DNA of 64,000 nucleotides from contig NC_013947.1 of assembly GCF_000024545.1 (NCBI RefSeq), positions 6,386,001 through 6,450,000 on the forward strand, written 5' to 3'. Origin of the DNA: Stackebrandtia nassauensis DSM 44728. GTDB lineage: Bacteria; Actinomycetota; Actinomycetes; Mycobacteriales; Micromonosporaceae. Numbering within the stretch: position 1 is the first letter of the stretch; each line of letters opens with the position of its first letter. Shown here piece by piece: positions 1 through 64,000 of the stretch. The position numbers and the translations under genes are program-made. The notes below the pieces were generated by a model. The model made no database searches. It was not told the origin of the DNA and was given only the letters and a program-made list of their open reading frames with translations.

Positions 1-1
1 C

Positions 2-3000
2 TGCGGCTGCCTGGCGATCCTGGCCCCGCTGGCGTGCCTGCGCGGCCAGCTGGCGCCCGGCGGCGCGCTCGCCGGTACCGCGTTGTGGACGCTCATGGCC
101 GCGCTGCCCGTCGCCTGTCACCTGCTCGGCCTCGCCCCGTCCCACGTCGCCGCGCTGTCCGGGATCCTCGCCGCCACCGCCGCGCTGCTGGGCAGCCTGC
201 TGTTGACCCACCGCGCGAACGCGTACTTCCGGCTGTTCGTGTCCTGGACCCTGTTCGGCCTGCTCGGCGGCATCGCCACCACGGCCCTCACGGCGGCGAT
301 CATCGCCGGTTCCCGTCCCGTCCCGCTCTTCGTCGCCATAGCCGCCTTCGCGGCGCTGCCGATCCTTCTCGCCATCGCCGTCCGCCTCGAAAACACAGTG
401 GACTTCCATGGCCCGCCGGACGACACCGAGGCCGAGCCGAACCTTCGCCGGGTCCGTCGACTGTGCACCGGCCTGGCCACCATCGCGCTGCTGGCCACCC
501 TCGGCGCCTACGTCAGCATGTGGGCCCCCGCCGACACGCTCCCCGGCTACGTCATCCTGGCCCTGGTGGCCGCGATGGTCACCCGCGTCCTGCCCCGCCG
601 CTACGGCGACGGCCCCGACGTGGGTTCCTGGACGGTCGCCGGTATCGCCTGCGGCTTCGCCGCCGCGGCGGCACTGTCCACGATCCCGGCCCTGTTCGGC
701 CTGACTCCGACGCTGCCGTGGCTCGACTGGCGCACCCCCGCGCTGCTCGGCGTGGTGGCGGTGGCCAGCCTGCTGCTGCTCCCGTCCGCCTGGCGGACCG
801 CGACCGCCACGACGGCGGCCACCCTCGGCCTGCTGTCCGCGCCGGTCGCCTGGACCGTCCCGTGGTGGTCGGGCCCGACGCTGTTCACCGTCCTCGCTGT
901 CGCCTATGGACTGTGGGCCGTGTTCAGTCCCAAACCCAAGCCGCCCCAGCAGTCCACGAACCGAGCCGACGCCGAATCGACAGGCTCGCTAGCCTTCGCC
1001 GCGTCCGCGAGCTCCCGCACCGAAGCCGAGCCGCCCGGCCCGCACGCCACCGCCGCCGAACCCTCGGCTGAGCCGCGCGACCGCGCCGCCGGCACCGGCG
1101 AAACCTGGTCCTTCCCGCCCGTGGCCACCGTCTGGGCCCGCGGCCTGGCCGCGTTCGCGTTCGCCGCCTACGGCCTGGCCGCCGCCGCCCTGCACGCCAA
1201 CGCTCCCAGCCCCACCGCCCGCTACTCCCTCACCGCCACGCTGGCCGCCGCGCTCGTGTCGGCCTGCATCGTCATCGCGGTGCTGGCGTACCGACGCCAG
1301 CGCGTGGTCGGCGGGCTCGCCGTCGCGTCCGGACTGATACTCCTGCCCGGAACCGTGGTCATGGCCGGGCTGGCGATGCACGCCCGGACCGAGCCGATCC
1401 AGTTGGGCGCCATGGCCGCCGCGTGCTTCGGCCTGCTCGTCGCCGCCGGGCTGCGGTTCGGCGCGGTCGGCTACCTCGGCTGGGCGACGCTGGTGGTGCC
1501 GCCGGTCGCCGTGGCCTGCGCCCGCGCCGGGGTGCCCAGCCACCAGTCGGGCATGTACATCGCCGTGGCCGGGCTGGTCGGTGTCGGGGCGGCAATGCTC
1601 ATGCTCCCCAACCGCCGCGCCGCGATGATCCGCACCGGCCTGTCGGGCATCGCGATCCTGTCCACGATGTTCAAGGTCCTGCCGCTGTCGATCGCGACGA
1701 TGACGCTGCCGTACCGCTGGCTGGGCTCGGTGTGGACCGAGACCCCGCTGACCACCATGGACGGACTGGTCCCCAGCGGCTCGGTGCCGCGGTTCCTCGT
1801 CGACGCCACCGGCTGGGACCTGGCGATCCTCGCCGTCGGGGTCACGACCGTGGCGCTGGCGATCCTCGGGCTGACCGGACGCGGCTGGGGCATCGGCGCG
1901 ACCTTCGTCGCGCTGGCGATCGCGCTGCCGACGGTGCCGGTCGTGTTCGACCTGCCGTGGCCGAGCCTGCCGTTCGCGGCTCTGGCGATCGCCGTTGCCG
2001 CCTACGTCCTGTCGACCCATGTGAAGCTGCCCGCGTCGCAACTGTCCATACTCACCATCGTCGCGGTGATCTGTTGCGGCACCGGCCTCACCGGCTCACT
2101 GGCCTCGCGCGGCGCCACCCTCGCGGCGCTGACCGTCCTGAGTATCGGGACCCTGACCGGCGGCCTGCTCGGTGCCTCGACGGCGCGGCGCGCCACCGGC
2201 TGGCTGCTGTCCTCGGCGACCGTCACCGGCCTGGTCACCGCCACCGCCTTCGCCGCCGACCTGCCGACCGGGCGACTGCCGTACGGCATCGTCGCCGTCG
2301 CCGCGCTGTTCCTGGCGCTGGCCTCGGCCCGCACCCCGCTGACCGGCCCGGCGACCTGGGCCGCCGAGGCCAGCGGCCACCTGGTCGCCCTCGCCGCGGT
2401 CGCCACCGCCACAGCGGTTTCGGTCAAGACGGTCGCCACCACCATCTCCACCCCGGCGATCGTGCTGGTCATCTACGGCGCCCTGCTGGGCCTGCTCGCC
2501 GTCCGAGCCGCCCCCGACGACGACGCCGACCGACTGCTGACCTCGAAACGTTGGTACACCGCCGGTTCCATCACCGCCGCCTTCGCCGCGTACTGGCTGC
2601 TGCTGGCCGACGCCCGGGTCTCGGTCATCGAGGTGTACACCGTCCCCTTCGCACTGGCCACTTTGCTCGCCGGTTGGCTGGAGCTGCGCCGCCGCCCCAC
2701 GCTGAGCAGCTGGACGGCCTACGGCCCAGGCCTGTGTCTGCTGTTGCTGCCGCCGCTGGCGCAGATCCTGCTCACCGAGGACGAACCGCTGCGACGCCTC
2801 GGCCTCGGCGTGGCCAGCATCGCGATCCTGTTGCTGGGCACCCGACAGCGCTTCCAGGCCCCGGTCGTCGTCGCCACGATCATGCTCGTCGTGCAGACCG
2901 GCTACGAGATCACACTACTGTGGACGCTGGTGCCGTCCTGGCTGCCGCTGGCGATCGGCGGCGTCCTGCTGCTCACCCTGGGCGCGACCTTCGAGAAGCG

Positions 3001-3049
3001 CCGCCGCGACCTGCGCCGCCTGGCCGGAGCCATCACCGACATGCGCTAA
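2..3049 (+). CDS. Large polytopic membrane protein, 5'-truncated by window edge
   Basis: The frame is open to the first bases of the window, so the gene begins upstream. The first in-window start-like codon is a TTG at 83, but the sequence before it is equally hydrophobic and in frame. More than 1,000 visible residues form an almost continuous series of Ala/Leu/Val-rich membrane segments, well over twenty. They are broken by one polar stretch around bases 920-1120 and end in a basic tail. No catalytic motif is visible. Very large actinobacterial membrane proteins of unknown role look like this, but I cannot assign a family. A strong hairpin terminator follows the stop. Confidence 0.8.
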   Translation, partial: CGCLAILAPLACLRGQLAPGGALAGTALWTLMAALPVACHLLGLAPSHVAALSGILAATAALLGSLLLTHRANAYFRLFVSWTLFGLLGGIATTALTAAIIAGSRPVPLFVAIAAFAALPILLAIAVRLENTVDFHGPPDDTEAEPNLRRVRRLCTGLATIALLATLGAYVSMWAPADTLPGYVILALVAAMVTRVLPRRYGDGPDVGSWTVAGIACGFAAAAALSTIPALFGLTPTLPWLDWRTPALLGVVAVASLLLLPSAWRTATATTAATLGLLSAPVAWTVPWWSGPTLFTVLAVAYGLWAVFSPKPKPPQQSTNRADAESTGSLAFAASASSRTEAEPPGPHATAAEPSAEPRDRAAGTGETWSFPPVATVWARGLAAFAFAAYGLAAAALHANAPSPTARYSLTATLAAALVSACIVIAVLAYRRQRVVGGLAVASGLILLPGTVVMAGLAMHARTEPIQLGAMAAACFGLLVAAGLRFGAVGYLGWATLVVPPVAVACARAGVPSHQSGMYIAVAGLVGVGAAMLMLPNRRAAMIRTGLSGIAILSTMFKVLPLSIATMTLPYRWLGSVWTETPLTTMDGLVPSGSVPRFLVDATGWDLAILAVGVTTVALAILGLTGRGWGIGATFVALAIALPTVPVVFDLPWPSLPFAALAIAVAAYVLSTHVKLPASQLSILTIVAVICCGTGLTGSLASRGATLAALTVLSIGTLTGGLLGASTARRATGWLLSSATVTGLVTATAFAADLPTGRLPYGIVAVAALFLALASARTPLTGPATWAAEASGHLVALAAVATATAVSVKTVATTISTPAIVLVIYGALLGLLAVRAAPDDDADRLLTSKRWYTAGSITAAFAAYWLLLADARVSVIEVYTVPFALATLLAGWLELRRRPTLSSWTAYGPGLCLLLLPPLAQILLTEDEPLRRLGLGVASIAILLLGTRQRFQAPVVVATIMLVVQTGYEITLLWTLVPSWLPLAIGGVLLLTLGATFEKRRRDLRRLAGAITDMR

Positions 3050-3057
3050 CCCCGGCC

Positions 3058-3093
3058 GCTAGTCGACGCTCGGCTCAGCGTCGACTAGCATTT
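3058..3093 (+). terminator. Intrinsic terminator after the large membrane protein
   Basis: A perfect 13-bp stem (3058-3070 with 3077-3089) and 6-nt loop lie 9 bp after the stop codon, followed by ATTT. It separates the membrane protein gene from the TetR-controlled promoter directly downstream. Confidence 0.75.
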
Positions 3094-3095
3094 GT

Positions 3096-3115
3096 ATACG
3101 TAGCCGTTTACGTAT
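3096..3115. promoter_or_regulatory. Palindromic operator before the monooxygenase-TetR unit
   Basis: ATACGTA (3096-3102) and TACGTAT (3109-3115) form a perfect 7-bp inverted repeat with a 6-bp spacer. It lies in an AT-rich stretch 20 bp before the GTG start of the monooxygenase. Size and symmetry suit a TetR-family dimer, and the obvious candidate is the regulator encoded second in this unit at 4629. Binding is inferred, not shown. Confidence 0.65.
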
Positions 3116-3134
3116 TCAAATTGAAGAGACCGAC

Positions 3135-4632
3135 GTGCCCCCAACCCAGGTCCTCGTCACCGGAGCCGGTCCCACCGGCCTGACCCTCGCGTGTGGCCTC
3201 GCCGCCCAAGGCATCGCGGTCACCGTGGTCGACGCCGCCCCCGGCCCCGCCACCACCTCCCGCGCCAACATCCTGCACGCCCGCGGCGTCGAGGTCCTGA
3301 CCCGCGTCGGCGCACTCGGCGACCTCCCCGCCCGCTCACTGGCCCCCGTCGGCATGACCATGCACGCCCGGGGCAAAGCCCTGACCACCATGCGATTCGC
3401 CCCCGACACCCGCGAATCGACGCAGGCCCTTTTCATCTCCCAAGCCGCCGTCGAGGCCGAACTGCGACGACGCCTCGACGAACTCGGCGTACCGATCCAA
3501 TGGAACCGCCGCGTCCTGGCCGCCACCCCCGACACCGACGGCGTCACCGTCGACTTCGGCGACAACGCCCCGATCCGGACCGACTGGCTGGTCGGTTGCG
3601 ACGGCGCCCGCAGCACCGTCCGCGGCCTGTCGGGCATCGACTTCCCCGGCGTACCGGTCGTCGAACAGTTCCTGCTGGCCGACGTCCGCGCCGACTGGGA
3701 CCGGGACCGCTCCACGTCCGCCGGCTGGTTCCACACCGACGGCATGCTGCTGGCCATCCCGATGCGCGACAACGACGGCGGCCTGTGGCGGCTGATGGCC
3801 GACGTCCCCAAGACCTCCGAACACCTCGAACCCGAGCAGATCATCGCCCGCTTCGAGCGACTCCTGCCCGAACGCACCGGCGAGACCGGCGTCCGGATCC
3901 GGGAAGCACTATGGACATCGGTCTTCCGGATCCAGCGCCGCCTGGCCGACTCCTACCGCGCCGGACGCGTCCTGCTCGCCGGGGACGCGGCCCACATCCA
4001 CAGCCCGATCGGCGGCCAGGGCATGAACACCGGCATCGGCGACGCCGAGAACCTCGCCTGGAAACTCGCCCTGGTCGCGCACGGCCGGGCCGACGAATCC
4101 CTACTCGACACCTACACCGCCGAACGCCGTCCACTGGCGACAGAAGTCCTGAGGCGCACCACCGCCAACACGCGCGTCCTCGTCGGCGACGGCCCCGTCT
4201 CCCGCGCCCTGCGTGACTGGCTCTTCGTCCCGCTGCTCAACCTGCCAGCGGTGCAACGCGACCCGAACCGCGTCCCAGCTGTGGGTCACCTACCGCGACG
4301 GCCCACTCGGCGCCCGGGGCAAAACCCCGCGACCGGGAGACCGGATCCCGGACCGCGACTGCGTAACCGCCGACGGCACCCCCACCCGCCTCTACCAGCA
4401 CCTGAGCTCCGCGTGGGTCGTGCTGTCCCGCAACGATTCCCCCACGGCGGACACGGTCGCGGCCACCGCCCGCCGACACCTCGGCGAGGATGTCACGGTG
4501 CTTCACGACCCGACGAACGCCGACGACATCCTCGTGATCCGCCCCGACGGCCACCTCGGCTGGCGCGGCGACGACCCGGCCAAGCTGGCACAGTGGCTCA
4601 CTGACAACGTCCACACGAGGGAGTCGCCATGA
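3135..4632 (+). pseudogene. FAD-dependent aromatic monooxygenase (PheA/TfdB type), frameshifted near 4260
   Basis: The protein starts at a GTG (3135) with a Rossmann GAGPTGL motif near residue 8, followed by the VGCDGARST motif and the FAD-ribityl motif LLAGDAAHIHSP. This is the layout of flavoprotein hydroxylases that use NAD(P)H and O2 on aromatic or polyketide substrates. After the residues RDWLFVPLLNLPAVQR the reading frame turns into basic/Pro-rich nonsense. Removing one base at about 4260 restores a typical C-terminal domain (TASQLW, YRDGPLG, thioredoxin-like tail) that ends at 4632 and overlaps the tetR start by 4 bp (ATGA). The joined product would be about 498 residues. The lesion may be a real inactivating insertion, a sequencing error or, less likely, recoding. 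Confidence 0.8.
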
Positions 4633-5240
4633 CAGCGCCCAAGACCGACGGCCCCGGCCGCCCCCGCGATCCGGCGGCGGACAAGGCGATCCTGCGCGCG
4701 GCCATCGACCTGCTCGTCGAACGCGGCGTCGACCAGACCAGCATCGAGCAGATCGCCAAGCGCGCGGGCGTCGCCAAGGTAACCGTCTACCGCCGCTGGC
4801 GCACCAAGGAAGACCTGTTCGCCCAAGCGATCGAGACCGCCCGCCAGGACATCCCCAACACGGCCGACGCCGACCGCCCCTCCGAAGCCCTCCCCCAGGT
4901 CATCGCCGACCTCCTCCCCCGCTGGGGCCAAGTGCTCGCCGAACCCCGCTTCCGGGCCCTGACCGCCCGGCTACTCGGCGCGGGCCCCAGCCACCCCAAA
5001 CTGCTGGACGCCTACCGCCGCCACCACGTCCAACCCCGCCGCGAACTGGCCCGAGCGGCCATGATCCAAGCGCAGGCCGACGGCGTGCTGTCACCGTCCG
5101 CCGATGTGGACATGCTCATCGACATGATGACCGGAGCCATCATGCAGCACCTACTCCTAGAACCCGAACCGTTGCACCCCAAGGACATCAGCGACTACCT
5201 ACGCCGACTCCTCCAACAAGCCGGGTTCACCATCGCCTAA
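4629..5240 (+). CDS. TetR/AcrR family transcriptional regulator
   Basis: This 203-residue protein has an N-terminal helix-turn-helix at about residues 28-60 ([19 protein letters not shown], then KEDLFAQA), the TetR_N signature. The all-helical C-terminal ligand-binding half resembles that of TetR_C_11/16-type regulators. Its ATG overlaps the stop of the monooxygenase by 4 bp, implying translational coupling. The likely operator is the 20-bp palindrome at 3096-3115, so I expect it to repress its own operon and respond to a substrate of the monooxygenase. The stop overlaps the convergent yyaL-like gene by 4 bp. Confidence 0.9.
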
Positions 5241-7027
5241 CTCTCACTCTCCGTTTCGGCCAACCGCAACGCCACCGCCGCCAACCCGGTGGTAAACCGA
5301 GGATGCTCGGTCAACAGCGGCTCGGCCAAGGCCACCGCCCGCCAAGCGGCATCCCGGTACTCCTCCCGCCCGGTCTCATTCCCGTAAGCCAACAACGCCG
5401 AAGCCGCCAACGCCCACCCCGACGGAGTCGGCCCGTCGGTCGGATCGGCGGGCCGAGTCACCAACGTCTCCGCGTCCGCCGCCGTGTCGTGCAACGCGCC
5501 GGTCTCGTCGGTGAACTGGTCCACGATCACCCCGACCAACTCAGCCGCCCGCTCCAGCCACACCTCGTCCGCCGTCGCCCCCCAACGATCCAGGTACGCC
5601 TTCGCCACCGCACCGTAGTCCTCCAAGATCCCCACGGCCGCACCGACTTCCCCATCCCGCGAAACCCGCCGCAACCGGCCGTCCACAGTATGCACCTCGG
5701 CCAACAACCGCGCCGCCCTGTCCGCCGCGGCCTCCGCCCAAGGCACCTCAAACTCCCGCGCGTACCGGGTCAACGCCGAGATCGCCAGCCCGTTCCAGCA
5801 GGCCACGACCTTGTCATCCCGCTCCGGCTGCGCCCGCTGCCCCCGCGCCGTCAGCAACCGCGCCTTGACATCCGCGTACCGCTTCATGTCCTCCGGATCC
5901 ACCGGCAACTGCAACACGCTCGTCCCGTGCTCGAACGTCCCACCTTCCGACACCGCGAAGGCATGCGCTGCCCACTCCCCGTCGTCCTCCCCCAACACAT
6001 CCCGCAACTGCCGAGGCGTCCACACATAGGTCGACCCCTCGACCCCCTCAGTATCAGCATCCAAAGCGGACGCGAACCCGCCCTCAGCCGTCCCCAGACC
6101 CTCCACAACAAACCGAGCGGTCTCCTCGGCGACCCGCCCGAAGAACTCCTCCCCGGTAACCCCACCCAACCCCGCATACGTGTCCAACAGCAACGCGTTG
6201 TCGTACAACATCTTCTCGAAGTGCGGCACCGTCCAACTGGCATCCACGCTGTACCGCGCGAACCCCCCACCCAACTGGTCGTACATCCCACCCCGGGCCA
6301 TCCGACTCGCGGTGTGCCGCAACACCTTCCGGGTCTCCGCATCCGGGTTCTCCCGGTACCACTCCAACAGAAACGCCAGCACCGGCTGATTCGGGAACTT
6401 CGGCGCACCCCCGAACCCACCATTGCGCTCGTCATACGCCCCCTGAATCGCCGCCACCATGTCCCCCAACACCGCAGCCCCCAACGGCGGCCGGGGCGGA
6501 CAGGGCTCCCCGATCGGACAAGCCTCGGTCACATCAGCCAGCTTCGGCCCGGCCGAGGCCAACGCCTCCACAATCGTGTTCCCCTGCGCCACAACCTCTT
6601 CCCGCTTATTGGTCCACGCCTCATCAACAGCGTCCAACAACCGCAAAAAATGCTCACGCGGAAAATACGTACCCGCGAAAAACGGCGTCCCCTCCGGCGT
6701 GGCGAACACCGTCATGGGCCATCCGCCCTGCCCGGTCAACGCCACCGTCGCGTTCATATAGACGGCATCGATATCCGGCCGCTCCTCCCGGTCCACCTTC
6801 ACGGGAACACACATCTCATTGACCCGGGCCGCCACCTCGTCATCCTCGAACGACTCATGGGCCATCACATGACACCAGTGACAAGCGGCGTACCCCACCG
6901 AGATCAACAACGGCACCTGCCGCCGCTTCGCCTCGGCCAACGCCTCCTCCCCCCACGGATACCACTCCACCGGGTTCCCGGCGTGCTGTCGCAGGTACGG
7001 GGACAGAGCGTTCGCAAGCCGGTTCAT
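5237..7027 (-). CDS. YyaL/SPATA20-type thioredoxin-domain protein (DUF255)
   Basis: This 596-residue protein opens with a thioredoxin-like domain containing [15 protein letters not shown] at about residues 49-63, the DUF255 hallmark. It also has a GGWPMTVF segment and then an (alpha/alpha)6-barrel of the N-acyl-glucosamine-epimerase/mannosidase type ([35 protein letters not shown]). It is a cytosolic protein of unsettled function, and full length matches the family. It is transcribed alone, convergent to tetR. The start is an ATG with a short upstream gap before the divergent hydrolase at 7141. Confidence 0.9.
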
Positions 7028-7140
7028 CCCCCCACCGTCTCACAGGCGTCTTCCGAAGAATTTTCCCGAGGGTGTCGATCCGGGGCCGGGTCGTTCGACG
7101 CACGGGTAGGAGACAAACCCGAATCAGCGAGGAGAAAACC

Positions 7141-7962
7141 ATGAACGTCACCGTTTCGGCGAACACGCTCACGACGCAGGACGGCGAGCTGTACTACGAG
7201 CTGCGGGGTAGGGGGCCGTTGGTCGCGCTGGTCGGCGCGCCCATGGATGCCGACGCGTTCGCGCCGTTGGCGGAGCTGCTGGCCGTCGATCACACCGTGT
7301 TGACGACCGATCCCAGGGGGATCAAGCGGAGCAGGCTCGACGATGAGACGCAGGTGTCGACCCCGGAGTTGCGGGCCGGGGATCTGGCTCGGTTGTTGGA
7401 GGAGGTCGACGACGGGTCGGCGGTCGTGTTGGGGTCGAGTGGGGGTGCGTTGACCGCGTTGGCGTTGATGCAGGCCCGGCCGGAGTTGGTGCGTGCCGTT
7501 GTCGCGCATGAGCCGCCGGTGGACGCCCTCTTGGAGGACCGGGAGGTGTATTTCGCGGGCACCGACGCGATCATCGAGCGGTATTTGGCCGGGGATGTGG
7601 TGGGGGCGTGGAAGAAGTTCATGGTGCAGGGGAACATCGACATTCCCGACGAGGCGATCGAGTTCATGTTCGGGGGTGAGCGGGATCCGCAGGCGGTGAA
7701 GGACGAGCGGCGGTGGTTCGCGTATGAGTTGCGGGCGACGACGCGGTGGGAGCCGGACCTGGAGGTGTTGCGGGGCAGCCGGAGTCGGATCGTCGTGGGG
7801 ATCGGGGAGGCGTCGGCCGGGCAGGAGTGCGATCTGACGTCGCGGGCGCTGGCGGAGCGGCTGGGGATTGAGCCGGTGCTGTTTCCCGGTGACCACACCG
7901 GGTTCGCGGACGATCCTGCCGCGTTCGTGCCTCGGTTGGGGGAGGTGTTGGCGAGGGTGTGA
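7141..7962 (+). CDS. Alpha/beta hydrolase
   Basis: I chose the ATG at 7141 because it follows a GAGGAG ribosome-binding site by about 6 bp. The upstream in-frame extension is basic and lacks family features. The product has 273 residues, with an oxyanion-region segment near residue 20, a nucleophile elbow GSSGG at about residue 99, and a C-terminal GDHTGFADDPAAF segment providing the catalytic His. The substrate is not predictable. It is monocistronic and divergent from the yyaL-like gene. Confidence 0.85.
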   Translation: MNVTVSANTLTTQDGELYYELRGRGPLVALVGAPMDADAFAPLAELLAVDHTVLTTDPRGIKRSRLDDETQVSTPELRAGDLARLLEEVDDGSAVVLGSSGGALTALALMQARPELVRAVVAHEPPVDALLEDREVYFAGTDAIIERYLAGDVVGAWKKFMVQGNIDIPDEAIEFMFGGERDPQAVKDERRWFAYELRATTRWEPDLEVLRGSRSRIVVGIGEASAGQECDLTSRALAERLGIEPVLFPGDHTGFADDPAAFVPRLGEVLARV

Positions 7963-8002
7963 GGTGGGACGGCGGTGCGGGCGGGTGGGCGTCCGCACCG
8001 TT

Positions 8003-8605
8003 TTAGGTGTCGGCCGGGGTTTGGTCGCGGTGGCGGCGGTAGTGGCGGGCGGCTCGGGCTCGGTTGCCGCAGGAGGGTTTGCAGAACTCTTGGCGGCCAT
8101 GGCCTTTGACGAAGTAGCGGACGCAGCGGGGTGCGGTGCAGGCGCGGATGTCGGGGCGGTGCGGGCCGGTGAGCAGGTCGATGGTGGCGCGGGCGAGAGT
8201 GGCGGTCAGGGTCGGGGTGGGAGGCGCGGTGACGGCGGTGACGCGTTGGCGGGGTGGGGAGTCGTCCAGCCATTGGAGGTGCGGGACGGTGGGGACCTGG
8301 GCGGCCGCGGTGTTGACGCGGTTGATCGCTTCGTCGAGGGGTAGGAGGCGGTGGGCGTCGGCGGGGCTTGGCGGGCCGGGGCGGACGGCTCGGGCCAGCA
8401 GGGTTCGGGTGGCCTGGCGGAGTGAGATGACCTGGTGCCAGTCGGGGTCGTCGGCGGTGAAGCGGGTCGCCCAGGAGCCGAGGCGGTCGGAGCGGGCGCG
8501 GACCCAGCTGGTGAGGCCCTCGGGGGTGGCCAGGTCGTCGGTGACTCCGCCGTTTCCGTCGTGGCGGATGGTGCTCGCCAGATCCAGCGCCAACAGTTCG
8601 ACCAT
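8003..8605 (-). CDS. ABATE/CGNR zinc-finger transcriptional regulator
   Basis: This 200-residue protein combines an N-terminal ABATE (DUF1470) ligand-binding-like domain with a C-terminal CGNR zinc finger. The four zinc ligands sit in C-TAPRC, FCKPSC and the CGNRARAARHYRRHR helix. Such proteins are actinobacterial DNA-binding regulators, usually next to the genes they control. It is divergent from the phosphoesterase-LysE pair, and a large inverted repeat lies between them (8627-8661), making autoregulation and control of the neighbours likely. Confidence 0.9.
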   Translation of the reverse strand: MVELLALDLASTIRHDGNGGVTDDLATPEGLTSWVRARSDRLGSWATRFTADDPDWHQVISLRQATRTLLARAVRPGPPSPADAHRLLPLDEAINRVNTAAAQVPTVPHLQWLDDSPPRQRVTAVTAPPTPTLTATLARATIDLLTGPHRPDIRACTAPRCVRYFVKGHGRQEFCKPSCGNRARAARHYRRHRDQTPADT

Positions 8606-8626
8606 GGGTCCCAGATTACCGACGGG

Positions 8627-8661
8627 GTTCTAACGGTTATATTCGGGTTTCCCGTTAGAAC
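8627..8661. promoter_or_regulatory. Inverted-repeat operator between CGNR regulator and phosphoesterase
   Basis: GTTCTAACGG (8627-8636) and CCGTTAGAAC (8652-8661) are perfect 10-bp inverted arms with a 15-bp AT-rich spacer. They lie within a divergent intergenic region of only 78 bp. The spacing puts the arms on nearly the same helical face, as for a dimeric regulator. The CGNR protein encoded 22 bp away is the best candidate ligand. The left arm also contains the smaller palindrome TAACGGTTA. Confidence 0.7.
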
Positions 8662-8683
8662 TTTTGAGCGTAGGAGTGCCCCC

Positions 8684-9421
8684 ATGGTTCTGCTGGCCCA
8701 GATCAGCGATCTTCATCTCGATGGCAGTGAGCGTGCGACCCAGCGCGCGGTTCGGACCATGGAGTACCTGCGTGGTTTGGCCACGCCGGTGGACGCGTTG
8801 TTGGTGACCGGGGATATCGCCGACCACGCCGAGGTGGCCGAGTACGAGGAGGCGGCGCGGCTTCTCAAGGCGCCGTTTCCGGTGCTGATGTGCCCCGGCA
8901 ACCACGACGCCCGGGGTCCGTATCGGGAGGTCCTGTTGGGGGAGGCAGCCGACGAGGCGCCCGTCAACCGGGTGCATCGGGTGGGTGACATCGCTGTGCT
9001 GATGTGCGACTCGACGATTCCCGGACGGGATGACGGCGAGCTCGATGAGCGGACCCGGGAGTGGATCGCGGCGACGCTCACCGAGTTGGGTGGCACTCCG
9101 GCGCTGGTGGCGTTCCACCATCCGATGGTGAACATGCACCACCCGTTCGTGGACTCGCTGCGGCTTCGCAACGGGGAGGAGCTCGCCGCGCTGTTGTCCG
9201 GCTTCGAGAACGTGGTGGCCATCCTCACGGGGCATACCCACACCGCCGCGGCGTCGAGTTTCGCGGGACTTCCGTTGCGGATGAGCCCGTCGGTGACCTA
9301 CGCGCTGCGGTTGCCCTGGGAGGGGGACGAGATCACCAACTGGGAACAGCCGCCGGGGGTGGCGTTCCATGTCGTCGATGAGAACCGGGAACTCATCACG
9401 CACTTCCGCTCGGTGGCCTGA
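8684..9421 (+). CDS. Calcineurin-like metallophosphoesterase
   Basis: The ATG at 8684 follows TAGGAGTG. The 245-residue product carries all the dinuclear-metal motifs of the family in order: DLHLD (residue about 9), GDIADH (about 44), GNHD (about 75), HHP (about 145) and GHTH (about 185). The overall layout is that of class III cyclic nucleotide phosphodiesterases (CpdA/Rv0805-like), so a phosphodiesterase activity is likely, but the physiological substrate is unknown. The LysE gene starts 2 bp after its stop, forming an operon opposite the CGNR regulator. Confidence 0.88.
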   Translation: MVLLAQISDLHLDGSERATQRAVRTMEYLRGLATPVDALLVTGDIADHAEVAEYEEAARLLKAPFPVLMCPGNHDARGPYREVLLGEAADEAPVNRVHRVGDIAVLMCDSTIPGRDDGELDERTREWIAATLTELGGTPALVAFHHPMVNMHHPFVDSLRLRNGEELAALLSGFENVVAILTGHTHTAAASSFAGLPLRMSPSVTYALRLPWEGDEITNWEQPPGVAFHVVDENRELITHFRSVA

Positions 9422-9423
9422 GG

Positions 9424-10044
9424 GTGAGTGTCCATATTGTCGCGGGGTTTCTGCTGGCCGTGTTTCCGTTGATCGCCACGCCGGGGGCGAGTTTCACGTT
9501 GATGACGCAGCGGGTGATTCCGCACGGGGCCCGGCATGGGGTGCCGGTCATCCTGGGCACGATCGCCGGGTTGTACGTGCACGCGACGTTGGCGGCGGTG
9601 GGGTTGTCCGCGTTGGTGATGCGGTCGGCGGAGTTGTTCGCCGTCGTCAAGGTCGTCGGCGCGGTGTACCTGGTCGGGCTGGGGTTGTGGACGTGGCGGA
9701 CGAGTTTCGGCACATCCGAGGCGGCGACGACGCGGACGGGGGCGGCGAGTGGGTCGACGTTCGTGCAGGCGCTGCTGGGCAACGTGCTCAATCCGAAGGC
9801 GGCGTCGATCTTCCTGACGCTGGTGCCGCAGTTCCTGGACTCGACCCGGCCGATCGTGCCGCAGATCCTGATCCTCGTGACGGCGCAGTCGCTGCTGATC
9901 ACCGTGTGGCTGTTCGGCTGGGCCGCTGTCATCGGCCGGGCCGGACGCGCGTTTCGGTCTTCCGCGTTCACCACCGTGTTCCGGCGGATCACCGGGACGG
10001 TGCTGATAGGACTCGGGGTGCGGGCCGCGTTCGGGTCCCGGTGA
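9424..10044 (+). CDS. LysE/RhtB family amino-acid exporter
   Basis: A 206-residue inner-membrane protein with six predicted hydrophobic segments and the family motif near the N terminus (PGASFTLM, usually PGP). It also contains the conserved GNVLNPKAASIFL segment at about residues 119-131. It begins at a GTG 2 bp after the phosphoesterase stop, so the two are cotranscribed and possibly translationally coupled. Family members export amino acids or related metabolites; the substrate here is unknown. Confidence 0.88.
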   Translation: MSVHIVAGFLLAVFPLIATPGASFTLMTQRVIPHGARHGVPVILGTIAGLYVHATLAAVGLSALVMRSAELFAVVKVVGAVYLVGLGLWTWRTSFGTSEAATTRTGAASGSTFVQALLGNVLNPKAASIFLTLVPQFLDSTRPIVPQILILVTAQSLLITVWLFGWAAVIGRAGRAFRSSAFTTVFRRITGTVLIGLGVRAAFGSR

Positions 10045-10055
10045 GGCGCGACGGC

Positions 10056-10082
10056 GGGGCGGACGAGTCGCTCGTCCGCCCC
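10056..10082. terminator. Bidirectional hairpin between convergent genes
   Basis: A perfect 12-bp GC-rich stem (10056-10067 with 10071-10082) and 3-nt loop sit between the stop of the LysE gene and the end of the convergent decarboxylase gene. No long T-run is present on either side. Confidence 0.6.
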
Positions 10083-10092
10083 GATCCGCGTC

Positions 10093-10551
10093 TCAGGCCC
10101 AAGTCACTCCGGCTTCCTGCCGGGTGATCGCGTTGACGCGGTTGACGAAGTTGATCAGGCCGATGAAGGCGACGAGGGCGGCCAGCTGCTTCTCGTCGTA
10201 GTGCTTGGCGGCGTTGTCCCAGATCTCGTCGGAGACGGACTCGGGACGGTCGGCGATGCGGGTTCCCGCCTCGGCCAGCGCCAGGGCGGCCTTCTCGGCG
10301 TCGGTGAACAGCGGCGATTCGCGCCAGATCGCCACCGAGTGGAGGCGTTCGTCGGTCTCGCCGTTCTTCTTGGCCGCGTCGACGCCGCCGTAGACACACA
10401 CGCCACAGCCGTTGATCTGGCTGATGCGCAGGTGGACCAGTTCCATCGTGCTTCCCGACACACCGGCCGTGCCCAGCGCCTTGTTCAGGTGCAGGAAGGG
10501 CTTGTTGAGGTCGGGCAGCAGCATCATCGGGTTGTTCAAGCGAGCGTTCAT
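10093..10551 (-). CDS. Carboxymuconolactone decarboxylase family protein (AhpD-like)
   Basis: A 152-residue all-helical protein of the CMD/AhpD family, containing a CxxC pair in NGCGVCVYGG at about residues 50-59. Alkylhydroperoxidase-type members normally read CxxCxxxH; here the position where the His is expected is not histidine, so classical peroxidase chemistry is uncertain. It is divergent from an ECF sigma factor with a C-terminal SnoaL-like extension. That pairing is well known for ECF41-type sigma factors, whose partner genes encode carboxymuconolactone decarboxylases, oxidoreductases or epimerases. Confidence 0.87.
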   Translation of the reverse strand: MNARLNNPMMLLPDLNKPFLHLNKALGTAGVSGSTMELVHLRISQINGCGVCVYGGVDAAKKNGETDERLHSVAIWRESPLFTDAEKAALALAEAGTRIADRPESVSDEIWDNAAKHYDEKQLAALVAFIGLINFVNRVNAITRQEAGVTWA

Positions 10552-10626
10552 GGTTAGCTTTACTCCTGGTTCGTGGTTTGTTGGCTTCTCACCTCATTGA
10601 CGAACCGCGACGGAGGAACCAGACAC

Positions 10627-11496
10627 GTGGACGAGAAAAAACTTTTGGCCGAGCGTTTCGAGGCGCATCGGGACCATCTGCGCGCGGTGGCGTACCGGAT
10701 TCTGGGTTCGCTGGCCGAGGCCGAGGACGCGGTGCAGGAGACCTGGCTCAAGGCCGAGCGCGCCGACACCACCCAGGTCGAGAACCTGGGCGGCTGGCTG
10801 ACGACCGTGACCGGGCGCGTGTGTCTGGACATGTTGCGGTCCAAGAAATCCCGACGCGAGGACTCACTGGACGACAAGCCCACCGAGCCGGTCGTCAGGG
10901 TGCATCGCCGCACCGACCCCGAGGAGGAGGCGCTGCTGGCCGACTCGGTGGGGTTGGCCCTGCTGGTGGTGCTGGACACGCTGTCGCCCGTGGAGCGGCT
11001 GGCGTTCGTCCTGCACGACATGTTCGCGGTCCCGTTCGCCGACATCGCGCCGATCGTGGAGCGCAGTCCGGAGACGACGCAGCGGCTGGCCAGCCGGGCC
11101 CGGCAGCGGGTGCGGGGCAAGTCGGTCGCCGAGGACGCCGACCGGTCGCGTCGGCACAAGGCCGTCGACGCGTTCCTGCGCGCCGCCCGCGAGGGCGAGT
11201 TCGAGAAGCTGCTGGCGATGCTGGCCCCCGACGTGAAGTTCCGCGCCGACGAGGCGGCGGCCCGGCTGGGTGGCACGGCGCTGCTCGACGGGGCCCGGTC
11301 GGTGGCCGAGAACTTCAACGGTCAGGCGCAGCTGGCACGCACGGTGCTGCTGGACGGCGAGGCGGGTGCGCTGGTGGCGCCGCGCGGCAAGCTGCTGCTG
11401 GTGCTGGAGGTGCGATTCGACGGCGACCTCATCTCGGAGATCACCGCGATCGCGGACTCCGACCGGCTGGCCCAGATGGAGGTGTCGCTGCCGTAG
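10627..11496 (+). CDS. ECF RNA polymerase sigma factor, SigJ/ECF41-like with SnoaL-like C-terminal domain
   Basis: The GTG at 10627 follows GGAGGAACC, giving 289 residues. Region 2 (HRDHLRAVAYRILGS, AEDAVQETWLK) and region 4 (LSPVERLAFVLHDMF, then the HTH around IAPIVERSPETTQRL) are clear. They are followed by a 110-residue SnoaL-like domain (AFLRAAREGEFEKLLAMLAPDVKF). In ECF41 members this extension modulates activity in place of an anti-sigma factor. The exact C-terminal ECF41 signature is not obvious. The divergent CMD-family gene is the probable target. Confidence 0.9.
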   Translation: MDEKKLLAERFEAHRDHLRAVAYRILGSLAEAEDAVQETWLKAERADTTQVENLGGWLTTVTGRVCLDMLRSKKSRREDSLDDKPTEPVVRVHRRTDPEEEALLADSVGLALLVVLDTLSPVERLAFVLHDMFAVPFADIAPIVERSPETTQRLASRARQRVRGKSVAEDADRSRRHKAVDAFLRAAREGEFEKLLAMLAPDVKFRADEAAARLGGTALLDGARSVAENFNGQAQLARTVLLDGEAGALVAPRGKLLLVLEVRFDGDLISEITAIADSDRLAQMEVSLP

Positions 11497-11508
11497 CCGG
11501 CAGCGGTC

Positions 11509-11534
11509 GGGGCGGCGGCCGAAGCCACCGCCCC
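11509..11534. terminator. Hairpin between sigma factor and beta-propeller genes
   Basis: An 11-bp GC-rich stem with one mismatch (11509-11519 with 11524-11534) and a 4-nt loop lies between two convergent genes, directly after the sigma-factor stop. Confidence 0.45.
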
Positions 11535-11548
11535 CAAACCGGGTGTCC

Positions 11549-13456
11549 TCAGTTGTAGGGCAGCCACTCGCGTTCTTCGAGACTGTCGAGGTCGCTGGCC
11601 ATCAGGCCCGCGTCGGAGATCGTCCACAGTGCGGTGCCGATGACGATGGAGCGGCCGACCGGCGCGTAGGACCTGGTCGCCTCGTGTTCGATGCTGCCCA
11701 CCTTGGACAGTTTCTCCTCGCCGATCTTCAGCGCCAGCATGCTGTTGCCGCCGCCGTCGTAGCTGGCGACCGGGACGACGACGAGTTCCTCGTCCTCCCA
11801 GTAGAGGAAGGCGTGCGGGTCGTACTCGACCTCGGAGATGTCCGCGTCGATGTCGTAGGTGTCCATCTGGGTGGGATCGGACGGGTCACTGACGTCGAAC
11901 AGCGACACCTGGGTGCCGGTGATGGTGCCGTCATCGGTGCCGGACTTGCCGACGCCGATCAGGCGGTCGTTCGAGACCGGGTGCAGGTAGGCCGAGTAGC
12001 CGGGGATCTTGAGTTCGCCGGTCTTCTTGGGTTTCTCGGGGTTCGACAGGTCGATCGTGTACAGCGGGTCGGTCTGGCGGAACGTCACCACGTATCCGGT
12101 GTCCTTGATGAACCGCACCGCTTTGATCTGTTCGTCCTTGCCGAGCCCGCCGACCTTGCCGACCCGTTTCAGCGAGTCCTTGCCGACCTTGAGGGTGTAG
12201 ACGCTGCTGGACGACTTCTTCGCCACCTCGCCGTCCTGGCTCCACTGTGGCTGTTTGGTCGTCGCCACCCGCAGGTGTCCGTCGTATTCGGACATCGAGT
12301 ACTGGTTGAGCAGGTAGCCGGGCACCTTCTCGGAGGACTCGAACTTCACCTTCTCGCCGGTGATGCCGAAGCGGTACAGCTCGGTGGCGTCGCTGCTGGA
12401 TTGGCTGTCCTCCCGGGCGGCGAACTCGGTGCGGTTGTTGGCGATGTAGATGGCGTCGGCGGTGCCGTAGACGGTCTCGCCGTCGGCTTCCAGGCTCAGC
12501 GGTTTGCCGTCGTCGAGTTTGCGGGTCAGGTCGAAGGACAGGATCGTCAGCGTCGCCGAACCGGAGTACTCCGTCGGCCGGGCCAGCGAGCGGCACGGGA
12601 CCTGCTTCTCCTTGTCCCCCACGCTGTAGCGCGGCAGCCAGTCCTCGATGGTGGAGTCGTCGATGGCGTCCTCGCGGGCGTCGGTACTGTCCTCGAACAG
12701 GCCCGGCTCCTGGTACGGCAGCCGCGGGTTGGAGCTGATGACGACGCGGGACATCTCCTCGACCGATCGAGCGTCCACAAACGAGCCTTCGATGGTGTAG
12801 TCGTTGATGACCTTGGGATCCGAGGTCGACAGGTCGACGAGGGTCAGCGTGGTCGCCGAGGGCGTGTAGCTGTCCTCCTTCTTCCACTCCTCGGGGATCG
12901 ACTGGGTGGAGTACGGCGAGATCACCAGCGCCCGGTCGCCGTGCAGCAGCAGCGTCGCGCCGGAACCGTATTCCTCGGCTTCGGCGATCTTGACGCTGCC
13001 GGAGAAGTCCTCGTCCTCGGCGTCGACGACCCACAACCGCCCCTGCGACAGCGACACGATGCGCTCGCCGTCGGTCTTGACGATGTCGGGTTCGTCGACG
13101 CCCTCCTCCTGCACGTTGGTGCCGGAGTGGTCGCCGCCGGATTCGCTGTTGGAGTCGCTGGGACCGGCGGCCTTGTCCTGGCCGGAGCCGTCCTCGGCCC
13201 TCGCCTCCTCGTCGGTGGTGTAGCCGCCGAATCCGGAGGCCTCCAGGTCCGCCTTCGCCTTGGCCTTCAGCTCTTCGAGTGCTTCGTCGCAGGAGTCGAA
13301 GGACGTCAGGGCGCCGCTCAGCCTCGGGGCGCCGCCGTCGCCCTCGATCGTGCCGCCGCCGCCCTGGCTGCTGGTGCACGCGGCGGTGAAAGCGATGGCG
13401 CACAGGCCGATCGTCGCCAGCGCGATGTTGCGGCGGGGGTATTCAGTGGGTCGCAT
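11549..13456 (-). CDS. Secreted beta-propeller lipoprotein (Beta_propel family)
   Basis: I take the ATG at 13456, where a typical signal sequence starts: basic residues, then an Ala/Leu-rich core ending in FTAAC, with the Cys at about residue 27 as lipobox cysteine. The longer in-frame N terminus would bury this signal. The mature part begins with a Gly-rich linker. The family signature NVQEEGVDEPDIVKTDGERI (about residue 130) introduces repeated blades with WVVD, TLVDLS and TIDLS strands. The product has about 635 residues and probably sits on the outer face of the membrane. Its function is unknown, though these proteins are predicted propeller scaffolds. It is monocistronic and divergent from the amidinohydrolase. 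Confidence 0.85.
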   Translation of the reverse strand: MRPTEYPRRNIALATIGLCAIAFTAACTSSQGGGGTIEGDGGAPRLSGALTSFDSCDEALEELKAKAKADLEASGFGGYTTDEEARAEDGSGQDKAAGPSDSNSESGGDHSGTNVQEEGVDEPDIVKTDGERIVSLSQGRLWVVDAEDEDFSGSVKIAEAEEYGSGATLLLHGDRALVISPYSTQSIPEEWKKEDSYTPSATTLTLVDLSTSDPKVINDYTIEGSFVDARSVEEMSRVVISSNPRLPYQEPGLFEDSTDAREDAIDDSTIEDWLPRYSVGDKEKQVPCRSLARPTEYSGSATLTILSFDLTRKLDDGKPLSLEADGETVYGTADAIYIANNRTEFAAREDSQSSSDATELYRFGITGEKVKFESSEKVPGYLLNQYSMSEYDGHLRVATTKQPQWSQDGEVAKKSSSSVYTLKVGKDSLKRVGKVGGLGKDEQIKAVRFIKDTGYVVTFRQTDPLYTIDLSNPEKPKKTGELKIPGYSAYLHPVSNDRLIGVGKSGTDDGTITGTQVSLFDVSDPSDPTQMDTYDIDADISEVEYDPHAFLYWEDEELVVVPVASYDGGGNSMLALKIGEEKLSKVGSIEHEATRSYAPVGRSIVIGTALWTISDAGLMASDLDSLEEREWLPYN

Positions 13457-13543
13457 GGCTATGTGACGGCCGGGTTCGCTGAATGGTTCCCGATGGCCTA
13501 TCTCATTGTCAGATGACGGCTTGATCATTTAGGATTTCGCTTC

Positions 13544-14359
13544 GTGACTGCCGAAACCGCTCGCGAGCGCCAGTACCTGCTGGCCACGCCTACCCATTTC
13601 ACCGTCGCCTACGCGATCAACCCGTGGATGGACGCCACCGAGCCGGTCGACACCGCGCGGGCCATCGAGCAGTGGCAGGGACTTGTCACCGCGCTCACCG
13701 ACCGCGGCCACCGGGTGCACGTCCTCGACCCGGAGCCGGGACTGCCGGACATGGTGTACGCCGCCAACGGCGCCTTCAGCGTGGGCGGGGTCGTGTTCGG
13801 CGCCAAGTTCCGCTACCCGCAGCGCGCCGCCGAGGCGGCCGCCCACGAGAAGTGGTACCGCGAGCGCGGCTGGCGCTTCGTCGCCCCGGCCGAGGTCAAC
13901 GAGGGCGAGGGCGACTTCGCGTACGTGCCGGGCCCGGGTCTGGCGCTGGCCGGATACGGCTTCCGCACCGAACCCCGCGCCCACGCCGAGGCCGCCGAGG
14001 CCCTGAAGCGGCCGGTCATCTCACTGAAGCTGGTCGACGAGCGGTTCTACCACCTGGACACGGCGCTGACGGTCCTGGACGACGACACCATCGCCTACTA
14101 CCCGCAGGCGTTCTCGGCCGCCTCGCAGGAGATCCTGCGGCGGCTGTTCCCGACGGCGGTCATCGCCGACGAGGCCGACGCGCTGGCGTTCGGGCTGAAC
14201 CTGGTCTCCGACGACAAGCACGTGTTCATCAACGCCGAGGCCACCGGCATGGCCGACAAGCTCGCGGCGCGCGGCTACGAGCCGGTCGTGGTGGACCTGT
14301 CGGAACTGAAGAAGGGCGGCGGCAGCGTCAAGTGCTGCATCGCGGAGCTGCGGGACTGA
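13544..14359 (+). CDS. Dimethylarginine dimethylaminohydrolase-like amidinotransferase-fold enzyme
   Basis: A 271-residue cytosolic protein of the pentein/amidinotransferase superfamily, starting at a GTG after TTAGGAT. Visible active-site elements are the PDMVYAANGAFSVGG segment (residues about 67-81), RFYHLDTAL with the catalytic His (about 166), and the C-terminal Cys in GGSVKCCIAELRD. This layout fits DDAH, which hydrolyses methylated arginines to citrulline and methylamines. An arginine/ornithine-processing relative cannot be excluded. Its end overlaps the convergent gene at 14328 by 32 bp. Confidence 0.85.
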   Translation: MTAETARERQYLLATPTHFTVAYAINPWMDATEPVDTARAIEQWQGLVTALTDRGHRVHVLDPEPGLPDMVYAANGAFSVGGVVFGAKFRYPQRAAEAAAHEKWYRERGWRFVAPAEVNEGEGDFAYVPGPGLALAGYGFRTEPRAHAEAAEALKRPVISLKLVDERFYHLDTALTVLDDDTIAYYPQAFSAASQEILRRLFPTAVIADEADALAFGLNLVSDDKHVFINAEATGMADKLAARGYEPVVVDLSELKKGGGSVKCCIAELRD

Positions 14360-14840
14360 CCCTTAACCAGGTGTCGTGCCGGAATCGTTGCCGGCGCAAC
14401 CGGGCCAGGCCGCTGGCGTAGTCGGCCAGCACCGCGTCGACGGCGGTTTGTGCTTCGGCGATCAGCTCGGCGCCGTCCAGGGCGTCCATCGCGTTGTCAG
14501 CGAGCACGCAGCGCCAGGTGACGAGGCCGCGGCTGCCCAGCCGCAGCCAGCCCCGCCGCGACGAACCGTTCGCCCTGAGATCGTCCGCGGCGCGGGCCTT
14601 GGCGCCCCGGATCTCGCGGCGGGCCTCGAAATACGCGGCGAAGGATGGACCGAGCAGCGCCGTGAACTGGCCCTCGAAGCGCCGGGCGTCGTAGTCGCGG
14701 ATCGCCGCCGAGCGGACGGACAGCGTGACCGAGGGGCCCTGCCGGATGACGAGCCGCAGCAGGCCGTCGGGCGAGGACCCCTCGACGGCGAGGTTGTCCA
14801 GCCGCCGGTACTTGTCGGCGGGGCTGGTCACTCCGGCCAC
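14328..14840 (-). CDS. Unknown protein, last gene of the T7SS-like operon
   Basis: A 170-residue soluble protein with no recognised domain. Residues about 20-65 (GSSPDGLLRLVIRQGPSVTL and following) have the strand pattern of YbaB-like proteins that recur beside type VII secretion genes. That is a weak resemblance only. A helical middle rich in Ala/Arg follows, then a basic tail. It overlaps the upstream gene by 13 bp, so it is cotranslated with it, and overlaps the convergent amidinohydrolase by 32 bp. Confidence 0.7.
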   Translation of the reverse strand: MAGVTSPADKYRRLDNLAVEGSSPDGLLRLVIRQGPSVTLSVRSAAIRDYDARRFEGQFTALLGPSFAAYFEARREIRGAKARAADDLRANGSSRRGWLRLGSRGLVTWRCVLADNAMDALDGAELIAEAQTAVDAVLADYASGLARLRRQRFRHDTWLRVSPAAPRCST

Positions 14841-15892
14841 ATCGACGTGCGGATCGTGTCGGCCGACGGCGGACTGCCGGGTTCGCCCACGATGCTGGGT
14901 CGCGGGATCGTGAACAGCGTGAAACCGTAGTCGTCGTTGGGGGCCTGTAGCGCCTTTTCCATCATTCCGACGTTCTCGCGCAGCGTCGAGGTGATCTCGG
15001 CGAGCGACTTCTCGTACTCGTCGTGCATCTTCTTCAGCGCCGTACCCATCTTCTCGATGACGTGAGCGGGCGTCTCGGACATGAAGTCCAGGGATTCCTT
15101 CTTCGGCAGTTCGTCCTTGGCCAGGCCGACCACGACCCCCAGGGTCGCGGAGCCGATCGCGACGCCCAACGGCGGGTTCGCGATGGTCGCGGTGCCGATG
15201 GCGACCGCCGCGCCCGCGACGAAGATGGCGGTCTTCAGCTCGTCGCCGTCCAGGAAGTCGAGGGTGTTCTTGGCTTCGTTGAGGGCGCTGATCACCTCGT
15301 CGACGATTCCCGTCAGCGTCTGGCGTTTGCGGAGATTGACGAGGTAGATCGCCTCGGTGGCCTGCGTGAACACGTTGAGGGCGAAGACGTTGTTCTTGTG
15401 GATGACGTCGATCGGGTTGACGACCGCGTGACGCAGGTTCTCGGCGAACAGCCCGTTCCAGTCACGGACGTGCGCCTCCATCGAATCCATGTGGTCGTCC
15501 ATGGTCGCGTCGAGCAGGCCCGGGAATGAGTCACTGGAGCTTCCCGGCGCGACCATCTTGATCGTGCCGTCGGCGACCCCCAGCCGGTGCTCGACCTGCT
15601 TCACCGACTTGACGAGCGCGTCCAGCTCGGCCGGGTAGGGACGGATGTGTTCCAGGATCTGGTCGGTGTACTGGCGGTAGTAGCCCGACACGGACGCCTT
15701 GTCGCTGTCGTAGCAGATGGGCCCGGGTCCGATGGCGACATCGTCGCCGCCGCAGGGTTCGCCGTTGGCGTGTTTGACGGCGTCGCGGGTGTTGTGGTCG
15801 GAGTCGCGTTGGGCACTGCTCTTGAAGGTCACCTCCATCGCCAGCTTGTGGATCTTCTCGGCCTTTTCCTTCAGTTCCTCGGGGCCATACAT
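14828..15892 (-). CDS. Unknown helical protein with hydrophobic hairpin, T7SS-like operon
   Basis: A 354-residue protein. The N-terminal half is helical and charged, with helices like those of WXG100/LXG-type secreted proteins (KAEKIHKLAMEV, QYTDQILEHIRPYPAELDALVKSVKQVEHRL). Residues about 225-260 form two glycine-rich hydrophobic segments (FVAGAAVAIGTATIANPPLGVAIG), and a coiled coil follows (about 285-315). Two Cys lie near residues 48 and 59. No catalytic motif is visible. A secreted or membrane-inserting effector is possible but unproven. The ATG at 15892 lies 12 bp after the preceding gene. Confidence 0.75.
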   Translation of the reverse strand: MYGPEELKEKAEKIHKLAMEVTFKSSAQRDSDHNTRDAVKHANGEPCGGDDVAIGPGPICYDSDKASVSGYYRQYTDQILEHIRPYPAELDALVKSVKQVEHRLGVADGTIKMVAPGSSSDSFPGLLDATMDDHMDSMEAHVRDWNGLFAENLRHAVVNPIDVIHKNNVFALNVFTQATEAIYLVNLRKRQTLTGIVDEVISALNEAKNTLDFLDGDELKTAIFVAGAAVAIGTATIANPPLGVAIGSATLGVVVGLAKDELPKKESLDFMSETPAHVIEKMGTALKKMHDEYEKSLAEITSTLRENVGMMEKALQAPNDDYGFTLFTIPRPSIVGEPGSPPSADTIRTSMWPE

Positions 15893-15904
15893 GGCGACTC
15901 CTTG

Positions 15905-16336
15905 TCAGCTCGGGTAGACCGGTTCGCGGGGCACGTCGTCCGGTTCGGTTGGCGGGGACGGATTGTCGTAGGACCGGCCGTCGAGACCCTTGCCGGTCTT
16001 GATGATCGAGTCGAGTTCCCGCTTGGCGTGCTCGTCCTGTTCGGTGAACGCGGTGACGGCGTTGTTCACGGCTTCCTGGACGCGCAGCAGGTTGTCGGCG
16101 TTGGTGGCCAGGACGCGTTGCAGCAGTTGCCGCATCGCCTCCCACTCGGGGTGGGGTTCGCTGCTGGCCTTGTCGAGCGCGTCGTCATGGGGGAAGGCGT
16201 TCTGGGCGGCGGCCTGGGTGTCGTTCAGCAGTTCGGTCGCGTCGGAGTACATGTCGGCCACCGCCGGTACGTGCACGTTCGCGAACAGATGCAGCTTGTG
16301 CAGCTCACCGCCGAAGCTGGTCCCGGGTTGGTTCAT
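15905..16336 (-). CDS. Small helical WXG-like protein
   Basis: The start is the ATG at 16336, whose A is also the last base of the upstream gene's TGA. The 143-residue product is mostly helical, with a hydrophobic heptad-like pattern through residues 10-125 and a Pro-rich acidic tail. Its size and helical-hairpin appearance suit an ESX/WXG100 partner, although the WXG tripeptide itself is absent. It probably pairs with the PPE-like product of the preceding gene. Confidence 0.75.
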   Translation of the reverse strand: MNQPGTSFGGELHKLHLFANVHVPAVADMYSDATELLNDTQAAAQNAFPHDDALDKASSEPHPEWEAMRQLLQRVLATNADNLLRVQEAVNNAVTAFTEQDEHAKRELDSIIKTGKGLDGRSYDNPSPPTEPDDVPREPVYPS

Positions 16337-17610
16337 CACTCGTCCTCGTTGTGTTCGAAGTAGACTCTCGGTTTGCGTTGCCTCATACCGTCGCGGGCGG
16401 CGACGGTGCCGGGATCGTGTTCGTGACCGCCGTGTCCCCTGTGGCCGCGAATGACGGGGGCGACGGTGGCGCGGTCGACCGTCCATTCCGTGGTGCGTTC
16501 ACCGTCGGCGCTCAGCGTCGCCTCCGGTTCACCGGACGCACGGACGGGTGTGCGCGTTGTGCCCGGTTTCGCTTGGGGGCCTTGGATCGACGCCCGAATG
16601 CCGCCTTCGCGCCGGAACCGGGGTGTCGCGGGCTTGGCGGGCTGTCGCGACCCGGTCGTGGGCCTCGGGTTGGCGGACTGCCGAGTCGGCGGGGTCGCGG
16701 ACGTCGGACTCACCTTGCCGCGCCACGACTGGATCGGTTGCGGCGTAACAGTCGTAGGCCGGGTGGGCGGCAAGGCCGGGGTGGGGCGGGCACCGTGGTT
16801 CACCGGGTTGACCAGGCCGCTCGGGCCGGGCCTTGGGGCAGGCTGCGGGCTTCCGTGGATCGGCAGGCCGGTCCGGCCGCCGATCACCGGCGGCAGGGTG
16901 GGCTGGGTCGGCACGTGGAACGTCGCGGACGTTGGCGTCGGCGTAGCGGTGGGTGCCGGTGCGGTGGTTTGCAGCTCCGGGCCGAACGACGCGACCGACC
17001 GGCCCCGATCGCCGTGGTAGCCACCGGACTGGTGCGCGCCGCTGTCGCCCGCGCCTTCTCGGCTCGGCCAGCCGCGACCGCCGCTGTACGTGGTGCCGTT
17101 GTCCCCCAGCCGATCGCTGTTGTGGGTCGGGGAGTCGACGGGTTTGCGGACGCCGCTGTAGGCGTCGAAGTCCTTGACCGACGCCGCCTCGCCGCGATAG
17201 TCGTCGGCGAACTTGGAGTACCTGGCCCGCATCTCCTGCTCGATCTCGGCGCGGGTCACCTTGTCCGTGGTGGCCTCGTAGCGTTTCCACAGCCGTTCCA
17301 ACTGGGTGTGGGTGTCGCCCCGGGCTTCGGCGACGCGTTCCATGGCCGCCTGGAGTTCGCCGGTGTTGGCCGCGTAGCCGCTCATGTGGGCGCGCAGTTT
17401 CGTCACCGCTTCGCCCAGGGCGGCGCCGAGGTGACCCTTGGCGTCGGCGGCGTCGAAGCCGAAGCGGCCGGTCTCGGACATCTCCTGGTTCTTGACGTCG
17501 AGGGAGTTGCCCAGTCGCCAGGCGCCCCAGGCTTGGCGGGACCATATGGGGGCGTTGGCCTCGGCGACCTGCGACCACTGCCAGATCTGTTCGGCGCTCA
17601 GTTCGCCCAT
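16336..17610 (-). CDS. PPE-like / WXG-domain protein with Pro-Thr-rich tail
   Basis: A 424-residue protein. Residues 1-165 are helical (IWQWSQVAEANAPIWSRQAWGAW at the start, then KLRAHMSGYAANTGELQ and a coiled region), like the N-terminal helical domain of WXG/PPE-type secretion substrates. Residues about 165-380 are low-complexity Pro/Thr/Gly. The last 50 residues carry WTVDRATVAPVI and HDPG, a tail often seen in actinobacterial T7SS-associated PPE-like proteins. I chose the ATG at 17610, which overlaps the upstream gene by 13 bp. The much longer upstream in-frame extension is antisense-like basic sequence. Confidence 0.75.
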   Translation of the reverse strand: MGELSAEQIWQWSQVAEANAPIWSRQAWGAWRLGNSLDVKNQEMSETGRFGFDAADAKGHLGAALGEAVTKLRAHMSGYAANTGELQAAMERVAEARGDTHTQLERLWKRYEATTDKVTRAEIEQEMRARYSKFADDYRGEAASVKDFDAYSGVRKPVDSPTHNSDRLGDNGTTYSGGRGWPSREGAGDSGAHQSGGYHGDRGRSVASFGPELQTTAPAPTATPTPTSATFHVPTQPTLPPVIGGRTGLPIHGSPQPAPRPGPSGLVNPVNHGARPTPALPPTRPTTVTPQPIQSWRGKVSPTSATPPTRQSANPRPTTGSRQPAKPATPRFRREGGIRASIQGPQAKPGTTRTPVRASGEPEATLSADGERTTEWTVDRATVAPVIRGHRGHGGHEHDPGTVAARDGMRQRKPRVYFEHNEDE

Positions 17611-17999
17611 GGCAGCCAGCCCTCCGGGAGGTAGTCGCGGGTGATCTCGCCGAGGCGTTCGGCCGAGATGACGTCGGTGTTGTCCATCTCGGATAGTGCT
17701 TGTTCGGCGATCGCGCCGAGGGCGTTGAGTCCTTCGAGGATCGCGCGGTGCTGGACGGCGGAATCGACCAGTTGGGTGGCGAAGCGGCCGCCCGCCTCGC
17801 CGACGCCGGGGCCGTCGGGGATCGGAACCGGCATGCCCGCGTGGACGCGTCCGGTGTTCGCGTCGGGGGTCATGTCCTGTTCGGGCAGACAGGCGTCCTC
17901 GCGCCACCCGGTCAGGTTCGCCGCTTCGGTCTGGCACCACCGGTAGAACCGGCGCATCGTCTCTCTGTTGACGACTACCTCGGTCACGCCCGCCTCCAT
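17598..17999 (-). CDS. Small unknown protein, first gene of the T7SS-like operon
   Basis: A 133-residue soluble protein with an N-terminal helical segment (MRRFYRWCQTEAANLTGWREDACL). A loop with two Cys follows, then a Gly-rich turn and a long C-terminal helix (RFATQLVDSAVQHRAILEGLNALGAIAEQAL). No database family is recognised. It is the promoter-proximal member of a five-gene minus-strand operon with overlaps of 13, 1 and 13 bp and one 12-bp gap. An ESX-substrate-like or chaperone-like role is inferred only from context. Confidence 0.72.
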   Translation of the reverse strand: MEAGVTEVVVNRETMRRFYRWCQTEAANLTGWREDACLPEQDMTPDANTGRVHAGMPVPIPDGPGVGEAGGRFATQLVDSAVQHRAILEGLNALGAIAEQALSEMDNTDVISAERLGEITRDYLPEGWLPWAN

Positions 18000-18076
18000 C
18001 TGTCGGCCTGGCTACCGATCCTGACGGACGTGACCGCTTCGGAGCCGTTTCCCGTACGACTCCGGACAGCCGGGGA

Positions 18077-18979
18077 CTACCGCAGCCCGGCGTCGTGGCA
18101 CAGCTCGACGACGAGCCGTTCGACGCGCGATTCGTCGAGACCGCGGGCGGTGAACCATTTGCCGACGTTGGCCACGTCGCGTTCGATGAAGCTCCGGCCG
18201 CGCGGGTTGGCGATGACGTCGACGACCTGAGGGACGTCGATGAGCACCAGTCGTCCGTCCTGGACGATGAGGTTGTACGCCGACAGGTCGCCGTGGGCGT
18301 ACCCGTCACGGGCCAGGATGGACAGTGTGAAGCGCAGCTGTTCCCACAGGTCCTCGAGTTCGGCGGCTTCGGGACGCAGCTGGGCCAGCCGGGGTGCGGC
18401 GGTACCGTCGGGTTCGCCGATGAACTCCATCAGGATCTCGGTGCCATCGATCTGCACCGGGTACGGGACCGAGGCTCCGGCCTGTCGCAGCCGCACCAGG
18501 GCCGCGAACTCGGCGGCGGCCCACTGTCCGGCGATGACCTGCCTGCCGAACCGGGTCCGGTTGGCCATGGCGCGGGCCTCGCGGGACTTGGCGACGCCAC
18601 GGCCCTCGAGGTATTCGGCGTTGCGGTGGAACATGGTGTGCTCGGCGTCGCGGTATCGCTTGGCCGCCAGCAGACAGCGGCGGTCGGTGCCGGGGACGGC
18701 GCGTTCCAGCAGGAACACGTCGGCCTCCTTGCCGGTCTTGAGGACGCCGAGTTCGTGGTCGACGGCGGCCGACTCGGTGACCAGCCAGTCGGGAAAGGGC
18801 TGGGGACCGCGTTGCAACGGCTCCCGCGAGTCCCAGGTGGACCAACGGTCGCCCTCGGGCGGGCCGTCATAGGAGGTTTCCTCCAGCCCCCAGTCGAATT
18901 CGCCGTATTCGTAGTCGAAGTCGTCGGCGTCCATGCGACGGAGGTGCTTCTTGCTGGCGCGAACGGGGTTTTTCGGCAT
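18077..18979 (-). CDS. RIO-type serine/threonine protein kinase
   Basis: A 300-residue protein with the compact RIO kinase fold: LKTGKEADVFLL as the nucleotide-binding loop, LLAAKRYR with the ATP-binding Lys, EFIG as hinge, HGDLSAYNLIV as catalytic loop and LIDVPQVVD as metal-binding loop. An acidic/aromatic N-terminal extension of about 70 residues precedes it. All key residues are present, so it should be active. RIO kinases in bacteria are of unknown substrate. It is preceded by a CCAGGAG site and, 36 bp upstream, by a possible 29-codon leader ORF. Confidence 0.9.
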   Translation of the reverse strand: MPKNPVRASKKHLRRMDADDFDYEYGEFDWGLEETSYDGPPEGDRWSTWDSREPLQRGPQPFPDWLVTESAAVDHELGVLKTGKEADVFLLERAVPGTDRRCLLAAKRYRDAEHTMFHRNAEYLEGRGVAKSREARAMANRTRFGRQVIAGQWAAAEFAALVRLRQAGASVPYPVQIDGTEILMEFIGEPDGTAAPRLAQLRPEAAELEDLWEQLRFTLSILARDGYAHGDLSAYNLIVQDGRLVLIDVPQVVDVIANPRGRSFIERDVANVGKWFTARGLDESRVERLVVELCHDAGLR

Positions 18980-19015
18980 AGCGGGCGGCTCCTGGAGAGC
19001 TGGTCCGCGGGTGCC

Positions 19016-19105
19016 TCAGCTGCGTGAACGGATGACACCGGCGGAAACGAAACGGGGAATCGAGGTGGCGTGCGCCTGGAGGGCACGCGTGGAGAAAGCA
19101 GCCAT
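19016..19105 (-). CDS. Possible 29-residue leader peptide upstream of the RIO kinase
   Basis: The ATG at 19105 is preceded at optimal spacing (about 9 bp) by a perfect GGAGG-type site (minus-strand AGAGGAGG). The peptide begins MAAFSTRALQAHATS and ends in SRS, is basic and Ser/Arg-rich, and stops 36 bp before the kinase start. The strong ribosome-binding site makes translation plausible. A regulatory leader or a small protein are both possible. No homologue is recognised. Confidence 0.4.
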   Translation of the reverse strand: MAAFSTRALQAHATSIPRFVSAGVIRSRS

Positions 19106-19287
19106 CGTTACGCGCCTCCTCTCGATTCGCCGGTCGCCGTGCAGCGCCGGGTCACAACACTTCCGGAAGCCTTCCATGGCGTCCCGGAATCGCGCAAGTC
19201 TTTTTTCGATGACGTTCCTCGATGTGACGTAGTTCAGTCTCACCGCAGTTCAGGGGCCCGACAACGCCGAACCCGGTAACGTTCGAC

Positions 19288-19307
19288 AACCCACCGGTTA
19301 ACGATCG
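19288..19307. promoter_or_regulatory. Putative LysR box upstream of lysR
   Basis: AACC-CACC-GGTT followed by AACGATCG lies 10 bp before the lysR ATG. The same element, with the 4-bp core in the opposite orientation (GGTG), occurs at 20189-20208 before the GNAT gene. A repeated 12-mer GGTTAACGATCG at both genes suggests a shared binding site for the LysR protein. Confidence 0.55.
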
Positions 19308-19316
19308 AGAGGCCCC

Positions 19317-20300
19317 ATGGAACTCAGGGACATCGAGATCTTCCTGACCCTGGCCGAGGAACTGCATTTCGGTCGCACCGCCACCCGGCTGCGGGTGACA
19401 CCCGCGCGGGTGAGCCAGTCCATCGCCAAGCAGGAACGACGCATCGGCGCCGCGCTGTTCGACAGGTCCAGCCGCAGCGTCGTCCTGACCGCCATCGGCG
19501 AGCGGTTGCGCGACGACCTTTCCGAGGGATACCAACGCATCCAGCAGGGACTGGCCACCGCGACGAGCGCGGCGAAGGGACTCACCGGGGCGCTGCGGCT
19601 CGGCGTGCTCGGGCCGGTCATCCACGAGCTGGCGCCCATCACCCGCACCTTCGGGGCCCGGCATCCCGAGTGCGAACTGAGCTTCCGCGAGATCCCGCTC
19701 ACCGACCCGTTCCGACTGCTCCGCGACGGAGGCGTCGACATCGCCGTCCTGTGGCTGCCGGTCGAGGAACCCGACCTGACCGTCGGGCCGGTCGTGTTCC
19801 GGGAGAACTCGGTGCTGGCCGTGGCGGTCAACCATCCGCTGGCGCGCCGCGATTCGGTGAGCCTGGAGGACCTCGCCGACCAGGTGGTCGTGCAGGCGGC
19901 GAGTCCGGTCCCCGACTACTGGGTGGACGCCCTGTCACCGCGGCACACCCCCAGCGGCAAGCCCATCAAGCGCGGCCCCAAGGTCAGCACCAACGAGGAG
20001 AGCCTCGCCGCCATCGCGTCCGGCCAGGCCGTGGCCCCGGCGCACGAGACCGACGCCCGCTACTACGCGCGTCCCGACATCGTCTACGTGCCGATTCACG
20101 ACGCGAAACCGCAGCGGTGGGCGCTGATCTGGCGCACCACCGGCGAGACCGAACTGATTCGCGCCTACGTCCGTGTCGCTCGTGAGATAACCGGTGGGTT
20201 AACGATCGTTTCGCGAAACGCCGTTGGCGCGCGTCGCGTGACCGGCGAACATGGGCAGTCCACCAACCTTTCGGAGAGACCATGCCCCGCGACGATCTGA
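19317..20300 (+). CDS. LysR family transcriptional regulator
   Basis: A 327-residue protein with a winged HTH at the N terminus (MELRDIEIFLTLAEELHFGRTATRL, then RVSQSIAKQERRIGAALFDR). The periplasmic-binding-like effector domain starts at about residue 90 (GALRLGVLGPV). The last 40 residues are unusual for the family and run past the start of the next gene by 19 bp. The putative box at 19288 suggests autoregulation, and the matching box at 20189, inside its 3' end, points to the downstream acetyltransferase as target. Confidence 0.9.
   Translation: MELRDIEIFLTLAEELHFGRTATRLRVTPARVSQSIAKQERRIGAALFDRSSRSVVLTAIGERLRDDLSEGYQRIQQGLATATSAAKGLTGALRLGVLGPVIHELAPITRTFGARHPECELSFREIPLTDPFRLLRDGGVDIAVLWLPVEEPDLTVGPVVFRENSVLAVAVNHPLARRDSVSLEDLADQVVVQAASPVPDYWVDALSPRHTPSGKPIKRGPKVSTNEESLAAIASGQAVAPAHETDARYYARPDIVYVPIHDAKPQRWALIWRTTGETELIRAYVRVAREITGGLTIVSRNAVGARRVTGEHGQSTNLSERPCPATI
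20189..20208. promoter_or_regulatory. Putative LysR box upstream of the GNAT gene
   Basis: AACC-GGTG-GGTT followed by AACGATCG sits 74 bp before the GNAT start, within the lysR coding 3' end. It is the second copy of the element at 19288-19307, with identical flanks and an inverted 4-bp core. Confidence 0.5.
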
Positions 20301-21229
20301 CCATCCGCCCGCTGGCCGACGCCGGTGAACTCGACCTGTTCCAGCGGCTCGACTACGTCCTCGACGACGAACTCGCCGACGACCTGGCCACCAACCGGCG
20401 ACGGCCGCGGTGGCTGTGGATCGCCACCCGCGACGACCGGGTGCTGGCCCGCGCCGGCTGGTGGGGCGGGCCGGACGACGAGGTTCCGGCGAGCTTCGAC
20501 TTCTTCGACGTCGACGACTCGCTGCCGGTCGACGAGGCCGTCGCCGTCGGCGTCGAACTGGTGGCCACGGCGCTGCGCCACGTCGTCCCGTCCGGTGCCA
20601 CGCCGCCCGAGTACGGCCGGTTCATCCCGCCGGACTGGCGCGAGGACCCCGCCGCGCGGCAGGCCGTCGAGACCCGGTTCGCGGTGCTGGAGAGGCTCGG
20701 CGCCCGGCAGCTGGTCGAGCGGCTGCGGCTGGAATGGCGCGTCGGAACCCCGCTGCCGAAGCGCAGCACCCGGTTGCGGTTCCGCGCCGTCGCCGACCGC
20801 GAGGAACTGATAACGCTGATGACCCCGGTACAACAGGGCACTTTGGACGCGCACAGTCAGTCCGATCTTGCCTCGTTGTCGCCCGAAGCCGCCGCCGCCA
20901 AGCACTTCGACGAGGAGTTCGCCCACTTCGAAAGTCCCCGCGACTGGTGGCGGGTGGCCACACTCGACGACGGCGAGCCGGTCGGTTTCGTCATCGCGGC
21001 CCGCAACACCTACAACCCGATCATCGCCTACCTCGGCGTACTCCCCCAGCACCGGGGCCACGGCTATGTGGACGATCTGCTCGCCGAGGGCACCCACATC
21101 CTCGCCGCTCAGGACGTGCCCCGTATCCGCGCCGCCACCGACCTGGCCAACGTCCCCACGGCCAGGGCCTTCGAACGCGCGGGCTACGTGAACTTCGCGC
21201 GGGCGGTCAACTTCACCTGGGAGCACTGA
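20282..21229 (+). CDS. GNAT family N-acetyltransferase
   Basis: A 315-residue double-length GNAT. The C-terminal half holds the acetyl-CoA motif (YLGVLPQHRGHGYVDDLLAEG at about residues 252-272) followed by ATDLANVPTARAFERAGY, both canonical. The N-terminal half has a degenerate GNAT-like or unrelated domain. It starts 19 bp inside the end of lysR after GGAGAGACC, so it may be translated from the lysR transcript as well as from its own promoter near the repeated box at 20189. The substrate is unknown. Confidence 0.88.
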   Translation: MPRDDLTIRPLADAGELDLFQRLDYVLDDELADDLATNRRRPRWLWIATRDDRVLARAGWWGGPDDEVPASFDFFDVDDSLPVDEAVAVGVELVATALRHVVPSGATPPEYGRFIPPDWREDPAARQAVETRFAVLERLGARQLVERLRLEWRVGTPLPKRSTRLRFRAVADREELITLMTPVQQGTLDAHSQSDLASLSPEAAAAKHFDEEFAHFESPRDWWRVATLDDGEPVGFVIAARNTYNPIIAYLGVLPQHRGHGYVDDLLAEGTHILAAQDVPRIRAATDLANVPTARAFERAGYVNFARAVNFTWEH

Positions 21230-21298
21230 CGCAGTACGGTTTCCCCAGGTTCACCCCCCGGTCGGCCAACCGTCATCCCCCCGCGAAACGGTGCACCC

Positions 21299-22342
21299 AT
21301 GAAGAAGTCCGCCCCGCTCAGCGCCGTGATCGCCACGGCACTGCTGTTCAGCCTGCCCACCCCGGCCGCCGCGTCCGGCCCCGAACGCCGCTTCGACCTG
21401 CAAGCCCACCGTGGCGGCCTGGGGCTGGTCGTGGAGAGCACGCTGCCCGCCTTCGCCAACGCCCTGGAACTGGGCGTCAGCACCCTGGAACTCGACGTCC
21501 AGATCACCCAGGACGGGCAGGCCGTCATCACCCACGACCGCAAGGTCTCGGGCGGCAAGTGCCTCGACACCGGCCCGGCCACCCCCGGCGACCCGGAGTA
21601 CCCGTACGTCGGCAAGTACATAAAGGACTTGACCCTCGAACAGGTCCACACACTCGACTGTGGGACGTTGACTCAGCCGCAGTTTCCGGGCCAGGAAGCC
21701 CGCCCCGGTGAGCGGATGCCGCTGTTGAGCGAGGTCTTCGACCTGGTCCGCGAGTACCGCGCCAAGCAGGTGAAGCTGAACATCGAGACCAAGGTGGAGG
21801 CGGGCGCCCCGCACGAGACCGCGCCCCGCGAACAGTTCGTCGAGGTGGTCGCGGACGAGATCGAGGCGGCCCACATCGGCCGTCAGGTCTCGATCCAGAG
21901 CTTCGACTGGGGCGCGCTGAAACTGATGGGCGAACGGTCGCCCCGGCTTCCGCTGTCGGCGCTGACGAACTACGACTTCCTCCAGGTCGGTAAGCCGGGC
22001 GCCTCGCCGTGGCTGGGCGGACTGGACATCGACGACTTCGACGGTGACCCGATCGCGGCGATCAAGACCTTCGACGCCGACGTCTTCTCCCCGGTCCACG
22101 GCTTTCCCCAGGGCGGCACGGTCAACGACCCCGACTACAAGCCCTACGTGACGTCCGAAATGGTGGAACACGCGCACGACAACGACATCAAGGTCGTCGT
22201 GTGGACGGTGGACGACAAGGACACCATGAACAAGCTCATCGACGACGGGGTGGACGGCATCATCACCGACTACCCGGACCGGCTGCGCGAGGTGATGGCG
22301 GCGCGGGGCTTCAATCTGCCCAAGCCGTATCACCGCCCCTAA
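21299..22342 (+). CDS. Secreted glycerophosphodiester phosphodiesterase
   Basis: A 347-residue protein with a Sec signal peptide (KKSAPLSAVIATALLFSLP, cleaved near AAASG at about residue 25). It has the GDPD barrel motifs QAHRG, STLELDVQITQDGQAVITHD and, later, EVFDLVRE, KVVVWTVDD and DGIITDYPD. It would hydrolyse glycerophosphodiesters outside the membrane to glycerol-3-phosphate and alcohol. Neighbours do not suggest a more specific role. Its end faces the lysozyme gene, with 11 bp between stops. Confidence 0.9.
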   Translation: MKKSAPLSAVIATALLFSLPTPAAASGPERRFDLQAHRGGLGLVVESTLPAFANALELGVSTLELDVQITQDGQAVITHDRKVSGGKCLDTGPATPGDPEYPYVGKYIKDLTLEQVHTLDCGTLTQPQFPGQEARPGERMPLLSEVFDLVREYRAKQVKLNIETKVEAGAPHETAPREQFVEVVADEIEAAHIGRQVSIQSFDWGALKLMGERSPRLPLSALTNYDFLQVGKPGASPWLGGLDIDDFDGDPIAAIKTFDADVFSPVHGFPQGGTVNDPDYKPYVTSEMVEHAHDNDIKVVVWTVDDKDTMNKLIDDGVDGIITDYPDRLREVMAARGFNLPKPYHRP

Positions 22343-22353
22343 GGAGTTACGCC

Positions 22354-23079
22354 TCAGCCGTCGGCGAAGCGGGTGAGGCTGGCCAGGTCGCCGTTCCACA
22401 GGTTCTGGTTGCCGGGGACGGCGCCGTGGTCGCTGTGCTGCCAGAAGCTGTGGGAGATCCAGCCGGACGGCAGCGAGCCGACGGTGGGCGCGTACTGCGA
22501 GATCCACAGTGGGTTGATGTCGCCGAAGAAGGCCGTGTTGCCGGTGCAGCGCTGCCACCATTTGGTGGTGGTGTAGATGACGGGGTACCGGCCGATGCGT
22601 GAGTGGACCGTGTCGGAGAAGTCGCGGATCCAGCCGTCCATCGACTGCTGGGACAGGCCGTAGCAGGGTGGCCCGTCGGGGTTGGGTTCGACGTCGAGCG
22701 CCGGTGGCAGTGTCATTCCGCCCGGGATCCAGTTGCCGCCGTTGGCCAGCAGGTGCTCGGCCTGCGCGGCGCCGGACGACTGGTCGGGGCGGGCGAAGTG
22801 GTAGGCGCCCCGGATCAGTCCGGCGTTGGACGCGCCCGCGTGCTGTGAGCCGAACAGCGGGCTGCGGTAGTCGGCGCCTTCGGTGGCCTTGATGTAGGCG
22901 AACGCGACGCCGTTGGCCTTCGCGTCCTGCCAGTTCACGGTGGGCTGGGAGTCGCTGACGTCGATGCCCTTCACCGTGGCGGAGGCGGACGCGGGTGTGG
23001 GCGCCGCGATCAGCGACAATGCCGCCGCTGTCACCAGGAAACCCCTGAGCCATCGCGATCCCGGAGCCGACGTTGCCAT
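22354..23079 (-). CDS. Secreted GH25 lysozyme (muramidase)
   Basis: The ATG at 23079 gives a signal peptide (basic start, LRGFLVTAAALSLIAAP, cleavage near ASA at about residue 33); a longer in-frame start is less typical. The mature protein shows the GH25 fold signatures: KGIDVSDSQPTVNW with the catalytic-site Asp, FAYIKATEG, GAYHFARP, LDVEPN with the acid Glu, and VIYTTTKWW. It has 241 residues and no added cell-wall-binding domain. It probably remodels or lyses peptidoglycan outside the cell. Confidence 0.9.
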   Translation of the reverse strand: MATSAPGSRWLRGFLVTAAALSLIAAPTPASASATVKGIDVSDSQPTVNWQDAKANGVAFAYIKATEGADYRSPLFGSQHAGASNAGLIRGAYHFARPDQSSGAAQAEHLLANGGNWIPGGMTLPPALDVEPNPDGPPCYGLSQQSMDGWIRDFSDTVHSRIGRYPVIYTTTKWWQRCTGNTAFFGDINPLWISQYAPTVGSLPSGWISHSFWQHSDHGAVPGNQNLWNGDLASLTRFADG

Positions 23080-23244
23080 GACATACCCCCTCGTGTGTCT
23101 GCGGAAGTCTTCAGTAGACGACACTTGCGCCCCGACTTCAGCCGAATCCGCGAAGCCGCACCGGATTTGGCCGACGAAAAACGGTTGCCGCTCCCGGCGG
23201 GGACCGGGTTAGCATCGCCGCGTGACATTTGCGTTCTTCCGCTT

Positions 23245-23264
23245 CGGCTAGCCTCCGCTAGCCG
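23245..23264. terminator. Hairpin in the 23080-23340 intergenic region
   Basis: CGGCTAGC (23245-23252) and GCTAGCCG (23257-23264) form a perfect 8-bp stem with a 4-nt loop, followed by GTTTC. It lies about 80 bp upstream of the methyltransferase. It could act as an operator, a leader hairpin or a weak terminator. The rest of this 261-bp gap contains promoter-like sequence only. Confidence 0.4.
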
Positions 23265-23340
23265 GTTTCGAGGGTGATCCCGCGGCTAGCGATGTGGCAC
23301 GGCTGTCCGCCGCGCCAGGTCGCTCACCGGGAGCTTTGTC

Positions 23341-24423
23341 ATGTCACCGAACCGTCGTTCGACGGTGGGCGCGGGAGCGCCCGAATCGTTCTGCCGCCTG
23401 ATCGCGAGTACCACGCACGGGCTTGAGGAGCTCGCCGCCGAGGAGCTCACTCGGCGCGGGCACCGGGTCGTGTCCGTCCGCAAGCGACAGATTCTGCTGG
23501 CCTCGCCGTGGTTGCTCGCGAGCGATCGGCCGCGGCTGGTCGACGACCTGCTGATCCAGGTGACCGAGACCGCCGATCCGGGGCCGACGAAGGCCGAGCT
23601 GGAGCGGTTGCGGTCGTGGCTGACGACCGCCGAGCTGACGCCGGTTGACTTCGGCGACGGCGAACTGGTCTTCAGCGTGTCGGCGTCGATGGCCGGACGC
23701 CGGGCCTACAACCGCTATGACCTCGAAGCGGTGGTGGGATCGGTTCTGGCGCAACGCTTCGATGCTCGGTTCGCATCCCGGGCCGGAGGTGTCCGGCCAC
23801 CAGCGGACGCGGTCGAGTGGCGAGCGGTGCTGTCGGCCGAGGGGTTCTTGCTCGGCCTGCGGGGTCGCCGGGCGCCGCTGCATCGGCGGGTGTGGAAGAC
23901 CGCGTCGATTCCGGGGACGCTGCACCCGCCGGTCGCCGCCGCGATGGCTCAGCTCGCCGACCTCGCGTCACGAACCGACCAGCTGGCCGACACCGCGTCG
24001 GGGTTGACCGTCCTCGATCCATGCTGCGGGGCCGGAACGATCCTCGTCGAAGCGCGGGAACTCGCACCCCGGGCCACCCTCATCGGCTCCGACCTCGACG
24101 CCGCAGCCCTGGCGGCATCGGCTTCCAATACGCGGCACCTGCCGGACATCACCTTCGACAAGGCCGACGCCGCCGAACTGCCGCTGCCCACCGGGTCCGT
24201 CGACCGGATCGTGACCAATCCCGCCTGGGGACGACAGGTCACCGCCCGGCACCCGTTCCCGGTGCTGTTGGCCGAATGGCGTCGCGTTCTCGCGCCGGAC
24301 GGACGACTCGTGTGCCTGGTGCCGCCGGAACTGTTGCGGCACTTCGGTAACTGGGACGTCCGGCAGACGCGGCAGCTGAGCCTCTCGGGGCGGCACCCGG
24401 TGATCGTGGTTGCCGCCCCGTGA
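23341..24423 (+). CDS. THUMP-type RNA methyltransferase (UPF0020/Trm11-RlmL-like)
   Basis: A 360-residue protein. The N-terminal half (HGLEELAAEELTRRGHRVV) resembles the THUMP/ferredoxin-like region of tRNA and rRNA guanine-N2 methyltransferases. The C-terminal half is a Rossmann methyltransferase with LDPCCGAGTILVEA (SAM loop, about residues 222-235), GSDLD, and an NPAWGRQV motif in place of the usual NPPYG-type catalytic motif. HRRVWKTASIPGTLHP is also typical of this group. It probably methylates guanine N2 in tRNA or rRNA. Confidence 0.85.
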   Translation: MSPNRRSTVGAGAPESFCRLIASTTHGLEELAAEELTRRGHRVVSVRKRQILLASPWLLASDRPRLVDDLLIQVTETADPGPTKAELERLRSWLTTAELTPVDFGDGELVFSVSASMAGRRAYNRYDLEAVVGSVLAQRFDARFASRAGGVRPPADAVEWRAVLSAEGFLLGLRGRRAPLHRRVWKTASIPGTLHPPVAAAMAQLADLASRTDQLADTASGLTVLDPCCGAGTILVEARELAPRATLIGSDLDAAALAASASNTRHLPDITFDKADAAELPLPTGSVDRIVTNPAWGRQVTARHPFPVLLAEWRRVLAPDGRLVCLVPPELLRHFGNWDVRQTRQLSLSGRHPVIVVAAP

Positions 24424-24430
24424 GGGGGTT

Positions 24431-24904
24431 TCAGGCGTTGTCGTATACGCGTTGCAGCTCAGCGGATTCGATCTTGCCCATGTTCAGCATCGCCGCCATG
24501 ACGGCCTGGCCCTTGACCTGGTCGGGGTCGTCGCGCAGCGTGAACAGCAGTTTCGGGACGATCTGCCAGAACAGCCCGTACTTGTCCTTCAGCCAGCCGC
24601 ACGGACGCGGCTCGCCGCCCTCGGTGAGCTGACTCCAGTACCGGTTAACCTCCTCCTGGGTGTCACAGTGGATCAAGAAAGACACCGACTCGTTGAACCG
24701 GTACTGCGGACCGGCGTTCAAAGCCATGAACTTCTGGCCCGCCAATTCGAAGTCGACGGTCATCACCGAACCGGATTCGCCGGGTCCGGCCGATCCGTAG
24801 TGCAGCACCTTGGTGATCTTGCCGTCGTCGAAGAGCGAGGTGTAGAAGGTAGCGGCTTCCTCGGCCTGGGTGTCGAACCACAGGAACGGGGTCACTTCTT
24901 TCAT
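24431..24904 (-). CDS. VOC family protein (PhnB / 3-demethylubiquinone methyltransferase-like)
   Basis: The ATG at 24904 follows GGAGGAAAACGATC. The 157-residue product starts MKEVTPFLWFDTQAEEAATFY and contains MTVDFELAGQKFMALN, CDTQEEVNRYWSQL, CGWLKDKYGLFWQIVP and a DPDQVKGQAVMAAML tail. This is the PF06983 pattern of small glyoxalase-fold proteins. Despite the family name there is no methyltransferase domain; the function is unknown. It is the last gene of an operon with the FAD oxidase (25-bp gap). Confidence 0.88.
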   Translation of the reverse strand: MKEVTPFLWFDTQAEEAATFYTSLFDDGKITKVLHYGSAGPGESGSVMTVDFELAGQKFMALNAGPQYRFNESVSFLIHCDTQEEVNRYWSQLTEGGEPRPCGWLKDKYGLFWQIVPKLLFTLRDDPDQVKGQAVMAAMLNMGKIESAELQRVYDNA

Positions 24905-24929
24905 GATCGTTTTCCTCCAATGGGGATTG

Positions 24930-26285
24930 TCAGGGGTGTTTCGGTGTTGGGGGTACGGATCCGTTTGCCGGTACGGATTGTGGAAATGTGAACAGTCCGC
25001 CGGGGTCGTAGCGGTTCTTGGCCGCGACGAGTCGGGGGAAGTTGTCGGCGTGGTACGCCGTGGCCCAGTCGTCCAGGGCCGGGTCGGGGAAGTTCGGGTA
25101 GACGCGTCCCGAGCCGTCGGTGTGCGCGATCGCCCAGGACTCGTCGATCCAGGCGGAGTCGGCCGCGGCGAGGTGCTCGACCAGGAAGCGCTGGTCGCGG
25201 TGCGCGAAGGCCGTCGCGGACGCGGCGACGCGGTCGTAGGCGCCACCCATGGCGGTGAAGCCGAGCCGTCGCGGCTCCCCCGTCCCGTCCGCGATCGCCC
25301 CGGTCAGCGCCTGGATCGTTGGGGGCCGCATCGGTTCGGCGAAGAACTCCGAGCGGATCCGCAGACCCGGCTCCTGCGGGTCGAGTTCGGCGAGTGTCTG
25401 CTTGAGACGGTGGTAGGGCAGCGCGTCCCCGACAGCGATCGCGGGGCTCGTACCGGTGCGGGCGCGGAACTCGTTGAGCAGGTCGGTCGTCGCGGAGTGA
25501 GAGAGCAGGCTGGCTCCGGAAAGGACGGCTTCGACAGGGCGGCCGGGTTCGGCGGTGACGGCGAGGTTGGCGGTGAGCTCGTCGGGTGCGTCGGGGGCCC
25601 AGTGCTGCCACGCCTCGATCACCTCGGCGATGTGAGCCTCGGTCCAGCGCGCTTCGAACGGAATCGTCATCGGTTCGGGGATCGTGGCGAAGACCAGTGA
25701 GGTGACGACGCCGAACTGGCCGCCGCCCGCGCCGCGCAACGCCCAGAACAGTTCCGGGTCCCGATCGGGTCCACAGTTGACGACGCGTCCGTCCGCGAGA
25801 ACGACCGTCGCGCCGACGAGCCGGTCGCAGGTGAGCCCGTGGGCGCGCCCCAACAGGCCGATGCCGCCGCCGAGCGTGAGGCCCGCGATGCCAACGGTCG
25901 CACCGCAACCGGCGGGGATGGTGCGGCCGTGTCGATGCAGCGCAGCGTAAACCTGGGCCAATCGGGCGCCCGCTCCGATCGTCGCTGTTCCGGCGGCGGC
26001 CACATCGATGTCGTCGAGTTCGGCGAGGTCGAGCACGGTCCCGTCGGTGGACGACCGGCCCGCGAAGCAGTGGCCGCCGCCGCGCGGAACGATGTGGACG
26101 TCGTCGTCTCGCGCGAAGGAGAGCGCGGATACGACATCCGCCACCGAGCGGCATCGCAGCACCAGCTGCGGGCGCACGTCGTCGAAGCGAGGGTTGGCCG
26201 CGACGCGCACCGCCTCGTAGCCAGCCGAAGCGGGGCTGAACACCTCGCCCGCGAACCGTTCGCGCAGCCGCGCCAGGTCGATCAT
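24930..26285 (-). CDS. FAD-linked oxidoreductase, berberine-bridge-enzyme type
   Basis: A 451-residue protein with an FAD_binding_4 (PCMH-type) domain: LVLRCRSVADVVSALSFAR, then PRGGGHCFAGRSS at about residues 67-79, whose His is the usual 8-alpha-histidyl FAD attachment, and GGGIGLLGRAHGLTCD. It ends in the BBE motif FPDPALDDWATAYHADNFPRL with RYDPGGLF. Such enzymes oxidise alcohols, sugars or secondary metabolites with O2. No signal peptide is visible. It lies between AraC and VOC genes in one operon. Confidence 0.88.
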   Translation of the reverse strand: MIDLARLRERFAGEVFSPASAGYEAVRVAANPRFDDVRPQLVLRCRSVADVVSALSFARDDDVHIVPRGGGHCFAGRSSTDGTVLDLAELDDIDVAAAGTATIGAGARLAQVYAALHRHGRTIPAGCGATVGIAGLTLGGGIGLLGRAHGLTCDRLVGATVVLADGRVVNCGPDRDPELFWALRGAGGGQFGVVTSLVFATIPEPMTIPFEARWTEAHIAEVIEAWQHWAPDAPDELTANLAVTAEPGRPVEAVLSGASLLSHSATTDLLNEFRARTGTSPAIAVGDALPYHRLKQTLAELDPQEPGLRIRSEFFAEPMRPPTIQALTGAIADGTGEPRRLGFTAMGGAYDRVAASATAFAHRDQRFLVEHLAAADSAWIDESWAIAHTDGSGRVYPNFPDPALDDWATAYHADNFPRLVAAKNRYDPGGLFTFPQSVPANGSVPPTPKHP

Positions 26286-26338
26286 GGACTGAGCTTAGAA
26301 ACGGCGCCCCCGTCAGCGCTTGAACGAAACGCGCATGT

Positions 26339-27214
26339 TCACTGTCGCGATGGCGCCACGGCGCGCGTGGCGAGGAACGGACGGTAGGACGCCGCGTGGT
26401 CGTGCCCGCAGGCGCACTGGTCCTCTCCGCCGACGAGTACCGATCGCGGGCTCAGTCCGGTGAGGCTCAGGCATTCGCGGCTGAGGTGCGCGTGATCGGC
26501 GTAACCCGCCGCGATCGCCAGCCCGGCCAATCCGTTGCCGCCGTATCGATCAACCCCGACACCAGTGCTGACCCCGGTTGCGGCGCGGTCACTGGCCCCT
26601 GCCCTTGCCTGTGCCAGCGCCAGGAAGCCCTGGAACCGCAGCGTCCGCTGCAAGGTCTTCGGGCCGAGGCCGACCGCGTGCAGGCACCGCCGCCGCAGCT
26701 GGCTGCTCGAGATCGCCAGGTGCGCGGCGACGCTGCCGACCCCGACCGGGTGCCACGGCAGCAAAAGCCGCACCGCTTCGGCGACCAACCGATCTACGTG
26801 TCGGGCTTCGCGGAACGTCCACAGCAGATGCTCCTGCACGACACCCAACGCCGCTTCCGGCGTCGGTGCGACCGCGACCGCCTCCGCGAGTCGCTCGGCC
26901 GCGCTGCCCCACACGTCCGAAAGCGACACCCGCTGGTCCACCAGCTCGTCCAGGACCGTCGGCAACGCCGGTGCCGCCCCCGGATGGAACCGCACCCCCA
27001 CCAGCGTCGTGTCGGCGGGAATGACCTCGATGTTCGCGCCCGTCAACGGCCCCAGCAGCCGGGGCCGGCCGCCGATCGGGAAATGCAGTTCGACGCCGCC
27101 GGTGGGCACGTGCCGCTGCACGTACGGCTCCGCGCCGGTGCGCTGAATCCACACGGTGCGCACCACCCCGGCCAGCTCGGCCCGGGGAGCACGCTCTACG
27201 TAGGACTGCGTCAC
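26339..27214 (-). CDS. AraC family transcriptional regulator
   Basis: A 291-residue protein with an N-terminal sensor domain of the DUF6597 type (WIQRTGAEPYVQRHVPTGGVELHF). The C-terminal AraC HTH pair has a first helix region VGSVAAHLAISSSQLRRRC and a second, LAGLAIAAGYADHAHLSREC. Between them is an insertion of roughly 15 Gly/Ser/Val-rich residues (around GVSTGVGVDRYGGNG) not usual in the family. The tail holds a CACGHDH segment that could bind metal. It is upstream of and cotranscribed with the FAD oxidase and VOC genes, its probable targets. Confidence 0.87.
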   Translation of the reverse strand: MTQSYVERAPRAELAGVVRTVWIQRTGAEPYVQRHVPTGGVELHFPIGGRPRLLGPLTGANIEVIPADTTLVGVRFHPGAAPALPTVLDELVDQRVSLSDVWGSAAERLAEAVAVAPTPEAALGVVQEHLLWTFREARHVDRLVAEAVRLLLPWHPVGVGSVAAHLAISSSQLRRRCLHAVGLGPKTLQRTLRFQGFLALAQARAGASDRAATGVSTGVGVDRYGGNGLAGLAIAAGYADHAHLSRECLSLTGLSPRSVLVGGEDQCACGHDHAASYRPFLATRAVAPSRQ

Positions 27215-27252
27215 AGCACCAGGCTAGCGCCGCGCGAACGGTTCCGCGACGG

Positions 27253-28029
27253 TCATTGCCGCGGGATGTCGACTCCGGCCGCCCGCAGCCGCTTCTCGAT
27301 CAGCGCGGTCAACCGCTCGTAGGTCGGCGGCTGCTCCTGGCCGTCGTGGTGGTTGATCAGCCCGTACCGGGTGGCGCCGTCGCTGCCCTCCAGGTCGCTG
27401 GGCAGGCTGGTCAGCGTGGGGTGGTTGAGCAGGAAGTCGGCGGCGGCGTCGGCCAGCCCGACGATCCGCGGATCGTCGGGCTCCCAGTTCCCGGCGTCCC
27501 AGATCCGTTTGATCACATCGACGTACGCGGGTTCGGCGATGGCCTCCTCGAACCTAGCCAGGTACGTGTCGAAACCGGACGGAAACAGCGCCCTGGCCAG
27601 GATCAGGCTCTCCCGGTAGGTGTCGACGGTGTCCGCGTCGAAATCCAGTTCGCGCAGCCGTTCCAGGAGCGCGCAGGCCCGGTCGGGCAACAGTGCCCGG
27701 TCGCCGCTCTCGAGCCGGTGCAGGGTCTTGCGCCGGTCCTTGAGCTCGGCGATCTGCTGGGCCAGCCGCCGGTCGATCTCGTCGATGGCTTCGGCGAACC
27801 GCTGCGGGCCCGCGTCGAGCATCGCCGGGATCTGGGCCAGCGGGATGCCCGCGCGGGCCAGCGTCCGGACCCGCACCAGTTGCAGCAGTTGCCGGGAGCC
27901 GTAGCGGCGGTAGCCGGAGCTGTCCCGCTCGGCCTCGTCGACGAGGCCGAGCCGGTGGTAGTGCCGCACCGCTTTGACGGTGACGTCGGCGTAGGCCGCC
28001 GCCTGTCCGATGGTGAGCCCGCTGCGCAT
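27253..28029 (-). CDS. MerR family transcriptional regulator
   Basis: A 258-residue protein with the MerR winged HTH at the extreme N terminus (LTIGQAAAYADVTVKAVRHYHRLGLV, then SGYRRYGSRQLLQLVRVRTL) and a dimerisation coiled coil around residues 78-105. A 140-residue C-terminal domain has the TipA-like/effector style with no conserved metal Cys. It lies 3 bp after the hydrolase gene and should control the palindromic long-spacer promoter at 28847-28877. Confidence 0.9.
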   Translation of the reverse strand: MRSGLTIGQAAAYADVTVKAVRHYHRLGLVDEAERDSSGYRRYGSRQLLQLVRVRTLARAGIPLAQIPAMLDAGPQRFAEAIDEIDRRLAQQIAELKDRRKTLHRLESGDRALLPDRACALLERLRELDFDADTVDTYRESLILARALFPSGFDTYLARFEEAIAEPAYVDVIKRIWDAGNWEPDDPRIVGLADAAADFLLNHPTLTSLPSDLEGSDGATRYGLINHHDGQEQPPTYERLTALIEKRLRAAGVDIPRQ

Positions 28030-28032
28030 CCC

Positions 28033-28839
28033 TTACTCGTTTCGCTTCGCCGCGGCGGCCGCCGTCTCGCGAACCACCTCCGCTACCGCACGATAGTCCT
28101 TGCGCAGCACGGTGACGTGGTTGCTGGGCACCGTCGCGCCGACGCGGATGTTGGGTCGCCGGGCCAGGACCGGGTCGAGGCTGGCGCGCATCGTGGCCAT
28201 CTCCTCGGCGGTGCCGCCCATGCTCGCGCCGGTGGCGACGACGAACCGGACCGGACAGGTGACCTGGTCGTATTGGGCCCCAAGGGCTCCGAAGACCTCG
28301 TTGATCTCGATGTTGATCTCGGCGTGCTGGTCGGCGCTCATCCGCGCGGCCATGCCGAACGGGGCCAGCAGCGGCAGCGCCCACCGCATCTTGCGGAACT
28401 GCTGCCGGGTCCGTTCCTTCGCGGCGTCGTCGATCCAGTCGTGCGGGAAGCCGCCGTCGACCAGGACCACTCCCCGGACCCGGGACGGGTTGCGGGCGGC
28501 CCAGTGCACCGCCGTGGCCGCGCCGAACGACCAGCACACCAGCAGCGGCCGCTGGACGCTCCGGGCTTCGAGGACCGCGTCCAGGTCCCGGATGGTGCCC
28601 TCGAAGGAGTAGTCGTGCGAGCGCCGGGACTTGCCCCGGGCCCGTTCGTCGTAGGTGATGTGGCGCCAGCCGGAGCCGAGTTCGGCGATCACGCGGCGCC
28701 AGGCGGGCTGGCTGCTGTAGGCGCCGTTCAGGTAGACCACGGCGGGCGCGTCGCCGCCGGTGTCGGTGACGGCCAGCGCGGTGTCGTCGACTGTCACGAA
28801 GCCGGTCCAGGGCGATTTCTTGCTGTTTGAATTCGTCAT
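28033..28839 (-). CDS. Alpha/beta hydrolase under MerR control
   Basis: A 268-residue protein with YLNGAYSSQPAWRRVI, HITYDERARGKS and a nucleophile elbow LVCWSFGAAT at about residues 106-115 (Cys-x-Ser-x-Gly rather than Gly-x-Ser). VVLVDGGFPHDW follows, and the C-terminal SNHVTVLRKD provides the catalytic His. It is the first gene of a two-gene operon with merR. The predicted transcription start falls on or just before the ATG, so the mRNA is probably leaderless. Its substrate is unknown. Confidence 0.87.
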   Translation of the reverse strand: MTNSNSKKSPWTGFVTVDDTALAVTDTGGDAPAVVYLNGAYSSQPAWRRVIAELGSGWRHITYDERARGKSRRSHDYSFEGTIRDLDAVLEARSVQRPLLVCWSFGAATAVHWAARNPSRVRGVVLVDGGFPHDWIDDAAKERTRQQFRKMRWALPLLAPFGMAARMSADQHAEINIEINEVFGALGAQYDQVTCPVRFVVATGASMGGTAEEMATMRASLDPVLARRPNIRVGATVPSNHVTVLRKDYRAVAEVVRETAAAAAKRNE

Positions 28840-28846
28840 GGATCGA

Positions 28847-28877
28847 ACGTAAAAGCTTGACCCTGGGTCAAGGTCAA
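28847..28877 (-). promoter_or_regulatory. MerR-type promoter with 17-bp operator palindrome
   Basis: On the minus strand, TTGACC (28877-28872) and TTACGT (28852-28847) are separated by 19 bp, the long spacer typical of MerR-activated promoters. Between them lies CTTGACCCTGGGTCAAG (28856-28872), a perfect palindrome around one central base. The -35 overlaps the murQ stop codon, and the predicted start is at the hydrolase ATG. The downstream merR gene supplies the likely activator. Confidence 0.7.
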
Positions 28878-29797
28878 CCCTTGTTCGCCAGCGCCTTGCT
28901 CAGTCGTCCGCCAGCGGCGGCCAGCCGTTCGCGGGCGGTGTCGGCGTCCACGTCGTGCTCGATCATGACGATCGCGGACTTGATGTGGTTTCCGGCCCGC
29001 CCCAGGGTTTCGGCGGCCGTGGTCAGGTCGGCGCCGGTGATCTCGGCGACCATGCGGGCGGCCCGGGCGGCGAGCTTCTCGTTGAGGACGCGCATGTCGA
29101 CCATGTAGTTGCCGTGGGTGTGTCCCAATCGGACCATGGTGATGGTGGAGATCATGTTGAGGACGAGTTTCTGCGCCGTGCCCGCCTTGAGGCGGGTGGA
29201 TCCGGCCACGACCTCGTTGCCCACGACCACTTCCAGGCCGTGTTCGACCACCTTGGACAGTTCGGCGTCGCCGTTGCAGCTCAGCCCGACGGTCAGAGCG
29301 CCCCGGCGTCCGGCCTCGGTGAGCGCGCCGATGACGAACGGGGTGCGGCCGCTGGCGGTGACGCCGACGACCACGTCGTCGGGCCCGATGTCGTGGGCGG
29401 CCATCGCGGCGGCCCCGGCGTCGGCGTCGTCCTCGGCGCCCTCGACGGAGTTGGTCATGGCCGCGCCGCCACCGGCCAGGACGGCCTGGATGAGCTCGGG
29501 CGGGGTGGAGTAGGTGGGCGGGCATTCGGAGGCGTCGACCACGGCCATCCGGCCCGCGGTGCCCGCGCCGACGTAGCGCAGCCGTCCGCCGCGGGCCATC
29601 CGCTCGACCACGGCGTCGATGGCGGCGGCGATGGCGTCCAGCTGCCCGGCGATGGCCCGGGGCACCTCGGCGTCGGTGGTGTTCATGACCGCGGCCAGTT
29701 CCCGCGACGACATCTGGTCAATGGTGGCGAAACGCGGGTCGGAGCCCTCGGTGGACAGGCCCCTCAACTGCTGGACGAGTGCTTCACTCTCGGTCAC
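28874..29797 (-). CDS. murQ: N-acetylmuramic acid 6-phosphate etherase MurQ
   Basis: A 307-residue SIS-domain enzyme with the MurQ signatures RLRYVGAGTAGRMAVVDASECPPTYS (about residues 73-98), VVGVTASGRTPFV and GNEVVAGSTRLKAGTAQKLVLNMIST with HTHGNYMVDM. It cleaves the lactyl ether of MurNAc-6-phosphate to GlcNAc-6-phosphate during recycling of cell-wall sugars. Length is normal. No MurNAc kinase or PTS gene is adjacent, so it stands apart from its usual partners here. Downstream lies the MerR-controlled operon. Confidence 0.93.
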   Translation of the reverse strand: MTESEALVQQLRGLSTEGSDPRFATIDQMSSRELAAVMNTTDAEVPRAIAGQLDAIAAAIDAVVERMARGGRLRYVGAGTAGRMAVVDASECPPTYSTPPELIQAVLAGGGAAMTNSVEGAEDDADAGAAAMAAHDIGPDDVVVGVTASGRTPFVIGALTEAGRRGALTVGLSCNGDAELSKVVEHGLEVVVGNEVVAGSTRLKAGTAQKLVLNMISTITMVRLGHTHGNYMVDMRVLNEKLAARAARMVAEITGADLTTAAETLGRAGNHIKSAIVMIEHDVDADTARERLAAAGGRLSKALANKG

Positions 29798-29964
29798 GTT
29801 GCCTCCATGTGTCGACGCGCTCCGACCCTATATGTGCACGTTTGGATCCGGGAACGAGCGGTGTCACGCCGTGCCGCTTTCGCGGTCCGAACTGGGAAAA
29901 CTGTCATACCAGTCGGGTATATTCGAACAAACGACCGAATCTCTTCATGCGAGGAGGGCCACCC

Positions 29965-30585
29965 GTGACCCAGATCGAGATTCCCCTCAACGGCTTCGTC
30001 GATTACCTCCGCACCAAGGGCGCCGCGCGCGTCGACGTCGCCGCCCGGCACCTTCACCAATCCACCGAGCCGTACAGTCCGGCGCGCGATTTCTACCGGC
30101 GCGCCCTGTCGGCGATCCTGGCCGGGCGACGCAGCGGCGACGACCGGGCGGTGTGCGAGCACGCGCTCGCCGAGGCACCGCCCGCGCGCCGCACCCACTA
30201 CCAGGCCGTCATGGACGGCTGGCTGCGCTACCTGCCGAAACTGGCCGACACGAAGCACGTCCCGGTACACACCGGACGGTGGCGGGGCGGCAACCTGACG
30301 GTCCGGGTGACCCCGCATCTGGGGGTGCGGTATCCGGACGGGCACGTGGAGGCGCTCTTCCTGTACCTCAAGGCCGAGCCGCTGCCCTCGGCGGACGCGC
30401 GGGCGATGCTGTGGCTGGCCTCGGCGGCGATGCCCGAGGCGTGCCCGGAGGCACGTCCGGTGATCGTGGACGTCCGGCGTTCCCGGGCGTTTCGGGATCT
30501 GCCCGACACCTCCAGCTATCCGGCCTGGCTGATGGCCGAGGCCGGTGGCTACCGGCATCTTCGCGAACAACTGACCACCGCCTGA
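29965..30585 (+). CDS. Unknown protein (206 aa)
   Basis: The GTG at 29965 follows GAGGAGGG at ideal spacing. The longer in-frame start lies in the divergent promoter region. Residues 20-90 are helical with an HLHQSTEPYSPARDFYRRA stretch. Residues 95-195 look beta-rich (RWRGGNLTVRVTPHLGVRYPDG, then VEALFLYLKAEPL), reminiscent of a small nuclease-like or SRPBCC-like sheet, but I recognise no family. It is monocistronic, divergent from murQ, and closed by a very strong terminator. Confidence 0.8.
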   Translation: MTQIEIPLNGFVDYLRTKGAARVDVAARHLHQSTEPYSPARDFYRRALSAILAGRRSGDDRAVCEHALAEAPPARRTHYQAVMDGWLRYLPKLADTKHVPVHTGRWRGGNLTVRVTPHLGVRYPDGHVEALFLYLKAEPLPSADARAMLWLASAAMPEACPEARPVIVDVRRSRAFRDLPDTSSYPAWLMAEAGGYRHLREQLTTA

Positions 30586-30611
30586 CAACACCTTCGCCAG
30601 GTGTCACAAAG

Positions 30612-30651
30612 CGGCCGTCCCGGCAACGAAGCCGGGACGGCCGTCCTTTTT
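30612..30651 (+). terminator. Strong intrinsic terminator
   Basis: A perfect 13-bp GC-rich stem (30612-30624 with 30631-30643), a 6-nt loop and a downstream TCCTTTTT. It ends the unknown gene at 29965 and faces the convergent SGNH hydrolase. Confidence 0.88.
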
Positions 30652-30659
30652 GGAGTAGG

Positions 30660-32234
30660 TCAGTAGACGCGCGACCCGATGAAGTCGTCGTGGCCGTAGC
30701 CGACGGGATTGGCGTAGTCGCGTGTGGACAGCTTGAGCTTGGAGCCGCTGCCGCCACAGTTCGCGATCACCAGGTTCGCGCCGCTGCCGCCCGAGGCGAA
30801 GGCCGCGCACCGGCTGGTGTCACCCTTGGGGTGGACACCCTGGTCGTCGATCACGAACTTCTGGTCGGTGCCGCCGTCGCAGTTGCGCAGCGTCAGCTTG
30901 GCGCCCACGGCGCCGTTGCCGAAGTCGACGCAGCGGTCGTGCGACAGTTCGACGTGCAGCGAGCCGAGGCTCTGGTCGTAGTAGTAGCCCTGGTTGCGGC
31001 CGCCGTGACAGCCGTAGGCCTGCAACGGCGTCCCGTCCCGGGAGTCGTAGCCCTTGGCGTCGACACACAGGCCGCTGTCGGAGTTCTTGACGTCCTTGAA
31101 CTCGAACAGACCGTTGTAGAGGGTGGCGTTGCCGGTGCTGGCCGGGTCCACACAGGTCGCGTTCTGCCAGTCCGGGTTGTCGAAGAACTGGGTGATGCAC
31201 TGTGCGAAGGCGCCGTGCCCGCGGGCGTTGGGATGCAGCGACTGCCGGAAGGCGTGTTCGGAGGGCAGCTCGCCGACCTCCACGTAGACGCCGCGCGCCC
31301 AGGTGTTGTCCTCGCAGACGCCGTGGCCTTCGAAGAGCTTGCCCGCGTTCAGGTACCGGACGCCCTTGGCGGTGGCGGCGTCGCGGATGCCGTCCTCGAA
31401 CAACGGCACCGCCTTGTTGCGGGCGAAGGCCGCGTCGGCCAGGTACAGCAGGCAGCCGCCCTTGTACCAACCGGGGAAGTTCGGGTTGTCCTCCACGTCC
31501 GGGCCACCGGGGCTCGGGTAGGACATGACCACGAACTCGTAGTCCGAGTCCAGGTATCCGGCCTCGGTCATGGTCTTGCGGATCGCGTCGATGGACTTCT
31601 CGACACCGTCCTCGGAGACCTCGACGCGGGCCGCCCAGTTGTCGGTGTGGTTGGGGTAGCACGGGCCCTTGAACAGGATCCGGTTGGTGGCGCACTCGGT
31701 GGCGACCGGTCCGAACTCGATGCCACCGGAGTCGTTGGCGCCGATGGCGATCCACACCAGCTTGATCTTGGTGTTGCGGGCCTTGATGGCCAGGTTGTCG
31801 CCCTGGTTCAGCTCGTCCCACTGCGTCTCGCCCGAACCCTGGATCAGGTGCGGACTGGCGCCGCCGGAACAGGCCACATTGTATTGAACATCACTGGCGA
31901 TCCCGGTACGGAAGATCGCCTGGTCGTAGGAACGGTCACACCAGTTGCCGTCCCGGTGGGTGTTGGGGTCGTAGTTGCCGACGCCTTCGCCGGAGATCTC
32001 GCTGTCCCCCATGGTGATCAGCGAGGATTTGCGTTCTTCGACGGGCTTGATGTCGGGGCTGCCGTAGAGCTTCTGGGCTTCCGCGGCTCGGATGGACTCG
32101 AGGTTCTCCGGGAGGGGTTTGATGTCGGGGCGGTTCGCGGCGGCCGACGCCGGGGCGATGCTCGTGGTCAGGGTCAGGGCGGTCAGGGCCAGTGCCGTGG
32201 CCGCCGCGGTAAGTCGGCTTCGATTGCGGGACAT
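30660..32234 (-). CDS. Secreted SGNH/GDSL hydrolase with ricin-type lectin domain
   Basis: A 524-residue protein with a Sec signal peptide (LTAAATALALTALTLTTSIAPASA, cleavage near residue 31). The SGNH domain shows block I as GDSEISGEG (about residue 75), block III as IAIGANDSG and block V as HPNARGHGAF. Several Cys pairs suit an extracellular enzyme. The last 140 residues form a ricin-type beta-trefoil with LCVDAKG, RCVDFGNG and repeated LRNCDGG/IANCGG units. It probably acts on an esterified polysaccharide or lipid outside the cell. Confidence 0.9.
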   Translation of the reverse strand: MSRNRSRLTAAATALALTALTLTTSIAPASAAANRPDIKPLPENLESIRAAEAQKLYGSPDIKPVEERKSSLITMGDSEISGEGVGNYDPNTHRDGNWCDRSYDQAIFRTGIASDVQYNVACSGGASPHLIQGSGETQWDELNQGDNLAIKARNTKIKLVWIAIGANDSGGIEFGPVATECATNRILFKGPCYPNHTDNWAARVEVSEDGVEKSIDAIRKTMTEAGYLDSDYEFVVMSYPSPGGPDVEDNPNFPGWYKGGCLLYLADAAFARNKAVPLFEDGIRDAATAKGVRYLNAGKLFEGHGVCEDNTWARGVYVEVGELPSEHAFRQSLHPNARGHGAFAQCITQFFDNPDWQNATCVDPASTGNATLYNGLFEFKDVKNSDSGLCVDAKGYDSRDGTPLQAYGCHGGRNQGYYYDQSLGSLHVELSHDRCVDFGNGAVGAKLTLRNCDGGTDQKFVIDDQGVHPKGDTSRCAAFASGGSGANLVIANCGGSGSKLKLSTRDYANPVGYGHDDFIGSRVY

Positions 32235-32241
32235 AGAAAGG

Positions 32242-32276
32242 CTCCCTATCGCGACATTTAACTGCGTGATAGGGAG
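32242..32276. promoter_or_regulatory. Inverted repeat in the SGNH gene 5' region
   Basis: CTCCCTATC (32242-32250) and GATAGGGAG (32268-32276) are perfect 9-bp inverted arms 17 bp apart. On the SGNH transcript the proximal arm contains the likely ribosome-binding sequence. The element could be a DNA operator or an mRNA hairpin masking the start. Confidence 0.5.
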
Positions 32277-32330
32277 GTTACAGATACTGGGCAGTAATGT
32301 GAAGACCTCTCGCGTTCACGGATTTGTATT

Positions 32331-32349
32331 TTAAGTTAGGTCACCCTAA
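32331..32349. promoter_or_regulatory. IdeR/DmdR iron box
   Basis: TTAAGTTAGGTCACCCTAA matches the actinobacterial iron-box consensus TTAGGTTAGSCTAACCTAA at 15 of 19 positions, by direct comparison. It ends 12 bp before the ATG of the first ABC gene, where a DtxR-family repressor with Fe2+ would block transcription. Confidence 0.75.
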
Positions 32350-32361
32350 GCTGGCCTCACC

Positions 32362-34089
32362 ATGAAGCCCTCCCTGAAGCTCCCCGTGTGGTTCGAAGCG
32401 CCCGCCGAACCGATCCGCGTCGCCCCGATCCACGTCGACGCGTCGACCACCCCGCGCCGACTCGCCTTGCGCACCATCATGGCCGCGCGCCGCTACACCG
32501 TCCCCGGAGCGCTGTTGACCATCGGGCACCAGCTCGGCGAGGCACTGGTGCCGGTCATCATGGGTCTGGCCATCGACCGGGCTCTGGCCACAGGGGACGT
32601 CGGCCAGCTGCTGCTGTGGGTGGCGCTTCTGGGCGTGAACTTCGCGATGCTGTCCTACAGCTACCGGTTCGGGTCCCGGGTCTCCTACCTCGGCATGCAG
32701 GCGATCCAGCACCACCTGCGCACCCGGGTCACCGACCGGCTGCTGGCGCCGCGCAACGGCGACAAGGCCACCCTGCCGGGGGCGTCGCTGTCCATCGCGA
32801 CCTCCGACGTGCTGCGGCTGTCCACACTGGTGGCCATCGGTGTCTACCCGGTCGGGATGTTCGCGGGCGTGATCTTCTGCGCGGTGGTGCTGCTGACGAT
32901 CTCGTGGCCGCTCGGCCTGGCCGTCCTCATCGGCACCCCGCTGCTGCTGTTCCTGCTGGACAAGGCGGACGGGCCGCTGCGCCGCCGTACCGAGAAGCAG
33001 CAGGAGCTGGCCGCCGACGCCGCCGGCAACGCCGCCGATCTCATCACCGGGTACCGGGTCATCAAGGGCATCGGGGCCGAAACCGAAGCCGCGCAACGGT
33101 ATCTGCGCAGCAGCCAGGAGGCGCTGGACGCGACGCTGCGCGCCAAGACCGCCCAGGGCTTCTACACCGGCTCCACCAACCTGGTCACCGGCCTGTTCAT
33201 CGCGGCGCTGGCCGTGGCGGCCGGGATCTTCGCCCTCAACAAGCAGCTCAGCATCGGCCAGCTCATCACCGTCGTCGGCCTCACCCAGTTCATCATGAGC
33301 CCGTTGCAGGGCCTGGCCGGAATCGTGGCCGCGTTCTGGCCGCCCGGCCTGGCCTCGGCGGGCCGGATCCTGCCGGTACTGCGAGACTCCACAGCGGAGG
33401 GTTCCGACGAGGCCGACGAGCTCGCGACCACCGTCGCGAAGCCGGAGACCGGTCTGGAGTTCGCCGCGGTGACGGCGGGAGCGTTGCGGGACTTCAGCCT
33501 GCGGGTCGAGCCGGAGGAGTTCGTCGGCGTCGCCGCCGAGGGCGAGACCGCCCGGGTCCTGACCGAACTGCTGTCGCTGCGCCGCGAACCCGAATCCGGG
33601 GAGCTGACCTTCGACGGCGAGCCGCTGGCGACCGCCGATCCCGAGGCGATGCGGCGCCGGATCCTGGCGGCCCCGCACTCGGCCGACCTGTTCGACGGCA
33701 CCATCCGCGACAACGTCGCGCTGGCGGGAGCCGACCGGGTCGAGGCGGCCCTGGACGCGTCCGGCTGCCGCGAGTTCATCGACGTCCTGCCCGACGGCCT
33801 CGACACCGTCGTCGGCGAGGGCGGCACCCGGTTGTCGGGCGGCCAACGACAGCGCGTCGCGCTGGCCCGGGCACTGGCGCGACCCGTGCCGCTGCTGGTG
33901 CTGCACGACCCGACCACCGCCGTGGACTCGGTGACCGAGGCCGGAATCGCCGAACGGCTCGCGAAAGTCCGCGATGGACTGGCGACGCTCGTCATCACCT
34001 CGTCCCCGGCACTGCTGGCCGCGTGCGACCGCGTCGTGCGGCTCGACGAGGCGGCCGACGCCAGCCCCCACCCCCAGGAGAACCCGTGA
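32362..34089 (+). CDS. Iron-regulated ABC transporter half, degenerate Walker A (IrtA/B-like)
   Basis: A 575-residue fusion of a six-helix exporter-type membrane domain and a nucleotide-binding domain (from about residue 365). The NBD keeps the signature LSGGQRQR (about 490). The Walker A region reads VAAEGETARVL (no GK[S/T]), and the Walker B Asp position is His (LLVLHDPTT). It cannot form a normal ATP site on its own. The second subunit, overlapping by 4 bp, carries the complementary intact elements. The iron box upstream suggests siderophore transport, as for IrtAB in mycobacteria or for siderophore exporters. I see no siderophore-interacting domain. Confidence 0.87.
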   Translation: MKPSLKLPVWFEAPAEPIRVAPIHVDASTTPRRLALRTIMAARRYTVPGALLTIGHQLGEALVPVIMGLAIDRALATGDVGQLLLWVALLGVNFAMLSYSYRFGSRVSYLGMQAIQHHLRTRVTDRLLAPRNGDKATLPGASLSIATSDVLRLSTLVAIGVYPVGMFAGVIFCAVVLLTISWPLGLAVLIGTPLLLFLLDKADGPLRRRTEKQQELAADAAGNAADLITGYRVIKGIGAETEAAQRYLRSSQEALDATLRAKTAQGFYTGSTNLVTGLFIAALAVAAGIFALNKQLSIGQLITVVGLTQFIMSPLQGLAGIVAAFWPPGLASAGRILPVLRDSTAEGSDEADELATTVAKPETGLEFAAVTAGALRDFSLRVEPEEFVGVAAEGETARVLTELLSLRREPESGELTFDGEPLATADPEAMRRRILAAPHSADLFDGTIRDNVALAGADRVEAALDASGCREFIDVLPDGLDTVVGEGGTRLSGGQRQRVALARALARPVPLLVLHDPTTAVDSVTEAGIAERLAKVRDGLATLVITSSPALLAACDRVVRLDEAADASPHPQENP

Positions 34090-35822
34090 CCCGCCTGCCG
34101 ATAGCCACCCCGCGCCAGACCCGCGCCGAGTTCGCGCGCGCCATGCGCGGCCGCTGGTGGACCCTCACCTGGGTGATCGCGGCGCTCGTCATCGCCGCCG
34201 CCGCGGGGCTGGCGACCCCGGCCGCGCTGGGCGGCATCGTGGACGCCATCTCCACCGGCCAAGGGGCGCAGCGGGTGTGGCTGCTGGGCGGTGCCATCGC
34301 CGCCGGTGCCGTCGTGGCCGCGCTGTTCGCCGGACTGGGCACCATCGGCGCCGCCCGGTTGTTCGAGACGCTGCTGGCCTGGCTGCGGGAACGCATGGTG
34401 GAACGCGCCCTGTCGCTGCCGCAACCCACAGTGGAGGAAGCTGGCACCGGCGACCTGGTGTCGCGCGCCAGCGACGACGTCTCCCGGGTCAGCGACGCGC
34501 TGCCCAAGGTCATCCCGGCGCTGAGCCAGTCGCTGTTCACGATCGCGTTGACCTTTGTGGGCGTCGGCATCCTCGACTGGCGTTACGCCCTGGCGCTGCT
34601 GGTGGTCGTGCCCGTGCACGTGTGGACGGTGCGCTGGTACCTGCGCACCGCGCCGTCGATCTACGCCGCCGAACGCGCCACCATGGCCGAACGCGCCCAG
34701 CACCTGCTGGCCTCGCTGCGGGGCCTGGACACGGTGCGGGCCTTCGGTTTGCGCGACGCGCACAGCCGACGCATCGCGGCGGCCTCGTGGGAGGCGGTGC
34801 GCTGGGCGATGCGCACCCGGATCGTCCAGAACCGGTTCTTCGGGCGGCTCAACTTCGCCGAGTACCTCGGCATGACCGCGATCCTGCTGGTGGGCTTCGT
34901 CCTGGTGGGCAACGAACTGAGCACCATCGGCGGGGCCACCGCCGCGATGCTGATGTTCCTGCGGCTGTTCGACCCGATCAACAGCCTGTTGATCGTGGTG
35001 GACGACCTCCAGGCCGCGACGGCCTCGCTCAACCGCATCGTCGGCGTGATCCAGATACCGGCCACCAGCGACGCGAAGCCGGCGGCGGTGCCGACCGAAT
35101 CCGGTCCGGTGCTGACCGCCGAGGGCGTCACGTTCCGGTACCCGACCGGCGACGAGGTGCTGCACGGCCTCGACGTGACCGTGGCCCCGGCCGAGCGGGT
35201 GGCCCTGGTGGGCACCTCGGGAGCGGGCAAGACCACGCTGGCGGCGCTGGTCGCGGGCGTCCACGAGCAGCGCACCGGAACGATCCGGCACCGGCGTCCG
35301 CCGAAGTCGCGGCGGGCCCGCCAGGTCACCCTGGTGACCCAGGAGGTGCACGTGTTCCACGGGACCGTGCGCGAGAACCTCACCCTGGCCAGCCCGGGAG
35401 CCGACGACGAGACGGTACGGGAGGCACTGCGCCAGGTGGGCGCGACCGAGCTGGTGGCGGCGCTGCCGGACGGGCTCGACACCGTCGTGGGAGCCCACGG
35501 CCACGCGCTGTCCCATGTGGACGCGCAGCATCTGGCGCTGGCCCGGCTCGTGTTGGCCGACCCCGTACTGGCGGTCCTGGACGAGGCCACCGCCGAAGCC
35601 GGAAGCGCGACCTCGGCCCGGCTCGAACGGGCGGCGGACCAGGCGGTCGAGGGACGGGCGGCCATCATCGTGGCGCACCGGCTCAACCAGGCCGCCGGAG
35701 CCGACCGGGTGCTGGTGATGGAGGAGGGCCGCTTCATCGAGGAGGGCCCACACGAGGAGCTCGCCGCCGCCGGTGGCCGCTACGCGCGGCTGTGGGAGGC
35801 CTGGAGCCGCCGCCGAGGCTGA
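34086..35822 (+). CDS. Iron-regulated ABC transporter half, intact Walker A/B, degenerate signature
   Basis: A 578-residue exporter-type half-transporter starting at a GTG that overlaps the previous stop (GTGA). The membrane domain has six hydrophobic segments (residues about 25-300). The NBD has an intact Walker A (GTSGAGKTT, about residue 376), Q-loop (TQEVHVFHG), Walker B with catalytic Glu (LAVLDEATAE) and H-loop (VAHR). The signature motif is replaced by LSHVDAQH (about 475). It complements the first subunit, so the heterodimer should have one working composite ATP site. Confidence 0.88.
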   Translation: MTRLPIATPRQTRAEFARAMRGRWWTLTWVIAALVIAAAAGLATPAALGGIVDAISTGQGAQRVWLLGGAIAAGAVVAALFAGLGTIGAARLFETLLAWLRERMVERALSLPQPTVEEAGTGDLVSRASDDVSRVSDALPKVIPALSQSLFTIALTFVGVGILDWRYALALLVVVPVHVWTVRWYLRTAPSIYAAERATMAERAQHLLASLRGLDTVRAFGLRDAHSRRIAAASWEAVRWAMRTRIVQNRFFGRLNFAEYLGMTAILLVGFVLVGNELSTIGGATAAMLMFLRLFDPINSLLIVVDDLQAATASLNRIVGVIQIPATSDAKPAAVPTESGPVLTAEGVTFRYPTGDEVLHGLDVTVAPAERVALVGTSGAGKTTLAALVAGVHEQRTGTIRHRRPPKSRRARQVTLVTQEVHVFHGTVRENLTLASPGADDETVREALRQVGATELVAALPDGLDTVVGAHGHALSHVDAQHLALARLVLADPVLAVLDEATAEAGSATSARLERAADQAVEGRAAIIVAHRLNQAAGADRVLVMEEGRFIEEGPHEELAAAGGRYARLWEAWSRRRG

Positions 35823-35995
35823 GCCTGGCAACGGTTCCGGCTGGGGATATGACCGGCCGACCCGGCGCGGTCAGCGCGAGACGGGAGCACAAGAACCCTG
35901 TCCCGGCGCGACTCGGGAGTCTCGAGTGGGTCGGCGCCGGGTGTGCAATAGCGGGATCGGGTTCAGGCGGATGTGCTCGCCTACCGGGTCGGCCG

Positions 35996-36024
35996 GTGTC
36001 CGGCTCGCCTACCAAGCCGGACAC
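35996..36024. terminator. Hairpin between convergent genes
   Basis: GTGTCCGGCT (35996-36005) and AGCCGGACAC (36015-36024) form a perfect 10-bp stem with a 9-nt loop. The element lies in the 218-bp gap between the ABC operon and the convergent unknown gene. No T-run follows. The remaining gap shows no gene or riboswitch that I recognise. Confidence 0.4.
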
Positions 36025-36040
36025 ATCGCGGGGCAGTCGG

Positions 36041-36505
36041 TCAGATAAAGCCCCGCGCGAATGACGCTAAAGTCGCCACCGGAAGCGTCGGGCGGCGGAA
36101 GAGCTTGGCCAGCATGGCGTCCAGCCGCCACACCTGTTTACCGTGCCGGGCGTCCATCCAGAAGCGATGGCGGGTGTCCTCCGCCGTGAAGGCGAACTCC
36201 ACCCCCGGCAGCGCCGGATCGGCCGACCAGCGGACGTCGTCGAGTTCGCCGACGGCGGTGTCCATGTCCAGCCGGACCCGGCCGAGCACGCGGGATTGTT
36301 TCGTGACGACCAGCCGCCTGCGGGTCAGCAGCATCAGGTGGTCACCTGACAGCTGCCCGTCCGGGCGCAGACAGTGCGCCAGCAGCACGACCTCGTCGTC
36401 ACTGCGGATACTGCGCCGCAGGCTCGGGACGTGACGGCTGAGCGTTATCGTCGCGAGCCCCGCTTCGGCCGCGGCCGCCAGCAGTGTTCTTGAAAACCGA
36501 TCCAT
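36041..36505 (-). CDS. Unknown protein, possible PH-like domain (154 aa)
   Basis: The ATG at 36505 follows a GGTGGGG stretch. The protein has a helical N terminus, then a beta-rich core: HLMLLTRRRLVVTKQSRVLGRVRLDMDTAVGELDDVRW, then GVEFAFTAEDTRHRFWMDA, ending in a helix. This strand order and the ALTDRRLVV-like segment resemble bacterial PH (bPH) domains. That is a pattern judgement and not a confirmed family. No membrane segment or signal is present. Confidence 0.72.
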   Translation of the reverse strand: MDRFSRTLLAAAAEAGLATITLSRHVPSLRRSIRSDDEVVLLAHCLRPDGQLSGDHLMLLTRRRLVVTKQSRVLGRVRLDMDTAVGELDDVRWSADPALPGVEFAFTAEDTRHRFWMDARHGKQVWRLDAMLAKLFRRPTLPVATLASFARGFI

Positions 36506-36632
36506 GGTTTATCCGACCCCACCTTCTTGCCAGTTCACGGCAATGTCTTCGTGGAGTACAACGGCAATCGGCACATGCAGGTTACGGCGCCGTGACGGTT
36601 GTCCCGCAAATCCGTCTATAGAGGTCGCACGA

Positions 36633-37208
36633 TCAGTGCGATAAGCGCTCGTACATCCACGGATCGCTATATCCCGTATCCCACGATGGGAGGTCATAGC
36701 CGCCGGACGACGCGAAGTACTCGGTCTCACCGTCAGGACAGTCGAGGTTTTCCCAGGTGAACACGTGCGTCGACGGCTCCGGCCACTCGATCGGCAGTTC
36801 GTCCACGGTGTCCTCGACCTGGTTCCACACTCCCGAGCCGGCCTGCTCGACCTCGTCGACGGCGTCCGGCGCGGTTTCCGCCTCGACCTGCCGGGTATCG
36901 AAGGTGTCATGGGCCGCCGGAGCGTTGTCCCGGAATTCCTCGGTCTCGACCGGCTCGGCCGGGTTGGGTGCCGGTGGTGGCCCCGGGTCGTCGGGCAACA
37001 GCGCCGGTGGTTTGGGGTCGGCCTGCGGCGGCGGGAGCGTCTCGGCGCCGCCGTAGCCCCGCGGCTCGTCCAGAACCGACAGCCCACCCGCCGCGGCGAT
37101 GCCCACCGCCAGCGAGGTCACCAGCGCGAGGCTCATCACCACGGTGGTGTTCCTCCACGACCAGATGGCACTGGCATGCCTGTGGTCGTCGTTCGCGAAA
37201 AACCGCAT
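36633..37208 (-). CDS. Unknown single-pass membrane protein with Pro-rich extracytoplasmic region
   Basis: A 191-residue protein with a short polar N terminus, one membrane segment (TTVVMSLALVTSLAVGIAAAGG, about residues 21-42) and a Pro/Glu/Asp-rich outer part. A C-terminal aromatic/acidic segment includes ENLDCPDGETEYFASSGG. No domain is recognised. It is transcribed separately, divergent from the dehydrogenase operon. The 127 bp downstream of its stop hold nothing I can identify. Confidence 0.72.
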   Translation of the reverse strand: MRFFANDDHRHASAIWSWRNTTVVMSLALVTSLAVGIAAAGGLSVLDEPRGYGGAETLPPPQADPKPPALLPDDPGPPPAPNPAEPVETEEFRDNAPAAHDTFDTRQVEAETAPDAVDEVEQAGSGVWNQVEDTVDELPIEWPEPSTHVFTWENLDCPDGETEYFASSGGYDLPSWDTGYSDPWMYERLSH

Positions 37209-37424
37209 GCCGCCCCCGGATCAGTCTGGTTTGTTGTCGCGACGGCCAAGATGTACGCATCACATGTTACCGAACGTTGCAACTGGGTCTCATTCGGTCA
37301 TTTTGATGATCACTGTGTCAGGTCCTTCCTATCTTCTGGAATGCTGGGGAGACCCCAATCGATACGACCATCGCGCAAGACCGGCCACCCCGGGCTTCCG
37401 CACATCTGAACAGGGAGGACGTAG

Positions 37425-38582
37425 ATGGTCAACGGCGACCAAACCCGTAGTGGTCCCAAAGCCAAATCGCCCGCGCGGCGAAAGAAGACACCGGTCGGCG
37501 ACCCCGACATGGTGCAGCTGTTGACGCCCGACGGAAAGCGGGTGTCGCACCCGGACTACGCCGTCGATCTGACGGACGAGGAGTATCGCGGACTCTACCG
37601 CGACATGGTGATCGTCCGCAGGCTCGACTCCGAGGGAACCGCCCTGCAACGGCAGGGCCAGCTGGGCATCTGGGCCAGCCTGCTCGGCCAGGAGGCCGCC
37701 CAGATCGGCTCCGGACGCGCGCTCGCGGCGCAGGACATGGTGTTCCCGACCTATCGCGAGCACGGCGTCCTGTGGACCAAGGGCATCGACCCGATCATGC
37801 CGTTCGGGCTGTTTCGGGGCGTCGACCTCGGCGGCTGGGACTCGCGCAAGTACAAGTTCCAGATGTACACGATCGTCATCGGCGCCCAGACCCTGCACGC
37901 CACCGGCTACGCCATGGGCATCACCATGGACGGCAAGGTGGGCACCGACGACGGCGAGGCCGTCATCGCCTACTTCGGGGACGGCGCCTCCAGCCAGGGA
38001 GACGTCAACGAGTCGCTGGTGTTCTCCAGCGTCTACAACTCACCGATCGTGTTCTTCTGCCAGAACAACCAGTACGCGATCTCCGAGCCGGTCTTCCGGC
38101 AGGCCAAGGCCCCACTGTTCAAACGCGCCGACGGCTTCGGCTTCCCCGGCGTACGCGTGGACGGCAACGACGTGCTGGCCACCTACGCGGTCACCAAGAC
38201 CGCCATGGACAACGCCCGCTCCGGCAACGGCCCCACCTTCATCGAGGCGTTCACTTACCGGATGGGCGCCCACACCACCACCGACGACCCGACCCGCTAC
38301 CGCGACTCGGTCGAGGTCGACCAGTGGAAGGCCAAGGACCCGATCTCGCGGATGCGCACCTTCCTGGAGGCCGAGAAGCTCGCCGACGCCGACTGGCTGG
38401 CCGGTGTCGACGCCGAGGCCGACGAGCACGCCCTGAGTCTGCGCGAGCGGGTCATCTCGATGCCCGACCCGGACCCGGACTCGATGTTCCAGCACGTATT
38501 CCGGGAGGGCTCGCCGCTGGTCGACAGCGAGCGCGCCGCATTCGCCGACTACCACGCGTCCTTCGAGGGGAGTGAGCACTGA
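37425..38582 (+). CDS. bkdA: 2-oxoacid dehydrogenase E1 alpha subunit (branched-chain / pyruvate type)
   Basis: A 385-residue thiamine-diphosphate enzyme subunit with the ThDP motif GDGASSQGDVNESLVFSSVYNSPIVFFCQNN (about residues 186-216; begins GDG, ends NN). It also has YREHG, the phosphorylation-loop region RMGAHTTTDDPTRYR, and FPGVRVDGND. In actinobacteria the alpha2beta2 E1 type usually serves branched-chain 2-oxoacids, so I favour BkdA (the Rv2497c relative), but pyruvate cannot be excluded. The ATG follows CAGGGAGGAC. E1 beta follows with a 1-bp overlap. Confidence 0.9.
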   Translation: MVNGDQTRSGPKAKSPARRKKTPVGDPDMVQLLTPDGKRVSHPDYAVDLTDEEYRGLYRDMVIVRRLDSEGTALQRQGQLGIWASLLGQEAAQIGSGRALAAQDMVFPTYREHGVLWTKGIDPIMPFGLFRGVDLGGWDSRKYKFQMYTIVIGAQTLHATGYAMGITMDGKVGTDDGEAVIAYFGDGASSQGDVNESLVFSSVYNSPIVFFCQNNQYAISEPVFRQAKAPLFKRADGFGFPGVRVDGNDVLATYAVTKTAMDNARSGNGPTFIEAFTYRMGAHTTTDDPTRYRDSVEVDQWKAKDPISRMRTFLEAEKLADADWLAGVDAEADEHALSLRERVISMPDPDPDSMFQHVFREGSPLVDSERAAFADYHASFEGSEH

Positions 38583-39568
38583 TGACCGACACACTTCGCA
38601 TCGGCGGCGCCATCGGCGCCGGTCTGCGCAAGGCCATGGAGGACGACCCCAAGGTCCTGATCATGGGTGAGGACGTCGGCAAGCTCGGCGGCGTCTTCCG
38701 CGTCACCGACGGACTCCAGAAGGACTTCGGCGAGGACCGGGTCATCGACACCCCGCTGGCCGAGTCCGGGATCGTGGGAACCGCGATCGGTCTGGCCATC
38801 CGGGGCTACCGCCCGGTGGTGGAGATCCAGTTCAACGGCTTCGTCTACCCGGCCTTCGACCAGATCGTGTCGCAGCTGGCCAAGATGCACAACCGCTCGC
38901 AGGGCACCGTCCCGATGCCGGTGGTGGTGCGGATCCCTTGTGGCGGCGGCATCGGCGCGGTCGAGCACCACTCGGAGTCCCCGGAGGCGTACTTCGCCCA
39001 CACCGCGGGGCTGAAGTGCGTCTCGGTGTCGAACCCGCACGACGCCTACTGGAAGATCCAGCAGGCCATCGCCTCCGACGACCCGGTGATCTTCTTCGAA
39101 CCGCTGCGGAGGTACCAGGAGAAGGGCGAGGTCGACCTGTCCGGAACCCTCGCCGACGCCGACCCGCTGCTGTCGGCGAAGGTCGAGCGCGCCGGTGACC
39201 ACGTCACCGTCGTGGCCTGGGGTTCGATGATGAAGGTCGCCCACGACGCCGCGGGTGCCGCGGCCGACGAGGGCCGCCAGCTGGAGGTCATCAACCTGCG
39301 TGCCCTGTCCCCCATGGACATGGAACCGATCTACGCCTCGGTCCGCAAGACCGGCCGTCTCGTCGTCGTCCACGAAGCACCGTCCAACGTGGGCATCGCT
39401 TCCGAGATCGCGACCCGGGTCTCCCAGGAGTGCTTCTACTCGCTGGAGTCCCCGGTGCTGCGGGTGACCGGCTACGACACCCCCTACCCGGCCGCGCGCC
39501 TCGAAGAGGAGTATCTGCCCGATTTGGACCGTGTCCTCGACGCGGTCGACCGGACGTTCACTTACTAG
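38582..39568 (+). CDS. bkdB: 2-oxoacid dehydrogenase E1 beta subunit
   Basis: A 328-residue subunit beginning in the TGATG overlap with E1 alpha. Family features are the ALRKAM-like start, VLIMGEDVGKLGGVFRVTDGL, DTPLAESGIVGTAIG, EIQFNGFVYPAFDQIVSQ, RIPCGGGIGAVEHHSESPEAYF and the transketolase C-terminal domain (VVHEAPSNVGIASEIATRV). With E1 alpha it decarboxylates the 2-oxoacid and acylates the E2 lipoyl arm. No E3 gene is present nearby. Confidence 0.92.
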   Translation: MTDTLRIGGAIGAGLRKAMEDDPKVLIMGEDVGKLGGVFRVTDGLQKDFGEDRVIDTPLAESGIVGTAIGLAIRGYRPVVEIQFNGFVYPAFDQIVSQLAKMHNRSQGTVPMPVVVRIPCGGGIGAVEHHSESPEAYFAHTAGLKCVSVSNPHDAYWKIQQAIASDDPVIFFEPLRRYQEKGEVDLSGTLADADPLLSAKVERAGDHVTVVAWGSMMKVAHDAAGAAADEGRQLEVINLRALSPMDMEPIYASVRKTGRLVVVHEAPSNVGIASEIATRVSQECFYSLESPVLRVTGYDTPYPAARLEEEYLPDLDRVLDAVDRTFTY

Positions 39569-39579
39569 GGGTTGTGGGA

Positions 39580-40989
39580 ATGCCGAAATACGAGCAATTC
39601 AATCTGCCCGACCTGGCCGAGGGTCTCGTCGACGCGGAGATCATCAAATGGCTGGTGTCCCCGGGGGACACGGTGACGCTCAACCAGCCGATCGTCGAGG
39701 TCGAGACGGCCAAGGCGCTCACCGAGATCCCCTCGCCGTACGCGGGTCAGATCAGCAAGCTGCACGGCGACGAGGGAACCACCGTCGACGTGGGGCAGCC
39801 GCTGGTCACCTTCGACCTCGACCCCGACGGCTCGGCGCCCGCCGAAGTCGCCGAGGAGGAGGAAGACACCAAGGTGCTGGTGGGCTACGGCCCCAAGAAG
39901 GTCAGCACGAAGCGGCGGGCCCGCAAGCCCTCCGGTTCGGCACCTGCCGCAGCCCAGCCCGCCCCGGTCGCGGAACCGGCCCGCCCGGTCCCGGCCCAGG
40001 CTCCGGCTCCGCAGCCGCCGAAGGCCGAACCGCCAGCTCCCGCTCCGGCTCCGGCCCTCACCGCGACCCCGCAGCGGATCGCGGTGCTGGCCAAGCCGCC
40101 GGTACGCAAGCTGGCCAAGGACCTCGGCGTCGACCTGACCACCATCACCGGCACCGGCCCGTCCGGTTCCATCACCCGCGACGACGTGCAGTCCGCCACC
40201 ACCCAGGCGGCGGCGCAGGCATCTCCTTCCGTTAAGGCCCATCAGGGCCTTAACGCGGCACCGGTGGGCGGCGAGGAACGCATCCCGATCAAGGGCGTGC
40301 GCAAACTCACCGCGCAGAACATGTCCCACAGCGCGTTCACAGCGCCGCACGTCACCGAGTTCCTGCAACTGGACGTCACCGCGACCATGGAGGCCGTGGC
40401 GCGGTTGAAGACGCTGCCGAACTTCGACGGCGTCAAGGTGTCACCGCTGCTGTTGGTGGCCAAGGCGATGCTGCTGGCCGCCAAACGGCACCCGATGATC
40501 AATTCGTCCTGGGACGAGGCGGCGCAGGAGATCGTGGTCAAGCACTACGTCAACCTGGGCATCGCCGCCGCGACGCCGCGTGGGCTGATCGTCCCGAACG
40601 TCAAGAACGCCGAGTCGCTGTCACTGCGGGAACTGGCCGAGGCGCTCAACGCGCTGACCGCCACCGCCCGCGAGGGCAAGACGCCGCCGGCCGACATGAG
40701 CGGCGGGACGATGACCATCACCAACGTCGGCGTCTTCGGCGTCGACACCGGTACGCCGATCCTGCCGCCCGGCGAGTCGGCGATCCTGGCCTTCGGCGCG
40801 GTGCGCGACCTGCCGTGGGTGCACGAGGGTCAGGTGGTCCCGCGCAAGGTCACGACGCTGAGCCTGTCCTTCGACCACCGCATCGTCGACGGCGAGCTGG
40901 GCTCGAAGTTCCTGGCCGACGTCGGCGCCTTCCTGGCCGACCCGGGCACCCGGCTTCTGGCCTGGAGCTTAGGTTCTCGGACCTCGTGA
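39580..40989 (+). CDS. bkdC: Dihydrolipoamide acyltransferase E2 component
   Basis: The ATG at 39580 (an in-frame GTG lies two codons earlier) gives 469 residues. Domains in order: one lipoyl domain with the lipoylated Lys45 in VETAKAL, a long Pro/Ala linker (about 125-165), a peripheral-subunit-binding domain (about 165-207, VRKLAKDLGVDLTTITGTG), and the catalytic acyltransferase domain with H433 and D437 in FDHRIVDGE. It is 11 bp downstream of E1 beta. The tail after GTRLL is short and slightly divergent. A strong terminator closes the operon. Confidence 0.92.
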   Translation: MPKYEQFNLPDLAEGLVDAEIIKWLVSPGDTVTLNQPIVEVETAKALTEIPSPYAGQISKLHGDEGTTVDVGQPLVTFDLDPDGSAPAEVAEEEEDTKVLVGYGPKKVSTKRRARKPSGSAPAAAQPAPVAEPARPVPAQAPAPQPPKAEPPAPAPAPALTATPQRIAVLAKPPVRKLAKDLGVDLTTITGTGPSGSITRDDVQSATTQAAAQASPSVKAHQGLNAAPVGGEERIPIKGVRKLTAQNMSHSAFTAPHVTEFLQLDVTATMEAVARLKTLPNFDGVKVSPLLLVAKAMLLAAKRHPMINSSWDEAAQEIVVKHYVNLGIAAATPRGLIVPNVKNAESLSLRELAEALNALTATAREGKTPPADMSGGTMTITNVGVFGVDTGTPILPPGESAILAFGAVRDLPWVHEGQVVPRKVTTLSLSFDHRIVDGELGSKFLADVGAFLADPGTRLLAWSLGSRTS

Positions 40990-41024
40990 GTCCCCCGCCT
41001 CGATCCGAGGCGGGGGACTTTCTT
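40989..41024 (+). terminator. Terminator of the dehydrogenase operon
   Basis: A 14-bp perfect stem (40989-41002 with 41006-41019) with a 3-nt loop, followed by TTCTTT. It overlaps the last base of the E2 stop codon. Confidence 0.88.
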
Positions 41025-41145
41025 TGACCCTCATGATCGACGTCACGTGAGAGCCTTCACCTTAATTTCGATGGAATTTTTAGCCGTTGAGTGTTGTAAT
41101 GGATGGGACGACAGCGAAGACACCGAAGATCTTGGGGAGCCCCAC

Positions 41146-41289
41146 ATGAACACTTTCGAAAAATTCCGAGCCAACCGCCTGCGCCGCGCCGAAGCCGCCC
41201 ACCAGCGCGCGATCATGCGCAAGCGCGTCGAATCCAGCACAGACTTGGCGCGTCGAGACGCGATGCTGTACTCGAACCGCCTGATGTAA
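41146..41289 (+). CDS. Small basic protein (47 aa), unknown
   Basis: The ATG at 41146 follows GGGGAG at 6 bp. The peptide starts MNTFEKFRANRLRRAEAAHQ and ends YSNRLM. It is helical and strongly basic, with no signal, Cys or membrane segment. It sits alone between two strong terminators (40989-41024 and 41337-41376) and behind an unusually AT-rich 40-bp stretch (about 41056-41098) that probably holds its promoter. That isolation argues for a real, independently transcribed gene. No family is recognised. Confidence 0.7.
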   Translation: MNTFEKFRANRLRRAEAAHQRAIMRKRVESSTDLARRDAMLYSNRLM

Positions 41290-41336
41290 GACCACGTTCT
41301 CCTCTGGGGTTAATTGGGTGCATAGGGGCGCCCATG

Positions 41337-41376
41337 GAACCGGTGATCGCCACAGGCGATCACCGGTTCGTCTTTT
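41337..41376 (+). terminator. Strong intrinsic terminator after the 47-aa gene
   Basis: A perfect 15-bp stem (41337-41351 with 41355-41369) and 3-nt loop, followed by GTCTTTTC. Confidence 0.9.
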
Positions 41377-41557
41377 CTCCACAAGTGCCTCCCGGCGGCC
41401 GTTCGGCCGCGTTATTGCGATTTGGCGGCAATTCCGCTCTGGCTCATGCATCCTCTCGACAGGCGCGGGCATTCATTCGGTAGCGTGTAGCCCGACCAGC
41501 GAGGTATGACTTTTTACGGATGTGCGACAGGTGCACGTCCGCTCAGCAGGAGGCGTG

Positions 41558-42937
41558 ATGACGTCCGACCCCAACAACCCGTCGGCGCCGCAGAGCGGGC
41601 CACCCGCTCAGCAGTCCTCAGGGGACGAGGACAACACCTCGGTGATCCGGCCTGCGCAAGAGTCCGCGCCGCCGTCCGCCGAGCAGGCGCACGCCGAAGC
41701 GCCGACCGCTGAGAATCCCGCGGCCCACCAACCGCAGTCCCCGGCTCCGCAGCCGGAGGACAACGGCACCGCGAAACTCGGCCAGCCGCCGGCCCAGCCG
41801 CAGCAGCCGGAGGAGGACCCGGGCACCTCCAAGCTCGGCGGTCCGCCGCAGCAGCAGCCTCCCGCGCAGCCGCAACAGCAGCAGGCGCCGCAATGGCCGC
41901 AGATGCCGCCGCCCGCGCACCAGCCGCCCCCGGCACCGGACAGCGACTCCACCCAGCAGATCCCGCAGGTCGCCCCGCCGCAGCCGCCACCGGCGCCTCC
42001 GGCCCCACCCGCGCCCTCGCAGGACAACACCTCCGTGCTGCCCACACAGCAGCCGCCGCAGCCTCCCCAGGCTCCGCCACAGCCGCCGCAGGCCGCTCCG
42101 CAGCCTCCCCCGCCAGCGCCGCCGCAGCCGCCCGTCGGTCCCGACTCCACCGCCGCGCTGCCCGCCCAGACCCCGCCGGGTCAGATGCCGCCTCCGCCTC
42201 CGGTGGCGCCGCCGCAGCCGCCGCCGATGGCTCCCCCGCAGCCGCCGCAGTACCAGCCTCCGCCGCAGCAGTACGGTGCCCCGCCACCACCGATGGGCTC
42301 CCCCGCGGCCATGCCCGGGTCGCCCTCGGCGATGCCGGGTTCCCCGCAGGTGTCGCAGCAGCCGGGAATGCCGAGCCCGCCCAGTTCGGCGCCGCCCGCC
42401 AACCAGTCCGGCCTGCAGCCGGGAATGCCGCTGTGGGGCGGTTCCCAGCCGGGTGCCACCGCGCAGCAACCCGCCGCCATGCCGGGCTCCCCGGTCGCCG
42501 GATCCCCGTGGCAGCCCAGTGACCCCGGCGCTCCGCAGCCGGTCACCGGCCCGCCCGCCGGCCAGCCCGGTCAGCCCGACTTCGGCGGCGGTTTCCCGCC
42601 CGGAGGCGGCGTCCCCGGCATGCCCGGTGGCGAGCAGCCCAAGAAGAAGAACCTCGGCCTGCTCATCGGGGTCGGCGTCGCGGCGATCATCCTGATCGCG
42701 GGCCTGGCCTTCGGCGGCATCATGCTGTTCGGCGGCGAGAAGTTCGAACAGGGTGGTTGCGTCAAGCAGGAGGGCTCCGAGGCCGTCGCGGTCTCGTGCG
42801 ACGACAAGGACGCCAAGTACAAGATCACCAAGCAGGTGAAGAAGAGCTCCGAGTGCAAGGACCAGACCATGCCGGTCGTCAAGCTTGAGGACGAGGGCAT
42901 CGTCTACTGTCTCGAGGCCGCCGACAAGAAGAAGTAA
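41558..42937 (+). CDS. Proline-rich membrane protein with six T-x-x-[I/L] motifs
   Basis: The ATG at 41558 follows CAGGAGG. The 459-residue product has a Pro/Gln/Ala-rich cytoplasmic part (residues 1-365), one membrane segment (LLIGVGVAAIILIAGLAFGGIMLF, about 370-393) and a 65-residue extracytoplasmic domain. That domain has four Cys (GGCVKQ, VSCDDK, SSECKD, VYCLEA), as in LppU-type proteins. Within the N-terminal half, six Thr (27, 71, 90, 132, 158, 198) each follow a D-N/S/P-type turn and have Ile or Leu at +3. That is the spacing preferred by FHA domains for phosphothreonine. No enzymatic motif is visible. Confidence 0.85.
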   Translation: MTSDPNNPSAPQSGPPAQQSSGDEDNTSVIRPAQESAPPSAEQAHAEAPTAENPAAHQPQSPAPQPEDNGTAKLGQPPAQPQQPEEDPGTSKLGGPPQQQPPAQPQQQQAPQWPQMPPPAHQPPPAPDSDSTQQIPQVAPPQPPPAPPAPPAPSQDNTSVLPTQQPPQPPQAPPQPPQAAPQPPPPAPPQPPVGPDSTAALPAQTPPGQMPPPPPVAPPQPPPMAPPQPPQYQPPPQQYGAPPPPMGSPAAMPGSPSAMPGSPQVSQQPGMPSPPSSAPPANQSGLQPGMPLWGGSQPGATAQQPAAMPGSPVAGSPWQPSDPGAPQPVTGPPAGQPGQPDFGGGFPPGGGVPGMPGGEQPKKKNLGLLIGVGVAAIILIAGLAFGGIMLFGGEKFEQGGCVKQEGSEAVAVSCDDKDAKYKITKQVKKSSECKDQTMPVVKLEDEGIVYCLEAADKKK

Positions 42938-42991
42938 GCACCCCGGCTTTCACCGCACGGGCTTCGGTTCAGGATCCGCTGACCTCTTGGT

Positions 42992-43498
42992 TCAGTACCT
43001 GAACTGGAGCCCGTGCAGTTCTATGCCGTCCTTCCACTCGTGGTGGCGGTTGCGCAGGTCCTTGGTGAGCGTCACCTGGGACAGCGCGGTGTAACCGGCG
43101 TCGTGGAAGCAGCGCAGCCCCGCGATGTTGCGGGTGACCGGCTGGATCGTCAGGTACTCCAGCCCGCGTTTGTCGGCCTCGGCGGCGATCCGGTCCAGCA
43201 GTTGCGTCCCGATGCCCCGGTCGCGGGCCTTCTCGGTGACCACCAGCGGCTCCACCTCGCCGTGGCGTCCCTCGATGAGCAGGCCGGTGAAGCCGACGAC
43301 CTCGCCCTCGGTGACCGCGACCCACATGCCCGACAGGCTGATGTTGGTCAGGTAGTCCTCGAACCCGGCGCCGGGGTCGGCGCCGCCGATGGTCGGATCG
43401 TCGTAGAACTGCCGGTGAGCCCCGGTCATCTCCACCCACAGGCTCCGGCAGGCGGGATGATCGGTGGCGGGCCGGTATCCGCGTATTTCGACACTCAT
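42992..43498 (-). CDS. GNAT family N-acetyltransferase
   Basis: A 168-residue single-domain GNAT with IEGRHGEVEPLVVTEKARDRGIGTQLLD. The acetyl-CoA pyrophosphate loop is RDRGIG at about residues 92-97. LTIQPVTRNIAGLRCFHDAGYTAL follows. The substrate is unknown. It is divergent from the M48 peptidase gene and convergent with the proline-rich protein gene. Confidence 0.88.
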   Translation of the reverse strand: MSVEIRGYRPATDHPACRSLWVEMTGAHRQFYDDPTIGGADPGAGFEDYLTNISLSGMWVAVTEGEVVGFTGLLIEGRHGEVEPLVVTEKARDRGIGTQLLDRIAAEADKRGLEYLTIQPVTRNIAGLRCFHDAGYTALSQVTLTKDLRNRHHEWKDGIELHGLQFRY

Positions 43499-43624
43499 AT
43501 GCCATTCCTACTCCTGATGGCCCCGCCACGCCAGATAAACGGTACGTACGGGCCACGGGCTTATTCGCCGATGCCGTCTACCATTCGATGAGGCGACCCA
43601 TTACCCCACACAGGAGCGCGAGTC

Positions 43625-44617
43625 ATGCCGGAAACCCGTCGAGACCCCATCAACCTGCCGGGCATCAGTTCCCGGGCCTGGGAACACCCGGCCGACCGGG
43701 GCGCCCTGGTGGCGTTGCGCGAACTGCGTGGCTTCGACGTCATCCTGCGCAAACTCTTCAGCCTGTTCACCGAGCGTGAGATCCGGCTGATGTTCCTGGG
43801 CGGCGCGATCCGGGTGAACCGGCACCAGTACACCCACGTGCACGACGAGTACCTGAAGGTGGCCGCGGTGCTCGACGTCGCCGAGCCGCCGGAGCTCTAC
43901 GTCTCGCAGAGCCCCTACCTCAACGGCGTCACCATCGGCCTCGACAAGCCGATCATCGCCATCAACTCGGCCTCGGTCTCGCAGCTCGACGACGAGGAAC
44001 TGCGGTTCCTGCTCGGCCACGAGCTCGGCCACGCCCAAAGTGGGCACGCCCTCTACCGCACCATGCTGATGTGGGTGCTGCGGCTGACCGGCGGCCTGTC
44101 GTGGCTGCCGGTGGGTGTGGTGGGTCTGCGGCTCATCCTGGCCGCGCTGTACGAATGGCAGCGCAAGTCGGAACTGTCGGCGGACCGGGCCGGAGTGCTC
44201 GCCGTCCAGAACCCCGCCGCGGCCATCCGGGTGATGGCCAAGTTCGCCGGCGGCGGCGACCTGTCCGGTGTGGACATCACCGAGTTCCTGGCGCAGGCCA
44301 AGGAGTTCGAGTCCGGGGGCGACATCCGCGACAGCCTCCTCAAGCTGATGCTGCTGGAGCACCGCAGCCACGACTTCCCGGTGGAGCGGGCCGCGGAACT
44401 GCACCGCTGGACCACCGAGGGCGAGTACCAGGACATCCTCAGCGGCGAGTACCCCCGCCGGGAGGACGACGAGAACGTCTCGCTCACCGACGAGGCGAAG
44501 TCCGCCGCGAAGCACTACCGCGACGCGTTCAACCGCTCCGAGGACCCGCTGACCAAGACGATCCGCAAACTCAAGGACCGCGTCGGCACCTCCCGCAACG
44601 ACAACAGCAGCAACTAG
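43625..44617 (+). CDS. M48 family metallopeptidase
   Basis: A 330-residue protein with the gluzincin motif HELGH in FLLGHELGHAQSGHAL (about residues 128-143) and the third zinc ligand in SELSADRAG (about 181). Between these is a hydrophobic segment (LTGGLSWLPVGVVGLRLILAAL) that may anchor it to the membrane. The N terminus lacks the four membrane helices of HtpX, and the C-terminal quarter is charged and helical. The start is an ATG after CAGGAGCG. Its substrate is unknown. Confidence 0.88.
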   Translation: MPETRRDPINLPGISSRAWEHPADRGALVALRELRGFDVILRKLFSLFTEREIRLMFLGGAIRVNRHQYTHVHDEYLKVAAVLDVAEPPELYVSQSPYLNGVTIGLDKPIIAINSASVSQLDDEELRFLLGHELGHAQSGHALYRTMLMWVLRLTGGLSWLPVGVVGLRLILAALYEWQRKSELSADRAGVLAVQNPAAAIRVMAKFAGGGDLSGVDITEFLAQAKEFESGGDIRDSLLKLMLLEHRSHDFPVERAAELHRWTTEGEYQDILSGEYPRREDDENVSLTDEAKSAAKHYRDAFNRSEDPLTKTIRKLKDRVGTSRNDNSSN

Positions 44618-44629
44618 CCAACCTCGCAC

Positions 44630-44666
44630 CGGCCCGGTCGTCGCGCGCAGCGCGATCGCCGGGCCG
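44630..44666. terminator. Two-part hairpin after the M48 gene
   Basis: An outer stem CGGCCCGG/CCGGGCCG (44630-44637 with 44659-44666) encloses an inner stem TCGCGC/GCGCGA (44641-44646 with 44650-44655). There is no T-run. It lies between the peptidase and the kinase-like gene. Confidence 0.45.
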
Positions 44667-44689
44667 CACGCGTCCAGTACCGTGAGCGC

Positions 44690-45553
44690 GTGGACCTGGA
44701 ATACCTGCGCGCGCACCCGGACAAGCTGCCGATGTTCATCGAGCATCAGCGCATCCGCTCCACACCGGTCGGCGGCGGTTCGATCAGTGTCACCCAACGG
44801 CTGACCCTCGACGACGGCACCGACGTGTTCGCCAAGTTCAATGAGGACGGACCACCCGGGTTGCTGGAGGCCGAGACACGCGGAATCGCCTGGCTGGCCG
44901 AAGCCGGGGCACCGGTCCCCCACGTCCTGTGCGCCACCGCCGAGGTACTGGTCAGCGACTGGATCGACCCGGGAGCCCCGGGCGTGGTGGCCGCCGAAGA
45001 ACTCGGACGGCGCCTGGCGGAGCTACACCGCTTCGGCACCAAGACTTTCGGCGCGCCCTGGCCGGGTTTCATCGGACGGCTGCCCCTCGACAACGAGGTG
45101 GCGGAGCGGTCGTGGTCGGGCTGGTTCGCGTCCCGGCGGCTGCTGCCCTACCTGCGGGACTCACGCGACAACGGCTCCCTGTCGGCCGCCGACGTCGCCG
45201 CCGTCGAGGCCGTCATCACCCGCATCGAAGAGCTGGCGCCACCGGCGGAACCGGTGGCGCGACTGCACGGCGACCTGTGGCCCGGCAACATCCACTGGGG
45301 ACGTGACCGGGCCTGGCTCGTCGACCCCGCCGCCCACGGCGGCCACCGCGAGACCGACATCGCACTGCTGCACCTGTGGGGCGGGGCGCCGCACCTGGAC
45401 CGGATCGTGGCGGCGTACCACGAGATGTGGCCGCTGCCCGAAGGCTGGCGACACCGGATTCCGTTGCACCAGCTGCATCTGCTGCTGGTCCACACCGCGA
45501 TGTTCGGCAGCGGCTACCGGGACCAGGTGATGGACGCGGTACGGCAGCTGTGA
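44690..45553 (+). CDS. Fructosamine kinase family protein
   Basis: A 287-residue protein starting at GTG, with the fructosamine-3-kinase/APH-like layout: PVGGGSISVTQRLTL as glycine loop, DVFAKFNED with the ATP Lys, EAETRGIAWLAEAG, LGRRLAELHR, then RLHGDLWPGNIHW (catalytic loop, about residues 189-201) and WLVDPAAHGGHRETDIAL (metal-binding Asp). It probably phosphorylates ketoamines or related sugars to start deglycation. Its 3' half is overlapped on the other strand by the C-terminal extension of the neighbouring gene. Confidence 0.9.
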   Translation: MDLEYLRAHPDKLPMFIEHQRIRSTPVGGGSISVTQRLTLDDGTDVFAKFNEDGPPGLLEAETRGIAWLAEAGAPVPHVLCATAEVLVSDWIDPGAPGVVAAEELGRRLAELHRFGTKTFGAPWPGFIGRLPLDNEVAERSWSGWFASRRLLPYLRDSRDNGSLSAADVAAVEAVITRIEELAPPAEPVARLHGDLWPGNIHWGRDRAWLVDPAAHGGHRETDIALLHLWGGAPHLDRIVAAYHEMWPLPEGWRHRIPLHQLHLLLVHTAMFGSGYRDQVMDAVRQL

Positions 45554-46510
45554 GCACCCGGGTAACCGCGTGAGGAAGTCGGCGTAGGCGATGCTGCGGT
45601 CCCACAGTCGCTCGGCGCGGCGCTGGGCCGCCGCGAGGTGTTCGTGGGAGTAGCGGTAGTGCCGCGCGATGATGCGGCGCTGCTCGTCGCATTCGAGCTC
45701 GACCTCGAGTTCTCCGTCCCAGATGCCGAAGTCGACGCACAGATCCGCTGGCAGGTCCTCCTCGTAGGTGATGCGCACGTCGATCCCGGCGGACAGCTGT
45801 TCCTCGATGACGCCCCGATACGGTTGCCGCCGCAGTTCCTCGGCGACCTCGCCGCGGACGATGAAGACGCGCCGGAAGGTCACCTCGCCGGTCTTGGCCA
45901 GTTCCCGCAGCCGGTCCCGAATCTCGGCCTGATAGTTACGTCCGTACGGGGTGAGCCAGAAGTCGAGCGGATGGAAGGACGTGCAGAACACGTCCCGCTC
46001 GAAGGTCCGCACCAGGTGCGATCCCAGCGAGGACGAGCTGCCCCCGAGAACGATGTGGCCGGTCTCCAGGGCCCTGGCGGCCTGCCCGAGCAGGTCATCC
46101 ACCACTCCGAACAGCGGGACCGGGATGTTGGGGACGGCCTCGTGAACCCGATTGATGGTGTGGGCGAGATTGCCGCCCTCCCGGGCACTGCCGCGAAGGT
46201 GGGCCAGCGCGGCGGCAAGACCATCCTGTTTGGATAGATCGGCGCCCAGACAGATCAGCCGGTCGTTGGTGGCGTGGACGACGCGCATGAGGCTGTTCGT
46301 CACGGCCGTGTACTCGACGATGAGCAGCCCCATGGTCACGATGACCCCGAGCGCCAGCGACAGTTGCAGGTCGGCGTTGACGGCGTAGGTGATGAGGCCG
46401 CAGGCGAGCCCGGCGACCACGTTGGCGACCTGCGTCAGCCGATAGCGGCGCTGGGACGCCGGACCTCGACGGGTGGCGGGTACGTCGTCCGCGCCCTGGA
46501 TCTTCGACAT
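45161..46510 (-). CDS. Unknown two-helix membrane protein with PLD-like soluble domain
   Basis: The ATG at 46510 follows CAGGAGCACACC. Residues about 30-70 form two membrane helices. Residues 120-310 form a soluble domain: HIVLGGSSSSLGSHL, CTSFHPLDFWLTPYGRNYQAEIRDRLRELAKTG, VTFRRVFIVRGEV, GVIEEQLSAGIDVRIT, DFGIWDGELEVE. The alternating fold resembles phospholipase-D-like domains but lacks an HKD motif; this resemblance is inference. After about residue 318 the frame stays open for 130 more residues antisense to the kinase gene, with composition of a shadow frame. The true end may lie near 45,560 with the stop lost. It is 26 bp downstream of the methyltransferase gene. Confidence 0.7.
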   Translation of the reverse strand: MSKIQGADDVPATRRGPASQRRYRLTQVANVVAGLACGLITYAVNADLQLSLALGVIVTMGLLIVEYTAVTNSLMRVVHATNDRLICLGADLSKQDGLAAALAHLRGSAREGGNLAHTINRVHEAVPNIPVPLFGVVDDLLGQAARALETGHIVLGGSSSSLGSHLVRTFERDVFCTSFHPLDFWLTPYGRNYQAEIRDRLRELAKTGEVTFRRVFIVRGEVAEELRRQPYRGVIEEQLSAGIDVRITYEEDLPADLCVDFGIWDGELEVELECDEQRRIIARHYRYSHEHLAAAQRRAERLWDRSIAYADFLTRLPGCSQLPYRVHHLVPVAAAEHRGVDQQQMQLVQRNPVSPAFGQRPHLVVRRHDPVQVRRPAPQVQQCDVGLAVAAVGGGVDEPGPVTSPVDVAGPQVAVQSRHRFRRWRQLFDAGDDGLDGGDVGGRQGAVVA

Positions 46511-46536
46511 GGTGTGCTCCTGCCACGGTGTTGGGT

Positions 46537-47571
46537 TCAGCCTGCTGCGAAGAGGGCTACGACGGTCAGGTAATGGCCGATTCCCGCGGCCGCGGTGCCG
46601 GTGATCTGGTTCAGTCCCCGCAGGGACCGCGCGAGCGACCGCCGCCCGCCGAGGAGGCCGGTATGGACGGTCTTGTTCCACGTGTCCACCGTCCTAGCCA
46701 ATGCCCGATGAGACGGCGTCGCCCCCAGGTGCGGCAGGTACGCCTTTTCCGGAATGACCAACCCCCGGTCCCCGTCCGGCACGTCCTCACCGTTGATCAG
46801 GGCGTTGACGGCGGTGCGAAGCCGTGGCACATCGGGATTATAGGCACCGGTGAGGGTATGACGACTGCTGAACACACAACGATCGCTGAACACCAGCCCG
46901 GTCAGCCGGTTCCGCGCGGCATCGGTCAATCCGTTGTGGATCACGCGCTCCAGGCGACCGCGCGTGTAGAACCGCATGTCCCGAGTGGGCGGTGACGCCG
47001 CGTCAAGAAAGAACGTCATGGAATAGGTCCGACGGTCCGCCGCCACCGGTATCCATGACAGACAATCACGGCCATACACGTCGAGAACCACCGCACTCGG
47101 CCCCCGTCGCGACGCGACGGCCATCCCGATCCCACGCACGACCTCGGCGAACGACTCCTCGTCCAGCTCCGAGAACGGCGCCCCCACACTGAGGTACACA
47201 TCGGTCGGATCAGCGGCGAAATCAAAGTCGCGCATGTCGGTCAACCGAAACCTCACACCCGCCTCCCCACCCAACCGCCGCTCCCCCAACGCCAACAGCG
47301 ACGGACTGCTGTCCACCGCCGTATACCCGAAGTGGACGCCCCGGCCCAGCGCAGCCCGCGTCAGCCACCAACCCTCGCCCGCCCCGGCACCCAGATCGAC
47401 CACCCTGATCCCCCGCCGGCCAGCCCGAACATGACGCAACGCCACCCGCAGCAGGCCGACGTAATCGGGCCGCTCCCAGTCCACTTTGACAGCATCGCCC
47501 CGGTCCGGCGAACGATAGTGCCCAAGCGCGTCCGCGTACAGGTCCGTCTCGCCACCAGCTTGCGCGTTCAC
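46537..47571 (-). CDS. SAM-dependent methyltransferase
   Basis: A 344-residue protein from a GTG start. The Rossmann SAM-binding motif is VVDLGAGAGEGWWLTRAAL (about residues 57-75), followed by YTAVDSSPSLLALGERRL with the acidic ribose ligand, RLTDMRDFDF, and SVGAPFSELDEESF. The C-terminal 120 residues are helical, ending in a hydrophobic stretch (TGTAAAGIGHYLTVVALFAAG) that may touch the membrane. The substrate is unknown. It is the first gene of a two-gene operon with the PLD-like membrane protein. Confidence 0.82.
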   Translation of the reverse strand: MNAQAGGETDLYADALGHYRSPDRGDAVKVDWERPDYVGLLRVALRHVRAGRRGIRVVDLGAGAGEGWWLTRAALGRGVHFGYTAVDSSPSLLALGERRLGGEAGVRFRLTDMRDFDFAADPTDVYLSVGAPFSELDEESFAEVVRGIGMAVASRRGPSAVVLDVYGRDCLSWIPVAADRRTYSMTFFLDAASPPTRDMRFYTRGRLERVIHNGLTDAARNRLTGLVFSDRCVFSSRHTLTGAYNPDVPRLRTAVNALINGEDVPDGDRGLVIPEKAYLPHLGATPSHRALARTVDTWNKTVHTGLLGGRRSLARSLRGLNQITGTAAAGIGHYLTVVALFAAG

Positions 47572-47669
47572 CGGGCCAGCGCCGCCTTCCTGTTGGACGC
47601 CAATTCATCCCAGCTTCACACACGACACCGCCCTGCCCGGATTCCCGGACGAGACCGGACGCCGTCCGG

Positions 47670-48893
47670 CTAACGCGCGGGAACAACCTCCCGATCATGG
47701 AAGTCGTGATCGGCGTCCACCTCATCCAGTGACGACAGGTGCCTGCGACGCGCCACCAACACCACAATCGCGGCCGCACAACAGGCCGCGCCCACGAAGT
47801 ACGGCACCGACGGCGAGAACTCCTCCCCCAGCTTGCTGGCCACGAACGGCGCCAACGCCGCGCCCAACCACCGCACGAAGTTGTACCCGGCGGAAGCCAC
47901 CGCGCGCGGCGCGTCCGACACCTCCATGGCGGCCTCGGTGAACACGGTGTTGTTGACCCCAATCGCCAACCCCGTAGCGACGGTGAACCCGATGACCCCG
48001 GCAGCCCCGGACAACGCGATCCCCACCTGGCTCACCAACAAGAATCCCAACGCCAAGTACATGGTGCGCACCGACCCAAAACGCCGCTGCATCACGGGAG
48101 CCAAGAACACCGAACTAACAGCGACGGCGACACCCCAGCCAAAGAACACCGCACCGATCCCATAAGCCGACATGCCCAACACAAACGGGGTGTACGCCAA
48201 CACGGTGAAGAACGCGAAGTTGTAGAACACCGCCGCACCCGCCGTTGTAGACAGTCCACCATGCAACAGCGCCCGCAACGGATCGGACAACCGAGTCCTG
48301 GCCCTCCCCGCGCTCTCCCGCTTCAACAACACGGTGATGAGCACAAAACCAACGGCCATCAACGCGGCGGTACCGAAAAACGGATACCGCCAATGCCAGT
48401 CACCCAGCAGCGCACCAACCAGCGGCCCCATCGAAATACCAAGCCCCAACGCGGCCTCGTAGAGCAAGATCGCGGCTTCGGCCCCACCCGAAGCGGCACC
48501 AACGATGACGGCCAACGCGGTGGCCACAAAAACAGCGTTACCCAAACCCCACCCAGCTCGGAACCCGACCAACTGCCCCACCGTGTCCGAAGTACCCGAC
48601 AACGTCGCGAACACCACCACGATCGCCAATCCAATAAGGAGTGTCTTCTTCCCGCCAATCCGACTCGAGATCCACCCCGTAACCAACATCGCCACAGCGG
48701 TCACCAGAAAATAACTGGTGAACAGCAACGACACCTGACTCGGAGTGGCGTCCAACCCCTCAGCGATGGACGGCAGAATCGGGTCCACCAACCCGATCCC
48801 CATGAACGCGACCACGGCGGCAAAAGCGGTGGCCCACACCGACGCGGGCTGACGCAGAATACTTCCAGAAGCAGAACTGTGGCCTGTGGACAC
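47670..48893 (-). CDS. MFS drug-type efflux transporter
   Basis: I chose the GTG at 48893, ten bases after AAGGAGTG and 7 bp after the marR stop. The longer open frame upstream is antisense-like and overlaps marR. The 407-residue product has 12 hydrophobic segments and the MFS loop-2 motif GWISSRIGGKKTLLIG. Motif-C-like GISMGPLVGALLG is at about residues 135-147. Cotranscription with a MarR regulator suggests ligand-induced efflux. Confidence 0.88.
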   Translation of the reverse strand: MSTGHSSASGSILRQPASVWATAFAAVVAFMGIGLVDPILPSIAEGLDATPSQVSLLFTSYFLVTAVAMLVTGWISSRIGGKKTLLIGLAIVVVFATLSGTSDTVGQLVGFRAGWGLGNAVFVATALAVIVGAASGGAEAAILLYEAALGLGISMGPLVGALLGDWHWRYPFFGTAALMAVGFVLITVLLKRESAGRARTRLSDPLRALLHGGLSTTAGAAVFYNFAFFTVLAYTPFVLGMSAYGIGAVFFGWGVAVAVSSVFLAPVMQRRFGSVRTMYLALGFLLVSQVGIALSGAAGVIGFTVATGLAIGVNNTVFTEAAMEVSDAPRAVASAGYNFVRWLGAALAPFVASKLGEEFSPSVPYFVGAACCAAAIVVLVARRRHLSSLDEVDADHDFHDREVVPAR

Positions 48894-48900
48894 TACTGAA

Positions 48901-49320
48901 TCACTCCTTCTCACATAGCCGGGACAAAGCGGGCAACGCGGCAGCGATGGCCGCACGATCCTCGGCAGCCAATCCCTCCAACCGCTCGGCGAGAAAACCA
49001 ACGCGAGCCCGCCGCCCCACCGAAAGCGCCCCCCGCCCGGCCTCGGTGAGAGCGACGGTGACAACGCGAGCGTCGGACTCGTGAGACCCCCGCACAACCA
49101 ACCCGTCGCGCTCCAACCGATTGACCTGAACGGTCATGGTCGGCATCCGAACCCCATGCTCAGCGGCCAACTCGCTCATCCGTCGACTCCCGGCCGCCAA
49201 CGAACCCATGACGGCCAACTGCGGAGCAGAAACCTCGCTATCAGCCGAAACCCGACGCAACAACAGCACGATGTCGCGCAACGTCCGGTTCACGTCGGCG
49301 GCCAGATCGGCGGTACTCAC
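48901..49320 (-). CDS. MarR family transcriptional regulator
   Basis: A 139-residue protein. I take the GTG at 49320 after GGGAG, because a TTG four codons earlier has no ribosome-binding site. The winged HTH is RMSELAAEHGVRMPTMTVQVNRLERDGLVVRGSHESDARVVTVALTEAG. The wing segment HESDARVV fits the family (usually D-x-R). A tandem operator lies 18 bp upstream (49338-49363). It should repress itself and the MFS gene that follows. Confidence 0.92.
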   Translation of the reverse strand: MSTADLAADVNRTLRDIVLLLRRVSADSEVSAPQLAVMGSLAAGSRRMSELAAEHGVRMPTMTVQVNRLERDGLVVRGSHESDARVVTVALTEAGRGALSVGRRARVGFLAERLEGLAAEDRAAIAAALPALSRLCEKE

Positions 49321-49337
49321 GGCGACTCCCAAGATAG

Positions 49338-49363
49338 TTAGCCAAACTAATTAGTCGAGCTAA
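49338..49363. promoter_or_regulatory. Tandem MarR operator
   Basis: Two back-to-back copies of TTAG-N5-CTAA (49338-49350 and 49351-49363) abut exactly, generating an internal ACTAATTAGT palindrome (49346-49355). They are enclosed by an outer inverted repeat ATAGTTAGC/GCTAACTAT (49334-49342 with 49359-49367). It lies immediately upstream of the marR start, within an AT-rich promoter region. Confidence 0.8.
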
Positions 49364-49437
49364 CTATATGCCCGACCTCACGAACGGATCAATGTCCGAC
49401 GACTGCGAGATACCCCACTGCCGCTTGGTCGAGTGGG

Positions 49438-50124
49438 TTACAGCCGCTCCTCCAACCGCGCACGAAGACCGGAGTAGTCGTGGTTGGGGAAGAGCTCCGG
49501 GAACACGTCGAGCATCGTCTTGATGTCTCGGGCCGCCGTCGTGAAGTCGTAGTCCGTCCGCAGTTCCTTCGTGATGTCACAGAAGAGGAACTGCCATCCG
49601 GACGTTCCCTTGGTGAGGATGAGGGCGTCCAGGTACTCCTGATAGTTGATGTCCATGCGGAGGGTGCCCCGGCCCAGGTGGAAGTACCACAACTCCGGGT
49701 CCGAAGTGCCGGGTTGGAGTCTGAGGGTGGCCTGGTGGCCGGATCCGCTGTCGGGCTTGTCGTCGATCACGCGAAGTTCTGTGTGGAGTTGGCGCTCGGC
49801 TAGAGTGGAACTGCGCACCGAGAACGGAGGGGGCGGAGTGGCGAGTGCTTCCGGAAGGTTGCCGATCCTGAACTCTCCATTGAGCTCTGCGTCTTCGATG
49901 CGCCAGCGGGTCCACAGGCAGTTGAATCGCACGAAGCTTTGGTGGAAGTGGGGGGCCAATTCCATCCCGTACTTGTCAGCGATCATCCGGAGAGTTGGCT
50001 CGGCGTCCTCGTCGAGGTCCGCGAGCCCGTCGTTGTGCTCCTCCCAAACGGACATCCGTTCGTTTCCGCTGATCTCCTCCTGCATTCGCGTGAGTCGACG
50101 CTCGTACGGGGTGAGATGACGCAT
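49438..50124 (-). CDS. Unknown soluble protein (228 aa)
   Basis: The ATG at 50124 follows AAGGAGAAG; a start seven codons upstream is also possible. The protein begins MRHLTPYERRLTRMQEEIS, has an acidic helical N-terminal third, then a mixed alpha/beta core rich in aromatic residues (HFHQSFVRFNCLWTRWRI, ELWYFHLGRGTLRMDINYQEYLDALI, GWQFLFCDI). The aromatic strand-helix pattern is slightly like SUKH/SMI1-KNR4 proteins, but I do not claim that family. No signal or membrane segment is present. The 294 bp before it (to LarE) contain no supported gene. Confidence 0.72.
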   Translation of the reverse strand: MRHLTPYERRLTRMQEEISGNERMSVWEEHNDGLADLDEDAEPTLRMIADKYGMELAPHFHQSFVRFNCLWTRWRIEDAELNGEFRIGNLPEALATPPPPFSVRSSTLAERQLHTELRVIDDKPDSGSGHQATLRLQPGTSDPELWYFHLGRGTLRMDINYQEYLDALILTKGTSGWQFLFCDITKELRTDYDFTTAARDIKTMLDVFPELFPNHDYSGLRARLEERL

Positions 50125-50418
50125 CGTGTCTTCTCCTTGTGTCATTAGTACTTCCGTTGCTACAAGGTCCTTGGCGGCATCGGTGAGACTAACGTTCGGG
50201 GTGGGTGGGAGCCGGGCCTGGCACCGGCCCATTGACGGGGGACGAGAAACAGCGACTGGGCCGCCCGGGTTAGCCCCACGAGGCGAACTGGTGCGCCACA
50301 ACGAGCCCGCGATCGTCACACCTCGACTGGCGTCTGCGGCCGAGAAGGAGGAGGCCGCCGAGCGAAGCGAGGTGACGACTTTGGTCGCGGCCAGCGGTTG
50401 TGGGGGCGATGAGGGGGG

Positions 50419-51270
50419 TTAGCGGTATTTGTCGGGGTTGGGGAGGAGTTCGTTCATGGCTCCCGAGCGGAAGCCGCGGGGGTCGAGGGTTACCGAGGTG
50501 AAGTCTTCGAGCGTGGTGGTGAGGGTGGAGGCCGCGACTGCTTCGACCAGGTCGGGGTCCACTTCGATCTTGGCGTGGTCGTCGCCCATGTCGCGGACGC
50601 GGAGGTTGCGGATCGGAATTCCGGCATTGTGGAGTGTGGTGCGGAGGTGGGCTTCGGCGCGGGCTACGCGGGACAGGCCGCGGCTGGTTACTTCGATGCC
50701 GTAGGCGATGCGGCTGGAGAGGCAGGCCGCGGCGGGCTTGTCCCATGTGGTGAGTCCCCAGATGCGGGATGCCGTGCGGATTTGGGACTTGGTCAGGCCG
50801 GCGTCGCGGAGGGGGGTGATCGCGCCGCGTTCGGCGGCTGCTCGGATGCCGGGGCGGAAGCCCGCGATCGCGTCGTCGGCGTTGGTGCCGGTGGCGATAG
50901 TGGCGATGCCCAGTTGGGAAGCCAAGGGGTTCAGGGTGTCCAGTAGTTCGGACTTGCAGAAGTAACAGCGGTCGCCCGCGTTGGCGCGGTAACCCTCGCG
51001 AGAGAGTTCGTCGGTGCCGGGGGTGAGGTGGCGGACGCCCAGGGAAGCGGCGAACTCGCGGGCGGCGTCCAGTTCGGATGGTGGGAGGCTTGGGGAGACG
51101 GCGGTGGCGGCGGCGACCGCGTCAGGGCCCAGGGCGCGGGTGGCGGCGGCCAGGAGGAAGGCGGAGTCGGCGCCACCGGAGAAGGCGACCAGGAGGGAGC
51201 CGTGGCCGCGCAGCCGGGCGTCGAGATCGGCCAGGGCGGCGGTGAGGTTGTCGTCGAGCTGGGCTGCCAT
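50419..51270 (-). CDS. larE: LarE-type ATP-dependent sacrificial sulfur transferase
   Basis: A 283-residue PP-loop enzyme with SGGADS (residues 31-36), GDRCYFCKSEL (about 99-109), ATGTNADD, and DKPAAACLSSRI with C183 at the position of the sacrificial cysteine. LarE inserts sulfur into pyridinium biscarboxylate to build the nickel-pincer cofactor of lactate racemase. No larB, larC or larA is in the window. I use the ATG at 51270; a GTG one codon earlier is equally possible. Confidence 0.88.
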   Translation of the reverse strand: MAAQLDDNLTAALADLDARLRGHGSLLVAFSGGADSAFLLAAATRALGPDAVAAATAVSPSLPPSELDAAREFAASLGVRHLTPGTDELSREGYRANAGDRCYFCKSELLDTLNPLASQLGIATIATGTNADDAIAGFRPGIRAAAERGAITPLRDAGLTKSQIRTASRIWGLTTWDKPAAACLSSRIAYGIEVTSRGLSRVARAEAHLRTTLHNAGIPIRNLRVRDMGDDHAKIEVDPDLVEAVAASTLTTTLEDFTSVTLDPRGFRSGAMNELLPNPDKYR

Positions 51271-51294
51271 CACCCGAGCGTACGAGCCTGTGGA

Positions 51295-51332
51295 AATAAC
51301 GAGTGCCCTGGGCTGATACAGCCCAGGGCACT
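51295..51332 (-). terminator. Terminator of the small secreted protein gene
   Basis: A perfect 14-bp stem (51302-51315 with 51319-51332) and 3-nt loop, followed on the minus strand by CGTTATTT. It separates the gene at 51413 from larE. Confidence 0.75.
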
Positions 51333-51412
51333 ACCCCCAAAGGAAAGGAACGACGGTTCCAATGCCCGATCAGAGTATCCGACCGTGTTTTCCCGATGAC
51401 ACGGGGTTGTGG

Positions 51413-51778
51413 CTAATCGGTTACTGACGATACGGCCGAAGCCTTTGTGCTGCTGGGAGCACAGATCAAGTTGATGTCGTATTTGCCCTTCGGTGCCTTG
51501 GCCGGGATCGTCACCGACAGGCTCGCCTTGCCGCCCGACAGCGACAGGATGGTGCCGATCGACAGGTCGTCCCCCTTGACGTGGATGATGGCCTTGGTGT
51601 CGATCGTCAGACACGTGATGTCGACGTCGATCTTCTGTCCGACCTTGACCTTGCCCGGCAGCTTGACCGACGCCTTCAGCGGTGGTGCCGCCTCGGCTTC
51701 CCCGGCCGCGGCCCCCGCCACCAGGAACGCCCCGATGGCGAACAGACTCACGATCCCGATGCGAGAAAGTATGCGCAT
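51413..51778 (-). CDS. Small secreted protein (121 aa), unknown
   Basis: The ATG at 51778 follows GGGGGAGGATTTA. A Sec signal peptide (ILSRIGIVSLFAIGAFLVAGAAAG, cleavage near AEA at about residue 30) precedes a beta-rich domain with two Cys (ITCLTID and NLICAPS) probably disulfide-bonded. The pattern LPGKVKVGQKIDVDITC suggests an Ig-like fold. No family is recognised. It is followed by its own terminator. Confidence 0.82.
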   Translation of the reverse strand: MRILSRIGIVSLFAIGAFLVAGAAAGEAEAAPPLKASVKLPGKVKVGQKIDVDITCLTIDTKAIIHVKGDDLSIGTILSLSGGKASLSVTIPAKAPKGKYDINLICAPSSTKASAVSSVTD

Positions 51779-51834
51779 TAAATCCTCCCCCAGAAAATGT
51801 CGTCCTCCCCGCGCACGATCTTGCCCGAAGACGG

Positions 51835-52041
51835 CTAGGAGTTGTCGGTTTCCTCCGAACGGGGGCGCCGGATCGCGCGGACCAGACCGACCAGACCCGC
51901 GAGGGTGAAGACGCTGGCGAAGATCCAGCCGATGGCGTGCGGGGGGATGGTGTGGATGTCGTCGATGAGCCACACCACCGCCAGGGTGGCGAAGAACAGG
52001 CCCGCGATGAGGGACAACGTGTCGGGAGAGTGTCGTTTCAT
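51835..52041 (-). CDS. Small two-helix membrane protein (68 aa)
   Basis: The start ATG overlaps the stop of the preceding PspC gene by 4 bp. Two membrane helices (LIAGLFFATLAVVWLI and IGWIFASVFTLAGLVGLV) are joined by a short HTIPPHA loop, with a basic cytoplasmic tail. It probably works in the membrane with the PspC-domain protein encoded just upstream. Confidence 0.82.
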   Translation of the reverse strand: MKRHSPDTLSLIAGLFFATLAVVWLIDDIHTIPPHAIGWIFASVFTLAGLVGLVRAIRRPRSEETDNS

Positions 52042-53237
52042 CGCTCGATCTCCAGACTCCCCGACTCGACGACGGCGTTGACGACGAGGGTGCCGCCGCC
52101 CTTGCCGTCCGGGCCGAGGGATTCGTAGCCGCGGTTCCAGCGGACGCCGTCCTGGTCGATCTGTTCGCCGTCGACGGTTACCGTGCTGCGCTGGAAGTCC
52201 GCGTTGACGATGACGTCGAGGTTCTCGGGGACCAGGATGGTGGCGGTGCCGGTCCAGATGTTGACCGACAGGGTGGCCCGGTCGTCGTCGGCGAAGTCGA
52301 CGCCGGACAGGTCCAGCCCGGACTCGCCGAGGTTGGCGGTCAGCTGTGAGGGGATGTCGTCCACCTCGACGACCTGCGTGTACTGGGACGAGAACGGGAC
52401 GGTCGGCAGGTTCTGCCCGAGGATCGAGACCCCGGCCAGGCTGATCGACAGCACGACGCCGAGCAGGATCAGGCCGCGGCCGCGGCCCCACCAGGTGCCC
52501 AGCAGCAGGCCGCCGCCGCAGATCAGCAGCGCCACCGCGATCGTGGAGCCCAGCGGGATCTTGGCGCCCAGCATGTCCAGGATCGCGGCGCCGCCGATGA
52601 CGATCACCACGAGGCAGAACGTCACCAGGCCCAGCGAGGAGCGTTCCGGGCGCTGGCGCGGGGCCGGTGGCGGAGCGGGCGGGGGCGGGGGCGGCGGGGA
52701 CTCGGCCGGGAGTTCGAGGGTGCGGTTGGCGTAGGGGCCGTGCGGGGCGAACGGCGCGGCGTACTCGTCGGCGTAGGTCTTGGCGGGCGGGGTCTCGGGT
52801 TCGACGGCGACGGGTTCGGTGCCCTTGCGCCGGGCCAGCACCACCACCAGCGCCGCGATGAACGCGAACACCAGGAACGGGCGGCCGTTGGTGCTGATGA
52901 AGGTCATGATCGCGACCAGGACCGCGCCCAGTCCCAGCAGCACCGTGACGACGCGGGAGGTGCTGGAGCGCTTCGTCGACACCATCGCCCCGAACGGCGA
53001 GGTCTGGTCGCCTTCGGCGGGGAACGCCAGCCAGCACAGCAGGTAGAGCACCAGCCCGGCCCCGGCGAACAGCGTCAGGACGGCCAGCAGCACCCGCCAC
53101 AGCAGCGGGTCGGTGCCGGTGGCGCGTCCGAGGGCGGCGCCGACGCCCGCGATCCTGCGGTCCTCGGCCGAGCGGATCAGACCGAAGCGTGCCGCGCGGC
53201 CGCCGGTGCTCGGCGGGGCGGTGGTTTCCTCGGTCAT
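52038..53237 (-). CDS. PspC domain membrane protein
   Basis: The ATG at 53237 gives 399 residues. The PspC domain (about 15-75) reads RSAEDRRIAGVGAALGRATGTDPLLWRVLLAVLTLFAGAGLVLYLLCWLAFP. Further membrane helices and a Pro-rich loop follow (APPPAPRQRPERS). A C-terminal beta-rich domain, about residues 285-399 (LTANLGESGLDLSGV, TIL-VPENLDVIVNADFQRSTVTVDG), resembles the DUF2154/LiaF-like adhesin region. Together with the divergent PspC kinase and LuxR regulator it forms a LiaF-LiaS-LiaR-like envelope stress module (inference). Confidence 0.87.
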   Translation of the reverse strand: MTEETTAPPSTGGRAARFGLIRSAEDRRIAGVGAALGRATGTDPLLWRVLLAVLTLFAGAGLVLYLLCWLAFPAEGDQTSPFGAMVSTKRSSTSRVVTVLLGLGAVLVAIMTFISTNGRPFLVFAFIAALVVVLARRKGTEPVAVEPETPPAKTYADEYAAPFAPHGPYANRTLELPAESPPPPPPPAPPPAPRQRPERSSLGLVTFCLVVIVIGGAAILDMLGAKIPLGSTIAVALLICGGGLLLGTWWGRGRGLILLGVVLSISLAGVSILGQNLPTVPFSSQYTQVVEVDDIPSQLTANLGESGLDLSGVDFADDDRATLSVNIWTGTATILVPENLDVIVNADFQRSTVTVDGEQIDQDGVRWNRGYESLGPDGKGGGTLVVNAVVESGSLEIER

Positions 53238-53397
53238 GCCCCGATCCTGCCAAGTCCGCGGCGCGAGCGCATCGGTCCCCACCCCTGAGTTAACCCTGAG
53301 CTTGGGAAAGTCCGGGTCGGGTCAGGGGTGGTAACCCTGGTCGAGCAGGGCCGGAGCGTGTGACGATCAATGGGTCACAGAAAAGAGGTGCACCGCC

Positions 53398-54612
53398 ATC
53401 GATACCACCGCGACCGCGACCCCCGCTCGTCCGCCGCTGCGCCGCCGCCGGGCCGGACGGCTGCTGACGGGTGTCGCCAAGGGCGTCGCTGAGCATCTGC
53501 GCATCCGGCCGATCTACGTGCGGCTGGCTTTCGTGGTGCTGTCGACGCCGTGGTTCGACAGCATCGGCGTGCTGTTGTACGTCGCGCTGTGGGCGGTGCT
53601 GCCCAGTGAGAAGAGCGAGCATCCGTGGCGGGATCGGCACCAGTGGCCGATCTTCGCGGTGCTGGGGCTGGGGTTGCTCATCTTCGCGATGACGACGAAC
53701 CTGACCTCCAGCGGGATGCTGTTCGGCTGGGTGGCCGCGACGGTGGCGCTGGGCGCCGGGTTCATCTGGCACCAGATCAAGCCGGACCCCGCGATGGTGA
53801 AACCCGCGGTGTCGCCCAAGGGGAAGCGGGACGCGATCCTGCGGTTGGGCGGCGGCGGGTTGTTGGTCGCCACCGGCGTGATCGGGACGATGGTGGTGCT
53901 GCTGGGGCTGGACGAGCGCAACGCCGACAGCATCATCAACAGCGTCCTGTTCACGGTGATCGCGTTGGCCGGTATGGCGTTGGTGTTCGGGCCGCTGGCC
54001 TGGCGCACCATGACCCAGCTGCGCAGTGAGCGCGAGGCGCGGGTACGGGAGGCCGAGCGGGCCGACATCGCCGCGATGGTGCACGACCAGGTGCTGCACA
54101 CGCTGGCGCTGATCCAGCGTCGCGCCGGGGACAGCCGCGAGGTGGTGCGGCTGGCGCGCGGGCAGGAACGGGCGCTGCGCAACTGGCTGTACAAGCCGGG
54201 CGCCGACGCCGAGGAGAAGCTACAGGCCGCGCTGGAGGCGGTGTCGGCGGAGGTGGAGGACTCCTTCGCCATCAGCGTGGACGCGGTGGTCGTGGGCGAC
54301 TGCGACATGGACCCGCACTCGGCGGCGCTGGTGGCCGCAGCCCGGGAGGCGATGGTCAACGCCGCCAAACACGCCGGAGTCGACAGCATCTCGCTGTACG
54401 CCGAGGTGGAGCCGGACCTGTTGAGCGTGTTCATCCGCGACCGTGGCGCGGGTTTCGATCCGGACGACGTGGACGCCGACCGGCACGGCGTCCGTGGTTC
54501 GATCATGGACAGGATGCTGCGGCACGGCGGCAAGGCCGAGGTGCGCAGTACCGTCGGCGAAGGCACCGAGGTGCGGTTGCACATGCCACGCGGCCAGGAG
54601 GACAAACGATGA
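53398..54612 (+). CDS. PspC-domain sensor histidine kinase (apparent AUC start)
   Basis: The PspC domain (RRAGRLLTGVAKGVAEHL, then RPIYVRLAFVVLS) is in frame from the stop at 53332 onward, but this stretch contains no ATG, GTG or TTG before the domain. The only plausible initiator is ATC at 53398, 7 bp after AGAGGTG. A GTG at 53518 would cut the domain in half. The 404-residue product then has four to five membrane helices, a HisKA_3-type segment with VHDQVLHTLAL and a HATPase with EAMVNAAKHAG and DRGAGFD. The response regulator overlaps its end (ATGA). A frame error in the first 100 bases is the alternative. Confidence 0.82.
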   Translation: MDTTATATPARPPLRRRRAGRLLTGVAKGVAEHLRIRPIYVRLAFVVLSTPWFDSIGVLLYVALWAVLPSEKSEHPWRDRHQWPIFAVLGLGLLIFAMTTNLTSSGMLFGWVAATVALGAGFIWHQIKPDPAMVKPAVSPKGKRDAILRLGGGGLLVATGVIGTMVVLLGLDERNADSIINSVLFTVIALAGMALVFGPLAWRTMTQLRSEREARVREAERADIAAMVHDQVLHTLALIQRRAGDSREVVRLARGQERALRNWLYKPGADAEEKLQAALEAVSAEVEDSFAISVDAVVVGDCDMDPHSAALVAAAREAMVNAAKHAGVDSISLYAEVEPDLLSVFIRDRGAGFDPDDVDADRHGVRGSIMDRMLRHGGKAEVRSTVGEGTEVRLHMPRGQEDKR

Positions 54613-55262
54613 ACGACACGGACAAACGCCTGCGGGTGTTCCTCGTCGACGACCACGCGATGTTCCGCGCCGGGGTGCGCTCGGAGCTGGGTGAGGCCGT
54701 GGAGGTCGCCGGGGAGGCGGGGACGGTCGCCGAGGCGATCACCGGCATCGAGAAGCAGCTGCCCGATGTGGTGCTTTTGGACGTTCACATGCCCGATGGT
54801 GGCGGAAGAGCCGTGCTGGAACGGGTTCGGGCGTCGCGTCCGGACGTCAAGTTCCTGGCACTGTCCGTTTCGGACGCCGCCGAGGACGTGATCGGACTGA
54901 TCCGCGCCGGGGCCCGCGGCTATGTCACCAAGACGATCGCGGCGTCCGAACTGGTCGCCGCCATCCGCCGGGTCGCCGAGGGGGACGCGGTGTTCTCGCC
55001 GCGGCTGGCGGGGTTCGTGCTGGACGCGTTCGCGTCGAAGTCGCAGGCTCCGGCCAGCGACCCCGAGCTGGACCAGCTGACCAACCGGGAGCGGGAAGTG
55101 TTGCGACTGTTGGCCCGCGGCTACGCGTACAAGGAGATAGCGCGCGAACTCTACATTTCGATCAAGACGGTCGAGACACATGTGTCCAATGTGCTCAGAA
55201 AACTACAAATGTCCAATAGATATGAGCTTTCCCGGTGGGCTGTCGACCGACGAATTGTCTGA
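54609..55262 (+). CDS. NarL/LuxR-type response regulator
   Basis: A 217-residue protein with a receiver domain (VFLVDDHAMFRAG, phosphoacceptor Asp in VVLLDVHMPDGGG at about residue 57, Lys in GYVTKTI) and a LuxR-type HTH (LTNREREVLRLLARGYAYKEIARELYIS, then KTVETHVSNVLRKL). It overlaps the kinase gene by 4 bp and is its cognate partner. Likely targets include the divergent PspC genes and perhaps the surface protein gene at 55420. The last 60 bp are notably less GC-rich than the rest. Confidence 0.93.
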   Translation: MNDTDKRLRVFLVDDHAMFRAGVRSELGEAVEVAGEAGTVAEAITGIEKQLPDVVLLDVHMPDGGGRAVLERVRASRPDVKFLALSVSDAAEDVIGLIRAGARGYVTKTIAASELVAAIRRVAEGDAVFSPRLAGFVLDAFASKSQAPASDPELDQLTNREREVLRLLARGYAYKEIARELYISIKTVETHVSNVLRKLQMSNRYELSRWAVDRRIV

Positions 55263-55419
55263 TATGGCAGATTTTAGGTTGCGATAATACCTCCTTTTCG
55301 GTCATTTCGGTCATCCAAAGGGTTTGGCCCCTAACGCAACCCGTTTCCATCCGCTAACGTGTGTCACTCGGAAGTACTTTCCCCCAACCGAAACAGTTCC
55401 CCCGGGAGGGACACAGAAT

Positions 55420-56502
55420 ATGAAGAAAACCTGGATGCGGGCGGGCGTTGCCCTGACGGCCGCCGCAGCCCTCGGCGTCGGACTGGCGGGCACCGCCCAC
55501 GCCGACGACGAGAAAGAGCCCGTCAAGGCCACTCCCACCACCGAAAGTGGCTGGAAGGTCAATGGCGGCGACGGTAGTTCGGTCGGCCAGATCAGCGCCA
55601 GCCGTATCTACCTGACCACCGCCGACGGCACCAAGTCCCCGGTGTACTGCATCGACATCCACACCCGCCTCGACACGACCCACGAGTACGAGGAAGGCAG
55701 CTGGGAAGAGTCCGGCGTCGCCAACCTCCCGCTGGTGCAGTGGATCCTTCACAACAGCTACCCGAACGTCGCCCCCGCTGACCTCGCCGAGGCGGCTGGA
55801 GCCGACGTCGCCGGACTGGACGAGAAGACCCTCGAACAGGCCGCGTACACCGCGACCCAGACCGCGATCTGGAACAAGACCGACGGCTTCAAGCTCGACG
55901 CCGCGGACTCCACCGCTGAGGGTGCCGAGATCGACGCTCTGGTGACCGCTATCGACAAGTACCTGGTCGAGAGCGCCGAGGAAATGCCCGAGCCCACCAA
56001 GGAGTTCACCCTTGACGGTCCGGACGCCTGGGACGCCTCCGAGAAGTCCGACGCCTTCAAGCTGACCGCTCCCGGCGGTACCGCGAAGGTCAAGGCCGAA
56101 GGCGCCAAGATCGTCGACGAGAACGACAAGGAACTCTCCGAGGTCAAGTCCGGTCAGGAGTTCTACCTGATCCCGGATGACGGTGCCGAGAAGATCACGC
56201 TGACCGCCACCTCCGAGTACTCCACCCCGTCCGGTTCGGTCTTCCTGACCACCGGTCAGCCCGTCGAGGCCGCCAAGGAGCTGAAGACCGACAAGTCGCA
56301 GCGCCTGATCCTGGCCAAGGCCCTTCCGGGTGAGACCGGCGCCGAGTGGGAGTTCGAGCTCGACGACAGCGGAACCCTGCCGGTCACCGGTATGTCGCTG
56401 ACCAACTCGCTGCTGGCCGGTGCCGGTCTGCTGCTGGTCGGTGCGCTGGCCGTCGTCGTGATGCGCCGCCGTCGCGTTGCCTCCTCCTGGGGCGACGCGT
56501 AA
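55420..56502 (+). CDS. LPxTG-anchored thioester-domain surface protein
   Basis: The ATG at 55420 follows GGGAGGG. Features: signal peptide (cleaved near AHA at about residue 28); a thioester domain with C77 in SPVYCIDIH and Q147 in YTATQTAIW, the Cys-Gln pair that forms the internal thioester of TED/TQXA adhesins; an acidic beta-rich stalk; then the sortase signal LPVTG (about 320-324), a membrane helix and RRRR. It would covalently capture a target on surfaces outside the cell. The length (360) indicates one thioester domain. Confidence 0.9.
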   Translation: MKKTWMRAGVALTAAAALGVGLAGTAHADDEKEPVKATPTTESGWKVNGGDGSSVGQISASRIYLTTADGTKSPVYCIDIHTRLDTTHEYEEGSWEESGVANLPLVQWILHNSYPNVAPADLAEAAGADVAGLDEKTLEQAAYTATQTAIWNKTDGFKLDAADSTAEGAEIDALVTAIDKYLVESAEEMPEPTKEFTLDGPDAWDASEKSDAFKLTAPGGTAKVKAEGAKIVDENDKELSEVKSGQEFYLIPDDGAEKITLTATSEYSTPSGSVFLTTGQPVEAAKELKTDKSQRLILAKALPGETGAEWEFELDDSGTLPVTGMSLTNSLLAGAGLLLVGALAVVVMRRRRVASSWGDA

Positions 56503-56530
56503 GCACCACTGAGTTAGACGCAGTACTTCT

Positions 56531-56565
56531 GGGGCGGTTCCCGTGATGCGGGAACCGCCCCTTCG
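56531..56565 (+). terminator. Terminator of the surface protein gene
   Basis: A perfect 13-bp GC-rich stem (56531-56543 with 56549-56561) with a 5-nt loop, followed by TTCG. Confidence 0.72.
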
Positions 56566-56604
56566 ATGTTCGCGAACCGCCCATCCTGTGGCATACTTGC
56601 CGAC

Positions 56605-56670
56605 GTGCACAGCGACACGCGATTTTATGGCTACTACGGCACCGGTTGTCCGGGCCGTAGGTCGTGCTGA
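56605..56670 (+). CDS. Phe/Tyr-rich leader peptide of the chorismate mutase attenuator
   Basis: A GTG-initiated 21-residue peptide contains Phe-Tyr-Gly-Tyr-Tyr at codons 7-11, using the rare TTT and TAT codons in this GC-rich genome. It precedes two mutually exclusive hairpins and a chorismate mutase gene, whose pathway makes Phe and Tyr. A possible promoter (TTCGCG 56569-56574, 17 bp, CATACT 56592-56597) would start transcription at the GTG, i.e. a leaderless leader. No ribosome-binding site is visible, consistent with that. Confidence 0.8.
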   Translation: MHSDTRFYGYYGTGCPGRRSC

Positions 56671-56717
56671 GCTGTAAACAGACCTACCGCCCCGGGCATC
56701 GAGCCCGGGGTGTTTTT
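56651..56717 (+). promoter_or_regulatory. Transcription attenuator upstream of chorismate mutase
   Basis: The terminator is CCCCGGGC (56690-56697), a 5-nt loop, GCCCGGGG (56703-56710) and TGTTTTT. The competing hairpin pairs 56651-56663 (contains GTAGGTC) with 56681-56694 (GACCTAC plus GCCCG), consuming the left arm of the terminator. A ribosome stalled at the Tyr codons (56626-56637) leaves 56651 onward free, so the antiterminator forms. A ribosome reaching the stop at 56670 covers it, so the terminator forms. Confidence 0.82.
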
Positions 56718-56779
56718 CATGAGACCGGGTTCGTTTCGAGGCGACAGACACTCTTCACACGAAACAGGGAGCACCCGAC

Positions 56780-57043
56780 ATGAACGCCGACACCGCCACC
56801 ACCGAGCCCGACCTCAACACGCTTCGCGAGCGCATCAACGGCATCGATGACGAGATCATCCGGCTGTGGAAGGAACGATCGCAGGTGTCCAAGGAGGTGG
56901 GCCGGATCCGGATGGCCGCGGGAGGCACTCGGCTTGTGCTGTCCCGCGAGCGCCAGATCTGCGAACGCTTCCGCGAGGCGCTCGGCGAGGACGGGACCCA
57001 GCTGGCGCTGTTGCTGCTGCGAGCCGGTCGCGGCCCCTTGTAG
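56780..57043 (+). CDS. Chorismate mutase, AroQ type
   Basis: An 87-residue helical protein with the AroQ pattern LNTLRERINGIDDEIIRLWKERSQVSKEVGRIR (catalytic Arg and Lys in the first helix) and the second-helix segment LSRERQICERFREAL. It converts chorismate to prephenate for Phe/Tyr synthesis. The length is normal for stand-alone actinobacterial enzymes, which often need DAHP synthase for full activity. Expression appears controlled by the attenuator directly upstream. Confidence 0.9.
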   Translation: MNADTATTEPDLNTLRERINGIDDEIIRLWKERSQVSKEVGRIRMAAGGTRLVLSRERQICERFREALGEDGTQLALLLLRAGRGPL

Positions 57044-57251
57044 ACACCGCTCCTCGGCACCTCGCATCCGGCGAAAACCAGTGGAACGGCGCCGCCGTGC
57101 GCCGTTAGCATGCGATGGAACTTGTCGTCTTCAGCGAGGACGTGCCGTTGTACACCCTGTGAGACCTCCCAAGAACTGATTCTCAGCGCGCCGCGCTTCC
57201 GCGCCGCGCTCATCTTTGTTGCGGACTTCTCACCGAGACGGGTGTATCTCC

Positions 57252-57800
57252 ATGCTCGAAAACTGGGTGGTCATGCCCACCCGGTTGCCGCTGATTCGCC
57301 GTCGCTGCCACGTGTGCGCCTCCGCGCGCTTTGGGCCGAGCGGCAAATTCCGCGTCAATGCCAACCAGAAACTCATCGACGTGTGGCTCCTCGCGCTGTG
57401 CACCGGCTGCGGGGAGACCACGAAGCTCACGGTCCTGGAGCGGACGAGAGTGCGCGCCATTCCGTCCGGACTGCTGGACCGGCTGCTTCACGACGACCCC
57501 GACCTGATCGCCGAACTGCTCCAGGATCCGGCGATCCAACGCCGCAATCGCGTCTGTCTCGACTGGGAGGACGCGTGGCGTCTCGACACCGGTGAGCCGG
57601 ACCGTCAAGGCGCCGAGGTCATCGAAGTCGCCGTCCATTTCGCGGCCCGGATCCCGGTCCGGGTGGAGCGACTGATCGCCGAGGGCCTGGGGCTGTCCCG
57701 GGCCGAGGTGGAACGACTGACCGTGACGGGAAACCTCGTCTCGGCGGTGAAGCCGAGCGGCAAGCTCAGCGAGGACTTCACCTTCACGGTCAAACGCTGA
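57252..57800 (+). CDS. DUF1062 domain protein
   Basis: The ATG at 57252 fits the family start (LENWVVMPTRLPLIRRRCHVC). The 182-residue protein has a probable zinc site from CHVC and CTGC (about residues 19-22 and 54-57) and a long helical middle. Its C-terminal segment resembles an S4-type RNA-binding turn (VRVERLIAEGLGLSRAEVERLTVTG). The DUF1062 function is unknown; the two features suggest RNA contact. The 208-bp gap before it holds no other gene that I can support. Confidence 0.85.
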   Translation: MLENWVVMPTRLPLIRRRCHVCASARFGPSGKFRVNANQKLIDVWLLALCTGCGETTKLTVLERTRVRAIPSGLLDRLLHDDPDLIAELLQDPAIQRRNRVCLDWEDAWRLDTGEPDRQGAEVIEVAVHFAARIPVRVERLIAEGLGLSRAEVERLTVTGNLVSAVKPSGKLSEDFTFTVKR

Positions 57801-57891
57801 ACCGCTCACGGGCCCGTCCGGCAGACCCGCCGGGCGGGCCCGCCCGTGGCGCGAAGCGGTGTCCCAGGCGGGGCCTAGACTGACAGGCGCC

Positions 57892-60180
57892 ATGGACTCT
57901 CTCTTCGAAACCGCGCTTCCCGCTTCCGGTTCGGCCGCCGATTCCCTGCTCGACGGGCTCAATGACCCGCAGCGGCAGGCTGTCCTGCACGAGGGCCCGC
58001 CGCTGTTGATCGTGGCGGGAGCCGGTTCCGGCAAGACCCGGGTGCTGACGCAACGCATCGCGCACCTGGTGGCCGTCCGGGGTGTGCACCCCGGGGAGAT
58101 CCTGGCGATCACCTTCACCAACAAGGCCGCCGCCGAGATGCGGGATCGGGTCTCAAGCGTGGTCGGCAACCGGGCCCGGATGATGTGGGTGCTGACCTTC
58201 CACGCCGCGTGCATGCGGATCCTGCGGCGGGAGCACGAGCGGCTGAACCTGAAGTCCACCTTCACCGTCTACGACTCCGACGACTCGCGGCGGCTGATGC
58301 AGCAGGTGGCCCGGGACATGGAGCTGGACAAGCGCCACACCCCCCGGGGCCTGTTGGCCTCGGTGTCGCGGCTGAAGAACGAGCTCATCGACCCGGACGC
58401 CGCGATGGCGGCGGTGGAGACGCCGCACCACCGCACCGTCGCCGAGGCCTACAAGCGCTACGACGAGCGGCTGCGGGCGGCGCACGCTCTCGACTTCGAC
58501 GACATCATCGGGCACACCGTGCACCTGTTCCGGGCCTACCCGCAGGTGGCCCGGGAGTACCGGCGCCGGTTCCGGCACGTCATGGTCGACGAGTACCAGG
58601 ACACCAACCACGCCCAGTACGAGCTGGTGCGGGCGCTGGTCGGCGACGACGCGACCGACGAGGAGGTGCCGCCGTCGCAGTTGTGCGTCGTGGGCGACGC
58701 CGACCAGTCGATCTACGCGTTCCGGGGCGCGACGATCCGCAACATCCTGGAGTTCGAGCGCGACTTCCCCGACGCGACGACGATCCTGCTGGAGCAGAAC
58801 TACCGCTCCACTCAGACCATCTTGGACGCCGCCAACGGCGTGATCCGCAAGAACCCGTCCCGCAAGGACAAGAAACTGTGGACGGATTCGGGGCCGGGCG
58901 CCAAGATCAAGCGTTACGACGCCGACAACGAGCACGACGAGGCGGCCTGGGTCGCCGAGCGCATCGACGCGCTGGCCGACTCCGACGGGGTGAAGCCCCG
59001 CGACGTCGCGGTCTTCTACCGCACCAACGCCCAGTCCCGGGTCTTCGAGGACGCGTTCATCCGGCGCGGCATCCCGTACAAGGTCGTCGGCGGGGTGCGG
59101 TTCTACGAGCGCAAGGAGGTCCGCGACGCGCTGGCCTACCTGCGGCTGACCGTCAACGAGGACGACATCGTCTCGGGGCGCCGGGTCGTCAACGTGCCCA
59201 AGCGCGGCATCGGCGACCGGGCGGTGGCCTGTGTGGACGCGCTGGCCGACCGGGAGCAGATCTCGTTCGGGGCGGCGCTGCGCCGGGTCGACGAGGCCGT
59301 GGGCATCTCCACCCGGGCCGCCGGGGGCGTCAAGAAGTTCGTGGCGGTGCTGGACGCCGCCCGCGAGCGCGTCGACGCCGGCGAGCCGCCCGAGGTGGTG
59401 CTGGAGACGCTGCTCAACGACTCCGGTTACCTGGCCGAGCTGAACGCCTCCACCGATCCGCAGGACGAGGCGCGGGTCGACAACCTGCAGGAGCTCGTGT
59501 CGGTGGCCCGGGAGTACACCGAGCGGGTCGAGGCCGAAGTCGACGTCGATTCCGACGTCCCGGGTCCGACGGTGGCCAACTTTCTGGAGCAGGTGTCGCT
59601 GGTGGCCGACGCCGACCAGATCCCCGACCCGGAGGCCGACTCCGACGGTGTCGTGACCCTGATGACGCTGCACACCGCCAAGGGTCTCGAGTTCGACGTG
59701 GTGTTCCTGTCCGGCATGGACCAGGGCGTGTTCCCGCACGAGCGGTCGCTCGGCGAGGCCAAGGAGATGGAGGAGGAGCGCCGACTGGCCTATGTGGGCA
59801 TCACGCGGGCCCGGCAGCTGCTGCACGTGTCCCGCGCCGAGACCCGCAGTGCCTGGGGGCAGCCGCAGTTCCATCCGCCGAGCCAGTTCCTGGAGGAGAT
59901 GCCGGGCGAGCTGCTGGAGGCCGAACGCGCCGTCGCCAAGTCCGCGCTGGGGATCCCCGGCGTCCGGCGGGGCATGTCCACGGCGGAGCTGACCACCCCC
60001 AAGCGCCCGGCCGGTGACATCCCGGTGCTGTCGGCGGGCGACCGGGTCTCCCACGACAAGTGGGGGCTGGGCACCGTGGTCGAGGTCAAGGGTTCGGGTC
60101 CGCGCGCGCAGGCGTGCGTCGACTTCGGCGAGGGCCCCAAATGGCTCGTCGTCCGGCATGCCCCGATTCAGAAGCTCTGA
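57892..60180 (+). CDS. pcrA: ATP-dependent DNA helicase PcrA/UvrD
   Basis: A 762-residue superfamily 1A helicase starting at ATG 57892. Motifs in order: LNDPQRQAV, Walker A AGAGSGKT (42-49), TFTNKAAAEM, VDEYQDTN (Walker B), GDADQSIYAFRGA, LEQNYRST, FYRTNAQSR, VTLMTLHTAKGLEFDVVF and YVGITRARQLL. The last 50 residues form the Tudor-like GDRVSHDKWGLGTVVEV domain that contacts RNA polymerase or other partners. It acts in nucleotide excision repair and in removing obstacles from DNA. Confidence 0.95.
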   Translation: MDSLFETALPASGSAADSLLDGLNDPQRQAVLHEGPPLLIVAGAGSGKTRVLTQRIAHLVAVRGVHPGEILAITFTNKAAAEMRDRVSSVVGNRARMMWVLTFHAACMRILRREHERLNLKSTFTVYDSDDSRRLMQQVARDMELDKRHTPRGLLASVSRLKNELIDPDAAMAAVETPHHRTVAEAYKRYDERLRAAHALDFDDIIGHTVHLFRAYPQVAREYRRRFRHVMVDEYQDTNHAQYELVRALVGDDATDEEVPPSQLCVVGDADQSIYAFRGATIRNILEFERDFPDATTILLEQNYRSTQTILDAANGVIRKNPSRKDKKLWTDSGPGAKIKRYDADNEHDEAAWVAERIDALADSDGVKPRDVAVFYRTNAQSRVFEDAFIRRGIPYKVVGGVRFYERKEVRDALAYLRLTVNEDDIVSGRRVVNVPKRGIGDRAVACVDALADREQISFGAALRRVDEAVGISTRAAGGVKKFVAVLDAARERVDAGEPPEVVLETLLNDSGYLAELNASTDPQDEARVDNLQELVSVAREYTERVEAEVDVDSDVPGPTVANFLEQVSLVADADQIPDPEADSDGVVTLMTLHTAKGLEFDVVFLSGMDQGVFPHERSLGEAKEMEEERRLAYVGITRARQLLHVSRAETRSAWGQPQFHPPSQFLEEMPGELLEAERAVAKSALGIPGVRRGMSTAELTTPKRPAGDIPVLSAGDRVSHDKWGLGTVVEVKGSGPRAQACVDFGEGPKWLVVRHAPIQKL

Positions 60181-60243
60181 GGCAGACGACCGGCAGTTCT
60201 CCGGAAGTTTGAGCCGATACGTCGCTTTTCGGCGATTGTTCGG

Positions 60244-60272
60244 TTGTCGTCGGTTTTGCCGCGTGGCAGACT
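60244..60272 (+). promoter_or_regulatory. Conserved promoter of the first S33 hydrolase
   Basis: TTGTCG (60244-60249), a 17-bp spacer ending GCGTGG, and CAGACT (60267-60272). The same arrangement and flanks recur before the second paralogue (62006-62034), so the element was duplicated with the gene and conserved. Confidence 0.6.
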
Positions 60273-60361
60273 TCCCACCGGCAAGCCCCTGACACAACTA
60301 TGTGGATAGTTCTTGTCCCGCCGCTCCGCATACCCCTGACCCGACCCCTTGGGAGCCCCCT

Positions 60362-61888
60362 GTGAGAAAACTCCGCCGATCGGTGGGTATCACCGCCGTG
60401 GCCGCGGTGGCGATGGGCGCCGCGATCGTCGCCGCCCAGTTCGCCACCGCCGATCCCACCTCCGATCTGGTCTGGAAAGCGTGCCCGAACGCTCCGGACG
60501 ACCTCAAGTGCACCACCGTCGAGGTGCCGCTCGGCTACGCCGAACCTAACGGCGAGAAGATCAAGATCGGGCTGGCGAAGCAACCGGCGACCGACCCCGG
60601 CAAGCGCATCGGCTCGCTGCTGTTCGACCCGGGCGGGCCGGGCGGATCCGGCGTCAGCGTCCTGGCCAGGAAGAAGATCGGTACCGAGAAGCTGCGGGAG
60701 CGCTTCGACGTCATCGGCTTCGACCCCCGCGGCATCAACACCAGCACCCAGATTCAGTGCGAGCAGGCCGACATGGACGCGGTCCTGGAGTTCGGTCAGC
60801 CCACGACCCAGGAGCGTTTCGACGCGTTGGGCAAAGCCAACCACAAGCTCGCCGAAGGCTGCCGCAAGCTGACCGGCCCGCTGTTCGACCACGCCGACAA
60901 CCTCCACACCGTCGAGGACATCGAGCGGGTCCGCCAAGCGCTCGGGGAAGGGAAGCTCAACTTCCTGGGCTTCTCCTACGGCACGCTCATGGGGCAGCAG
61001 TACGCCGAGAAGTACCCCGGCAACATCCGCTCCATGGTGCTGGACGGCAACATGGACCACAGTCTCGAGTCCAACTACCACTTCGCGAGCAGCCAGCTGG
61101 CTCCGGTGGAGCGCAACTTCACGAGCTTCGCGAACTGGTGCGACACCACCGAGACCTGCGCGCTGTACGGCCAGGACACCAAGAAGGTCTACGGCGAGCT
61201 GCGGGAGAAGGCCAGGAACGGCGAACTCGTCGACCCCGAGACCGGCGCGAAGATCGACTTCTACAAGTTCAGCGACTACGGCTTCTCGGCGAACGTGCCG
61301 GCCAAATGGGCCACGCTCGGCGCCTCGCTGAAGGCGCTGCGCGACGGCCAGGGCACGGCCGACGTCAAGGCCGCGGCGACCCCCCGGTCGGGCGCCAACT
61401 ACGTGTTCCAGACGATGTTCTGCTCCGACTTCGGCCTTCGCATCGAGAGCTACGACGAGTGGAAGCAGATCACTGGCAAGCTCGCCGAGGACCATCCGAA
61501 CGTGCAGTGGTCGAACTATGTGTCCAACATGAACGAATGCATCGGCGGCTCGATCCCCTACACCAACAAGCGCAAACCACTGGAGATCGACGGTGCCCCG
61601 CCGCTGGTCATGCTCGGCAACCTCAACGACTTCGCGACATCCTACGAGTGGTCCCAGACGGCGGCCGAGCAGTCCGGCGCCACCCTCCTCACCTACGAGG
61701 GCTACAACCACAGCGTCTACGGTCTGCGCGGTTCGACGTGCATCGAGGAACCGGTCGACGCGTATTTCATCGACCTGAGGAAACCCGGCAACGGCATCAG
61801 CTGCCCCGCTCTGGAGAAGCCGGACGGCACCGGTTCGAAGGCCGACGAGCTCGGCGGTCTCACCGACGGTCCGTACTCGCTCGACTAG
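60362..61888 (+). CDS. Secreted S33/TAP-like alpha/beta hydrolase, first of three
   Basis: A GTG start after GGGAGCCCCC gives 508 residues. A signal peptide (VGITAVAAVAMGAAIVAAQFATA, cleaved near residue 31) precedes an alpha/beta hydrolase of the tripeptidyl aminopeptidase family. Motifs are LLFDPGGPGGSG (oxyanion hole), the nucleophile S205 in LGFSYGTLMG, an Asp in NLNDFAT and the His in GYNHSVYG. The C-terminal domain is of the TAP type (PF08386). It probably removes N-terminal peptides or hydrolyses esters outside the cell. Confidence 0.9.
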   Translation: MRKLRRSVGITAVAAVAMGAAIVAAQFATADPTSDLVWKACPNAPDDLKCTTVEVPLGYAEPNGEKIKIGLAKQPATDPGKRIGSLLFDPGGPGGSGVSVLARKKIGTEKLRERFDVIGFDPRGINTSTQIQCEQADMDAVLEFGQPTTQERFDALGKANHKLAEGCRKLTGPLFDHADNLHTVEDIERVRQALGEGKLNFLGFSYGTLMGQQYAEKYPGNIRSMVLDGNMDHSLESNYHFASSQLAPVERNFTSFANWCDTTETCALYGQDTKKVYGELREKARNGELVDPETGAKIDFYKFSDYGFSANVPAKWATLGASLKALRDGQGTADVKAAATPRSGANYVFQTMFCSDFGLRIESYDEWKQITGKLAEDHPNVQWSNYVSNMNECIGGSIPYTNKRKPLEIDGAPPLVMLGNLNDFATSYEWSQTAAEQSGATLLTYEGYNHSVYGLRGSTCIEEPVDAYFIDLRKPGNGISCPALEKPDGTGSKADELGGLTDGPYSLD

Positions 61889-61897
61889 ATTCCGCCT

Positions 61898-61940
61898 CGC
61901 CGCCCGCCCGCCCGCGACAATCCGGGCGGGCGGCGTCCTG
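61898..61940 (+). terminator. Terminator of the first S33 hydrolase
   Basis: A perfect 13-bp GC stem (61898-61910 with 61919-61931), an 8-nt loop and TCCTGTTTT downstream. Confidence 0.82.
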
Positions 61941-62005
61941 TTTTCGGCCGACCGGTATTCACTTAAAACGACGACCAAACGCGTCACGATCCGTCGATTG
62001 TTTTG

Positions 62006-62034
62006 TTGTCGCCGCTTTCGTTGCGTGGCAGACT
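62006..62034 (+). promoter_or_regulatory. Conserved promoter of the second S33 hydrolase
   Basis: TTGTCG (62006-62011), a 17-bp spacer ending GCGTGG, and CAGACT (62029-62034), the duplicate of the element at 60244-60272. The untranslated leader is about 80 nt in both. Confidence 0.6.
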
Positions 62035-62121
62035 TTTCACGCGCATACATGGTATGCCATTTGGACAGTTTCCTCCATTTACTGTTCCAAATACCCCTAA
62101 TAGGACATATTGGGAGTCCAT

Positions 62122-63636
62122 ATGAAACGATCCCTTCGGATGGTGGGAATCGCCGCTGTCGCCGCGTTGGCGATGGGCACGGCGATCGTCGCCACTCAGA
62201 CGGCGTCGGCCGAGCCGACCGCCAAGATCGCGTGGAAACCGTGTAAGGATGCCGAGGGCAAGGTCTACTGCGCGACCATCAAGGTGCCGCTGGACTATTC
62301 GGATCCGCACGGCGAGAAGATCAAGATCGGGCTGGCCAAGCGGCCCGCCACCAAACCCGACAAGCGCATCGGCGCGCTGGTCGTCAACCCCGGGGGCCCG
62401 GGCGGTTCCGGCGTCGACATGGTCAAGAACACCACGGTCGGTTCGAAGAAGATGCAGGAGCGCTTCGACCTGATCGGCTTCGACCCGCGTGGCATCAACA
62501 CCAGCACCCAGATCAAGTGCGAGGAGGCCGACATCGAGGCCACCTTCGACATCGGTCTGCCCACCACGAAGAAGAAGTTCACCAAGCTGGCCAAGGCCAA
62601 CAAGAAGCTCGCCGACGGCTGCCGGAAACTGACCGGCCCGCTGTTCGACCACGCCGACAACCTGCACGTGGTGCGGGACATCGAAGTGATCCGCAAGTCG
62701 CTGGGCGAGAAGAAGCTCAACTTCCTGGGCTACTCCTACGGCACGCTCATGGGGCAGCAGTACGCCGAGAAGTACCCCACCAAGATCCGCTCCATGGTGC
62801 TGGACGGCAACATGGACCACAGCCTTGAGTCCACCTACGCCTTCGCCAGCACCGAGACCGGTGCCGTGGAACGCAACTTCAACGAGTTCGCGAAGTGGTG
62901 CGACAGCGACAAGAAGTGCGCGCTGTCCGGCAAGACCGCGAAGGTGTACGGCGAGCTGCGTGAGCTCGCCAAGGCCGGGAAGCTCGTCGACGAGGGCGAG
63001 AAGCTCGACTTCTACGAGTTCAGCGACTACTACGGTTTCGCGGTGAACGAACCCGGCTACTGGGGCGAGCTGGCCAAGGAGCTGAAGGCGCTGAAAGCCG
63101 GTCAGCCCAAGCAGAACAAGCTGAAGTCCGCGTCCGACCGGGCGGCCGTCGAGTACGTGTTCCAGTCGATGTTCTGCGCCGACTGGGGCCTGGGGCTGAA
63201 GAACTTCGACGAGTGGAAGCAGCTCAACGCCGACCTCGCCAAGGAGCACCCGAACACGCAGTGGTCCTCGTACAACGCGAACATCGCCGGTTGCGTCGGT
63301 GACCCGGTCGGGTACACCAACAAGCGCAAGCCGCTGGAGATCGAGGGCGCTCCGCCGCTGGTCATGATCGGCAACCTCGGTGACTACGCGACGGTCTACC
63401 CGTGGTCGCAGGTGGCCGCCGAGCAGTCCGGCGCCACCCTCATCACCTACGAGGGCTACGGCCACACCATCTACGGCGGTGGCTACTCGTGCATCGACAA
63501 GCCGGTGGAGTCGTACTTCATCGACCTGAAGAAGCCCGCCGACGGGATCAGCTGCGACTCGCTGGAGACCCCGGGCAAGTCCACGAAGGACCGCACCGGT
63601 GACGTCGCGGGCGTCGGTCCGTACTCCCTGAACTAA
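62122..63636 (+). CDS. Secreted S33/TAP-like alpha/beta hydrolase, second of three
   Basis: The ATG at 62122 follows GGGAGTCC. The 504-residue protein is a close paralogue of the first: signal peptide to about residue 31, VVNPGGPGGSG, nucleophile S205 in LGYSYGTLMG, Asp in NLGDYAT, His in GYGHTIYG and the TAP-type C-terminal domain. It has its own promoter and terminator, so the genes form a tandem array of separate units rather than an operon. Confidence 0.9.
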   Translation: MKRSLRMVGIAAVAALAMGTAIVATQTASAEPTAKIAWKPCKDAEGKVYCATIKVPLDYSDPHGEKIKIGLAKRPATKPDKRIGALVVNPGGPGGSGVDMVKNTTVGSKKMQERFDLIGFDPRGINTSTQIKCEEADIEATFDIGLPTTKKKFTKLAKANKKLADGCRKLTGPLFDHADNLHVVRDIEVIRKSLGEKKLNFLGYSYGTLMGQQYAEKYPTKIRSMVLDGNMDHSLESTYAFASTETGAVERNFNEFAKWCDSDKKCALSGKTAKVYGELRELAKAGKLVDEGEKLDFYEFSDYYGFAVNEPGYWGELAKELKALKAGQPKQNKLKSASDRAAVEYVFQSMFCADWGLGLKNFDEWKQLNADLAKEHPNTQWSSYNANIAGCVGDPVGYTNKRKPLEIEGAPPLVMIGNLGDYATVYPWSQVAAEQSGATLITYEGYGHTIYGGGYSCIDKPVESYFIDLKKPADGISCDSLETPGKSTKDRTGDVAGVGPYSLN

Positions 63637-63653
63637 TCCCCCACAACCCCTTG

Positions 63654-63688
63654 CCGCCCGTCCGGAGTTTCTCCGGACGGGCGGTTTC
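63654..63688 (+). terminator. Terminator of the second S33 hydrolase
   Basis: A perfect 13-bp stem (63654-63666 with 63672-63684) and 5-nt loop, followed by TTTC. Confidence 0.75.
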
Positions 63689-63785
63689 GCCGGGTTCGGG
63701 CGAACCACCCATTGTCGTGGGGGAATGCCCCGATCTTTCGATGGATCCCTTGGCCCGCGACTCGACCCATGCCAGGGTTTGGCGC

Positions 63786-64000
63786 ATGCGAAAACGGTAT
63801 GTCGCCCTCGCCGCCGTGTTGGCGGTCGCCACGGCGGTCACAGTCACGCGAACAGTCTCAGCCGATCCGGTGGCGGACATCGCATGGGGTCCGTGCGAGG
63901 GTGTCAAGGACGACGTCCAGTGCGCCACCCTCGAGGTTCCGGTGGACTACGCGAACCCCGACGGCGAGGCGATCACGGTCGGGCTGTCGAAACGGGCCGC
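63786..64000 (+). CDS. Third S33/TAP-like secreted hydrolase, truncated by window edge
   Basis: From ATG 63786 the frame is open to the end of the window (71 complete codons). A signal peptide (KRYVALAAVLAVATAVTV, cleaved near VSA) leads into DPVADIAWGPC, then QCATLEVPVDYANPDGEAITVGLSKR. This aligns with the N termini of the two upstream paralogues (VPLGYAEPNGEKIKIGLAK, VPLDYSDPHGEKIKIGLAK). The catalytic part lies outside the window. The conserved TTGTCG/CAGACT promoter is not seen before it. Confidence 0.85.
   Translation, partial: MRKRYVALAAVLAVATAVTVTRTVSADPVADIAWGPCEGVKDDVQCATLEVPVDYANPDGEAITVGLSKRA

Follow-up and report, generated by a model that had tools for sequence, protein, structure and literature searches.

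The chorismate mutase gene aroQ of Stackebrandtia nassauensis is preceded by a short reading frame rich in Phe and Tyr codons and by a hairpin with a T run. Do these elements form a switch tying the gene to the supply of the two amino acids? The window, i.e. the whole stretch of DNA analysed, is 64,000 nucleotides long, and belongs to a genome made of one contig of 6,841,557 bases. As predicted from the sequence, the locus is very probably a ribosome-mediated transcription attenuator sensing Phe/Tyr scarcity. Its features are listed in Table 1. The GTG-started, putatively leaderless peptide with the run F-Y-G-Y-Y announced by the original prediction is present, and is separated by 7 nt from a CATACT box; the frame reads GTG CAC AGC GAC ACG CGA TTT TAT GGC TAC TAC GGC ... 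TGC TGA. A weak TTCGCG motif (56569-56574) is found 17 nt upstream of CATACT. The predicted switch upstream of aroQ spans 113 bases, and the gene starts 62 nt past the T run, with AGGGAG (56766-56771) as a possible Shine-Dalgarno. Further upstream are located genes for a histidine kinase-like ATPase and a LuxR-type response regulator (53518-55262), and a gene for a thioester-domain surface protein featuring a wall-anchor motif at the C-terminus (55408-56499). The hairpin found 3' of the latter probably keeps its transcript apart from the leader.

Table 1. Features of the aroQ locus, in window coordinates.
Feature	Position	Strand	Basis
GC-rich hairpin, 3' of upstream surface-protein gene	56531..56561	+	by eye; no T run, so unscored by terminator scan
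-10 box CATACT	56592..56597	+	sequence reading
Leader peptide, predicted leaderless, GTG start, 21 codons + TGA: VHSDTRFYGYYGTGCPGRRSC	56605..56670	+	
Regulatory codons TTT TAT GGC TAC TAC (F-Y-G-Y-Y)	56623..56637	+	
Protector (1:2) hairpin	56609..56675	+	fold, pair counts, RNAalifold
Antiterminator 5' side	56648..56663 (56648-56654 + 56657-56663)	+	
Antiterminator 3' side	56681..56697 (56681-56687 + 56691-56697)	+	
Intrinsic terminator, stem 56688-56712 then T5	56688..56717	+	terminator scan, RNAalifold
aroQ, chorismate mutase, 87 aa	56780..57043	+	PF01817, NF005894, TIGR01808, Rv0948c structures

Compared with 200 dinucleotide shuffles, the leader RNA is more stable by 4.9 sd, and no shuffle equals it; it may adopt three competing helices. 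In the protector, region 2 is bound by the sequence around the last Tyr codon; this hairpin overlaps the regulatory codons, with the last Tyr codon in its apical stem (56634-56660). In the antiterminator, region 2 is paired to both region 3 and the 5' arm of the terminator. It had been drawn as 56651-56663 paired to 56681-56694; the stem exists, but this extent is too short, as the helix runs from 56648-56663 to 56681-56697 and totals 14 bp. Read by eye, it consists of an outer half (56648-56654:56691-56697, 7 bp, one G-U) and an inner half (56657-56663:56681-56687, 7 bp). The inner stem as sole antiterminator was rejected, because only the outer 7 bp, and not the inner ones, overlap with the stem of the terminator. 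The overlapping terminator with its five Ts is found as proposed. It shares with the antiterminator the outer arm 56691-56697, located in its own 5' arm, and through this common arm the two structures are mutually exclusive. Scanning 56400-57300 detected this single terminator, with 10 pairs followed by TTTTT; since shuffles of the same 901 bases give 0.6 +- 0.7 terminator-like sites, the count alone is no proof. Runs of at least four F/Y in five residues were found in none of 2475 windows from seven neighbouring coding frames.

Conservation is the strongest reason to discount chance. Sixty-one genomes (own, same genus, family and order) were searched, and 59 had an AroQ match. One AroQ locus per genome was read upstream, and second AroQ-like copies present in four genomes were left out. 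An aromatic leader was accepted in 56 of the 59 genomes: 54 derive from the collected set, and two (G006, G058) were recognized by eye. Twelve of the 54 were also chosen by eye, having escaped either the peptide filter or the pattern used for the -10 box, and have less regular -10 boxes. No leader was accepted in G046, G056 and G041, the latter having only a weak AroQ match. In a second, named collection all 80 loci, top-ranked among 492 confirmed relatives, have the leader. We take these to be Micromonosporaceae and Stackebrandtia, with one locus classed just as actinobacterium; several come from genomes of the 61-genome set. Of the 77 non-redundant family leaders, 73 have exactly CATACT as -10 box, 76 have their start codon 6-7 nt from the box, and 74 start with GTG; TTG is found at -35 in 55 of 76. 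No Shine-Dalgarno-like motif was found upstream of the leader start in any of the 77. This geometry is that of the actinobacterial leaderless type, with the predicted transcription start at or next to the 5' end of the frame. Many relatives lack a continuous T run at the terminator.

Co-variation in relatives, suggested originally as a check, was analysed by a swap test, in which the duplex energy of each species' own partners is compared with that of partners exchanged between species in 4000 permutations. Four sets were used: 77 family leaders, the same thinned at 70% identity (38) and at 60% (19), and 19 leaders from the order outside this family; thinned sets were included because permutations leave some relatedness in. 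For the antiterminator z was -10.7, -6.6, -4.0 and -6.5, respectively, with 0/4000 permutations as extreme in each set. The terminator, taken as positive control, gave -17.6, -13.6, -9.0 and -8.5, and the protector -4.4, -3.8, -2.6 (19/4000) and -6.7. Twelve negative controls (reversed regions, promoter) ranged from -1.9 to +0.6; the most extreme value came from reversed region 2 in the set of 77, and was reached in 95/4000. In an alignment of 57 sequences, 86.2% of antiterminator cells are paired, vs 21-50% (at most 49.5%) when the partners are slid by 1-3 columns. Double changes affect 29 cells, vs 10.4 in shuffles and at most 17 in slid versions; the pairs with any double change are six, a number given also by some slid versions (6 to 8). 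Protector pairing reaches 95.8% of cells in the apical helix, and just 63.0% in the lower one. Unaided, RNAalifold recovers the apical protector and the terminator. By these comparisons, each of the three helices has partners that co-vary from species to species.

Counting from the stop, F or Y is found at -15, -14, -13 and -12 in 66, 72, 56 and 73 of the 77 family leaders, encoded by TTT, TTC, TAT and TAC. Family leaders carry on average 4.1 F/Y in frame 0, vs 1.5 and 0.8 in the other frames, a figure inflated in frame 0 because aromatic residues partly guided leader selection. Hairpins kept without Phe/Tyr codons, a pattern that would speak against an attenuator, are not what relatives feature: all 134 collected leaders, some genomes counting twice, have at least two F/Y codons, and 100 have at least four. 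As selection was partly by aromatics, more weight goes to the fact that an accepted leader is missing from only 3 of 59 genomes. Trp is found in 1 of 96 non-redundant aroQ leaders. In the same 96 leaders Phe is encoded by TTT in 140 of 193 cases, vs 2 of 72 in seven coding frames from the neighbourhood of aroQ. A variant compatible with the attenuator, according to which Phe alone is sensed and Tyr codons serve RNA structure or spacing, is conceivable but doubtful: the last Tyr codon does sit in the protector stem, and the Corynebacterium glutamicum aroR leader responds to Phe and not to Tyr, as stated in the accessible part of the source (PMC11802643), but Tyr is frequent also at -15 to -13, in alternation with Phe.

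An attenuator sensing Phe and Tyr would work as follows, all of start site, translation, termination, read-through and sensed amino acid being predicted. Transcription would start at or next to the GTG, and the ribosome would initiate directly on the leaderless 5' end. When charged Phe- and Tyr-tRNA are ample, the ribosome would reach the stop codon at 56668 and cover region 2, letting the terminator form. When either is scarce, the ribosome would stall within TTT TAT GGC TAC TAC and cover region 1; region 2 could then pair with region 3 before the 3' arm of the terminator exists, resulting in read-through into aroQ. With no ribosome on the RNA, the protector hairpin would hold region 2, and termination would be favoured.

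Stalling was simulated by blocking the RNA to 13 nt beyond the middle of the stalled codon, with the terminator 3' arm absent. The simulation behaves as originally proposed, as stalling at the best aromatic codon favours the antiterminator in 77 of 77 family leaders; the same holds for 16 of 19 leaders from other families (L040, L046 and L054 fail), though the picking of the codon flatters these results. In the window, a stall at any of codons 1-10 gives a simulated antiterminator probability of 0.84-0.87. The value falls to 0.62 for Tyr 11, 0.25 for codon 12 and 0.00 for codon 13, rises to 0.17-0.42 for codons 14-16, and is 0 from codon 17 onward. The productive stall window thus closes with the aromatic codons. 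In the codon-by-codon scan, where the second set was of 17 leaders (L040 and L046 excluded), the antiterminator is also released by stalls at non-aromatic codons ahead of the run, with values of about 0.7-0.8 in the family. With no ribosome and the 3' arm absent, the antiterminator has a probability of 0.34 in the window and of 0.27 on average in the family, being below 0.5 in 58 of 77 leaders. With the ribosome at the stop codon, the terminator probability averages 0.98 for the 77 family leaders and 0.89 for the 19 others; the zero antiterminator value obtained here results from the covering of region 2 by the model, not from the fold. Once complete, even the stalled RNA folds preferentially into the terminator, and the antiterminator has an average probability of 0.03 over the 77. 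The terminator being the equilibrium state of the full-length RNA, the switch must be kinetic.

The aroQ product matches PF01817 at 3.3e-10, scores above the cut-off for NF005894 and TIGR01808, and matches Rv0948c structures at 7.3e-22, as judged from sequence match and entry names. By homology it is a type II chorismate mutase of the Mycobacterium tuberculosis Rv0948c type. AroQ enzymes of this type are activated in complex with DAHP synthase, to which the titles of two papers also point. Hence the gene does encode a chorismate mutase, as supposed at first, but one which is probably not simply stand-alone.

A covariance model built from 57 sequences has been used to look for the element elsewhere. 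It has one strong match (94.5 bits) in the S. nassauensis genome, the next scoring 21.7, and further copies of the aroQ leader in this genome were rejected on these scores. In the class, matches at E <= 0.1 were found in 134 of 296 genomes, many of the weak ones corresponding to the terminator part alone. AroQ is located downstream of 26 of 27 strong loci, and type I DAHP synthase downstream of the remaining one (L164); 23 of the 27 come from one genus, with genomes of 5.8-11 Mb. The next 20 weaker matches are located before AroQ (6), DAHP synthase (7) or neither (7), the last seven reading mostly as plain terminators or coding DNA, and rejected. With this model the element is found ahead of aroQ also outside the family of the window, within the same class. 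Type I DAHP synthase genes are preceded by an aromatic leader with a -10 box at 20 of 30 loci, these being the best-scoring 30 from 81 of 197 genomes with a match. In other families of the class, the leaderless leaders noticed upstream of type I DAHP synthase have runs such as F-W-R-F-Y-G-Y and W-S-F-W-Y (L201-L230; L183, L185-L187, L192, L196, L199). Trp is part of the aromatic run in 17 of the 20 DAHP synthase leaders. As Trp is found in most of these and Phe/Tyr before aroQ, codons tend to follow the products of the enzyme; the aroQ leaders L177 and L181, from large genomes, contain Trp and make an exception. No aromatic leader with a -10 box was found at 15 class II DAHP synthase loci in 15 genomes, nor upstream of prephenate dehydratase in the S. 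nassauensis genome. At L244 two aromatic ORFs were found, both without a -10 box. All this is consistent, as a tentative proposal, with a class-wide aromatic leader regulon, in which similar leaderless attenuators with product-matched codons would precede aroQ or type I DAHP synthase; in the clade of the window, in which class II DAHP synthase was found to have no leader of this sort, attenuation of the small AroQ partner would also set the amount of regulated-complex DAHP synthase. If so, in this clade tRNA charging would tune the entry of the pathway through a subunit, AroQ.

The same data bear on whether the leader may be a general sensor of translation stress, similar to the whiB7 leader, in which any stall in the early peptide gives read-through. 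The simulated release of the antiterminator by early non-aromatic stalls fits such a sensor. Aromatic codons kept at fixed places, the linkage to a gene making the Phe/Tyr precursor, and the addition of Trp to the run in 17 of 20 leaders before DAHP synthase all argue against it, and make it very improbable. The C-terminal part of the peptide (GSGSPAAVGRA) is alike across much of the family, as expected for a conserved functional micropeptide followed by an ordinary terminator, with no switch, but the same stretch is the RNA of two alternative helices, antiterminator partners co-vary, and the frame of this part differs in Stackebrandtia, L007, L023, L032, L035, L084 and L126, so that a micropeptide is scarcely credible. 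In Stackebrandtia, L007, L023 and L032 the C-terminus is read in another frame (e.g. GCPGRRSC vs the usual GSPAAVGRA), and the stop codon is still found directly behind region 2. A kept stop position is needed by an attenuator and is unexplained by a working peptide, and thus favours the attenuator. In L035, L084 and L126 a frame shift, located in the aromatic run or past it, cuts the run short and brings the peptide to a premature stop within region 2, leaving the RNA elements intact; these are either natural variants or sequencing errors.

Leader-peptide attenuation is a classical type of control. The E. coli pheL-pheA and pheST leaders carry Phe codons and act by attenuation; pheA has a chorismate mutase domain. 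These leaders have a leadered start, and a bifunctional target enzyme. The aroQ leader is similar to them in Phe codons and predicted attenuation, and matched no Rfam family here. The aroR attenuator of C. glutamicum reportedly has a leaderless transcript (Neshat and colleagues, in 2014), and mycobacterial polycysteine leaders are said to have been described by Canestrari in 2020. From the accessible portions of the sources, aroR is the closest known case, likened by description and not by sequence: the leader is located upstream of aroF, contains F-Y-F, and responds to Phe alone (PMC4046766, PMC11802643). Both are actinobacterial, involve the aromatic pathway and encode an F/Y-bearing peptide, but aroR controls DAHP synthase, whereas the leader described here precedes chorismate mutase. 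Leaderless attenuators are known, as far as the available text of each report goes, in Streptomyces lividans (trpL, ilvL and leuL; none of the eight leaders described there is for Phe or Tyr; PMC8079986) and at C. diphtheriae ilvB (PMC5784534). Likewise, cysteine-rich leaderless small ORFs of mycobacteria have been named attenuator candidates (PMC4633059), and a branched-chain amino acid leader attenuator at ilvB1 is supported by a recent study (PMC13236596). The S. lividans, C. diphtheriae and polycysteine leaders share the design of a leaderless short ORF with many end-product codons before a biosynthetic gene, and differ in amino acids and genes. A 2005 actinobacterial survey reports, in its accessible part, that conserved RNA structures were not seen before Phe/Tyr operons (PMC1262725).

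Rfam release 15 gave no match at gathering score in the whole window, and eight weak sub-threshold ones in 56560-56800; a known RNA family (T-box, riboswitch, Phe leader) was rejected on this ground. A known leader-peptide family was rejected as well, as NCBIfam gave no match for eight peptides, and Pfam two chance-level, sub-cut-off matches (E 0.2 and 0.099) for seven. No description of an aroQ leader in actinobacteria was found in the literature searched, which leaves out most subscription papers. That the aroQ leader represents a known type of control at a new place, and is unusually widespread, is well supported by the comparisons above. It would fill the Phe/Tyr gap with a conserved, testable switch at the Phe/Tyr branch point, in a group including antibiotic and amino-acid producers. 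Leaderless leader peptides apparently do the same job across many genera.

The second-best match of the model in the S. nassauensis genome (L145, G000:C1:2085783-2085917) features CATACT, 7 nt, GTG, the peptide MTFQLIISCGRAAAAT, and a GC hairpin with five Ts. The gene that follows reads by eye as a citramalate or isopropylmalate synthase, and L145 looks like another leaderless leader, a candidate Ile/Leu attenuator.
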